A stretch of 39,637 bases of DNA, taken from positions 1-39,637 of the forward strand of contig JABDFQ010000015.1 of NCBI GenBank assembly GCA_013286495.1. Direction: 5' to 3'. Source of the DNA: Gammaproteobacteria bacterium (GTDB lineage Bacteria > Pseudomonadota > Gammaproteobacteria > DSM-16500). Below are positions 1 to 39,637 of this stretch, in pieces. Every line of letters begins with the position of its first letter. Position 1 is the first letter of the stretch. The notes under the pieces were generated by a model that was not told the DNA's origin, did not search any database, and was given only the letters and a program-made list of their open reading frames with translations. A program made the position numbers and the translations under genes.

Positions 1-285
1 CGTAACTTCTTTTTTGGATTATGTCTGATTGTCATTGCCTTATACATCGGTATGCTCGGTTATCATTTTTATGAACACATGTCCTGGGTAGATGCGTTTG
101 TGAATGCTTCGATGATCTTGTCGGGCATGGGTCCAATGGGTCCGTTAGCTACCACGAATGGGAAAATTTTTGCAGGATTTTATGCGCTTTTTAGTGGTCT
201 TGCATTTATTGCTATCATGGCCATCGTATTTTCGCCTATCATTCAGCGTTTCTTTCGCCAAATACATCTTGAGAGCAAGGGTTAA
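1..285 (+). CDS. Two-TM channel-like membrane protein, 3' part only
   Basis: The reading frame is open from base 1, so only the last 94 residues are visible. They show a first hydrophobic helix (residues 3-24), a re-entrant-like loop, and a second helix (about 57-82) ending in a short basic tail. This TM-pore loop-TM layout resembles the pore module of Ion_trans_2 / two-pore-domain K+ channel proteins: the loop begins with SWVDAF and is followed by a TTNGK segment, much like the TTxGK stretch after a K+ filter. The place where TVGYGD would stand reads LSGMGPMG (about residues 40-47), so the canonical K+ selectivity filter is absent. It could be a degenerate channel or an unrelated membrane protein; function is open. 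The next gene starts 3 bases after the stop, so the two may be cotranscribed. Confidence 0.6.
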   Translation, partial: RNFFFGLCLIVIALYIGMLGYHFYEHMSWVDAFVNASMILSGMGPMGPLATTNGKIFAGFYALFSGLAFIAIMAIVFSPIIQRFFRQIHLESKG

Positions 286-288
286 AGC

Positions 289-891
289 ATGGAAAAAAGT
301 TTCAACAAGATAATGCATGGTTATCAGCAGTTTAGAAAAAAATATGCGCAAGGTGATCAATCCATCATGGAATATCTTTCGGATTATGGTCAGCAACCGC
401 AGGTAATGGTCATTGCCTGTTGTGATTCGCGTGTCGATCCAGCATTGATATTGCAATGTGATCCAGGTGATTTATTTGTTGTGCGCAATGTTGCAAATAT
501 TGTGCCGCCGTTTGAGCAGGATGACATGCATCATGGCACCAGTGCTGCGCTTGAATTTGGCATACGATTTTTGAAAGTTAAACATCTGGTATTGCTTGGA
601 CATAGTCAATGTGGTGGCATACAAACTCTGCTTGAAGGCAAACATTCAATAAAAAATGATTTCATTAGCAATTGGGTTTCGATTGTCGATGAACAAGCTG
701 ATAATAAAATGAATGCAGATGATTATGCGAAACTGGCTGTCAAAAAATCCTATGAAAATTGTCTAACATTTCCCTGGATCGAAGAGAAATTACAGCAAAA
801 CGAATTAGCAATCCATCAATGGTATTTTGATATTAAAACCGGCAGAATTTTTGCTTATTCTGAAAATAAAAATGAATATGTGGAATTATGA
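289..891 (+). CDS. Beta-class carbonic anhydrase
   Basis: This is a 200-aa protein of full length for the family. It catalyses CO2 + H2O to bicarbonate + H+ in the cytoplasm. The zinc site is intact: C44 and D46-S47-R48 in the CCDSR motif and H105-x2-C108 in the HSQCGG motif supply the Cys/His/Cys ligands and the Asp-Arg dyad. The N-terminal helix (about residues 1-30) and the VVRNVAN strand after the first motif are also typical. ATG at 289 follows the upstream stop by 3 bases, so it is probably translated from the same transcript as the channel-like protein. Subfamily (Can versus CynT/IcfA type) cannot be settled by eye, so no symbol is given. Confidence 0.93.
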   Translation: MEKSFNKIMHGYQQFRKKYAQGDQSIMEYLSDYGQQPQVMVIACCDSRVDPALILQCDPGDLFVVRNVANIVPPFEQDDMHHGTSAALEFGIRFLKVKHLVLLGHSQCGGIQTLLEGKHSIKNDFISNWVSIVDEQADNKMNADDYAKLAVKKSYENCLTFPWIEEKLQQNELAIHQWYFDIKTGRIFAYSENKNEYVEL

Positions 892-1209
892 AGATATGAT
901 GTTGAGCTTGTAATATCGCATAATCTAGCTGGTTTGTTCATGTAGCAGATGTGTCATCCCAGAAAATACGCCGCATCTGTCCCATTTTAATTAGCTGCTG
1001 TTGTTAAGGCGCATTTGTTTGGGATCCGGTATTTTGCGGTAATGAAAAGTTTAATTTTAATTACTGGACATTGTTAATCATTAAATATATATTTTCCGCT
1101 CCCCACCCCAATTCCCCAATATTTTTATTTCCCAACTGGTTTTGAAAAAAACCTGTCCCCGTATATTTCAATTCATTTTTCCCAACGATTTCAGAGGAGA
1201 GATTCTGTC
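892..1209. other. Intergenic region without a gene upstream of the RiPP cluster
   Basis: No convincing coding frame is present in these 318 bases. About 954-1039 contains a degenerate inverted repeat: a left arm around TCCCAGAAAATACG and a right arm around CCGGTATTTTGCGG separated by some 50 bases, looking like a decayed REP-type palindrome. From 1107 to 1187 the motif CCCAA recurs four times (about 1107, 1114, 1131 and 1181) in AT-rich DNA just before the LuxR-type gene; these could be regulator sites, but that is only inference. A good ribosome-binding site, AGGAGA, lies at 1195-1200. Confidence 0.4.
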
Positions 1210-1416
1210 ATGAATAAATTAAGTCATCGTGAAGTTCAGATCATTCAATACAAAGCACAGGGATTTACTGCGAAGGAAATCGCGAAATGTATTGGGCTTG
1301 AATATCGCACTATCGAAATTTATATCGGTTCCATTATTAAAAAACTGGAGGCAAAAAATATTGCGCACGCAGTTTATATTGCAGCGCAGGAAAATATTCT
1401 GAATCACTATCAATAA
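1210..1416 (+). CDS. Stand-alone LuxR-type (GerE) HTH DNA-binding protein
   Basis: The 68-aa product is almost entirely a LuxR C-terminal HTH domain: LSHREVQIIQ at the N-terminus, then FTAKEIAKCIGL, and a recognition helix in the stretch EYRTIEIYIGSIIKKL. There is no receiver or autoinducer-binding domain, so it is a single-domain regulator (like free GerE-type proteins). The ATG follows AGGAGA by 9 bases. It sits 92 bp upstream of the two precursor-peptide genes on the same strand, so it is the obvious candidate for the cluster's own transcriptional regulator; this role is inferred from position only. No signal-input domain is visible, so activity would have to be set by abundance, partner binding or modification. 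Confidence 0.85.
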   Translation: MNKLSHREVQIIQYKAQGFTAKEIAKCIGLEYRTIEIYIGSIIKKLEAKNIAHAVYIAAQENILNHYQ

Positions 1417-1433
1417 ACTGTATTTTTACAATA

Positions 1434-1462
1434 TTGGCACTTAAGCAAACATCAACAATAAT
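1434..1462 (+). promoter_or_regulatory. Putative sigma70 promoter of the precursor-peptide genes
   Basis: TTGGCA (1434-1439) and AATAAT (1457-1462) each match consensus at 5 of 6 bases and are separated by exactly 17 bases. Transcription would start near 1469, about 40 bases before the first precursor ATG. The short leader contains a small hairpin (CTCGC 1470-1474 with GCGAG 1481-1485). This would let the precursors be expressed separately from the regulator. Confidence 0.5.
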
Positions 1463-1508
1463 GCAATCACTCGCAATGTCGCGAGCAATAACAAAGGAGA
1501 AATTAATT

Positions 1509-1673
1509 ATGAGTAAGAATCGTATTTTAGCATTTAATCAGTCACGAAAATTATCTGAAAAAGAACTTGAAGATGTGTCTGCTGCAGGTATGACAACATA
1601 TGTATCAGGAGGAGTTACTTATAGTAGTTCTACCGGTTGGGATACCAAAGATCCTGATGTGACGTTCGATTAA
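1509..1673 (+). CDS. Graspetide-type RiPP precursor peptide 1
   Basis: A 54-aa peptide with a strong AAAGGAGA site 9 bases before its ATG; an in-frame TTG at 1434 lies upstream of that site and is not the start. Residues 1-26 form a leader with the bacteriocin-type pattern L15-S16-x2-E19-L20-x2-V23-x, but Ala25-Ala26 where Gly-Gly is usual. The core (27-54) begins G-M-T-T, has Thr/Ser-rich middle residues, and ends in an acidic stretch with D45, D48, D50 and D54. Thr/Ser hydroxyls followed by C-terminal acids are what graspetide ATP-grasp ligases join. A paralogous precursor follows 43 bp downstream and the ATP-grasp gene after that. The specific ring pattern is inference. Confidence 0.82.
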   Translation: MSKNRILAFNQSRKLSEKELEDVSAAGMTTYVSGGVTYSSSTGWDTKDPDVTFD

Positions 1674-1716
1674 AGTATGTTTAAAAATTACCAACATAAA
1701 CAATGAGGGAATTAAT

Positions 1717-1884
1717 ATGAATAAAAGTCGAATTTTAGCTTTTAATCAATCCAGAAAATTATCAGCTGATGATCTTGAAGATATATCTGCAGCTGGTTTA
1801 ACAACTTCTGTATGCGCTGGTGCTACGTATGGATATCCTGGTGGTTTGGATGATCCGCATGTTGATGTAAATGTTGATTTTTAA
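1717..1884 (+). CDS. Graspetide-type RiPP precursor peptide 2
   Basis: A 55-aa paralogue of the preceding peptide, short enough to be missed by gene callers. ATG follows GAGGGA by 7 bases. The first 27 residues match peptide 1 at 21 positions, including RILAFNQSRKLS and the SAAG junction. The core has diverged (with Cys33 and Pro41) but aligns without gaps to peptide 1 at T29, T30, V32, G35, T37, Y38, G43, D45, D50, V51 and D54. Conserved hydroxyls (T29, T30, T37) and conserved acids (D45, D50, D54) are therefore equal in number, which suggests up to three side-chain esters in each product. The gene lies 51 bp upstream of the ATP-grasp gene, with a hairpin in between. Confidence 0.82.
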   Translation: MNKSRILAFNQSRKLSADDLEDISAAGLTTSVCAGATYGYPGGLDDPHVDVNVDF

Positions 1885-1890
1885 AACATG

Positions 1891-1912
1891 CCCCCGCATG
1901 CAAGTGCGGGGG
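1891..1912 (+). promoter_or_regulatory. GC-rich hairpin between precursor genes and ATP-grasp gene
   Basis: An 8-bp perfect stem (CCCCCGCA 1891-1898 with TGCGGGGG 1905-1912) and a 6-base loop lie 7 bases after the precursor 2 stop and 23 bases before the ATP-grasp ATG. It stands out in AT-rich DNA. It is followed by AAAAA rather than a T run, so it is not a classical intrinsic terminator. An mRNA-stabilising or processing hairpin that raises precursor over enzyme levels is the likeliest role (inference). Confidence 0.55.
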
Positions 1913-1935
1913 AAAAATTAGAAAAGGAGAAAAAT

Positions 1936-3030
1936 ATGGTCAAAGTTTTAATTCCTACCAAACCAGATGACAATGATGCTTTATATGTAAAATTGGCACT
2001 GGAAAAACGTGGACACGAATGTGTTGTATGGTACACAGCTGATTTCCCGCAAAAACAAACACATTCATTCGAATTATTTCAGAATAAAATTTACTGGAGT
2101 GCCAGAGGAGTCGATTTTCGCGTCAATCCCGATGATCATTTCGGAGTAGTGTGGTATCGACGTCCGCGTCAGCCTTGTTTGCCAGATGCAATTCATCCAG
2201 ATGATATTCCAAATGCAAGGAATGAAAATTTAGCATTATTTAAAACATTCTGGCATGTTCTTGCGCCTAATGCATTCTGGATAAATCCGGTTGATGCATC
2301 AAATAAAGCTAGTTGTAAATTATTGCAATTAAGGGTTGCGATGGAAGTTGGCCTGAATATTCCAGATACTTTATTCTCCAATGATCCGGGTCAAATTAAA
2401 GTTTTTATTGATCGTTATAATAATGAAAATGTCATCTATAAAACATTACATCCACTTATCTGGATCAATCAGGAAGAAATGCGTTTAACTTATACAAATG
2501 AAATAAAAATTGAAAATCTTCCTTCTGATACGATTTTGCAATATACGCCAGGAATTTTTCAGAACAAAGTAGCCAAGCAATTCGAACTTCGTGTTACATA
2601 TTTTGGCGAGCATTATGTTGCTGTCAAGATAGATTCACAGCAGGATCAGCGTAGCAAAATGGATTGGCGCAATGTTCCGGGTCATCAGTTGCAACTTTCT
2701 GAATTTCAACTTCCAGATGAAATCGATGCGAAATGCAAGGCACTAATGAGGAAAATGGGTTTGGTCATGGGTTGTTTTGACATGATAGTTACACCAGATA
2801 ATGAATATTATTTTCTTGAAGTAAATGAGCAAGGACAATTTTTATGGGTAGAGGAGTATCTTCCAGATGTGAGAATGCTTGATATGTTTTGCAACTTTAT
2901 TATCAATGGTTCCATGTCATATGGGAAAGCTTCACCAAAACCTGTTCGTATGACTGATTTAAGATCTCATATTTATGATTTAAAAAAAGATGTAATGGAT
3001 AAACACGTAAAACCAGCTGATAGATATTAA
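1936..3030 (+). CDS. ATP-grasp ligase of the graspetide (microviridin-type) family
   Basis: A 364-aa cytoplasmic enzyme. The family activates Asp/Glu side chains of a precursor peptide as acyl-phosphates with ATP and closes omega-ester or omega-amide rings. Visible family features are an N-terminal pre-ATP-grasp domain with WYRRPRQP, then NPVDASNKASCKLLQLRVA and IPDTLFSND at the domain junction, a K in VIYKTLHP, the central ELRVTYFGEHYVAVKIDSQ stretch followed by DWRN, and the metal-binding C-terminal part with D282 (GCFD) and E295-x-N297 (FLEVNEQGQFLW). I chose ATG 1936 because AAAAGGAGA precedes it; an in-frame ATG at 1888 would put coding sequence through the hairpin. Its nearest neighbours, two peptides with a shared leader and Thr/Asp cores, are the expected substrates. 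Whether it makes esters only, or also amides, cannot be told from sequence. Confidence 0.9.
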   Translation: MVKVLIPTKPDDNDALYVKLALEKRGHECVVWYTADFPQKQTHSFELFQNKIYWSARGVDFRVNPDDHFGVVWYRRPRQPCLPDAIHPDDIPNARNENLALFKTFWHVLAPNAFWINPVDASNKASCKLLQLRVAMEVGLNIPDTLFSNDPGQIKVFIDRYNNENVIYKTLHPLIWINQEEMRLTYTNEIKIENLPSDTILQYTPGIFQNKVAKQFELRVTYFGEHYVAVKIDSQQDQRSKMDWRNVPGHQLQLSEFQLPDEIDAKCKALMRKMGLVMGCFDMIVTPDNEYYFLEVNEQGQFLWVEEYLPDVRMLDMFCNFIINGSMSYGKASPKPVRMTDLRSHIYDLKKDVMDKHVKPADRY

Positions 3031-3060
3031 TCATTTTAATTATCAATAAGGAGAGTGAAG

Positions 3061-4140
3061 ATGTTGTTCAAGACAAGCTGTCAATTTTTATTATTTGTTT
3101 TTGTCATGTGTATGTCTGTGTTTTCAGCGCAAGCAGGTGAGAATACGCCGTATTTTGTGGATGTCTATCGAAGTAGGCAAATTAATAGCGAGCAAATTAT
3201 CAGTAAATTTGGTAAGCAACTTCAGGAAATTGCAAATATATATGGCGACAGAAGGAATCTTGAGAAGAATGCGCTTAAAGCTGTTACATTAAAGGATAAT
3301 CTTGATAAGCAGTTAAAAAAATTAGGAGATTTTTCATACATTGAATTGTCACTAATTCAATACCCGCTGAATAGGAAAATTTATTTTACGATTGATGTAA
3401 TCGATAAAATTGATCAAAATCGTCTTCCTCACTTTACGTCTTATCCCCATCATTCTGTTACTGATCCATATAATCTGGTTAAATCCTGGCGGACATATGA
3501 ACTAACAGCGATGAGACTATCATGGAATGGCGATTTGAAACAGGTAAAATCTTGTTCTCAATTGCATTGTGTTTATGGATTTGAACATGCAGATTTAAAA
3601 AAATATGAAAATATTTTTGATACAAAAGTGCCAAAATCAAAATCACAATTAATAAAGGTTTTACGATATGACAAAGATGAATATAACCGTGCAGCTGCTG
3701 CTTATCTTTTAGGTCATCTTCGTAATGGGCAGGAATTAATTAGTATTTTGAAGCCATACATGTGGCAATCCAGCTCAGCAGTACGCAATGCTGTCATGCG
3801 TGTGATGGGAGTGGCATTGTTGAACATGAAGGCTACACATCCTGATTTTCCGATAAAAGATGCCGTAACTGCTTTGGATTTTCCGACTTTAACGGACAGG
3901 AATAAAGCTTTAGTTATTCTTTCAGCTCTGGCAAATCAGCCGCGATATGCAAAATATATCATCCAGCACGCCAGTGATAATTTAATGGAAGAGTTAAAAC
4001 AGGTGCAGTTGAATGTCCATGGTCTTGCATATGATACTTTGCGCAACATGAGTCATCAAAAATACGGTGAAAGGGATTATGCAGCCTGGGAAGCATGGTT
4101 GGCGAAGAAAAAGCAGGAATATGCAAAGCAACAAAGCTGA
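3061..4140 (+). CDS. Secreted HEAT-like helical repeat protein of the RiPP cluster
   Basis: A 359-aa protein of unknown function. It starts with a clear Sec signal peptide (hydrophobic residues about 6-21, cleavage likely after SAQA), so the mature protein should be periplasmic. Residues about 200-260 contain paired amphipathic helices with HEAT-like spacing (RAAAAYLLGHL, then AVRNAVMRVMGVAL), and the C-terminal part is also helical and Lys/Gln-rich. AAGGAGA at 3048-3054 is well placed for ATG 3061; an in-frame GTG at 3055 is too close to it. It lies 30 bp after the ATP-grasp gene and before the exporter, hence probably belongs to the pathway. Immunity protein, periplasmic chaperone or product receptor are all possible; none can be shown from sequence. 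Confidence 0.75.
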   Translation: MLFKTSCQFLLFVFVMCMSVFSAQAGENTPYFVDVYRSRQINSEQIISKFGKQLQEIANIYGDRRNLEKNALKAVTLKDNLDKQLKKLGDFSYIELSLIQYPLNRKIYFTIDVIDKIDQNRLPHFTSYPHHSVTDPYNLVKSWRTYELTAMRLSWNGDLKQVKSCSQLHCVYGFEHADLKKYENIFDTKVPKSKSQLIKVLRYDKDEYNRAAAAYLLGHLRNGQELISILKPYMWQSSSAVRNAVMRVMGVALLNMKATHPDFPIKDAVTALDFPTLTDRNKALVILSALANQPRYAKYIIQHASDNLMEELKQVQLNVHGLAYDTLRNMSHQKYGERDYAAWEAWLAKKKQEYAKQQS

Positions 4141-4148
4141 TCTGCTAC

Positions 4149-4446
4149 GAAGAGCGATTCTTATCCTGCGGATTTTTTTGAAGTAACTTACAAAGAGCGA
4201 TTCTTATCCTGCGGATTTTTTGAAGTAACTTACGAAGAGCGATTCTTATCCTGCGGATTATTTGAAGTAACTTACGAAGAGCGATTCTTATCCTGCGGAT
4301 TTTTTGAAGTAACTTACGAAGAGCGATTCTTATCCTGCGGATTTTTTGAAGTAACTTGCGAAGAGCGATTCTTATCCTGCGGATTTTTTGAAGTAATTTA
4401 CGAAGAACCATCCTTATTCTGTGGATTTTTTGAAGTAATTTACTAC
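4149..4446. repeat. 42-bp tandem repeat array, seven copies
   Basis: Seven head-to-tail copies begin at 4149, 4192, 4234, 4276, 4318, 4360 and 4402, with an eighth partial start at 4447. The unit opens with GAAGAGCGATTCTTATCCTG and ends with TGAAGTAACTTAC. Six units are 42 or 43 bp; the first has one extra T. The inner copies are nearly identical, while the last full copy carries several substitutions, as in an array that expands by slippage. There are no spacers, so it is not CRISPR. Because 42 is divisible by 3, the complement stays open as a basic 14-residue repeat, but I do not regard that as a gene. Together with the hairpin after it, it fills the 425-bp gap between the HEAT-like and HlyD-like genes. 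Confidence 0.92.
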
Positions 4447-4456
4447 GAAGAGCGAT

Positions 4457-4494
4457 CCCCTCTCCCGGAGCGTTTCTCAGCGAGGGGAGAGGGG
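4457..4494. repeat. Inverted repeat next to the tandem array
   Basis: CCCCTCTCCC (4457-4466) is the exact complement of GGGAGAGGGG (4485-4494) across an 18-base loop. There is no T run, so it is more like a REP-type palindrome than a terminator. The loop segment GAGCGTTTCTCAGCGAG matches at 15 of 17 bases a piece of the long palindrome after mutS (37073-37089). Confidence 0.6.
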
Positions 4495-4565
4495 GAGGGG
4501 TGAGGGCATTGATATAAAAATCCTCTCTCTATTTCATCAACTCATACATACACAAGTTCACACCC

Positions 4566-5408
4566 ATGCAAAATCGACATCTTTTTCGTGAAAATGCGCT
4601 CAAGCGGCTGGACTCAGCAGAAGAAATTCAGGCATCCCTGATCATCCTCAAGCCAGCCGCCTGGTTTTGGTTACTCCTCGCCAGTTTATTGATCGCTAGC
4701 ATATTTATCTGGTCAATCTACGGAAGATTGACCATGACCATTTCTTCTCCCGGTATATTATTACCAGCGAAGCAGCTTAATTATATCGAACAAATCATGA
4801 AGGAAAATATGCATGACAGAAAACAAAGATTAAGTCAGCTCAAAAAAATACTGGATGACAAACGTGTGTTATATAAACAGCATTATTTATCAATCATGGA
4901 TATGCAACGAGCAGAGGAAGAATATCTTGCTGCAAAAACAGACTTGCTAAATACCTCGCATGTTCTTAATCCATACGCACAACAATCACTTTTTTCTTAT
5001 CCGGCAGCAGATAAAAATGATGATTATTTTGCACTCGTATTTATTGGAAACAAGGAAGGCAAGAAAATCCGCAAAGACATGCAAGCACTCATATTGCCGA
5101 ACAATTTATCACCGTATGAATATGGATACATCAAGGGTTCTGTTATAGCCATCTCCCGCTATCCAATTTCAAGGGATATAGCTTATTACTATCTTGGCAA
5201 TAGCAGTCTGGTTGATGAATATTTTGCTAATGGTGCGCCATTCATCGTCAAAATCAAGCTTGATAAAAAACAGGCAGCACAATTTGCATGGTCATCTAAC
5301 CGTAGTCCACCATTCAGCATTGATAGTGGTAGCACAGTAACAGTTAAAATCATCAACAAAAATGCTTCACCTATCAACTATCTTTTTCATTCTGAATATG
5401 AGTCCTGA
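4566..5408 (+). CDS. HlyD-like secretion protein of an NHLM-type RiPP exporter, short form
   Basis: A 280-aa inner-membrane-anchored adaptor. It has a cytoplasmic N-terminus starting LFRENALKRLDSAEEIQ, one TM helix (about residues 32-52), a periplasmic helical hairpin (about 75-125), and a C-terminal beta domain with the NHLM-HlyD signature: EGKKIRKDMQALILP, then YEYGYIKGSVIAIS, LGNSSLV and AWSSNRSPPFSIDSGS. Compared with usual HlyD-type proteins the first half of the lipoyl/barrel-sandwich domain is missing: after SPGILLPA the sequence goes directly into the coiled coil. No convincing Shine-Dalgarno sequence precedes ATG 4566. The downstream transporter gene overlaps or abuts the stop, so expression is probably coupled. 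Family membership is firm; the missing half-domain is read from the translation. Confidence 0.83.
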   Translation: MQNRHLFRENALKRLDSAEEIQASLIILKPAAWFWLLLASLLIASIFIWSIYGRLTMTISSPGILLPAKQLNYIEQIMKENMHDRKQRLSQLKKILDDKRVLYKQHYLSIMDMQRAEEEYLAAKTDLLNTSHVLNPYAQQSLFSYPAADKNDDYFALVFIGNKEGKKIRKDMQALILPNNLSPYEYGYIKGSVIAISRYPISRDIAYYYLGNSSLVDEYFANGAPFIVKIKLDKKQAAQFAWSSNRSPPFSIDSGSTVTVKIINKNASPINYLFHSEYES

Positions 5409-7569
5409 TATGCGCTTTGGAAAAGTCAAAACACCGGTATATTTGCAATTTTCTGAAACAGAATGCGGCATTGCCTCGTTGGCGATGGTGTTTGCGTATT
5501 ATAAAAACATTGTGCCTTTACATAGCTTGCGTGAAAAAACTGGTGCATCGAGAGATGGCTGCAAAGCATCTACATTAATGAGACTCGCCAAAGATTATGG
5601 TTATCGCACTGAATCATATTCAGTTGACATAAGCGAGCTAAAGCTATTACGACAGCCAGTCATTGCATACTGGAATTTCAGCCACTATGTTGTCATTAAT
5701 GGATTCAGCGGCAATAAAGTCAGTATTAATGATCCAGCTTGTGGTCATAGACTGGTTGATATGGATGAATTCGATAAATCGTTTACAGGCATTATCATTG
5801 TCATCACACCGACAAAAAACATCATCAGGCAAACATCAGAAAACATTCTCTTTAAGTTATTCAGGCAATGGATAAAAAAATATTATAAGGAAATTCTGTT
5901 TATCATGATCTGTTTACTAATATCGGCTGTCATACCATTATTGCAGACCAACTTATCAACCTTATTCATTAATTACTGCATTATTTACAGCAATCAGGAC
6001 TGGATCCCCTGGCTTTGTGCCATATTGACATCGCTCATGATGTGCTTATGTATTACTGATATTTATCAAAAATATAAATTATTTCAATTATGCGCAACAG
6101 AAAGCATGGTCAAATCTGCTCAAATTATTCAGCAAAGTCTTGTGTTGCCATTGCAGTTTTATGCTTTGAATCAAAAATCATTTCTGATCATTATGCTTTC
6201 ACGTGCAGAAATAATTATAAATTCACTCCTGAAAAATATTGGCAGTATATCGACTCAGGCTATTCTTATTTTAGTATGTTCGATATTCATGGCGACACTG
6301 GATACCTATTTATTTTTTACTTCCATGATCCTGATCTTGCTAACCATGCAAACAGGCATAATCATTCAGCGGCGCAATCTCGAGAATGATAAATCGCGTC
6401 TGCATTTTCTTGGCAAATGGCATGCACATACCTTATCTTTGGTGCGCAACAAGGAAACGATCAATGCTTGCGGGCTGGAATCAGGCATGCTTGCTAACTG
6501 GCGTGGTCTGTATCATCAAAAATTGAATTTACAGCAAACGAGCAATTATTTTCTTGCATTAAGTGAATCTATTAATGGTTGTTTTAGTTCGATAGCGACA
6601 TTTGCAATATTTGTCATGGGTGGCATGCGCATAGCACAAGGTCATTTATCCATTGGTCATTTAATGGGATATTTTGCCTTGCATTCCATTCTGCAAAATA
6701 ATCTGACATCCATCATTCAGGTAATGAAAGACTGGCAGGAAGCTCAGCTTTCCTATATGCGCATACATGATCTTTTCCAGCGGCAAAAAGATGAACGTTT
6801 TTTGGAAGGCAAAATAGATGCTCGGATAATGGATCAACCATTCCAGCTTAATTGTCAGCAAATATATTTTTATTACAATAAACTGAATCCTAAAACGGCT
6901 TTGCAAAATATTAATATTACGATTGCCTCACATCAGCATATTGCCATTGTTGGTAAAACAGGCTCAGGAAAATCCACATTGGCAAAATTATTATGTGGCC
7001 TGTACCAGCCTGATGAAGGTGAAATCACTTTAAATCACACTAATATTCGAGACTTATCAGCAGCATCATTATCGAAATCATTTGCATATTTATCACAGGA
7101 TGTTGCGTTATTTGCTGGAACTATTCATGAAAACCTGGTGTTATGGGCAGAAGATGTTTCGCCTGATCTCATCAAAACAGCGATTGAAGTTGCCTGCTTG
7201 CGTGATCTGATTGCCGCACGTGGGTTGTATGGAAAAGTTGAAGAAAATGGCAGTAATTTTAGTGGTGGAGAAAGACAGCGCATTGAAATTGCACGTGCCA
7301 TTATACAAAATACACCGATCCTGATTCTGGATGAGGCAACTTCAGCGCTGGATATACACACGGAAGCAAAAATCATTGCAAATTTGCGACAATTAAATAA
7401 AACCATTGTGTTCATAGCACATCGTTTATCCACCATAAAACATTGCGATAATATTTATGTGCTCGAAAATGGGAAGCTAATGGAGCAGGGAAATCATGCT
7501 GTGCTCTATGCGAAAAAGCTTGCTTATTATCATTTGCTCCAATTGGAAGAAAAGGATCAGGCAGCATGA
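5398..7569 (+). CDS. Peptidase-containing ABC transporter (C39 + TM + ATPase), NHLM type
   Basis: About 723 aa. It cleaves leader peptides and exports the core across the inner membrane. Numbering from ATG 5398, the N-terminal C39 protease domain (about 12-140) has an intact triad: C23 in ETECGIAS, H96 in FSHYVVI and D112 in INDPACG, with Q17 as oxyanion residue. Five or six TM helices follow (about 165-450). The ATPase has Walker A GKTGSGKST (about 519), signature FSGGERQR (about 621), Walker B ILILDEATSALD and the switch His in FIAHRLST. The start is uncertain: ATG 5398 overlaps the HlyD-like stop, ATG 5410 lies just after it, and ATG 5362 would add a long overlap. The next transporter gene overlaps by ATGA. 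Confidence 0.92.
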   Translation: MSPDMRFGKVKTPVYLQFSETECGIASLAMVFAYYKNIVPLHSLREKTGASRDGCKASTLMRLAKDYGYRTESYSVDISELKLLRQPVIAYWNFSHYVVINGFSGNKVSINDPACGHRLVDMDEFDKSFTGIIIVITPTKNIIRQTSENILFKLFRQWIKKYYKEILFIMICLLISAVIPLLQTNLSTLFINYCIIYSNQDWIPWLCAILTSLMMCLCITDIYQKYKLFQLCATESMVKSAQIIQQSLVLPLQFYALNQKSFLIIMLSRAEIIINSLLKNIGSISTQAILILVCSIFMATLDTYLFFTSMILILLTMQTGIIIQRRNLENDKSRLHFLGKWHAHTLSLVRNKETINACGLESGMLANWRGLYHQKLNLQQTSNYFLALSESINGCFSSIATFAIFVMGGMRIAQGHLSIGHLMGYFALHSILQNNLTSIIQVMKDWQEAQLSYMRIHDLFQRQKDERFLEGKIDARIMDQPFQLNCQQIYFYYNKLNPKTALQNINITIASHQHIAIVGKTGSGKSTLAKLLCGLYQPDEGEITLNHTNIRDLSAASLSKSFAYLSQDVALFAGTIHENLVLWAEDVSPDLIKTAIEVACLRDLIAARGLYGKVEENGSNFSGGERQRIEIARAIIQNTPILILDEATSALDIHTEAKIIANLRQLNKTIVFIAHRLSTIKHCDNIYVLENGKLMEQGNHAVLYAKKLAYYHLLQLEEKDQAA

Positions 7570-9302
7570 AAAATAGTTTTTTTGCACGATTGATGCATGA
7601 TAGTTCATTAATAAAAGATGATGTTACTCTGGTTGCAACCTATCAATCGCTTATCATCCATCTCATGCGCAATCACAAACGAAATGTATTTGCATGTCTC
7701 GTCATCATGATTTGCCTTTCAGCTACTACATTGTTACCAATCATGCTTAATCGTTTTGTACTCGATCATTTACACGAATATCAACGGACATTTATAGCAC
7801 CCATCATTGTATCTGCAACGCTCGTATTGATTGCGATCGCAATGCTTTTATATATAAAAAATCTGCTAATCAACAGGTTATCCATAACGCTCACATCGCA
7901 AATGTTGTTTGGATTATTCAAGCATTATCTTGATTTACCCATGCAGTTTACAAAAGATATGACCTCCAGTGATTTTACCCAGCGCTTTATGGAGTATGAA
8001 TCAGCGACTCTGGTTTCGATACGTAAAACTTTAGCAATGGTTTTTTCCATCGGTAGTGCAATTATATTGTTAATGTATATGTCTTATTGCGATATACAAC
8101 TCGCAATATTCAGTCTGATGATATGTCTGATATTTCTTCTGATTAGGTTAATCATCTTGTTTTCTGGCATGCCAGACATCAGTTGTCAAATGATGTTTCA
8201 GAGTCAGCTAGCGACTCTTTTAAATGAGATCATGTTGCAAATTCACAAGATACGCAGTGCAAATCGGGAGAGTTTTGCCTTTTCCAGATGGTTTAATAAT
8301 ATCATTCAGGAAAAAATGTGTGCTGAGAAAGTTATGCAGCGTGAAGTTAAAATCGGGATATTGCAGGTTTTATATTTACCTTGCCTGATGTTGTTAATAT
8401 ATGCCGTGATATATTTTTCGACATCAGTGCTGAATACCAATTTATTATTGCAATTGCTTATTTGCATTGGGCAATTAGCGATGATACTGGATCAAATTTG
8501 CATGGATATGGGAGCATTATTTCATTGTGTGCCAGCATTTCGACGTCTTGATAGAATTATTAATCAAAATATCAACACAGAAAATATACCGTATATGAAG
8601 CTGGATAATCCATCCACGATAAGATTTACCAGAGTAAGTTATCATGATTCAGTTGTGCAAAATATTTTGTTGCATGATATTGATCTTGAAATAAAATCAA
8701 ATAAAATTACAGCACTGATTGGTGCATCAGGTTCAGGTAAATCCACCTTATTAAGATTATTGACGGGAAGTATATTGCCAGTTTCAGGTGAGATTTTAAT
8801 TAACGAAAATAATATAAAAAATCTTGATCAAAACCATTTGCGTCGACAATTTGGGATTGTTTTGCAATCCAGTCATTTATTTCCTGGTACGATATTTTCG
8901 AATATATCCTGTCATCAGCAAATTACACATGAGCGTGCCTGGGAGCTGGCGAGATACGTTGGTCTGGATGCTGATATTGAAGCCATGCCGATGAAAATGA
9001 ATACATATGTTTCCGACAATTCTGCTGAATCCCTATCAGGTGGTCAGGTACAAAAAATTCTGATAGCACGTGCGCTGAGTGCTGATCCGAAAATATTATT
9101 GCTCGATGAAGCGACATCAGCACTGGATAATGCCAGCCAGGATAAAATATATCGCTATCTTAAAAGCATCGGTACCACGTGTCTGGTGATTGCGCATCGT
9201 CTGGGAACGATTAAGTATGCTGATCAGATTTATGTGCTGGAGAAAGGCAGAATCGTTAGCTCAGGGATATATGAAGAAATTGCAGCGAGTGGGTTTATTT
9301 AG
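7566..9302 (+). CDS. Second ABC transporter of the NHLM-type RiPP export pair
   Basis: A 578-aa half-transporter with no peptidase domain: a TM region (about residues 40-330) and a C-terminal ATPase with Walker A GASGSGKST (about 386), Walker B ILLLDEATSALD (about 510) and switch His in VIAHRLGT. The signature reads LSGGQVQK (490-497), where LSGGQRQR is usual. NHLM systems pair a C39-containing ABC protein with a second ABC protein and an HlyD protein, which is what stands here in order. The N-terminal extension common in this subfamily is short here (about 35 residues before the first TM helix). Start and upstream stop share ATGA, showing translational coupling; the two ABC proteins may form a heterodimer (inference). 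The stop overlaps that of the convergent phosphatase gene. Confidence 0.88.
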   Translation: MKNSFFARLMHDSSLIKDDVTLVATYQSLIIHLMRNHKRNVFACLVIMICLSATTLLPIMLNRFVLDHLHEYQRTFIAPIIVSATLVLIAIAMLLYIKNLLINRLSITLTSQMLFGLFKHYLDLPMQFTKDMTSSDFTQRFMEYESATLVSIRKTLAMVFSIGSAIILLMYMSYCDIQLAIFSLMICLIFLLIRLIILFSGMPDISCQMMFQSQLATLLNEIMLQIHKIRSANRESFAFSRWFNNIIQEKMCAEKVMQREVKIGILQVLYLPCLMLLIYAVIYFSTSVLNTNLLLQLLICIGQLAMILDQICMDMGALFHCVPAFRRLDRIINQNINTENIPYMKLDNPSTIRFTRVSYHDSVVQNILLHDIDLEIKSNKITALIGASGSGKSTLLRLLTGSILPVSGEILINENNIKNLDQNHLRRQFGIVLQSSHLFPGTIFSNISCHQQITHERAWELARYVGLDADIEAMPMKMNTYVSDNSAESLSGGQVQKILIARALSADPKILLLDEATSALDNASQDKIYRYLKSIGTTCLVIAHRLGTIKYADQIYVLEKGRIVSSGIYEEIAASGFI

Positions 9303-10294
9303 CGATCACTAAAAATCCGCTTCCAATCTTTCTTCATACTAATAACTTGCCATCCGCGCTGTTTTGCTTCCTGCATCAATGCATCTGAAAACGTACCCAC
9401 TTTCGAATTTGCACCATAAGCATATTCGCGTATCGCATCATCATGATGAACCAGCATCATCAAATGCGCGCCTTTATTTGCCTGCGTATATTCCAGCATT
9501 TGCTGATCGCCAGTGGAATTGCCAAACGCAGCTTGCGGATGACGACCAATAAACAAATAAATATCTTCAGGTTTGCCAGACATATTATCGCGTAATAATA
9601 ATTGTGGTAATTTTATCAATATGCCATTACCACGTTTGTCATAAGTATATTTTGTTGCAAGTGCTGAACCTATAATTTGTTCTGGTGGAACGTGATAAAC
9701 CTGATTAGCATACACACGCACAAATTCCTGACCGCCTCCTGTGACAATATAAGTTTTATAACCATTCGCCTGTAATAATTGCATGACTTCAAGCATGGGT
9801 TGATACACAAGTTGAGTATAAAAACGATGCCAGCGTGGGTTTTTTGCCTGCGATATCCATTGTTTGACAGCTTGATGAAATGCTTCAACACTCATGTCAC
9901 TATGTGTTGCGATAACAATTTTTTCCAGATCAGCAGAAGTAAATTTGGTCATCGCAACTTTATCTTTGGCGATTATTTCCTTGAATGGCGATTGTGTTTT
10001 CCATTCAGGATGTTTGAATGCTAATTGCAATACTCTGTCAAAGGCAAAAATGACTTGCGTATAAATTGGCTGTTCTACCCACAATGTTCCATCCTGATCA
10101 AATGTCGCGATGCGTTCGGCAGGTGAAACATAAGCTGGATTTTTCTTGTCAGTTGTTGCGTGTACAAAATCAAGAATGGCTTGTTTGTTCGCGCCTTCAT
10201 TCCATGAAGGAAGTGGATCCTGATTATGAGCGAATAGTGGAATATTGCAGAATAATGTAATGATGGCAAAAAGATAGATATATATTTTGTTCAC
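9299..10294 (-). CDS. Secreted HAD-superfamily phosphatase
   Basis: A 331-aa protein starting at GTG with AGGGA about 8 bases upstream. An N-terminal signal peptide (hydrophobic residues about 5-20, cleavage near LFA-HN) points to the periplasm. All HAD motifs are present: motif I FDQDGTLW with nucleophile D66 and acid D68, motif II YIVTGGGQEF, motif III Lys in MSGKPEDI, and motif IV FGNSTGDQQM. The long helical insert between motifs I and II is that of phosphoserine-phosphatase-like acid phosphatases. The substrate is unknown; a non-specific phosphomonoesterase is the safest reading. Its stop codon overlaps that of the convergent RiPP exporter gene, and its start overlaps the stop of a small upstream frame. 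Confidence 0.85.
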   Translation of the reverse strand: MNKIYIYLFAIITLFCNIPLFAHNQDPLPSWNEGANKQAILDFVHATTDKKNPAYVSPAERIATFDQDGTLWVEQPIYTQVIFAFDRVLQLAFKHPEWKTQSPFKEIIAKDKVAMTKFTSADLEKIVIATHSDMSVEAFHQAVKQWISQAKNPRWHRFYTQLVYQPMLEVMQLLQANGYKTYIVTGGGQEFVRVYANQVYHVPPEQIIGSALATKYTYDKRGNGILIKLPQLLLRDNMSGKPEDIYLFIGRHPQAAFGNSTGDQQMLEYTQANKGAHLMMLVHHDDAIREYAYGANSKVGTFSDALMQEAKQRGWQVISMKKDWKRIFSDR

Positions 10295-10491
10295 TGGTTC
10301 ATCCCTGAATCATTAATGAGTAAAATCCATGATATCGTATGTATCAATATATTTTTATCCCTGTCAAAGTTATTTCTTAGTTGTTTAAAATCAGGTAAGT
10401 CATTGCGAGCTTGCCATATTCCTTTAACGGCTTTAACGTTGGCTAATTTATTTTTTTTCATTTTTGCCAGATAAATTTTTGATCTAGACAT
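10291..10491 (-). CDS. Small basic hypothetical protein, uncertain
   Basis: A 66-aa frame just upstream of, and overlapping by GTGA, the phosphatase gene; AGGGC lies before its ATG. The N-terminal half is Lys-rich and the middle reads KGIWQARNDLPDFKQLRNNF, which faintly resembles the toxin-binding tails of small antitoxins (for example RHH or VapB types), but no DNA-binding domain is recognisable and no toxin gene is next to it. It may be a remnant or a chance frame. Confidence 0.35.
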   Translation of the reverse strand: MSRSKIYLAKMKKNKLANVKAVKGIWQARNDLPDFKQLRNNFDRDKNILIHTISWILLINDSGMNQ

Positions 10492-10584
10492 ATGAGCCCT
10501 GTAAGTTATTAAACTAGACGTTTACATTATAGGTATATATTACACAGCTGCAATAGGTGCATTTTTTTAGTTAAATATTTGAAT

Positions 10585-12360
10585 TTACTCCGCAATAAAA
10601 CCACCGGATTGTAATTTAAACAAGTTGGCATAAATGCCATTTTCCAGTTTCACTAATTCAGCATGCGTGCCTTCTTCGACAATTTTACCCGCATCGAATA
10701 CCAATATCCTGTCAGCATCGAGTATGGTTGAGAGTCGGTGCGCGATCATGATGGAAGTGCGATCTTGTGTAAGTTCATGCAAGGCATGCTGAATGGCAGA
10801 TTCACTTTCAGAATCGAGTGAGCTGGTGGCTTCATCGAGAATTAATATGGGACGATCAGCAAGAATCGCTCTTGCAATGGCAATGCGTTGTCTTTCACCG
10901 CCAGATAATTTGACGCCACGCTCACCCACCAGTGTTTCATATTGTAATGGCAAGCTCAGAATAAAATCTTCGATATGCGCTTTTTTCGCCGCATTACGAA
11001 TTTCTGTATCGCTCGCATCTGGTTTTGCATAAGCAATATTTTCACGCAAGCTGCGATGAAACAGAATGGGATCCTGCGGCACAAGACTCATGGCTCTACG
11101 TAATGACTGACGTGAACCTTGCTGAATATTTTGTCCATCAATGGTGATATCACCTTGCTGAATGGGATAAAGACATTGTAACAAGCGTATAAAAGTCGTT
11201 TTGCCAGAACCGGAATGTCCTACCAATGCAATGCGTTCGCCTGCTCTTATTTTTACAGAAAAATTATTAAATATTGGAGTAATTTTTTCAGGATAAGTAA
11301 ATTCGATATGGTCAAAAATAATTTCACCACGTGTAATATGCAAATCAGGTAATTGCAGATGCTGATCAACTTCAGGTTGTTCATCCAGTAAATCCATTAC
11401 ACCATGTAAATCATACGAGGAAGTGAGGAGGTTTTTGATATTTTCACCAACATCGCGAATATAGGATTGCATGATCGTGTACGCAAAAGCGAGATACGCC
11501 ATGTTTTCAACGCTTGCCATGCCATGAAAGAAATACCATGTGCCACCGCCCATGAGAATAGCGAGCATGCCGGTCAGTAAAATACGTTGTATAACGCCAG
11601 CAAAATTTCCGAGACGATACGCATGCAAATTTTTCGCACGTAGATTTTCTGTTACATCGAGAAAGCGTGAAATTTCGTAAGGTTCCTGCGCATACGATTT
11701 TGTCGGAAAAACACCACTAATATTATCAGCAAGATGAGCGCTAAAATAATCCTGGCCACGTGCATAAATACCTTGTGCAGGCCCTGAAATATTAAACACA
11801 ACAAAAGCACTCACAATGATGAATATGATGAGATAAGTCAGCAGAATTATTGCTAGCAATGGAAATTGAATGGCGAGAAAGATCAGGCTGCCGATAATAA
11901 TAATAGCAGTAGGAAAGATACGCACAATAATCTGATCTTCGAACACTTCAATTTTCTGGCGCGCACGATTGATTCGGGATACGATGCTGCCCGTAAAAGT
12001 GTTGGAGAAATAATTTTCTGGTAATCGGTAAACATGAGCAAATACATCATCTACCAGGGATTTGAAAATATGAGTTTCGAAAACATTGTAGATAAGATAA
12101 GCGACAGTAAACAGTAATGCCTGGACAAAATAAATGCCGAGAAAGATGAACAAGGTGATAAGAATTAAATTTCTATTATTATTCTGCTGAATGGCATTTA
12201 AAAAAGAAGCCAGTGCAGTTGGCAAATACGTTTCAAGCAATGCAGCGAGCAAAAGAATGCATAATATCAGGATTAGTTTGCTGGGTTGTCTTATCCAGTA
12301 TCCTGCAGCAAATTTCAGGACGTCTGTGAAAGATTGGGAAGATGGTGTTTTTTTATGCAT
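10585..12360 (-). CDS. ABC exporter half-transporter (MsbA/multidrug type)
   Basis: A 591-aa inner-membrane protein, full length for a TM-ATPase fusion. About six TM helices (residues 25-320) are followed by an ATPase with Walker A GHSGSGKTT, signature KLSGGERQRIAIARA, Walker B ILILDEATSSLD and switch His in MIAHRLST; all catalytic residues are present. Such proteins act as dimers and export lipids or drugs; the substrate is not predictable here. It is monocistronic as seen (93 bp to the gene on its 3' side, and a divergent promoter beyond its start). It is not closely linked to the RiPP exporter and differs from it in lacking a peptidase domain. Confidence 0.9.
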   Translation of the reverse strand: MHKKTPSSQSFTDVLKFAAGYWIRQPSKLILILCILLLAALLETYLPTALASFLNAIQQNNNRNLILITLFIFLGIYFVQALLFTVAYLIYNVFETHIFKSLVDDVFAHVYRLPENYFSNTFTGSIVSRINRARQKIEVFEDQIIVRIFPTAIIIIGSLIFLAIQFPLLAIILLTYLIIFIIVSAFVVFNISGPAQGIYARGQDYFSAHLADNISGVFPTKSYAQEPYEISRFLDVTENLRAKNLHAYRLGNFAGVIQRILLTGMLAILMGGGTWYFFHGMASVENMAYLAFAYTIMQSYIRDVGENIKNLLTSSYDLHGVMDLLDEQPEVDQHLQLPDLHITRGEIIFDHIEFTYPEKITPIFNNFSVKIRAGERIALVGHSGSGKTTFIRLLQCLYPIQQGDITIDGQNIQQGSRQSLRRAMSLVPQDPILFHRSLRENIAYAKPDASDTEIRNAAKKAHIEDFILSLPLQYETLVGERGVKLSGGERQRIAIARAILADRPILILDEATSSLDSESESAIQHALHELTQDRTSIMIAHRLSTILDADRILVFDAGKIVEEGTHAELVKLENGIYANLFKLQSGGFIAE

Positions 12361-12433
12361 GTCTCGCTCGTCAAGTGGCTGGATTAATCTTATTATACAA
12401 TAGGTAAAAACACTTAATAATGAAAAACTTTCT

Positions 12434-12462
12434 TTGACAAGTTAATTTCCAACGGCTAGGAT
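12434..12462 (+). promoter_or_regulatory. Sigma70-type promoter of the 12.5-kb effector-like gene
   Basis: A perfect -35 box TTGACA (12434-12439), a 17-base spacer and TAGGAT (12457-12462). The coding start is 28 bases further on, with AAGGAGA at 12476-12482. This is the cleanest promoter I see in the window. Confidence 0.65.
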
Positions 12463-12490
12463 TCAGCCATTTGTTAAGGAGAGACACTGC

Positions 12491-13735
12491 ATGTTGAGAA
12501 TATCCAAACCTATTGCTCCAAACCTTTCACGTTTTATTTCAAAGAAAACAAAAAATCAAATTAAGGATATGGATCAGGAAAAGCAAAATATATTATCATT
12601 TAAAGATCCGGTTAATCAGTCACCAATAAATATTAATCTGGAATATCTTAATCAAAAAGATGTGCAATTAACTCACTATTTGCAACAAATGTCACCGCAC
12701 ATTCGTCTCGATTTTTTAAAAAATCTAATTGAAAAAGTGAATAGAGAGCGTAATCATGATTTGTATCTTAAAAAGATATACGGTAATTTGCCTGCTATTG
12801 TGCGAACACTAGAGGAAAAAGATCAGGTTGATGCATTGTTTTTTCTTGATGGGGCTTGTAACTTTCTTAATGCAAAAATTAATTTATCTGATTCACAACA
12901 GCAAGAATTGTTGATAAAAATTGATAAACAAAAATTACGTATACGCTTTGATCTTATTAATAATGTATGGATCAATTTTTTAACTAATCAAGATAGCATT
13001 GCTAATTTTTTCCAGATAATAGGGCATCAAAGAATCAGAGAGGTGTATGAAAAAAAAGAATCAATTATTAACCTGTTCCTCGAGATTTCATTAAAAAATT
13101 CTTCGACATTATTAACATCTGAACAGGTTGCCGCTGCATTTATCGCATTAAAATCAGTTATAGGCGATGATATTTTTATGAAGCATTTTGCCACAGGGAA
13201 TGATATCGATCTTTTTTTCAAGTTATGTCATCTCAATACAGCAATTGAATTATTAGGTCGTGAAAAAATTGCTGAACTCTTCAGTTCAGTAAATGATTTT
13301 TCTGCTATTAATTTCGATGCTAAATTCATCAATGCTATTGGTAGCATCCTTGGCGCAAAAAAGATTAATGAAATATTGAGCATGGCACCCGAAAATATAA
13401 TGTCACAAAAAATCATTCGTGTGTTAACTGATACGCCTCTGGGAGAGGAATTAAAAAAGGAAACGGAGCGCGAGCTATTATATCATTCATCCAAGGCAGC
13501 TAATAATTTGTTGCTTAAATCGAAGTTAGGCATTGAGCTACAGAGTCCAACTTCTGATGATGTGGATATTAAAAGAATATTAAGAAATACTAAACTTACT
13601 ATGTATGGGAAGGCTGCAAGTCTTTTTGGCTTATTCACCGAAAAGAAACTCAAAAATGGAAATATACTTGAAAATACAACGCAAAATGAAGAAAAATCTA
13701 ATACTGTTCGATACGGCATTCGTAATATTGAATAA
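12491..13735 (+). CDS. Effector-like helical protein of unknown function
   Basis: A 414-aa protein without a signal peptide or TM helix. AAGGAGA and ATG 12491 are well spaced. It is almost entirely alpha-helical, with repeated amphipathic helices of similar length (for example around AIELLGREKIAELF and AIGSILGAKKINEIL), suggesting a solenoid. I recognise no catalytic motif. The C-terminus is polar and contains NEEKSN about 15 residues from the end, resembling the Glu-rich E-block of Dot/Icm type IV substrates. It has its own promoter and is flanked by other effector-like genes. A secreted host-interaction protein is a reasonable guess; nothing in the sequence proves it. Confidence 0.7.
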   Translation: MLRISKPIAPNLSRFISKKTKNQIKDMDQEKQNILSFKDPVNQSPININLEYLNQKDVQLTHYLQQMSPHIRLDFLKNLIEKVNRERNHDLYLKKIYGNLPAIVRTLEEKDQVDALFFLDGACNFLNAKINLSDSQQQELLIKIDKQKLRIRFDLINNVWINFLTNQDSIANFFQIIGHQRIREVYEKKESIINLFLEISLKNSSTLLTSEQVAAAFIALKSVIGDDIFMKHFATGNDIDLFFKLCHLNTAIELLGREKIAELFSSVNDFSAINFDAKFINAIGSILGAKKINEILSMAPENIMSQKIIRVLTDTPLGEELKKETERELLYHSSKAANNLLLKSKLGIELQSPTSDDVDIKRILRNTKLTMYGKAASLFGLFTEKKLKNGNILENTTQNEEKSNTVRYGIRNIE

Positions 13736-13755
13736 GATTTTTTGCACGTTGGAAT

Positions 13756-13779
13756 TGGGAAGCCTTGCAAGGCTTCCCA
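13756..13779. terminator. Perfect 24-bp palindrome between convergent genes
   Basis: TGGGAAGCCTTG followed directly by its exact complement forms a self-complementary 24-mer. It lies between the convergent genes ending at 13735 and 13786, the place for a bidirectional terminator. There is no long T run on either side, so termination strength is uncertain. Confidence 0.5.
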
Positions 13780-13785
13780 GATATT

Positions 13786-14607
13786 CTACTTCTTGTACGA
13801 CTGATTCGTAATCACTTCTTCCCCAGGTTTTTTTATTTGTGCTTCCTTAAAAGCTGGCTCGAAATTAATTTTCAGCAAATTTGCAATATGATTACCAATA
13901 TTGACCAGTGGTTGCAAGAGTTCGGGTGTTATTTCCGTTTTTTCGCCGATTTTATTAATTATTGTGTTGTAAGGTTCACGCAATTGTTGCGGCACTTCGA
14001 TCCTGGCATTGCTATCATCAGATTTTAAGTTGCCAAAATTTTCAATTTCAGCATCTGCAGCAATGTATGTCTCGTCAAGCTTCTTTAAGCTTTTATAAGT
14101 TGGATTGATCATGAATTTAATATATGCCTTGTAGAAATCCGTGCTTTCAGGCGTTAATTTTTTTTGGGCAATATTATCGAGTATCTTCCATTTTTGATAA
14201 TCCTGATAAACAGCAGGCATGTTAGCAAGATTGGTAACATCAGCTTGCTGATTGTTTTTTTCTTCTTTTTTCTCTGGCAACGATGAATTATTTTTTTTAA
14301 CGATTTTTTCTATTTTCTTTTTAGCATCCTTTACAGGATCAATGTTTACCTTAAACTTTAAAGGATTATTAATTGAATAGGGCTCGATAGTAATTTGTGT
14401 CTGCATATTTTCCAGTTGGTTGCTAACATATTGCAGCAACTGTTCTTTTGTCATATCGACTGTCGCGATTGTAAACGCTATACCTTCAATATAATGTGAT
14501 TCTTTTTCGTATTTTTTCGCTGATAACTGATCGGCTGCTTTCGCTAGTGCACGACTGATTTCTTGTCTGAGTTTTTCCACCTCTGCTGAAGGTCGCATGG
14601 ATTCCAT
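13786..14607 (-). CDS. Effector-like protein with an RGS-like segment
   Basis: 273 aa counting from ATG 14607, which has GAGGAAA 8 bases upstream; an in-frame upstream ATG lacks this. Residues 1-95 are a mixed helical/beta region of unknown type, followed by a Lys/Glu-rich linker (about 97-125). Residues about 138-257 resemble an RGS fold: LTPESTDFYKAYIKFM corresponds to the conserved (Y)SEENIDFWxxxxxF stretch of RGS proteins, followed by DETYIAADAEIE in place of the IYxxFIxxxAxxEVN segment, and a C-terminal helix ending NLLKINFEPAF. RGS proteins accelerate GTP hydrolysis by eukaryotic G-alpha subunits, so a host-directed role would fit. The tail contains PGEEVITNQSYKK, weakly E-block-like. 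The RGS call rests on pattern comparison by eye. Confidence 0.6.
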   Translation of the reverse strand: MESMRPSAEVEKLRQEISRALAKAADQLSAKKYEKESHYIEGIAFTIATVDMTKEQLLQYVSNQLENMQTQITIEPYSINNPLKFKVNIDPVKDAKKKIEKIVKKNNSSLPEKKEEKNNQQADVTNLANMPAVYQDYQKWKILDNIAQKKLTPESTDFYKAYIKFMINPTYKSLKKLDETYIAADAEIENFGNLKSDDSNARIEVPQQLREPYNTIINKIGEKTEITPELLQPLVNIGNHIANLLKINFEPAFKEAQIKKPGEEVITNQSYKK

Positions 14608-14731
14608 GGTATTTTCCTCTTTTGTGTTGTATTTATGTAATAACAATATTATATCAATTTTTAAGCAGATCTATCGGCATACAAATTTATCTAAATAAAG
14701 CAATCAATTGCAAAATGATTGTAGACCAAGC

Positions 14732-16492
14732 CTAATTATGTTTACATGGATTCGTTTCTTTCCTCGCTGCTGAATTAAGCTGCTCACTGCGCCAACCTGC
14801 AATTTCAATATCATCTCCAACAGGTTCAGGTGCGATCATTTTGAAGTTTCCTTTCAGGACTTCTTGTTTTTTACATTCAGGAACATACCAGCGTCCAGCC
14901 AATACCCAGATTCCTTTTTCATTTTGCTGGAAACCAACAAGATCATGGTAATTTAATATTAAAACCATATCTGATTTTTTTTGATCCTGAATCATCCATG
15001 CGTGACAAATCTCACCTTTTCTAGTGAGACAATCAGGACGAAGAATGTAAGCAGCATTTTCTTTCTGGTTCCAATCCTGCTTGTAAAAACTATCTGGGAT
15101 AGGATGATCTTTTGTATCTACTATAATTTGCTCTCTTCTTGTTTCCGCAGAAATGATATTTTTCCTTAGCGAATCATCTTGTGTTTTTAGTGCTAATGCT
15201 GCTTTTATTTGCTTATGTACATCATCAGCTTGATTCCCTTGCCATGTAATTTGTAAATTCTCCAATGCTTGCTGACCAAAGCGCAAACCTTCTTGTCGTA
15301 TCACTTTGAAATCAAATTTATCTGGCGATATTTTTCCGCTGGTTAAGCGCGATATCTGATTGGCAACCATCAATCTTGCAGGATCAGCGATGGGTGTCAG
15401 CAAGGCAAGATAAATAGCGAGAATTAACCAGGCAACTGCCACGTTGCTGGTTTCAATCAATTTGAGATTTTTTCCGACGAATACTGCGATTAAATAACCA
15501 ATGGCATAAGCACCAATAATAATCATGCATGCAGCAGCTTCAATACGCGAAACAGACCAGCCATATTGCTGCACGCGCAAGGCGAGAGCATAGATAGCAA
15601 GTGTTACCAGTGGTGCCAGCAAGCAACAGGCAAGCATGGTGGAATAACGTTTTATATTTGATAAAGGAGTGAGACCATCCTGAAAAGAGGTATTGATTAG
15701 AATCATTAATGTGATAGCTGCAGTCAGTAATAATGTACTTGCATGACCTGTTTGCCAAAGAAGTGATACACCAGTAAACATTAAACTAACTAAAAATAAA
15801 CTGATGATAATTGTAATAATGGGTAATAACGCCGATAACAATACGAGAAACAATGTGCGAATACCGTGAATAATTCTGGGATTCACATCTGTGATATGCA
15901 ATGCAATCGCAATGCAAAGTGATGTTGCAGGAATCATAAACCAGTAATGCGTGACAAAATTAGCGAAGAATTTTAAATGAATAATTGAAAAGAGACTCGA
16001 GCCTAATCCCAGCAACATCCAGAATAATCCGGTAAATCCAGCGGTAAATGCGATCTGTACGCCGAGTTTCCAGGCGATATCAAAATAAGTTGGATATTTG
16101 GCGATGATTTGCTTGTCATGATCACTACTGAGGATAAGTGAATGCGCAATAAATAATGCGATGATTGTGCAGAAAAATACGCTGAAAAATGCTGGAGCGG
16201 TGGCTGCTGATAATGAGATTACATCGGTATGTCTGAATACAGCATACCAGGTGATGCCAAATAAAATGATGCTTGCTGAGCTTGCCCAGATGAGTAATGT
16301 TTTTGCACGCATGTTTCCCATGCTTTGTATGATCAGCAAGGGAACAAATAATGCCACCATGAGTAATGAAAGAAAAATCGAAGGGTTTGTTGCTGGCCAA
16401 AGCGGGGGCGTGGATTCGCTTATGTGATATAAAAGCGAAAGTATAAATCCTTGTAAAATACCGATTAATATACGTTTTGTGATAGTGGACAT
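14732..16492 (-). CDS. DUF4153-type multi-spanning membrane protein
   Basis: A 586-aa integral membrane protein with about 11-12 hydrophobic helices over residues 8-375, then a soluble C-terminal domain of about 200 residues with several Cys. The helix pattern and the segment GLFWMLLGLGSSLFSIIHLKFF are those of the DUF4153 family, whose function is unknown. The C-terminal domain (starting near the motif SRLTSGKISPDKFDFK) is probably periplasmic by topology, but this is not certain. It is a single gene, with no operon partner on either side. Confidence 0.78.
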   Translation of the reverse strand: MSTITKRILIGILQGFILSLLYHISESTPPLWPATNPSIFLSLLMVALFVPLLIIQSMGNMRAKTLLIWASSASIILFGITWYAVFRHTDVISLSAATAPAFFSVFFCTIIALFIAHSLILSSDHDKQIIAKYPTYFDIAWKLGVQIAFTAGFTGLFWMLLGLGSSLFSIIHLKFFANFVTHYWFMIPATSLCIAIALHITDVNPRIIHGIRTLFLVLLSALLPIITIIISLFLVSLMFTGVSLLWQTGHASTLLLTAAITLMILINTSFQDGLTPLSNIKRYSTMLACCLLAPLVTLAIYALALRVQQYGWSVSRIEAAACMIIIGAYAIGYLIAVFVGKNLKLIETSNVAVAWLILAIYLALLTPIADPARLMVANQISRLTSGKISPDKFDFKVIRQEGLRFGQQALENLQITWQGNQADDVHKQIKAALALKTQDDSLRKNIISAETRREQIIVDTKDHPIPDSFYKQDWNQKENAAYILRPDCLTRKGEICHAWMIQDQKKSDMVLILNYHDLVGFQQNEKGIWVLAGRWYVPECKKQEVLKGNFKMIAPEPVGDDIEIAGWRSEQLNSAARKETNPCKHN

Positions 16493-16621
16493 GGTGTACC
16501 CGTAGAGTGTTTGAATTGATATCGATTATTTTATGCGGGATGATAGGCGAAAATGTTCGCAATGTCCAATTGTTGGCGAAATACGAAATATATCACATGC
16601 GATTATATGTATAATTGTCGC

Positions 16622-16726
16622 TCAAAATAATTCAAGATTCTGAGTGGTTTTCATACAGGTAAGGTGGAATGTGATTCAGTTAAAGTTATGGCCGCATTTT
16701 AAGTGACTATGCGGCCATGGTTTTTT
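16622..16726 (+). ncRNA. Candidate small RNA with its own promoter and terminator
   Basis: A perfect TATAAT (16610-16615) preceded by TG precedes about 105 bases with no coding frame that end in a clear intrinsic terminator (16688-16726). No + strand gene exists upstream that this terminator could serve, because the neighbouring genes on both sides are on the - strand. No good -35 box is visible (AATATA 17 bases upstream). I recognise no known sRNA family. Confidence 0.45.
16688..16726 (+). terminator. Rho-independent terminator, + strand
   Basis: ATGGCCGCAT (16688-16697) pairs perfectly with ATGCGGCCAT (16709-16718) across an 11-base loop, followed by GG and six T (16721-16726). The T run is on the + strand only, so it does not serve the - strand gene ending at 16759. 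Confidence 0.8.
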
Positions 16727-16758
16727 CGCGGTATTTGAAAAATATTTAATTAAATAAA

Positions 16759-17886
16759 TTAAAACTTTCTGCCTTCAAAACTGGAATAAAAATTATTCAC
16801 ATGACTATTTATATCATTAAACGACCGATTGGATTGATTATATCTTCCAAACGTGTGATGCGGATTTTGCATATAATTGCGATCTTGCTCTCGTCGTTGC
16901 TGATTCAGCTGATTTTCACGATTTCGTTTAATGACTGCACTTTTATCAAGCTCTGCAAAAGTCGGCAATAAATCACATGATCTCATCGCGCCATATAATT
17001 TTAAAAGATAGATTAAAGCCGCATTTTCTTTTTTTAAGGCTAAAGCATAATCCAGGGGAGTGTTTCCATTTAAAGATGATTGGTTAATATCCAGATTCAG
17101 CTGATTCTGCTTATTATAATCAAATAATAATTTGACCAGATGATCATGAGAACCAGCGCAAGCCTTGCGTAAAGCCTGGTTATAATCCTTGGCTTCTATC
17201 GATTGAATAAATGGGATCAAATTTTTTTCAGGATTATTTTTACCATATTGATCGATTTCTTTTCGTAAACTATCCATATGTGAAGCATTAGGTTGTACAA
17301 AAGGGAAATATTTATAAGCTATACATTTAACATTGCCAACACGGTCATATTCATAGCTTTCGCTTTCTGACTTAAACAAGATTGAATTTTCATTTTCATT
17401 TATAAATTCTATATTTATGCTCGTAGTATTTTTGAATGCATTGTATTCATAAGTGCGTTTATTCACTTTGTTTTTATATTTGGCATGAAAATTATCATTG
17501 CCATGACTTTGAATGCATATTTTATTTTCAAGATACAGATTTGATGCAATTTCATCTTTAAAAACTTTTTTTAAATTTTCCTGTATTATTTGACAGATTT
17601 CCTGAGTATCATAATTGGTCAAATTTTCAGTTGTGAGAACAGTTAATTTATATTCACATAAAGTTATTTGATCAATATTATTCCATCCTGGTTTTATTTC
17701 TATATGCTTTAACATGCCACTCATGTTCTGGATAATAGCCTGCGCAAGCACTGGAGCAAGATATTCAATTTCTTGACTAGAATCTGTAGACATAAAATTC
17801 ACTTGAGCAGCATGGTAAATCCTGAAACTAATTGTTGTTTCAAATTGGTTCAAGTTGGGATTGGAAAGTATCATTCGTTGTTGCAT
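16759..17886 (-). CDS. Ankyrin-repeat effector-like protein
   Basis: A 375-aa cytosolic-type protein; GAGGTG precedes ATG 17886. Residues about 1-200 have no recognised domain. Residues about 225-300 carry two ankyrin-type repeats: NQALRKACAGSHDHLVKLLF followed by SLNGNTPLDYALALKKENAALIYLLKLYGA. The C-terminus is Asn/Arg/Gln-rich and probably disordered. In Legionellales such proteins are often translocated into host cells, where ankyrin repeats bind host proteins; here that is inference from style. It stands alone between the candidate small RNA and the mazEF locus. Confidence 0.75.
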   Translation of the reverse strand: MQQRMILSNPNLNQFETTISFRIYHAAQVNFMSTDSSQEIEYLAPVLAQAIIQNMSGMLKHIEIKPGWNNIDQITLCEYKLTVLTTENLTNYDTQEICQIIQENLKKVFKDEIASNLYLENKICIQSHGNDNFHAKYKNKVNKRTYEYNAFKNTTSINIEFINENENSILFKSESESYEYDRVGNVKCIAYKYFPFVQPNASHMDSLRKEIDQYGKNNPEKNLIPFIQSIEAKDYNQALRKACAGSHDHLVKLLFDYNKQNQLNLDINQSSLNGNTPLDYALALKKENAALIYLLKLYGAMRSCDLLPTFAELDKSAVIKRNRENQLNQQRREQDRNYMQNPHHTFGRYNQSNRSFNDINSHVNNFYSSFEGRKF

Positions 17887-18036
17887 AATTCACCTCAAAT
17901 AGTGGCTACGGGCATTTTGATTTTATAAAATAAATATCATGTTTCTTCGGTTCCTAAATACCATAATTCACTTAAACCTACAAATCCATACACTAATCTG
18001 AAATAAGCAGTTTCTCGATAGATACTGCTTTATTTG

Positions 18037-18064
18037 TTGTATTTGTATCTACATCGTGTATACT
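18037..18064 (+). promoter_or_regulatory. Putative mazEF promoter
   Basis: TTGTAT (18037-18042), 16-base spacer and TATACT (18059-18064). GGAGGG at 18083-18088 precedes the antitoxin ATG. MazE-type antitoxins usually repress their own promoter, and GTATAC at 18058-18063 is a short palindrome that could be part of an operator. Just upstream, 18001-18034 forms a hairpin (AAATAAGCAGT with ACTGCTTTATTT, one bulge). Confidence 0.5.
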
Positions 18065-18095
18065 TTACGAATATGACAGGCTGGAGGGCATCATT

Positions 18096-18365
18096 ATGAA
18101 AGTACATTCAACCATTCAAAAATGGGGAAATAGTTTAGCAATACGTATTTCAGGTCCCTTAAAGACTATTCCACATTTTGTTGCCAATATGCCTATAGAG
18201 ATTGAGGTAGCTGAAAAAGGATTGGTAATTCGTCCTGTCACTACAAAAAAACGCAAATTATTTGTTTTTAGTGAAGCTCAATTACTTAAGGGTTTAACTC
18301 CCAAAAAGGCTCATGCAGATGAAATATTTGATTTGCATGATAGGGAACTTGAAGGCAATGAGTAA
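18096..18365 (+). CDS. mazE: MazE-type (SpoVT/AbrB-fold) antitoxin
   Basis: 89 aa, normal length. Residues 1-48 are the swapped-hairpin DNA-binding domain: VHSTIQKWGNSLAIRIS is the typical MazE N-terminus, followed by a beta strand ending IEVAEKGLVIRPV. The C-terminal half (KRKLFVFSEAQLLKGLTP and the acidic DEIFDLHDRELEGNE) is the toxin-binding tail. It neutralises the toxin encoded by the overlapping downstream gene and should autoregulate the operon. GGAGGG is 8 bases upstream of ATG 18096. Confidence 0.9.
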   Translation: MKVHSTIQKWGNSLAIRISGPLKTIPHFVANMPIEIEVAEKGLVIRPVTTKKRKLFVFSEAQLLKGLTPKKAHADEIFDLHDRELEGNE

Positions 18366-18702
18366 ATATATTCCCGAACGTTTTGACATTATTTTCCTTG
18401 ATTTTGATCCAACAAAAGGTAAGGAGATTGGCAAATATAGACCCGCATTGGTTTTATCATCGAAAGAATATAATAAAAAAACTGGGCTATTAATTTGTTG
18501 TCCGATCAGCACAAGTATACGTGGACATATTAGTGAAGTTTCAGTAGACGGTCTAAAAAAACCATCAGTTATAGCGACTAATATTGTTCAAACCTTATCA
18601 TGGCAAACTCGAAAAGCCAAATTTGTTAAGAAGGTGGATGCTGATACTTTTGAAGCTGTTCTGCAACGATTATTGCCATTGCTTGGCGCGGATGAATTTT
18701 GA
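18358..18702 (+). CDS. mazF: MazF/PemK-family endoribonuclease toxin
   Basis: 114 aa from ATG 18358, overlapping the antitoxin stop by 8 bases, with GAAGG upstream; this overlap is typical of TA operons. Family features are FDIIFLDFDPTKGKEIGKYR with the conserved basic residue before RPALVLS, then LLICCPISTSIRG and the conserved KPSVIATNIVQTLSW strand. MazF toxins cut single-stranded mRNA at short sequence motifs and slow growth when the antitoxin is degraded. All conserved segments are present, so it should be active. A stem-loop follows at 18750. Confidence 0.92.
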   Translation: MSKYIPERFDIIFLDFDPTKGKEIGKYRPALVLSSKEYNKKTGLLICCPISTSIRGHISEVSVDGLKKPSVIATNIVQTLSWQTRKAKFVKKVDADTFEAVLQRLLPLLGADEF

Positions 18703-18749
18703 AGGTCTTGAATGTGCCCGCTAAAAAATGCAATCTGAAGTAGTTGTTG

Positions 18750-18782
18750 TATGCCAGGACTTTTAAGAAAAGTCTTGGCATA
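18750..18782. terminator. Stem-loop between mazF and the convergent gene
   Basis: TATGCCAGGACTTTT (18750-18764) pairs with AAAAGTCTTGGCATA (18768-18782), 15 pairs with one G-U, and a 3-base loop. It lies between genes that converge (mazF ending 18702 and the - strand gene ending 18789), so it can serve both; flanking T runs are poor. Confidence 0.6.
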
Positions 18783-18788
18783 TAAAAA

Positions 18789-19477
18789 TTAACCCAGATT
18801 TTTATCAATCACGTTTGTAATTCTGATCATTTTTTTTAAAACATCAGAATTTAATTTTCTATTTGCACATTCAAATGAATTTCGCCGTGTATCGGTATAC
18901 CAATTAATATGATAAAGGAATCCATTATTCCAGTTTCCTTCTATTCCCTTGTCAGATGGCTTTTTATTAACAAGATATTCTAAATTTTCCTTGTAAAGAA
19001 TGACGCTTTCAATGGCAAATGTCGTAAAGGAGCAAATGCCAATATCTGGAATACTGACAAACTCACTAATCCCATCCCACCCATTTTCATGAGTGTATCC
19101 GCCGCCTGCAGCAAATCCCAAAATATCTTTTTTAGGGATGCCTGGAATACCTGAAAATTTAAATCCTAGTCTTATTTGGAAAATATTCGATTTCAGATGT
19201 GTATCGAGGGGATCAGGGTTTTTGTCATATTGTGCTTTTTCTTTATCAGCATTCTTCGCTGTATCAAAAAGGAAATTGACAGATTCATCGGAAAAATATG
19301 ATTCAATATATTCTTTTGTTGATGATCCTTTCAGATTTTTTTTACTGAAGGCCAAATGTTTATTCCCTTTTTTGCACCGGAAAAGGGTGTTGCAGTTGGT
19401 TCAGAACCTGCATTTACCAATCCTGGCAAAATAAATAGAGTCATTAGTAATTTTTTCCATAATGCTAAACAATTCAT
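18789..19477 (-). pseudogene. Secreted protein broken by a frameshift in an A8 run
   Basis: The gene starts at ATG 19477, sharing ATGA with the stop of the upstream MFS gene. The first 48 codons encode a signal peptide (LLMTLFILPGLVNA, cleavage after VNA) and then reach a stop at 19331. The rest of the protein (188 residues open, 18789-19355) continues in another frame. The frames meet at a run of eight A on the coding strand (19336-19343); one more A would give a continuous protein of about 229 residues. So this is either a recent pseudogene, a phase-variable gene or a sequencing error. The mature part contains no domain I recognise (segments such as LGFAAGGGYTHENGWDGI and ICSFTTFAIESVILY). 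It was probably periplasmic and coexpressed with the exporter. Confidence 0.72.
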
Positions 19478-20691
19478 ATTTTCTCATCACCCCGCAGCAT
19501 GAAATAATAAACACCACTTGCAATTATCATCAGCCCGAAATAAATGAAAATTATCGTCGAAATATTCGCATTGATCATGCTCATGAGGAATGCGCACAGG
19601 CTGGTGAGGCTCATGTTGAATAGAGTTAATATCGCAGCTCCTGTGCCTGCAAGATGTCTGGATAAGGATAATCCTTTAGCCATGGCAGTGGGGTAAAGAA
19701 TGGCACAACAAAAAAACATCAACAGACTTGAAATGAAAATATTCTGAGTATGATCAGTTTCGATGAGCGCGAATATCAGAGAGATCGTTGCTGTGAATGT
19801 AAATAATATCAGCGCATAAAAAATTAATTTGTCTGGCGTCATGATTTTTAATAATTTCCGACAGGGAAATGTGCCAATTAAAAATGTAATACCCATATAA
19901 AATGCTATTTTTCCAAATCCTGAGGCTGAGTAATTGAGTATGTTCTGATAAATAAATGGCCCTAATGTATTGAACACAATAATCAGTGAATAGGAAATTC
20001 CCATCATGATCGCGCAACCTATAAAGGATCGATGCGTAAGCATGCTGATAAAATTTATTTTCAGTTGCGGATAATGCAAAGGTTGTCGATGGAAATGAGT
20101 TTCAGGAATAATAAGAACCGCCGCCAGTAAACCTGCAATACCCATTGCAGTATAAAAATAAAAACACGCTTGCCAATTAAAATATACTTGCAAGTAACCA
20201 CCAATCAGCGGACCTATAATCGGTCCTATTCCCCACATGGTCGCCATGAATGTTGCTGTATGCATTAATTTTTCCGTTGATAAAATATCGGAAAGTGTCG
20301 CGCGACTAATGACAGCAAACATGGCTATGCCAAAGCCTTGTATAAAACGACAGATTAGTAATATAAAAGGAATATTGAGAAGAGGTGGAAGTATGCTTCC
20401 AATAATAAAAATACATAGACCATACAAAATTAAATTGCGACGACCTATTGCATCAGAAATAAATCCCATTAGCACTGTACCAGACATAACGCCTAGCAAA
20501 TAAAGCGTAATCATGTTTTTGGAGAAAATGGTGGAAGTATGCAAATCCTCGCCAATAGCTGGCAGGGAAGGTGCAATCAAATCGATACCCATGCCGATGA
20601 GAGGATATAAAGCGAGAATGGCGATAATGATCAGACGTATTCTGGTTTGAGAAAAAACAGGTGTTTTAATCGTGTGAGTGGTAGTGGTCAT
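19474..20691 (-). CDS. MFS exporter of the Bcr/CflA type
   Basis: A 405-aa inner-membrane proton-driven exporter with 12 predicted TM helices. It begins with the family segment IGMGIDLIAPSLPAIGEDL, has MFS motif A GFISDAIGRRNLILYG after TM2, the RFIQGFG segment in TM4 and MWGIGPIIGPLIGGYL (motif C-like) in TM5, all typical of Bcr/CflA drug-resistance transporters. The substrate is unknown. The stop overlaps by ATGA the start of a secreted protein gene, so the two are translated together. Confidence 0.9.
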   Translation of the reverse strand: MTTTTHTIKTPVFSQTRIRLIIIAILALYPLIGMGIDLIAPSLPAIGEDLHTSTIFSKNMITLYLLGVMSGTVLMGFISDAIGRRNLILYGLCIFIIGSILPPLLNIPFILLICRFIQGFGIAMFAVISRATLSDILSTEKLMHTATFMATMWGIGPIIGPLIGGYLQVYFNWQACFYFYTAMGIAGLLAAVLIIPETHFHRQPLHYPQLKINFISMLTHRSFIGCAIMMGISYSLIIVFNTLGPFIYQNILNYSASGFGKIAFYMGITFLIGTFPCRKLLKIMTPDKLIFYALILFTFTATISLIFALIETDHTQNIFISSLLMFFCCAILYPTAMAKGLSLSRHLAGTGAAILTLFNMSLTSLCAFLMSMINANISTIIFIYFGLMIIASGVYYFMLRGDEKI

Positions 20692-20709
20692 ATTTTTGGT
20701 CTTTTATTT

Positions 20710-20739
20710 AATATATCTTGTCGGAGGAGTTTGAATCAA
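20710..20739 (-). promoter_or_regulatory. Putative promoter of the MFS gene
   Basis: On the - strand TTGATT (20739-20734), an 18-base spacer and TATATT (20715-20710) lie about 19 bases before the coding start at 20691. The match is moderate. Confidence 0.4.
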
Positions 20740-20877
20740 TTCATTGTGATGTTAAGCGAGAGACAATCGTGATATATAATGCATGATATGTCAATGGATG
20801 CAGATAAATATAAAGGTGTGACATCAAATGGATACAATTTATGGCACACCAGCAAACTTTATTTTTTACGATTCAAT

Positions 20878-22605
20878 TCACATTGCGCCTGGTTTGTAAT
20901 TCGTACATAACAATTCTTCTTCAGAATCATCCCGTGAAATGCGCTTATTGTTTTCACTGTCACTAGAATACTCAGCCATGTCAATAATCCTTTTTTCATT
21001 CGAATAGTCAATATCAATAACCGTATTTTCCTTTACCTCCGAGCTTTTTTGTGAGATCGGTTTGTTGCTAGTAATGACATCCCTGCGTATGGATGTAGTA
21101 GTGGTATGTAAATTGGCAAAGGTGCTTTTAACTTTGGAAATAGGACTCCAAAATGAATGCACACGCCAGCCAAACAAGGGAATTGTCCATCCATTCTGTT
21201 TTAAATCATTAATATCTGTTTGTAGTGATAGCACCTTCTCAGAGTTGGTGGGTAATAATTCAGTATTTTCCAGTGCATCCCTTTTTTCCAGTTCCAGCAG
21301 TTTATCGAGCAGTCCTGTTTTTAACTGATCAAGTTTTGGTTCCCATTCGCTGCGCATAATTTTTTGCTCAGTAGAAAAAAATCCTCCCAGTAGTGGTGGA
21401 ATCCACCCAAATCCACCAAAACAAAAGGCATAAAGAATATAATGATCGTTTGTATTTTGACGTAACGATTGATTAGCCCTGATTGAAAGCCAGATAAGCA
21501 TTGAGATATAAAAGATTAAGCAAGAAAATATATATGTATATCTCATGGTTTCCAGAATTGGTGAACTATTCCATCGTGAATTTAAACTACTTTGAAAATC
21601 TTCAATCATGGTGATCAATGCGGATAATTCTTCTCTATCAGCGATATCTTTTTCGCGAAGATCATTTTCCAGTAATACATTTTTATACATATTCTGGATA
21701 GTGTTCTGAATCGTTTCCTGGGTTTCTTCAATAACTTTGAGATCGTCACTTTCTATATTAATTTCAAATTCATTGTGATGGTATTTATGATAGTAAACAA
21801 GCAAGGTTTTGAGACTATGCAATCCTGCCAGGGTGAACAGGTTATTTTTCGTGGTTTTAATATAATTCTTATTGATCTTGTTGGTAATTGTGATTTCATC
21901 AAGGAAAAGAGAATATAATTTTAAAATAAATTTTTTCTGATTATCATCCAGGGATAAAAATAAATCAGTTTGTTTATCAAGAGGAAGATCAGAAAATTGA
22001 AATAGCGGCTTGTTGTTCTTATTGAAAATGGTGAGTGTTGCACCTGCGTTCATCAGAATAATTGCCCTTTTATTAGCATGAGTTTCCATAGCATATTCTA
22101 GTGCAGTTTTTCCTGATTTATCAGATAAATTGATAAAGCTTTTCAGATCAGAACATGGTGCAATTTTCATGAGCAGAAGATTCATGATTTTATCAGCATC
22201 TTGTGAGATAAGTTGAGCCGCAATATGTAGCACAGTAAATCCCTGATAATCCTGGGAAAGAAATAATTCCATTTTTTTTCTATCTTCAGCAATCCCAAGC
22301 AATTTTTTTACTATCTTGTAATTTCCCTTTTCGACAGCGAGATGCAGCAAAGTATTAAGCTCGATATTTTTTGCGAAAATAATGGCATCATTGAAACGCT
22401 GTAAATCTACTAATTTATATGCAATTTCTGTAGCGCCTGAAAATAAGGCTTTATATAAAAAGCTCCAGCCTTCTGAATCTAATACAGTAGTTGATTCGAT
22501 ACATAATTCACGCATGAGCTCAAATAATTTGGAAAAACCGTCAAAATCATTTGCCTCGATGGATTTTTCCAGTGCTACTTCAAGATAAATTCTACGTGTT
22601 TGCAT
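20878..22605 (-). CDS. Ankyrin-repeat protein with two TM helices, effector-like
   Basis: 575 aa, no signal peptide. Residues about 45-215 contain ankyrin-type repeats, clearest at NTLLHLAVEKGNYKIVKKLL, FTVLHIAAQ, and GKTALEYAMETHANKRAIIL. A helical region with a coiled-coil-like stretch follows (about 285-350). Two hydrophobic helices lie close together (about 362-380 and 397-415) with a short hairpin loop between them, then a second helical stretch and a polar tail. The last residues read DDSEEELLCTNYKPGAM, a Glu-rich block of the kind found at the C-terminus of Dot/Icm substrates. A protein that inserts into a host membrane with ankyrin repeats facing the cytosol would fit, but this is inference. 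No strong ribosome-binding site is seen before ATG 22605. Confidence 0.75.
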   Translation of the reverse strand: MQTRRIYLEVALEKSIEANDFDGFSKLFELMRELCIESTTVLDSEGWSFLYKALFSGATEIAYKLVDLQRFNDAIIFAKNIELNTLLHLAVEKGNYKIVKKLLGIAEDRKKMELFLSQDYQGFTVLHIAAQLISQDADKIMNLLLMKIAPCSDLKSFINLSDKSGKTALEYAMETHANKRAIILMNAGATLTIFNKNNKPLFQFSDLPLDKQTDLFLSLDDNQKKFILKLYSLFLDEITITNKINKNYIKTTKNNLFTLAGLHSLKTLLVYYHKYHHNEFEINIESDDLKVIEETQETIQNTIQNMYKNVLLENDLREKDIADREELSALITMIEDFQSSLNSRWNSSPILETMRYTYIFSCLIFYISMLIWLSIRANQSLRQNTNDHYILYAFCFGGFGWIPPLLGGFFSTEQKIMRSEWEPKLDQLKTGLLDKLLELEKRDALENTELLPTNSEKVLSLQTDINDLKQNGWTIPLFGWRVHSFWSPISKVKSTFANLHTTTTSIRRDVITSNKPISQKSSEVKENTVIDIDYSNEKRIIDMAEYSSDSENNKRISRDDSEEELLCTNYKPGAM

Positions 22606-22822
22606 ATTTTCTTAGCTCTTCTTTTAATAAATCGAACGCAATATTGGGCAATAATTAAAACGATGTCAATTATTTTGTCATTGTTTTGAAATGAAACAGA
22701 AGATATGGAAAATTATCACAATATTATGAATAATTCGGGATATGTTATTGGGCGGATAAATTATTGTCTAACTTGTATTTTCAATAATAATCTTCTTGTA
22801 ATAAATCGGGAGAATCAGAACC

Positions 22823-22987
22823 ATGTCAAAAAATATATTAGTACTTATTGATATCCAAAAGGAATATACAACGCCAGGAAGACCATATTTTCTTAATGGT
22901 ATTGAAGAAAGCCTGCAGAATTGTCGTGAATTACTCGATCACGCGCGTAAAAATAATTGGGAAGTTGTACATGTTCAGCATTCCAAT
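22823..22987 (+). pseudogene. 5' fragment of an isochorismatase-like cysteine hydrolase
   Basis: The first 55 codons encode a typical start of this family: ILVLIDIQKEY with the catalytic Asp, then a helix and EVVHVQHSN. GGGAGA precedes ATG 22823. After about 22987 the frame runs into the IS66 remnant on the other strand and stops at 23035. The Lys- and Cys-containing catalytic parts are absent, and no 3' half appears beyond the element, so the gene was truncated together with a deletion. Confidence 0.75.
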
Positions 22988-23954
22988 TGCCGTAATAAAA
23001 TAAAGCAATATCACGTTGATCGGTATGAGAAATAAAACCCGTTGTGAACATTCCAGTGCGTTCTTTGTTTGGGTTCAACCGATTGTGACGAATAACATCA
23101 GTGATTTTAACATGGCTATCATCATTATGAATAACATCGCCATTGGCTGCCATGCGTTCTAATGTGGGAAAAACAAGAAGTGCGGCACCTCCTACTTCTT
23201 CAACCAGTTGCCATTGGGTCGCTACGGGTAATGGAACACCTAATAATGATTGAAAATAAGATTGACGATAAAATGGAGTTGCAACGTAATATTTTTGCAG
23301 CGCTAAAATTGCTTTGAATGCGGCATCATATTTTTCATTTCCAATACTTGTAGGGATATTAGCCAAGATAAGATGATTGCATGAAGCGCAACGTAATTTA
23401 TCAATCCAATATTTGTGTACTGCTGCTAGATTTTGTCCTTGCACTCGCACGATGATACCAGGTTCAAACCGATATAATTTTCCACCACACATCATAGGAC
23501 ATTTATCACTTGGTTTTACATTTTCAATTGATAGTTGATGCTCGATGGTGTTGGTATAAGCAGAATGCGGTAGTCGGCCATGACCACGTGCGGCAGATTG
23601 ATTTTCAATTTTATCAATTTCAGAATCAGTTGGTTGGTCGCTATCTACGATATTTTTGTTATCATTTTTTTCAGGTTTTTTTTCGCTACATTTATTATCG
23701 TTGCTGTCTGATTTTTTATTTCGTTTATTTTTATCATCGCGGCCAAAAACCAATTTGCGTAAATTTGCGACCGTAATTTGATGATTCAACAATGAGCCGG
23801 GAAGCCAGATAGAAAGTCGAATGCATGAAATGGCAAAATCCTTGATATCAGGCGGCAAGTTCGATGACTCAATAGCTGCAATAGCAGCAGCTATTTCCGC
23901 TGGTGATTTGCTAACTATTTTTGGCAATTCACTACCGCTCATCGGTGTATCCAT
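22988..23954 (-). mobile_element. IS66-family transposase (TnpC) remnant
   Basis: The - strand encodes about 320 residues of the N-terminal part of an IS66 transposase from ATG 23954: helix-rich start, a Lys/Asn/Asp-rich stretch, GHGRLPHSAY, the zinc-binding region (CPMMCGGKLYRF and CASCNHLI), LALQKYYVATPFYRQ and the first catalytic Asp region VIHNDDSHVKI. Homology stops after TGMFTTGFISHTDQRDIALF at about 22988; the remaining two-thirds of the DDE domain and the companion genes tnpA/tnpB are missing. I could not identify terminal inverted repeats with confidence. The right-hand edge near 24,000 is not exact. It is inactive. Confidence 0.82.
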
Positions 23955-24092
23955 GAATGAAAAGATAATGAGCGTATCGAATAAATATTAATATGCTATA
24001 AAAGCAATATGTTAAAAGCCGGTTGTACTAAACTACGGGTTGGATTTCTTGTGCTATATTTTAAATAGTAGTATTCATAGAGTATTCGAAAT

Positions 24093-25622
24093 ATGGATAA
24101 TAGAGATAATGAAATAAGATTAGGTCAGTATCTATTTAAGAAAATGATTAGTTCCAATTCTCATGAAATTGAGATTAAAGACTTATTTGTCTATGTGGAT
24201 GAACAAAAATATTCTCATGGTGAATCAAGATATAACACGGATAAAAAAGAAGCTACTTTAGATAGATTGACCTCACAAATTGAAATAATTGCCAAAATGG
24301 CGAATGCATACCATATCAAAAATAACTCCAGGGAAATAGCTACTGATACGGGAATTAAACATGAATTGAAAAACGGAAGTGAAAATCATATTACGCGAGC
24401 ATTGACCGTCGAGTTTTTTTTATATACGAAAGAGCCATTGTCTTTTTCAGAATTTCATCAACTAATTGATCGTATATTGGCAATTTCTGCAAATCAAAAT
24501 AACAATGTACATTTATTATTGAGTTCATTTTCTATAAAGACAGATGATAACCAACTTTTAAATGCTACTCTTTATGTAGAATGCGGAAATCAGCCAAAAA
24601 TAAATATGATATGCAAAAGAGGACCTGCGGCAAACGATCGTTTTTATCAAGATCATTATGAATCGTTCGAACCAATGGTAAATGTAGGTTGTTTACATTA
24701 TATGCCATCCATTGACCATCCACTTCAAGCTAAAGATATTGAAAATATCGAATTTAATAAGATCCCACTATTTGTATTAGCAAATAATGAAATTTATTAT
24801 GTACACAAGGATAAAAATATCATTATTCCGATCAATATCGATGATCAACCAGGATTGATTGATTTAATTAAACAAGAACTTGCTAATCCACCCTTTCCTA
24901 TTTCACGCAAAAATTATTTAATAATGGCTGACTCAATTGTTAAACTCAATAAAATAATCTCTCCGATCGACCGACATGCATCCACTTATTTTGCTGATAT
25001 GAATGGATTGATTGTGTCAAATCATGGCTTATTCACTGTTCATACAGCAGGTGAGGTTGGTTATCTTCAGGGCATCGAAATTTGTGCAGAACATGGTAGT
25101 CAACATCTTTTCGAGCTCTTGAAATCCTATATAAAAATAAAAAGTACTGAACTTATTCCAATAAAGACTGATCATATACTTACATCTAATAGCACGTATG
25201 CAAATCCTCAAGCGGCTATTTCAGCTTCTCCCATTGTACACATTGATTCAGAAGAGGATCGCGCAATAGCTTTTCCAGATTCATTGACCTGTCCTGACAT
25301 ATTTTCACTTGGAAACATAAATGAATTTAATATAAAAAAAGAAAATAATTGCTGGAAAATACAAAATCCTCCTTTTGGATCATCTTTCACTATTATTCCA
25401 GCTGAGCCAAGGCAACTTAAAGGATTTTCAAATGAATTTAGCTGGGATGTATCCAAACATAATGAAAAAGCAATTCTTGAACAAACAAAATTATTGATAG
25501 ATAAAAATAATACTTTATTTTTTAATAAAGCAAATGAATCTAAGAATGAATCTAAGCCTGAATCGACAACAAATACAAATGCACCAGATCCGGGTGCAAA
25601 CAAAAACGTGGGTAAGATTTAA
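24093..25622 (+). CDS. Large effector-like protein of unknown function
   Basis: A 509-aa protein without signal peptide or TM helix; ATG 24093 has only a poor ribosome-binding site. The N-terminal 90 residues are charged and helical. The middle (about 290-345) contains YFADMNGLIVSNHGLFTVHT followed by GYLQGIEICAEHGSQHLFELL, where GIEICAEH around residue 328 recalls the catalytic-Cys region of carbon-nitrogen hydrolases; I do not see the matching Glu and Lys with confidence. The C-terminus (about 480-509) is Lys/Asn/Glu/Thr-rich and disordered. It follows an IS66 remnant, lies in the accessory region and has no operon partner. A secreted effector is possible but unproven. Confidence 0.65.
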   Translation: MDNRDNEIRLGQYLFKKMISSNSHEIEIKDLFVYVDEQKYSHGESRYNTDKKEATLDRLTSQIEIIAKMANAYHIKNNSREIATDTGIKHELKNGSENHITRALTVEFFLYTKEPLSFSEFHQLIDRILAISANQNNNVHLLLSSFSIKTDDNQLLNATLYVECGNQPKINMICKRGPAANDRFYQDHYESFEPMVNVGCLHYMPSIDHPLQAKDIENIEFNKIPLFVLANNEIYYVHKDKNIIIPINIDDQPGLIDLIKQELANPPFPISRKNYLIMADSIVKLNKIISPIDRHASTYFADMNGLIVSNHGLFTVHTAGEVGYLQGIEICAEHGSQHLFELLKSYIKIKSTELIPIKTDHILTSNSTYANPQAAISASPIVHIDSEEDRAIAFPDSLTCPDIFSLGNINEFNIKKENNCWKIQNPPFGSSFTIIPAEPRQLKGFSNEFSWDVSKHNEKAILEQTKLLIDKNNTLFFNKANESKNESKPESTTNTNAPDPGANKNVGKI

Positions 25623-25639
25623 GCATGGTTGCCGAAAGC

Positions 25640-25773
25640 TCACTAATAAATCACGTGAACCTGGTTGCCATGTTGTTCAGCAAACCATGGATAAACAGCA
25701 TGATGAAACAATTCAGTTTTATAAAAAATTAGGATTTGTTGCTTCACATGAGGGATTGAAGCTGCACTTATAA
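25640..25773 (+). pseudogene. C-terminal fragment of a GNAT acetyltransferase
   Basis: About 43 codons, ending at 25773, finish with DKQHDETIQFYKKLGFVASH, the conserved final helix and strand (xxAxxFYxKLGF) of GNAT N-acetyltransferases. The acetyl-CoA-binding motif and N-terminal half are missing, so this is a relic left by deletion, next to other decayed genes. Confidence 0.5.
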
Positions 25774-25957
25774 TCCATTTCAGGATGTATGAGCTGTAAA
25801 ATAAGCTGATACAATGCCAACTAACAATCCAGCTACATCAAGTCAATCTGATTTATTAAATATGACTCTCTATTCTTGACCTCTTGTTTATTTGTTGAAA
25901 AAGAGTAAGATTCGCGAAATTTACTTCTCTTCAATTTAAATAAGGAAGTTAGCATCA

Positions 25958-26131
25958 ATGAAGTCTATCTCCTCTGAGGGTAAGCCAAAGCAATCTTGCC
26001 CTGATGGAAAATATTGGATAAGTGAACATCAGAGAAAAAGGATAAATAAAAATGGAAAACCTTATATTCAGCATGTAAAAGGATATTGTTGTTCTTATCA
26101 TGGTCGTTGGCAAAAGATTGCTGAATTATAA
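25958..26131 (+). CDS. Small Cys/His-rich hypothetical protein
   Basis: A 57-aa frame with AAGGAAG 9 bases before its ATG. It contains C14 (QSCPDGKYW) and a C-terminal HVKGYCCSYHGRWQKIAEL, giving three Cys and several His that could bind zinc, in a strongly basic protein (RKRINKNGK in the middle). I do not recognise the family. It overlaps the longer downstream frame by 32 bases. The good ribosome-binding site is the main evidence that it is real. Confidence 0.5.
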   Translation: MKSISSEGKPKQSCPDGKYWISEHQRKRINKNGKPYIQHVKGYCCSYHGRWQKIAEL

Positions 26132-26957
26132 ACTTTTACAGAATCCCGGCAAGAATGGAACATCTCCTTATCAAAAAGCTTCTGATAAAAAAGCATGGAT
26201 AAAATGTAAAGAAACATTCCGCGAGGTTTACGATGCGCTTGAAAAAGATAATCCTTTCCCAGGAGTTTGCCATTATTTTAGCGAGCACCTAATATTGAAA
26301 AACATCCATGGCAGAAAAATTATTTCGATTTACCTGATGTTTCTCATTTTCATTTTGTTAAATTGGCCAGGTAGTTGTTATGCGCAGTCTCAGAAAAATA
26401 TTCAATCTCAGTTTGAGAGATTAGTCAGGAAGATTAATACACATACCCTTTGCGAAATAAACTACAATCCATCAAAAACTGCCGCGATCGTGAATGATGA
26501 TTGCCGTTCTGCGATCTACATCAATTTCAAGACAAAAAAAACTTATACCATCGCAAATAAAAAACCTGCTTATCATATTTTTGCTAAATGGATCAATGAT
26601 AGCATCGTAACAGTTGAAGATTCTTGCGGAACGGGATGCGCGAATGTTGTTGTTTTTGTGGCGCCTTCAGTCGTCTTCGCTTGTCCAGTACATGAATTTA
26701 GAATTAAATCACTGAATATGCATGAGCCACCTGATTATTATCATAATCGTCCATTGTTAATTGATGTTTATAGAAAAATAGTTGTTTGTTATGATGATGC
26801 AAATAATATTCAGGTGTTCCCTCTACCTAAACAACCAACCATTCATCCACCAAATGGATATTTCTCTGAAAAAGCTGAGATTCGTAATAATAAATTAATG
26901 ATTAACTATCAAACCAGGCAGGGAAAAGTAAAAAAAATTATGTATGGGATGGTTTAG
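26100..26957 (+). CDS. Hypothetical protein with an internal signal-anchor segment
   Basis: The open frame has 285 codons from ATG 26100. A hydrophobic segment lies at about 77-94 (IYLMFLIFILLNWPGSCYAQ) and looks like a signal peptide ending CYA-Q, so the functional start may be the in-frame ATG 26337 (206 aa, exported); neither start has a good ribosome-binding site. The mature part has six Cys (for example DSCGTGCANVVV), is beta-rich and contains VEDSCGTGC and VFACPVHEF, suggesting a disulfide-bonded periplasmic protein. The preceding 78 residues look like part of another protein (WIKCKETFREVYDALEKDNP) and may be a fused remnant. Function unknown. Confidence 0.55.
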   Translation: MVVGKRLLNYKLLQNPGKNGTSPYQKASDKKAWIKCKETFREVYDALEKDNPFPGVCHYFSEHLILKNIHGRKIISIYLMFLIFILLNWPGSCYAQSQKNIQSQFERLVRKINTHTLCEINYNPSKTAAIVNDDCRSAIYINFKTKKTYTIANKKPAYHIFAKWINDSIVTVEDSCGTGCANVVVFVAPSVVFACPVHEFRIKSLNMHEPPDYYHNRPLLIDVYRKIVVCYDDANNIQVFPLPKQPTIHPPNGYFSEKAEIRNNKLMINYQTRQGKVKKIMYGMV

Positions 26958-27052
26958 ACTAATTCAATTTTAAAATAATTGATTTTAATGAGCTATAATT
27001 TTCTTCGAGGCTATTATTGCAAATCAATGGTCAATCATTGAGTAGAATAAAA

Positions 27053-27340
27053 TTATTTGATAAATGATTCAAAATGTTCATGATGTTTTGTTGGGGAAAA
27101 TTCAGTGATTTGATAATCAGCAACATCATGAATAGCAAATGGATCTTGCTTTAAAAATTCTTCTAATTTTTCACGATTTGTTAATTGAGAGATAATAATT
27201 CCACCGGTTCGTGGGACTTTAGGCCCTGATGCGACAAAATAATTATTCCTGTAACCATTGTCTAAAAAAGCTTTGTGTTCAGTTAAATGTTGGTCTATCT
27301 GATCCAGTGATTTTTTATATGTAATTTCGATTATAAACAT
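27053..27340 (-). CDS. YciI-family small protein
   Basis: A 95-aa ferredoxin-fold protein of usual YciI length. MFIIEITYKKSLDQIDQHLTEHKAFL has the conserved His near residue 21, followed by FVASGPKVPRTGGIIIS and the FLKQDPFAIHDVADYQITEF stretch with the conserved Asp-Pro-Phe. YciI-related proteins are thought to be small dimeric enzymes or ligand-binding proteins of unclear function. It precedes the small membrane-protein gene in the accessory/core boundary region but on its own spacing. Confidence 0.85.
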   Translation of the reverse strand: MFIIEITYKKSLDQIDQHLTEHKAFLDNGYRNNYFVASGPKVPRTGGIIISQLTNREKLEEFLKQDPFAIHDVADYQITEFSPTKHHEHFESFIK

Positions 27341-27382
27341 AGGTGGCCTGAATAAATAATTAATCGTGAATGATGTTTAGAT

Positions 27383-27580
27383 TTAATGTGAAAATTGCCC
27401 AAGTGCAGCTCGGATTTTTTTATCAGTATTAAATTGTGATAAAGCATACACAGACCATATGGCTGCAAGAGGCCAGCCAATCACTGTGCATTGTAGAATT
27501 AAGCAAAAAATTCCGGAAAAAGGTTTTCCGATGGTGAAAAATTGCAGCCAGGGAAGTATAAGCGCAAGCATTAATCTCAT
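27383..27580 (-). CDS. Small two-TM membrane protein, YqaE/Pmp3-like
   Basis: A 65-aa protein with AAGGAA 7 bases before its ATG. Two hydrophobic helices (about 3-16 and 22-45) are separated by GKPFSG and followed by a charged tail (DKKIRAALGQF). The pattern GKPFSGIFCLILQCTVIGWP is what small YqaE/Pmp3-type proteins of gammaproteobacteria look like; these are inner-membrane proteins with proposed roles in membrane stress. It lies between yciI-like and tRNA genes on the same strand. Confidence 0.65.
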   Translation of the reverse strand: MRLMLALILPWLQFFTIGKPFSGIFCLILQCTVIGWPLAAIWSVYALSQFNTDKKIRAALGQFSH

Positions 27581-27633
27581 GTGAGTTCCTTTTTTAAGTT
27601 GAGTGATTGAGTTGATTAGAGGGATATTTTATG

Positions 27634-27707
27634 CGCGCCCGGAGGGATTCGAACCCCCGACCACCTGGTTCGAAGCCAGATACTCTATCCAGCTGAGCTA
27701 CGGGCGC
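27634..27707 (-). tRNA. tRNA-Arg (anticodon TCG)
   Basis: On the - strand a 74-base cloverleaf: acceptor GCGCCCG pairs with CGGGCGC, the D arm starts GCTCAGCTGGATAGAGT, the anticodon loop is CTTCGAA, and the T arm contains GGTTCGAATCC. Position 34-36 is TCG, reading CGA and other CGN codons. CCA is not encoded. It is the last of three tRNA genes after csrA. Confidence 0.95.
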
Positions 27708-27789
27708 GTGTGGTATCTATATATATCTATATATATGCACGAAACGAAAGGTACATGAAATTCTACTGCATTCATTCAAGCTTTTAGAG

Positions 27790-27863
27790 CGCGCCCGGAG
27801 AGATTCGAACTCCCGACCCCTTGGTTCGTAGCCAAGTACTCTATCCAACTGAGCTACGGGCGC
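27790..27863 (-). tRNA. tRNA-Arg (anticodon ACG)
   Basis: A 74-base cloverleaf on the - strand with the same acceptor stem as its neighbour and anticodon loop CTACGAA (anticodon ACG, which TadA normally converts to ICG). The T arm is GAGTTCGAATCTC. No CCA is encoded. It differs from the TCG gene mostly in the anticodon arm and T stem, so the two Arg genes are probably ancient duplicates. Confidence 0.95.
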
Positions 27864-27889
27864 GTTTTAGAAACCAGACCAACACTTAT

Positions 27890-27979
27890 CGGAGAGGGAG
27901 GGATTCGAACCCTCGATGGAGCTTTTGGCCCCATACTCCCTTAGCAGGGGAGCGCCTTCAGCCTCTCGGCCACCTCTCC
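27890..27979 (-). tRNA. tRNA-Ser (anticodon GCT)
   Basis: A 90-base class II tRNA on the - strand with the long variable arm typical of serine tRNAs. Acceptor GGAGAGG pairs with CCTCTCC, the D arm begins TGGCCGAGAGG, the anticodon loop is CTGCTAA (GCT, reads AGC/AGU), and the T arm contains GGGTTCGAATCCC. No CCA is encoded. csrA - tRNA-Ser - tRNA-Arg is the standard gammaproteobacterial order. Confidence 0.95.
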
Positions 27980-28004
27980 ATAGTCTTTCCATTACCCAAC
28001 TTCT

Positions 28005-28031
28005 CCTGGGTTACAACACCCAGGATTTTTT
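28005..28031 (+). terminator. Intrinsic terminator pointing against csrA and the tRNAs
   Basis: CCTGGGT (28005-28011) pairs with ACCCAGG (28018-28024) across a 6-base loop, followed by A and six T (28026-28031) on the + strand. All flanking genes are on the - strand, where the hairpin has no T run. It could stop antisense transcription into csrA, or act as a simple hairpin between csrA and tRNA-Ser. Confidence 0.55.
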
Positions 28032-28037
28032 CTCCTT

Positions 28038-28316
28038 TTATTCCTTGTTTGTGTCGCCTTTGTCAGCCTTTGGCTCGCGTTTCTTTTTCGCAGGCGCAGT
28101 CGTAATTACAGGTGCAGCTTCTTCCTGTTTGGCAACAGGTGTCGGCGAACCTTTCTCTTGCTGAATTCGTTGATAAATTTCTTCACGATGAACTGAAACA
28201 TCTTTTGGTGCATTAATACCAATACGCACCTGGTTACCTTTAATACCAAGTACAGTAACGATAACATCGTCACCGATAACTATAGTTTCACCCACACGTC
28301 TTGTTAAAATTAGCAT
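28038..28316 (-). CDS. csrA: Carbon storage regulator CsrA with extended C-terminal tail
   Basis: 92 aa from ATG 28316, which has AAAGGAGATGG just upstream. Residues 1-60 are a canonical Csr[21 protein letters not shown] and [22 protein letters not shown] carry the RNA-binding residues (R6, R7 and the VHREEIY segment). CsrA dimers bind GGA motifs in mRNA leaders and block or alter translation; in Legionella and Coxiella they control the switch between replicative and transmissive phases. The usual protein ends near residue 62-65; here about 30 more residues follow, rich in Ala, Pro, Lys and Glu ([12 protein letters not shown]), probably disordered. Gene order next to tRNA-Ser is conserved. 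Confidence 0.95.
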
Positions 28317-28465
28317 TATCCATCTCCTTTTTAAAAACTGCCATGTCTGTTCAAACTTTATACATCCCCGTTTATCCCTCGGCGCAATGTGTGTTGCTAC
28401 GCAACTTTCAAGGTGTGCAATGGTAAACAAAAAAATTGCTTTCTGCAAACAGGATTTGCATTTTT

Positions 28466-29719
28466 TTATTCAAAAAAGGGAGGATTTTTATCGCTTTCTG
28501 CCTTGTCTAATTCAAATGCTTGATGTATTGCTTGAACTCCTTTTTCAAGGTGTTCTTCATCAACGACAACAGAAATCTTGATCTCGGAAGTGGTAATCAT
28601 TTGAATATTAATACCTTCCCGTCCCAATGCCTTGAACATGGTCGTGGCAACACCAGCATGCGAACGCATGCCAATCCCCACTAATGAGAGTTTGGCGACT
28701 TTGGAATTGGTCTTGATATTAATCATGGTGTCCAGTTCAGTCACTAGTTCCTCAATCACAGACATGGCACGCTGGTACTCCCTGCGATTGACAGTAAAAG
28801 TGAAGTCTGAGGTGTCATCGCGGGTTGAAGCATTCTGCGCGATCATGTCGATTTCGATATTGGCTTCACTGACCCGACCTAATATATGGCCTTCCATGCC
28901 TAATTTACGTGGTACTCCAGAAAGCGAAATAATGGCTTCTTCGCGACTAAAGGCAATACCTGAAACTAATCGTTTTTGCATGGTTTTATCCTCAAAGGTA
29001 ACAAGCGTTCCCGGACCATCTGAGAAAGTCGAGAGAACGCGAATAGGCATATTATGTTTACTGGCAAGCTCCACAGAGCGCATCTGCAACACTTTGGCGC
29101 CAAGGCTTGCCAATTCCAGCATTTCTTCAAAACTGATGCGTGGAATCAGACGCGCTGCCGGCAGGAAATGTGGATCAGTGGTATAAACGCCATCCACATC
29201 GGTATAAATCTGACATTCGTCTGCTTTTAAGGCTGCAGCTATGGCTACAGCGGTCGTATCTGAACCGCCACGACCTAATGTGGTGATATCACCATGCTCG
29301 TTAACGCCCTGAAAGCCTGCGACAACCACAATACGATCTTTTTCCAGCTCGCGCTGGATGACTTCAGTTTTTACTTTAAGAATGCGTGCTTTTGTATGAA
29401 TGTTATCGGTATATATGCCGACCTGCGGGCCGGTGAATGAGCGGGCCGGGCAGTTCTTCGCGTTGAGTGCCATGCTGAGCAAGGCCATGGAAACTTGCTC
29501 GCCGCTTGCGATCAGCACGTCATATTCTCGTGGCTCATAATGTTGCGTGAGCGCACTCGCCAGACGAATTAGCCTATCCGTTTCGCCATACATGGCTGAA
29601 ACAACGACCACAACGTGATGTCCTTCCTGTTTGGCCTTGATCACCTTTTCCGCAACATGATGGATGCGATCGAGGTTTCCGACGGAGCTGCCGCCATATT
29701 TTTGTACGATAAGGGCCAT
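28466..29719 (-). CDS. lysC: Aspartate kinase, monofunctional with ACT domains
   Basis: 417 aa, typical length. It phosphorylates L-aspartate, the first step toward lysine, diaminopimelate, methionine and threonine. The kinase domain has the N-terminal KYGGSSVGN (family KFGGTSV) and later [18 protein letters not shown] and [12 protein letters not shown] motifs. The C-terminal third contains two ACT domains (for example [19 protein letters not shown] and [22 protein letters not shown]) that bind lysine and/or threonine for feedback inhibition. It lies between alaS and csrA, as in Pseudomonas and Legionella. The ribosome-binding site before ATG 29719 is weak. Confidence 0.95.
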
Positions 29720-29734
29720 AAGTTATTTGCCTGG

Positions 29735-32326
29735 TCAAGTTTTTATATGATCATTCACCCAAGTGTAAACAGACTGCAATGCTTTTTCCAACGCTTCCGG
29801 CTTATTTCCACCAGCTTCGGCAAGATCCGCTCGTCCACCACCTTTGCCACCAATCTGTTCAGCAACCATGCCCACGATTTCTCTCGCATTGAATTGGTTG
29901 ACCAGATTCTCAGTGACACCACCCACGACACTGACTTTATTGTCCTTGACGATAGACAAGACAATCACGGCTGATGGCAATTGTTGTTTTAATTGATCGA
30001 TGGCATTTCGCAAGGCTTTGCCATCCAGTCCTTCCACTTTGGTCGCCAGCACATGGATTTGGCCAATCTGTTTTGCCTGTGTCACCAGATCACGACTAAA
30101 GACACCAGCAAGTTTATCCTTAAGTTGCTGAATTTCTTTTTCCAGTGCATGAATACGATTATCTGCCTGCAGCATTTTTTGTTTGTGTTCGTCTTCGCGC
30201 TTTTCAATATATTGCAATGCACCATGACCTGTGACAGCTTCAATACGACGTACACCTGCCGCAACACCACTTTCAGCCGTTATTTTGAAAATGCCGATAT
30301 CACCCGTATGCTCAGCATGCGTACCACCACATAATTCCACGGAAGAACCAAAATGCACGACGCGTACTTTGCTACCATATTTTTCTCCGAATAAGGCAAC
30401 TGCACCGCTGGCAATCGCTTCTTCTGGTGTGGTGACATTGACCGTGGCTTCATGGTTCGCGCGTATTTCATCATTGACTAATTGTTCTACTTTACGAATT
30501 TCTTCTGCTGTTAATGGTGAGGAATGTGAAAAATCAAAACGTAAACGTTCTGGTTCAACCAGTGAGCCTTTTTGCATGGCGTGATCACCTAACACTTGTT
30601 TTAACACCATATGCAATAAATGTGTGGCGGTATGATTTAATACCGTTGCAGCACGACGTTTTGCATCAATTTCAGCAATCACTTCATCGCCAATGTGCAG
30701 GTTGCCTTTTTCCAGTTTGCCTAAATGTAAATGTGTGTGTGCCTGTTTGATCGTGTCGAGAACTTTGAAATAGGTTGTCTGATTGATGCGCAATATTCCC
30801 TGATCACCGACTTGTCCGCCAGATTCAGCATAGAAAGGGGTTTTATCCAGCACGACAGAACCTTTTTGTCCTGCATTTAAGCTATCAACAAATTTTCCAT
30901 CAGCATATAACGCGAGAATTTTGCCAGTTTCCTGGGTGTGATCATGCAATACATTTTTATGGCCTGTAAATTCTGTTGGCTGTTGTTTATCTTGCACGAC
31001 AGTATATTCCGTGTTGAATTGACTGGCTTGTCGTGAACGTTCACGTTGTTTTCCCATCGCTGCTTCAAAGCCATCGTAATCAATGACAAGGTTACGTTCA
31101 CGTGCAATATCAGCAGTTAAATCCGCAGGGAAACCATAAGTGTCATATAATTTGAAAACAGTTTCGCCGGGAATGACATCGGTTTTTAATTGACTGATTT
31201 CTTCTTCAAATAATTTTAATCCTTGCGATAAGGTAGTGCTGAATTGTTCTTCTTCCTGACGCAATATTTTTTCCACCTGTGATTGTGCTTTAACAAGTTC
31301 AGGATAAGCATCACCCATTAAATCAACCAGTGGTTGTACGAGACGATAAAAGAAAGGCTGCGTCAAGCCAAGTTTATTGCCATGACGCAATGCACGACGA
31401 ATAATGCGACGCAATACATAACCGCGTCCTTCATTTGATGGAATGACACCATCAACAATTAAAAAACTGCAGGAACGAATATGATCAGCTATCACGCGCA
31501 AGGAAAAATGGCTGAAGTCATTTATATTCGCAATTTTTGCTGCGGCTTTGATTAATGGCTGAAATGCATCGGTATCGTAATTATTATTGACGCCTTGCAT
31601 GACAGCAGAAATTCGTTCGAGTCCCATGCCAGTATCAACTGATGGTTTTGGGAGTGGTGTCAATGTACCATCGGCAGCGCGATCATATTGCATGAAAACA
31701 AGGTTCCAGATTTCAATATAACGATCACCATCTGCATCTTCGCTGCCTGGTGGCCCGCCTGCAATATGTGCGCCATGATCATAAAAAATTTCTGTACAAG
31801 GACCGCAAGGACCGGTTGGGCCCATCGACCAGAAATTATCGTGCTCACCGCAACGGCTGAAACGTTTGGGGTCAACCTTGATTTCATTTAGCCAGATATC
31901 TTCTGCTTCCTTGTCATCTTCAAATACAGTAATCCACAATTTTTCTGGTGGTAATTGCAGGCGATCTACAAGAAATTCCCAGGCAAAACGAATGGCATCA
32001 CGTTTGAAATAATCACCAAAACTGAAATTGCCCAGCATTTCAAAAAAGGTATGATGCCGCGCCGTATAACCAACGCGTTCCAGATCATTATGTTTACCGC
32101 CTGCGCGTACACAACGTTGTGATGAAGTGGCGCGTGTGTAAGGCCGTGTTTCCTGACCGAGGAAAACATCCTTGAATTGCACCATGCCAGCATTGGTGAA
32201 TAAAAGGGTAGGGTCATTGCCTGGAACAAGGGAACTGCTGGGAACAATCGTGTGCGCATATTCACGAAAATATTCCAGGAATTGACGACGAATTTCTTTG
32301 CTGCTCATAAAGTTTTTGTTTGTCAT
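29735..32326 (-). CDS. alaS: Alanyl-tRNA synthetase
   Basis: 863 aa, full length for the bacterial enzyme, which charges tRNA-Ala and edits mischarged Ser/Gly. The class II catalytic domain shows [20 protein letters not shown] and [11 protein letters not shown]; the editing domain has the zinc-type HTATH (about 564-568) and CGGTH (about 664-668) motifs; the C-terminal C-Ala domain ends with the Gly-rich [17 protein letters not shown]. The ATG at 32326 lies 12 bases after recX, so it is probably in the recA-recX transcript. An in-frame second Met is 6 codons downstream and is also a possible start. Confidence 0.97.
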
Positions 32327-32338
32327 GATTATGCTGCT

Positions 32339-32788
32339 TTATATTTTTATCACATTCTCAATTTGCTCGCGGGTGAATCCCCGATATTGCAAAAACCGTA
32401 TTTGTCTTGCACGTAATTTCAAATCATCAGGCAATTTACCCTTGAATTGTTTTTGCCAGATTTTTTGTGCCAATGCAAACCACGCATTATCAGTGATCTG
32501 TAAATGTTCTGCAATCATCTCGGGTAAAATGCCGCGCGACTGTAATTCTGCAGAAATACGCAACGGACCGTAACCTTTTCCACTGCGCCAATGAATATAA
32601 TTTTCTGTAAAACGTGATTCGTTAATATATCCTGCTTGCAATAATTCCTCGACGATCATTTGTGCACTACTGACAGAATAAGCCCGGTTTTTTAATTTTT
32701 GTATGAGCTCATGCACTGAATGATCACGGCGTGCCAGCAAATTTAATGCAGCACGCCGCAACTTTGATAATTCATCATTATCTTTCAC
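32339..32788 (-). CDS. recX: RecA regulator RecX
   Basis: 149 aa starting with GTG 32788, only 5 bases after the recA stop. It is a three-helix-repeat protein that binds RecA filaments and limits their activity. Family hallmarks are ALNLLARRDHSVHELIQKL, then EELLQAGYINESRFTENYI and KGYGPLRISAELQSRGI, and the C-terminal IRFLQYRGFTREQIENVI. As in E. coli it is expected to be expressed by read-through from recA. Confidence 0.95.
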   Translation of the reverse strand: MKDNDELSKLRRAALNLLARRDHSVHELIQKLKNRAYSVSSAQMIVEELLQAGYINESRFTENYIHWRSGKGYGPLRISAELQSRGILPEMIAEHLQITDNAWFALAQKIWQKQFKGKLPDDLKLRARQIRFLQYRGFTREQIENVIKI

Positions 32789-32793
32789 AGTAA

Positions 32794-33843
32794 TCAGGCA
32801 ATTTTCTCCATCGCTTCATCTTCATCAACAGAAGTACCGGTCGATTTTTCTGTCGCAATGGTAAGTTCACGAACCTTGCCTTCAATTTCCTGCGCAATCG
32901 CTTTTTGTTCCTTGAGAAATTGACGAGCATTTTCCTTGCCTTGTCCAATGCGCTGGCCGTTATAACTAAACCATGCACCTGATTTATCGATCAAGCCCAA
33001 TTGCACACCCAGGTTGATGATTTCACTTTCCCGTGAAATACCTTCGTTATACAAAATGTCAAATTCTGCCTGTTTGAAAGGAGGCGCTACTTTGTTTTTG
33101 ACGACTTTGACACGGGTTTCACTGCCGACGACTTCATCGCCTTCCTTGACATTGCCGGTACGACGAATATCAAGACGTACGGACGCATAAAACTTGAGTG
33201 CATTACCACCAGTCGTGGTTTCAGGATTACCAAACATCACACCAATTTTCATGCGGATCTGGTTGATGAAAATAACGAGAGTGTTGGAACGTTTGATGTT
33301 GGCGGTGAGTTTACGCAAGGCTTGTGACATCAGGCGTGCTTGTAAACCCATATGCGAATCGCCCATTTCGCCTTCAATTTCAGCTTTGGGGGTGAGGGCT
33401 GCAACAGAGTCAACCACCACAATATCAACTGCATTGGAGCGCACTAGCATGTCAGTGATCTCGAGCGCCTGTTCACCGGTATCTGGTTGTGAAATGAGCA
33501 AGTCATCTACTTTGACACCCAGACGTCTGGCATAACCAGGATCGAGTGCATGTTCTGCATCCACAAATGCAGCTGTGCCACCTTTTTTCTGGCATTCAGC
33601 AATCACTTGCAAAGTGAGAGTCGTTTTACCCGATGATTCTGGACCATAAATTTCCACAATGCGTCCTCTGGGCAATCCGCCGATACCGAGTGCGATATCA
33701 AGGGATAATGAGCCGGTAGAAATCGCTTCAATATCTTTCATGTCAGAAGCATCATCACCAAGACGCATGACGGCGCCTTTGCCAAACTGGCGTTCAATCT
33801 GGCTTAATGCAGCAGCCAGCGCTTTTTTCTGGTTGTCTTCCAT
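32794..33843 (-). CDS. recA: Recombinase A
   Basis: 349 aa from ATG 33843, preceded by AAGGA; an upstream in-frame ATG would add 41 non-homologous residues and is rejected. It catalyses ATP-dependent strand exchange. Motifs are the N-terminal [15 protein letters not shown], Walker [10 protein letters not shown], Walker B region [12 protein letters not shown], loop L1 [12 protein letters not shown], and loop L2 [22 protein letters not shown]. The acidic C-terminal tail (EDEAMEKIA) is shorter than usual. It leads a recA-recX(-alaS) operon. I see no LexA-type box (CTG-N10-CAG) upstream. Confidence 0.98.
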
Positions 33844-33907
33844 AGTGTAGTCCTTCAGTAGTAAATGAGAGTCGCTCTTTGGAAAGAGGTTAACAGGGGA
33901 GAAGTTA

Positions 33908-33936
33908 TTTATAATGAATTTTTCGCTAACTCGCAA
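33908..33936 (-). promoter_or_regulatory. Putative recA promoter
   Basis: On the - strand TTGCGA (33936-33931), a 17-base spacer and TATAAA (33913-33908), about 65 bases before the recA ATG. It lies just inside the adjacent end of the upstream pncC region, which ends at 33953. No palindromic LexA-type operator overlaps it. Confidence 0.55.
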
Positions 33937-33952
33937 TGAAAATAATTCTGTT

Positions 33953-34432
33953 TCAAACGCCATCAATCATCGAAAGCGCTTTCGCAATCGCCTGTAATCT
34001 GACAGCTTGTCTGTCGCCGGTGAAAATATGCACTTCCGCGCGCACCGGCAAATTTTTTCCAGCGATGGCAAGCCACACTGTTCCCACAGGTTTATCTGGC
34101 GTACCACCATCAGGTCCTGCAATACCAGTAATGGCAAGACCCAGATCAGCAGGACTATTGTGTAAAATACCTTCCGCCATTTCATGTGCAGTTTCTTCAC
34201 TCACTGCGCCATGATTATCCAAAGTGGATGCACGCACACCGAGCAAATCCATCTTGGCCTGATTGCTATACGTGATGAAACCGCGCTCAAACCACACGGA
34301 GCTTCCCGGCACACTGGTCAGCCAGTAACTCAAACCACCGCCTGTGCAGGATTCTGCTGTGGCTAGTAATAAACCTTTCGTCTGTAATTTTTTTGCGACT
34401 TCAAGTACTTGTTGTTTAATGAGATCAATCAT
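33953..34432 (-). CDS. pncC: Nicotinamide-nucleotide amidohydrolase (CinA C-terminal domain)
   Basis: 159 aa, the length of the stand-alone PncC. It deamidates nicotinamide mononucleotide to nicotinate mononucleotide in NAD recycling. The family core is complete: [21 protein letters not shown] with the catalytic Ser-Cys-Thr region, [27 protein letters not shown] and the ligand-binding [25 protein letters not shown] lies before ATG 34432. Being just upstream of recA is the conserved order of gammaproteobacteria. It runs divergently from mutS with 62 bases between. Confidence 0.95.
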
Positions 34433-34494
34433 GTTGCTTTACCTTATTCGCAAGTCACGTTATAAATCGGCAAAATTTAAAATGGAATTATGCC

Positions 34495-37056
34495 ATGGCA
34501 CTTTCGATGATTGATACTCATACACCCATGATGCAGCAATATTTACGCATCAAGGCAGATTATCCCGATACGTTATTGTTTTATCGCATGGGAGATTTTT
34601 ATGAATTATTTTTCCATGACGCAGAAAAAGCAGCACGTTTGCTTGGAATTACATTAACAGCGCGTGGACAATCTGCGGGCAAACCCATTCCCATGGCAGG
34701 TGTTCCGTTTCATTCCGCAGAAACTTATATTGCAAAATTAATTCGTCAGGGTTTATCCGTTGCGATTTGCGAACAAGTTGGTGAAGTAAAACCTGGCGCA
34801 CCAGTTGAACGGCAAGTGGTTCGCATATTAACACCAGGCACAGTCAGTGATGCAGCCTTTCTCGATGATCAAAAAGATAATTTGTTACTCGCAATTCATC
34901 GTCTGCGTGATTGTTTTGGTATAGCGGTACTGGACATCAGTGGTGGGCGTTTTCATTTACTGGAAGTGACGACAGAAGAAGCTTTGCAAAGTGAATTATC
35001 ACGCTTGCAACCGGCAGAAATATTAATCAGTGAAGAATGCGATATAAATTTTATATCCGGCATACAACATATACGCAGACGTGCGCCATGGGAATTTGAT
35101 TATGAAACTTCCGTACGTTTACTGACACAACAAATGCAAACACATGATCTTGCTGGTTTTGGTTGCGAAGATAAAAGCGCAGCATTATGTGCAGCAGGTT
35201 GTTTATTGCAATATGCAAAAGAAACGCAGCGCACAGCGATGCCACATATTCGCAGTATTCATGTGGAAAGACGTGAAGATTGTCTCGTGCTCGATGCAGC
35301 ATCACGCAATAATCTGGAAATTACCTGCAATCTTTCCGGGGGTGTGGAAAATACACTGGCATCAGTGGTCGATCATACGCGTAATGCAATGGGCAGTCGT
35401 TTATTAAAACGCTGGTTAAACCGACCTTTACGTCATCGTGAAATATTACTGGCACGTCAACAGGCAATTACGCAATTTCTTGATAGGCAACACTTCACGT
35501 CATTACAAAAAATATTTCATGGTATCGCTGATCTTGAACGCATACTTGCGCGTATCGCGCTCAAATCTGCGCGCCCACGTGATCTGGTGGCATTACGCAA
35601 TACACTTTCACTGTTGCCAGAATTACAAATGACATTGCAATCTTTTTCGGCAACACGCGTGCAGGAATTATCTGCATTGATAGGACAATTTCCTGCTTTG
35701 CATGAACTTTTGCTGCGTGCCATTGTGGAAAATCCACCTGCAACCATTCGTGATGGCGGCATGATTGCGCGTGGTTATGACAAGGAGCTTGATGAATTAC
35801 TGTCGATCAGTGAAAACGCCAGTGAATTTTTATTGAAGCTGGAAGAGCAGGAAAAAACGCGTTCAGGATTGTCAACATTAAAAGTCGGTTACAATCGCGT
35901 CCATGGTTATTACATTGAAATTAGTCGGCTACAGGCACAACTTGTTCCTGCTGATTATATTCGTCGTCAAACATTAAAAAATGCAGAACGTTTTATTACA
36001 CCGGAATTAAAAGCATTTGAAGATAAAGCATTAAGTGCACGTGATCGCGCGCTTGCACGCGAGAAAATGTTATATGAAGCATTGCTCGATGATATTTTGC
36101 CAAGTGTTCCAGCCTTGCAAGCTTCAGCGGAGGCAATTGCAGAACTCGATGTACTGGCTAATTTTGCTGAGCGTGCCTTACATTTAAATTGGTGTTGTCC
36201 AGAATTATCCGACAAGAGTGGTATTGTGATTAATGATGGCAGACATCCTGTCGTTGAAAGTGTGTTAACACAACCATTTGTACCAAATGATATTACACTG
36301 GATGATACGCAGCGCATGCTCATGATCACCGGTCCTAATATGGGCGGTAAATCCACGTACATGCGACAAATTGCGTTAATTGTTTTATTGGCGCAAGTAG
36401 GTAGTTTCGTACCAGCGCGTTCAGCAAGAATTGGTTTGGTCGATAGAATATTTACACGCATTGGTGCAGCTGATGATCTTGCAAGTGGTCGTTCTACTTT
36501 CATGGTAGAGATGACAGAGACTGCAAATATTCTGCATCATGCGACCCAATATTCACTGGTGCTAATGGATGAAGTCGGTCGTGGCACCAGTACATTTGAT
36601 GGTTTGTCTCTTGCCTGGGCGTGTGCGCATCATCTGGCAGAATCCACGCGTGCGTTTACTTTATTTGCGACACATTATTTTGAATTGACCAGTCTTGCTG
36701 ATGAAATTTCCACGGTAAAAAATGTACATCTGCATGCTGCTGAACATGGCGATAAAATTATTTTCCTGCATTCTGTACAATCTGGAGCTGCGAGTCAGAG
36801 TTATGGCATACAAGTTGCGAAATTAGCGGGTGTGCCAACTGTTGTGATTGCGCGCGCTAAACAAAAATTGCAAATGCTGGAAAATGATGCATCACAACAT
36901 GCTGGAAAATATTTGCATCAGGAACAACAGCAGGATTTATTCGCAAGAGAAATGACATTGCATCCCGTGCTTGCGAAATTGCAGGAACTCGACCCGGATC
37001 AGCTCACGCCAAAGGCAGCGCTGGAATATTTGTATGAGTTGAAGAGGGAAGTGTAA
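34495..37056 (+). CDS. mutS: DNA mismatch repair protein MutS
   Basis: 853 aa, full length. It recognises mismatches and small loops and starts methyl-directed repair with MutL. The N-terminal mismatch-binding motif GDFYELF carries the Phe-x-Glu residues; the C-terminal ATPase has Walker [10 protein letters not shown], Walker [18 protein letters not shown], and the switch His in [10 protein letters not shown]. The C-terminal dimerisation helix is also present ([17 protein letters not shown]). The start ATG 34495 has only a weak ribosome-binding site. A long palindrome follows the stop by 3 bases. Confidence 0.98.
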
Positions 37057-37059
37057 GGA

Positions 37060-37148
37060 GGCTCGTCATTGCGAGCGTTTTTCAGCGAAGCAATCCATGA
37101 AAGATCTGAATGGATTGCTTCGCTGAAAAACGCTCGCAATGACGAGCC
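37060..37148. repeat. 38-bp perfect inverted repeat, possible MITE/REP and bidirectional terminator
   Basis: The left arm (37060-37097) is the exact reverse complement of the right arm (37111-37148) across a 13-base loop. Arms begin GGCTCGTCATTGCGAGCG and end GCAATCCA. Similar CGTCATTGCGAG...GCAATCC palindromes are known as dispersed repeats in several proteobacteria. It lies between convergent genes (mutS and the gene ending 37155), where it can form a strong hairpin in both transcripts. A perfect 38-bp match suggests recent arrival or active gene conversion. Confidence 0.85.
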
Positions 37149-37154
37149 CTCGCA

Positions 37155-39637
37155 TTAAAACCCCAGCCTTACATGACTTTTCTCCTCTTCCGCATGACTC
37201 GCAACATATTGTGGATACATGCTGGCGATTTTTTTCTGGATGGATTTCATTTTATTGCTAAATGTTTCTGTGAACTGTTGTGAGGCCAGAATAATATTCA
37301 TATCTTTTACCAGATCCGCAGTGGAAGTGTTGTGCGGATTTTCAATCAACTGATTCAATGTCGCAATAAGAGTAGCTGTCTCGTCAGGATATTTTTTAAG
37401 TTTTTCCGAAGCCTTGATTTGCTCAAGCACAGGCTGAATGACATGATTTTTTTTCATGCGAATCAGATAAGCAGGAAATACAAAACCTTCAGGATTACCA
37501 TCCATCAGCAAACAAACTGCATTCCAGAAAATATCAGAATGTTTATTCATCGCCCGTCCTTTTACAAGAATCGCTCTTGCATGCAATCCACGAATGAATT
37601 GTTCTTCTGACATGGGATGACCTGATTGACAGGAAAGTGCAAGGTCAAGCCACAGTGAAAAAATTCGACCACGATCTGCATTATCCTTGCAGGCACCATT
37701 CACACTGACAGGTTGTAATTGTTTAATGAAATGATTTGCCAGATGAAATTTGGTGAAATGAACATATAGTGCTTGCACTTCTGCCTTGCTTAATAATTGT
37801 CGCTGCGTGAATCCAAGGTCGGTCATGGATTTATCCAGTAAACCATTGATGATTTTGGTTTCGTCATTTCCGTAAATCATTTTACGGATTGAATCATCCA
37901 TGTGGAAATCATGAGCCTCGCTGCTGATTGAAGCGATAATTTGTTTTTTTACTGCATCTATCTCTTCGGTGGGTTTGATACCCGACAGCATTTTATGACT
38001 CATCAACTTGCTATTCGCTGGCAAGGTGATGACAGCAAGATTTTTATGTGTGCTTTCTGCTTCATGCAATTTTTTTGAAAAACTGCATTCACGTTGTTTT
38101 TCTCCAAGCAAATCTATCTTCTTTGATGGGCTGAATCTTAAAAAATTAATATACAAATGTGTAATTTTACGCTTCTCACCTTGCTGAGATGGGTATCGTC
38201 TGGCTTGTGCTTCAAGCATGGCAATAAAAAGCGGATTAATCTGTAAATCATCTTTGACTAATTCAACTTGTGTGCCGCAAGATAATTCTGTCCATAATAA
38301 ATTTTCATTATCGATAGCCGTCGGAATATTGGTACTTAATTGTGGTTGATAGGTTGAACCGACGGTATCACCAAACCGTCGTACTTTACTTTCACGCTGA
38401 TCAGCGCTTGGCAGGCTAGCGCGGGAAGATTTATATTCATGTTCGAATTCTTTAGCCTTGCGCTCAAAATAGTTGTCGATATCAGACATGCCCATAATCT
38501 TTTTGCGAATTATCTTTTTATCTTTTTTCAGAAATAAACTTAAGCCTTGTAATTGACTCTGGGCAAATTCACCACAACGCTGTAACACATCAGCTTCATT
38601 GAAATAGATTCCCAGAATAAAGTTATCCATCTCTTCGCGAAATTTTTTGGTGATTTCAAGATTTTGTGGCGGATAATCCTTGATGAATGATTCCGAGGAA
38701 TTTTCTGGCTGAATGGAGTCTCCTTTTATTCTTCTGGTACGTTTTAACTGCACATCTGAAATATTATGTATGTTTTCACGCAATGAACTGAGGAAGGATG
38801 TGTAAAGTCTATTGTATTTATAGTGAGGATCAAATGATGGCTGCTTGTCCTTTTGGGTGCCAAGCATTTTCTTTACTTCATCGAAACCCGAAACGTTTTG
38901 CAGAATTTTTTCCACATCAGGAGTAATTTTAGCAGCAAGGTGTTTGAGATATTCATAATAATTTCTATTGAACAGGATTTCGTGTTCATCCAGTTTCACA
39001 TCGCATGCTGCATGAGTAATACGTTTGCCTTTTTCCCATGTGAAATCCACAAGATATCCTTGTGGGAAGATTTTGGGTAATTCAACCAGATGATATTTTT
39101 TTTGCAGGTAGTCTTTTGAGAATGACTGAACATCAAATTGAATCATTTTTTTCTGGTTATTTTCATCAGTAAATGAAAATATCGCATACAATCGTTTGTC
39201 CGTGTAATTTGCCTGATAAACTGCCACATCGTAAATATCGGGATAACTCAGTTTGATCGCAACTTCCATTTCCGCTAGCCCACACAGTGCCAGATAGTCT
39301 TCGTATGTTTCCCCGGGAATAAATTTACGGAATTTTTCAATATTGATTTGTTGTTTGAAATAGTCGGCGAGATTTAATTTGCTGAGGGAATTTTGCAAAT
39401 GTTGACGAAGAATATTAAGAGATGAGGTATAAACTTTTTCCTTCTGAGTGCCTGCGATCTCTGAAATTTTCTGCATCTGAATAAAATCGTGAATTTTGTT
39501 TAAGACAAAATCCATTGTGCTAGCCAAGCTGCGTATGGCATAGCCATCATCTTCGGGGAGAATAAGCTTGCGATATGCAAGCAATCGTTCGAGAATCTGG
39601 GCTATTTCAATCTTGCTCCAGTTTATTGACTGATTAA
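37155..39637 (-). CDS. Large effector-like protein, 5' end outside the window
   Basis: The frame is open to the right edge, with no start codon needed inside it; at least 826 residues are visible, including NQSINWSKIEIAQILERLLAY before the TTG at 39584. No signal peptide is visible because the start is missing; there is no clear TM helix. Most is helical and charged, with a central low-complexity stretch (about residues 380-430 of the visible part) that is Ser/Arg-rich. I recognise no enzymatic motif. The C-terminus reads ASHAEEEKSHVRLGF, a Glu triplet about 10 residues from the end, as in the E-block of Dot/Icm substrates. A translocated effector is plausible; an ordinary cytoplasmic protein is not excluded. 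Confidence 0.7.
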   Translation of the reverse strand, partial: NQSINWSKIEIAQILERLLAYRKLILPEDDGYAIRSLASTMDFVLNKIHDFIQMQKISEIAGTQKEKVYTSSLNILRQHLQNSLSKLNLADYFKQQINIEKFRKFIPGETYEDYLALCGLAEMEVAIKLSYPDIYDVAVYQANYTDKRLYAIFSFTDENNQKKMIQFDVQSFSKDYLQKKYHLVELPKIFPQGYLVDFTWEKGKRITHAACDVKLDEHEILFNRNYYEYLKHLAAKITPDVEKILQNVSGFDEVKKMLGTQKDKQPSFDPHYKYNRLYTSFLSSLRENIHNISDVQLKRTRRIKGDSIQPENSSESFIKDYPPQNLEITKKFREEMDNFILGIYFNEADVLQRCGEFAQSQLQGLSLFLKKDKKIIRKKIMGMSDIDNYFERKAKEFEHEYKSSRASLPSADQRESKVRRFGDTVGSTYQPQLSTNIPTAIDNENLLWTELSCGTQVELVKDDLQINPLFIAMLEAQARRYPSQQGEKRKITHLYINFLRFSPSKKIDLLGEKQRECSFSKKLHEAESTHKNLAVITLPANSKLMSHKMLSGIKPTEEIDAVKKQIIASISSEAHDFHMDDSIRKMIYGNDETKIINGLLDKSMTDLGFTQRQLLSKAEVQALYVHFTKFHLANHFIKQLQPVSVNGACKDNADRGRIFSLWLDLALSCQSGHPMSEEQFIRGLHARAILVKGRAMNKHSDIFWNAVCLLMDGNPEGFVFPAYLIRMKKNHVIQPVLEQIKASEKLKKYPDETATLIATLNQLIENPHNTSTADLVKDMNIILASQQFTETFSNKMKSIQKKIASMYPQYVASHAEEEKSHVRLGF

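What the first reader, a model, noticed from the sequence alone, without database searches (positions are those of the whole stretch)
1210..9302. Complete graspetide-type RiPP gene cluster with an NHLM-type exporter
Seven + strand genes plus a promoter give a self-contained pathway: LuxR-type HTH, two precursors with a shared leader, graspetide-family ATP-grasp ligase, secreted HEAT-like protein, HlyD-like protein, C39-peptidase ABC transporter, second ABC transporter. ATP-grasp RiPP ligases and NHLM exporters are each known families. Finding both together in what looks like a Legionellales genome, with a short Ala-Ala leader rather than the long nitrile-hydratase or Nif11-type leaders often exported by NHLM systems, looks new to me, but I cannot search the literature here.
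Basis: partly seen in the sequence, partly recalled or inferred. Interest (0 to 1): 0.92.

Follow-up and report, generated by a model that had tools for sequence, protein, structure and literature searches.

The report
Legionellales graspetide cluster with HEAT-like partner
A bacterium related to Legionella carries a complete set of genes to make and export small ring-shaped peptides; the general kind is already known, but a secreted partner protein of unknown role that nearly always travels with it, and an unusually cut-down exporter, look undescribed.

Summary
In detail: eight + strand genes at 1210-9302 form a graspetide-type RiPP cluster with an NHLM-like exporter. The ATP-grasp protein is a divergent relative of microviridin ligases, not of RimK-type ligases. 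Both precursors share a 26-residue double-glycine-type leader (SAA|G) and a core ending D-x(3,4)-D-x3-D. The gene order recurs in three relatives, and a shorter version in Legionella adelaidensis. Its novelty claim does not hold: NHLM-type transporters are reported beside eight graspetide groups (PMC13097080), and a two-precursor Legionella pneumophila graspetide (Gra-7) was already made in E. coli with three dehydrations (PMC9576775). What seems undescribed: (1) a secreted HEAT/ARM-repeat protein stands beside this synthetase in eight of eight organisms read, and the 5 of 369 class genomes holding it are the five with the best synthetase scores; one distant G355 synthetase lacks it; (2) three of four clusters in the window's family have an HlyD-like adaptor without the lipoyl domain. 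Best reading: three-ring graspetides, cleaved and exported by a two-ABC NHLM-like pump, the HEAT-like protein acting in the periplasm (capture, export or immunity; inferred).

The parts
1210..1416 (+). 68-aa stand-alone LuxR/GerE-type helix-turn-helix protein, probable regulator
   Evidence: Pfam GerE 1.3e-14; similar ORF upstream of the precursor in L005 5531-5749 and L007 10490-10702, none listed just upstream of it in L006
1509..1673 (+). precursor peptide A, leader 26 aa ending VSAA, core GMTTYVSGGVTYSSSTGWDTKDPDVTFD
   Evidence: ORF after AAAGGAG; family alignments; core motif; no Pfam or NCBIfam match at E<=1
1717..1884 (+). precursor peptide B, leader 26 aa ending ISAA, core GLTTSVCAGATYGYPGGLDDPHVDVNVDF
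   Evidence: 59% identical to A; core motif; no Pfam or NCBIfam match at E<=1
1891..1912 (+). GC-rich hairpin between precursors and synthetase gene, possibly a partial terminator or 3'-end protector that keeps precursor mRNA above enzyme mRNA (inferred)
   Evidence: fold of 1882-1938 gives -19.1 kcal/mol, 0 of 300 shuffles as low; the terminator scan lists it with a T tail on the - strand only
1936..3030 (+). graspetide-synthetase-type ATP-grasp ligase, 364 aa
   Evidence: TIGR04187/04185/04184; 7m4s, 5ig9, 5ig8, 7mgv; scores below the curated cut-offs
3061..4140 (+). 359-aa protein with apparent signal peptide, alpha/beta N-terminal domain and C-terminal HEAT/ARM repeats; partner of this synthetase clade
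   Evidence: HEAT_2 1.5e-4, under the Pfam cut-off; model pLDDT 84.5; fold matches over about residues 131-353; co-occurrence
4146..4443 (.). 42-bp tandem repeat, 7.1 copies, between HEAT-like and HlyD-like genes
   Evidence: Tandem Repeats Finder; in the own assembly (67% complete) found only here; not at the equivalent junction in L005, L006, L007
4566..5408 (+). 280-aa shortened NHLM HlyD-like adaptor: membrane helix, short helical hairpin, C-terminal beta part; lipoyl part absent
   Evidence: TIGR03794 2.4e-33, best stretch 139-274 on profile 278-416 of 421; alignment with the 409-aa form in L007; model pLDDT only 69.9
5410..7569 (+). C39-peptidase-containing ABC transporter, NHLM ABC1-like (in-frame ATG at 5362, 5398 or 5410)
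   Evidence: Peptidase_C39 3.8e-36; TIGR03796 7.7e-177; Cys in ETECG, His in FSHYVV, Asp in INDPA (catalytic roles recalled), Walker A and signature motif
7566..9302 (+). second ABC transporter, NHLM ABC2-like, lacking the first about 120 profile positions
   Evidence: TIGR03797 1.9e-107, profile 123-674 of 686; Walker A, LSGGQ

Best explanation
This is a graspetide-type RiPP cluster of a Legionellales bacterium. Two precursors are made; the ATP-grasp ligase recognises the shared leader and joins Ser/Thr side chains of the core to three C-terminal Asp residues (D-x(3,4)-D-x3-D), most likely giving three ester or amide rings (inferred). The C39 domain of the first ABC transporter cuts after the SAA double-glycine-type site and, with the second ABC transporter and a shortened HlyD-like adaptor, exports the ringed core (inferred from families and alignment). 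The HEAT-like protein works in the periplasm on the released peptide, either helping its passage or protecting the producer (inferred; role open). Shown here: gene content, order, conservation, leader and core signature, family assignments, co-occurrence. Not shown: any chemistry, transport or activity.
For: Ligase families and nearest structures. Order precursor-ligase-HEAT-HlyD-C39 ABC in window, L005, L006, L007, in L. adelaidensis L077 and, exporter read by eye from ORFs, in G076 and G323. Leader alignment of 16 precursors from 12 loci of nine organisms. Core triad D-x(3,4)-D-x3-D in 12 of 13 precursors outside G355, 0-1 residues from the C-terminus in 11 of those 12, against 14-88 of 2000 shuffles of each such core. 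Three conserved Asp fit the three dehydrations reported for each Gra-7 precursor of L. pneumophila. C39, Walker A and signature motifs present.
Against: The ligase and the three exporter proteins score below the curated cut-offs of the models that fit them best (196.2 of 350; 115.7 of 156.2; 589.6 of 853.3; 360.5 of 709.4), so they are relatives, not certified members. The adaptor lacks the lipoyl part, which could mean a weakened pump, although three of four clusters of the family share it. Only 4 of 36 genomes of the order, the window included, carry the ligase. Three of three G355 precursors and one of two of G140 lack the Asp triad. The tandem repeat may put the exporter genes in another transcript.
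Confidence: 0.88

Rival explanations
1. The HEAT-like protein is a producer-immunity or sequestering protein: it sits in the periplasm and binds the mature graspetide.
For: N-terminal signal-peptide-like stretch in the members, by eye; helical repeats of the ARM/HEAT type, many of whose solved members bind peptides; G355 keeps at least two full-length copies (L091 4034-5017, L092 13542-14540) with no ligase or precursor match in the 9-18 kb read, as orphan immunity genes do elsewhere (recalled).
Against: No target or activity is known; these orphan copies are divergent (about 43 bits); adjacency to the ligase fits a biosynthetic role as well; one G355 ligase has no HEAT-like gene near it.
Confidence: 0.35
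2. The HEAT-like protein helps export or final folding: a periplasmic receptor that takes the peptide from the pump.
For: The gene lies between ligase and exporter genes in seven of eight loci (window, L005, L006, L007, L057, L058, L077; the eighth, L010 of G140, shows no exporter on its 4.2-kb contig). The N-terminal domain model has beta-alpha-alpha-beta-beta order; a profile of all N-terminal parts against POTRA domains of BamA gave 33% probability, six control pairs under 2%.
Against: The same comparison gave only 9.6% and 3.9% for the two groups taken apart, and the two groups' N-terminal parts match each other at only 19%; PF07244 listed no HEAT-like gene at E<=10 in eight genomes. POTRA likeness is a lead only. 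Clusters with a normal adaptor have the protein too.
Confidence: 0.35
3. The HEAT-like protein is a partner needed by the ligase in the cytoplasm, as MirC is for rosaritide.
For: Partner-dependent graspetide synthesis is published (PMC13097080, abstract, sections 5, 7, 8); the co-occurrence with the ligase is close.
Against: Signal-peptide-like N-termini. Gra-7 peptides of L. pneumophila were dehydrated three times when refactored with the ATP-grasp enzyme, no other gene being mentioned in the passage; whether that cluster belongs to this family I could not test. G355 has copies without a ligase nearby and a ligase without a copy.
Confidence: 0.12
4. The cluster is decaying: shortened adaptor and ABC2, inserted tandem repeat, patchy spread.
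For: HlyD-like 280 aa against 409 in L007; ABC2 starts at profile position 123; repeat array.
Against: All eight reading frames are open; catalytic motifs are present; the short adaptor is kept in two other genera at 39% and 34% identity, unlikely for a dead gene.
Confidence: 0.08

Closest known systems
Gra-7 graspetide of Legionella pneumophila, assigned to graspetide group 8 (PMC9576775; section 11 and passages seen)
   Same: Legionellales; two precursors beside one ATP-grasp ligase; leader of precursor A removed by the C39 protease LahT150; three dehydrations, matching the three conserved Asp here
   Different: Its sequences are in supplements I could not read, so sameness of family is not tested; exporter and any HEAT-like partner are not mentioned in the passages seen
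Uncharacterised cluster of Legionella adelaidensis NZ_LR134435
   Same: three precursors, ligase (39% identity), HEAT-like protein (31%), HlyD, C39 ABC transporter
   Different: adaptor fits the general type I HlyD model, one ABC transporter only, no LuxR-type gene beside it; precursors, ligase and HEAT-like gene annotated hypothetical
Microviridin-type ligases (AMdnB, 5ig8/5ig9 ligases, CdnC)
   Same: ATP-grasp ligases, best solved relatives
   Different: the precursors here lack the PFFARFL leader motif of microviridins (motif from PMC8939145); divergent by sequence
NHLM (nitrile hydratase leader microcin) export system, TIGR03794/03796/03797
   Same: HlyD-like plus C39-ABC plus second ABC, each hitting its NHLM model best
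   Different: below curated cut-offs; adaptor without lipoyl part; precursors match no leader model
Rosaritide (group 21) with partner protein MirC (PMC13097080, section 8)
   Same: ligase plus extra conserved partner plus TIGR03796 C39 transporter; Asp acceptors near the C-terminus
   Different: partner is a PpiC/SurA-like protein of an actinomycete, not a secreted HEAT-repeat protein

Membership tests
Graspetide biosynthetic cluster | ATP-grasp ligase of the microviridin/graspetide superfamily rather than RimK type | tested here: met
   TIGR04187 7.4e-58, TIGR04185 2.9e-57, TIGR04184 5.2e-53 against TIGR00768 rimK 1e-3; nearest PDB chains
Graspetide biosynthetic cluster | short precursor beside the ligase with conserved leader and a core holding Ser/Thr/Lys donors and Asp/Glu acceptors | tested here: met
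Graspetide biosynthetic cluster | side-chain ester or amide rings (18 Da lost per ring) | not testable with these tools
   needs mass spectrometry
Named ligase families TIGR04184/04185/04187 | score at or above the curated cut-off | tested here: not met
   180.3 of 475, 194.2 of 425, 196.2 of 350; PF21068 25.2 of 27
Graspetide group 8 (Gra-7) | ligase clusters with the Gra-7 ligase; same core motif | not testable with these tools
   Gra-7 sequences are not in the text seen; no supplement look-ups were allowed
NHLM export system | HlyD-like, C39-ABC1 and ABC2 with NHLM as best family | tested here: met
   TIGR03794, TIGR03796, TIGR03797 rank first
NHLM export system | curated equivalog cut-offs | tested here: not met
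   115.7 of 156.2, 589.6 of 853.3, 360.5 of 709.4
NHLM export system | substrate with NHLP or Nif11 leader | tested here: not met
   neither precursor matches any Pfam or NCBIfam model at E<=1
C39 double-glycine leader substrate | L-12, L-7, I/V-4 and small residues at -2,-1 (pattern recalled) | tested here: met
   LSEKELEDVSAA and LSADDLEDISAA, in register with SGG, SGA, SGS and AGG of relatives
HEAT/ARM repeat protein | helical repeat fold | tested here: met
POTRA domain | PF07244 or a clear profile match in the N-terminal part | tested here: inconclusive
   no HEAT-like gene among the 55 PF07244 places at E<=10; profile comparisons 33%, 9.6% and 3.9%

The most novel reading that the evidence does not exclude
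A Legionellales-specific graspetide group is defined by a near-constant secreted HEAT/ARM-repeat partner that captures the ringed peptide in the periplasm (immunity or hand-over), and in one family the pump has been rebuilt so that an adaptor without lipoyl domain suffices.
Probability: 0.32. Interest if true: 0.6.

Novelty: new variant of a known kind. Interest (0 to 1): 0.42.

Why it matters
Some graspetides are potent serine protease inhibitors (stated in PMC13097080), but how producers export them and protect themselves is little known. A partner protein that follows one ligase clade so closely is a concrete handle on one of these steps. The family also shows such peptides across several Legionellales lineages and gives a simple core signature for mining.

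Tried and rejected
Rejected: amino-acid or RimK-type ligase. Rejected: HEAT-like protein as a widespread family; found in 1 of 398 genomes of the phylum sample, the window's own, 5 of 369 of the class sample, the window included, 1 of 72,556 plasmid records. Rejected: HEAT-like protein as a general graspetide partner; no match in the 20 distant ligase loci L012-L031, in the whole genomes G067, G212 and G095 that hold weaker ligase matches, or in the Bradyrhizobium locus L078, which does have a precursor-like ORF before its ligase (1.2e-6). Against strictness: of three ligase genes of G355, two have a HEAT-like gene directly before them and the third (L061 6517-7272, shorter) has none; a second ligase piece of G140 near a contig end (L062 135-785) has none in view, and G140 has only one HEAT-like match. 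POTRA reading of the N-terminal domain: unproved. Foldseek and VIA matches covered the repeats, so nothing is concluded on the N-terminal fold. Promoter scan: at chance level. Viral collection: three distant ligases only. The HlyD model (pLDDT 69.9) matched MacA, EmrA, AcrA and MexA entries at TM-scores of about 0.2-0.3, enough only for the adaptor class. Ligase tree: many forks are weakly supported and one row (L014) was translated with 12 stops; I use the tree for nothing. Not found in print: 'graspetide'+'HEAT repeat' (0 papers), 'NHLM'+'HlyD'+'lipoyl' (0), 'ribosomally synthesized'+'Coxiellaceae' (0); related searches 'graspetide'+'Legionella' (3 hold both), 'Legionella'+'ATP-grasp'+'RiPP' (1), 'NHLM'+'ATP-grasp' (1), 'Legionella'+'biosynthetic gene cluster'+'microviridin' (1, listing only), 'graspetide' (37, listing). 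Only open-licence PMC papers were searched; a DOI I recalled for an earlier graspetide survey was not held.

Full report
What is there. Eight + strand genes fill 1210-9302: a 68-aa LuxR/GerE-type regulator, two precursors (1509-1673, 1717-1884), an ATP-grasp ligase (1936-3030), an apparently secreted HEAT-like protein (3061-4140), an HlyD-like adaptor (4566-5408), a C39-peptidase ABC transporter (to 7569) and a second ABC transporter (7566-9302). By eye, precursor A, the ligase and the HEAT-like gene have clear Shine-Dalgarno sequences; the HlyD-like gene follows a seven-copy 42-bp tandem repeat and has none.

The ligase. Its best curated models are the graspetide maturases (7e-58 to 5e-53), with rimK at 1e-3, but it stays below their cut-offs. 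The best solved relatives are AMdnB, two entries named ATP grasp ligase (5ig9, 5ig8) and CdnC. It is thus a divergent graspetide-type synthetase.

Relatives. In the window's order 4 of 36 genomes hold the ligase, the window included. The three others show the order precursor, ligase, HEAT-like, HlyD-like, C39 ABC; ABC1 runs off the contig in L005 and is crossed by unknown bases in L006, and ABC2 is seen in L007. Five close named records were seen: CAJCIZ010000029, JABDDA010000016, MGYH01000020, a Coxiellaceae MAG (CANJXG010000061) and Legionella adelaidensis NZ_LR134435. In L. adelaidensis there are three precursors, ligase, HEAT-like, HlyD and one C39 ABC transporter. That the window's family is the Aquicella lineage is my recollection of GTDB and comes from no call; Aquicella itself is Legionellales, Coxiellaceae in NCBI.

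Precursors. In 15 of 16 aligned precursors the leader begins R-[IV]-[LFM] and all 16 end it with [IV]-[SA]-[GA]-[GAS]. The window's SAA falls on the SGG of Legionella-type precursors; with the cut after it, the leader is 26 residues and the core 28 or 29. The triad D-x(3,4)-D-x3-D is in 12 of 13 precursors outside G355 and lies 0-1 residues from the end in 11 of those 12; shuffled cores show it in 14 to 88 of 2000. The miss is the second precursor of G140; three of three from G355 also lack it and carry Cys.

The HEAT-like protein. It stands directly after the ligase in eight of eight organisms (window, G033, G020, G011, G140, G076, G323, L. adelaidensis). In the more distant G355 it stands directly before two of three ligase genes and is missing at the third. 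In 369 genomes of the class it occurs in five, and these are the five with the highest ligase scores (313-669 bits) in the class search with the ligase, also of 369 genomes, where 18 had some match; the sixth by score, G067 at 187 bits, has no HEAT-like match. I take the two draws to be the same genomes, as the handles listed agree. G355's HEAT-like matches are weak (46 bits at best). The phylum sample has it in 1 of 398, the window itself. The genomes are related, so these counts are not independent. The model (pLDDT 84.5) gives an alpha/beta N-terminal domain and HEAT/ARM repeats. Twenty-two residues are invariant in eight members, among them C165, H169, VRN 241-243, R247 and DRNK 279-282. 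G355 has at least two further full-length copies with no ligase or precursor match in the stretch read.

The exporter. All three proteins hit NHLM models first but below cut-off. The adaptor is 280 aa here, 286 in G033 and 276 or 282 in G020 by start codon, against 409 in G011 of the window's own genus; by alignment the missing parts are those where the lipoyl domain and the base of the helical hairpin are expected, while a short hairpin remains in the model. ABC2 of the window starts at profile position 123, that of G011 at 81. In L057, L058 and L077 no second ABC transporter was seen beside the first. The two-ABC exporter is therefore a feature of the window's family, not of the whole ligase clade.

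Expression. A hairpin clearly stronger than shuffles (at most 7 of 300) lies between the last precursor and the ligase in six of eight loci, with unlike sequences; G033 is borderline (20 of 300, a 10-bp inverted repeat by eye) and G140 has none (161 of 300). A partial terminator keeping precursor above enzyme is the simplest reading (inferred).

Compared with the literature. PMC13097080 (abstract, sections 5, 7, 8 and passages) states that groups 2, 8, 14, 16, 18, 20, 21 and 23 have high co-occurrence with an NHLM-type transporter and describes the first partner-protein-dependent graspetides. PMC9576775 (section 11 and passages) made Gra-7 of L. pneumophila, group 8: two precursors, each expressed with the ATP-grasp enzyme, three dehydrations. 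PMC8939145 (section 5 and passages) lists C39 transporters and HlyD proteins among the commonest neighbours; 'legionell' and 'heat' do not occur in its main text. So the class, the exporter pairing and a Legionella graspetide are known; the HEAT-like partner and the reduced adaptor were not found in print within the searches named under Tried and rejected.

Verdict. Real, well-formed and mostly of a known kind, with one closely linked and unexplained partner that makes it worth a bench test.

Noticed in passing
4146-4443: 42-bp tandem repeat (7.1 copies) between HEAT-like and HlyD-like genes, found nowhere else in the own, incomplete assembly; on the minus strand it reads as a 14-residue basic repeat (LRKLLQKIRRIRIA).
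   Followed up: partly
L059, L060, L061, L091, L092 (G355): A related genome has three ligase-type genes with Cys-containing precursors that share the leader but not the Asp triad, and at least two full-length HEAT-like genes with no ligase match nearby; other chemistry is possible.
   Followed up: partly
L077 (NZ_LR134435.1): The L. adelaidensis record called plasmid 26 carries rpmH, rnpA, yidD, yidC and mnmE, genes usually found near the chromosomal origin (recalled), so it may be a chromosome fragment rather than a plasmid.
   Followed up: no
L008 (CAJCIZ010000029.1): Record labelled Myxococcales, yet the same stretch lies in G033, which is grouped in the window's family; the label looks wrong.
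   Followed up: no
L058 7820-7979: Near-perfect palindrome of over 40 bp per arm between precursor and ligase in G323, much larger than the hairpins of the other loci.
   Followed up: no
L078 8598-8912: Bradyrhizobium plasmid pCB82_1 has a precursor-like ORF (1.2e-6 to the family profile) before a ligase 36% identical to the window's, with no HEAT-like match and no annotated exporter within 9 kb.
   Followed up: partly
10585-12360: A third ABC transporter ORF (591 aa, by eye) on the minus strand just beyond the cluster; no counterpart was seen in the conserved order of the relatives.
   Followed up: no
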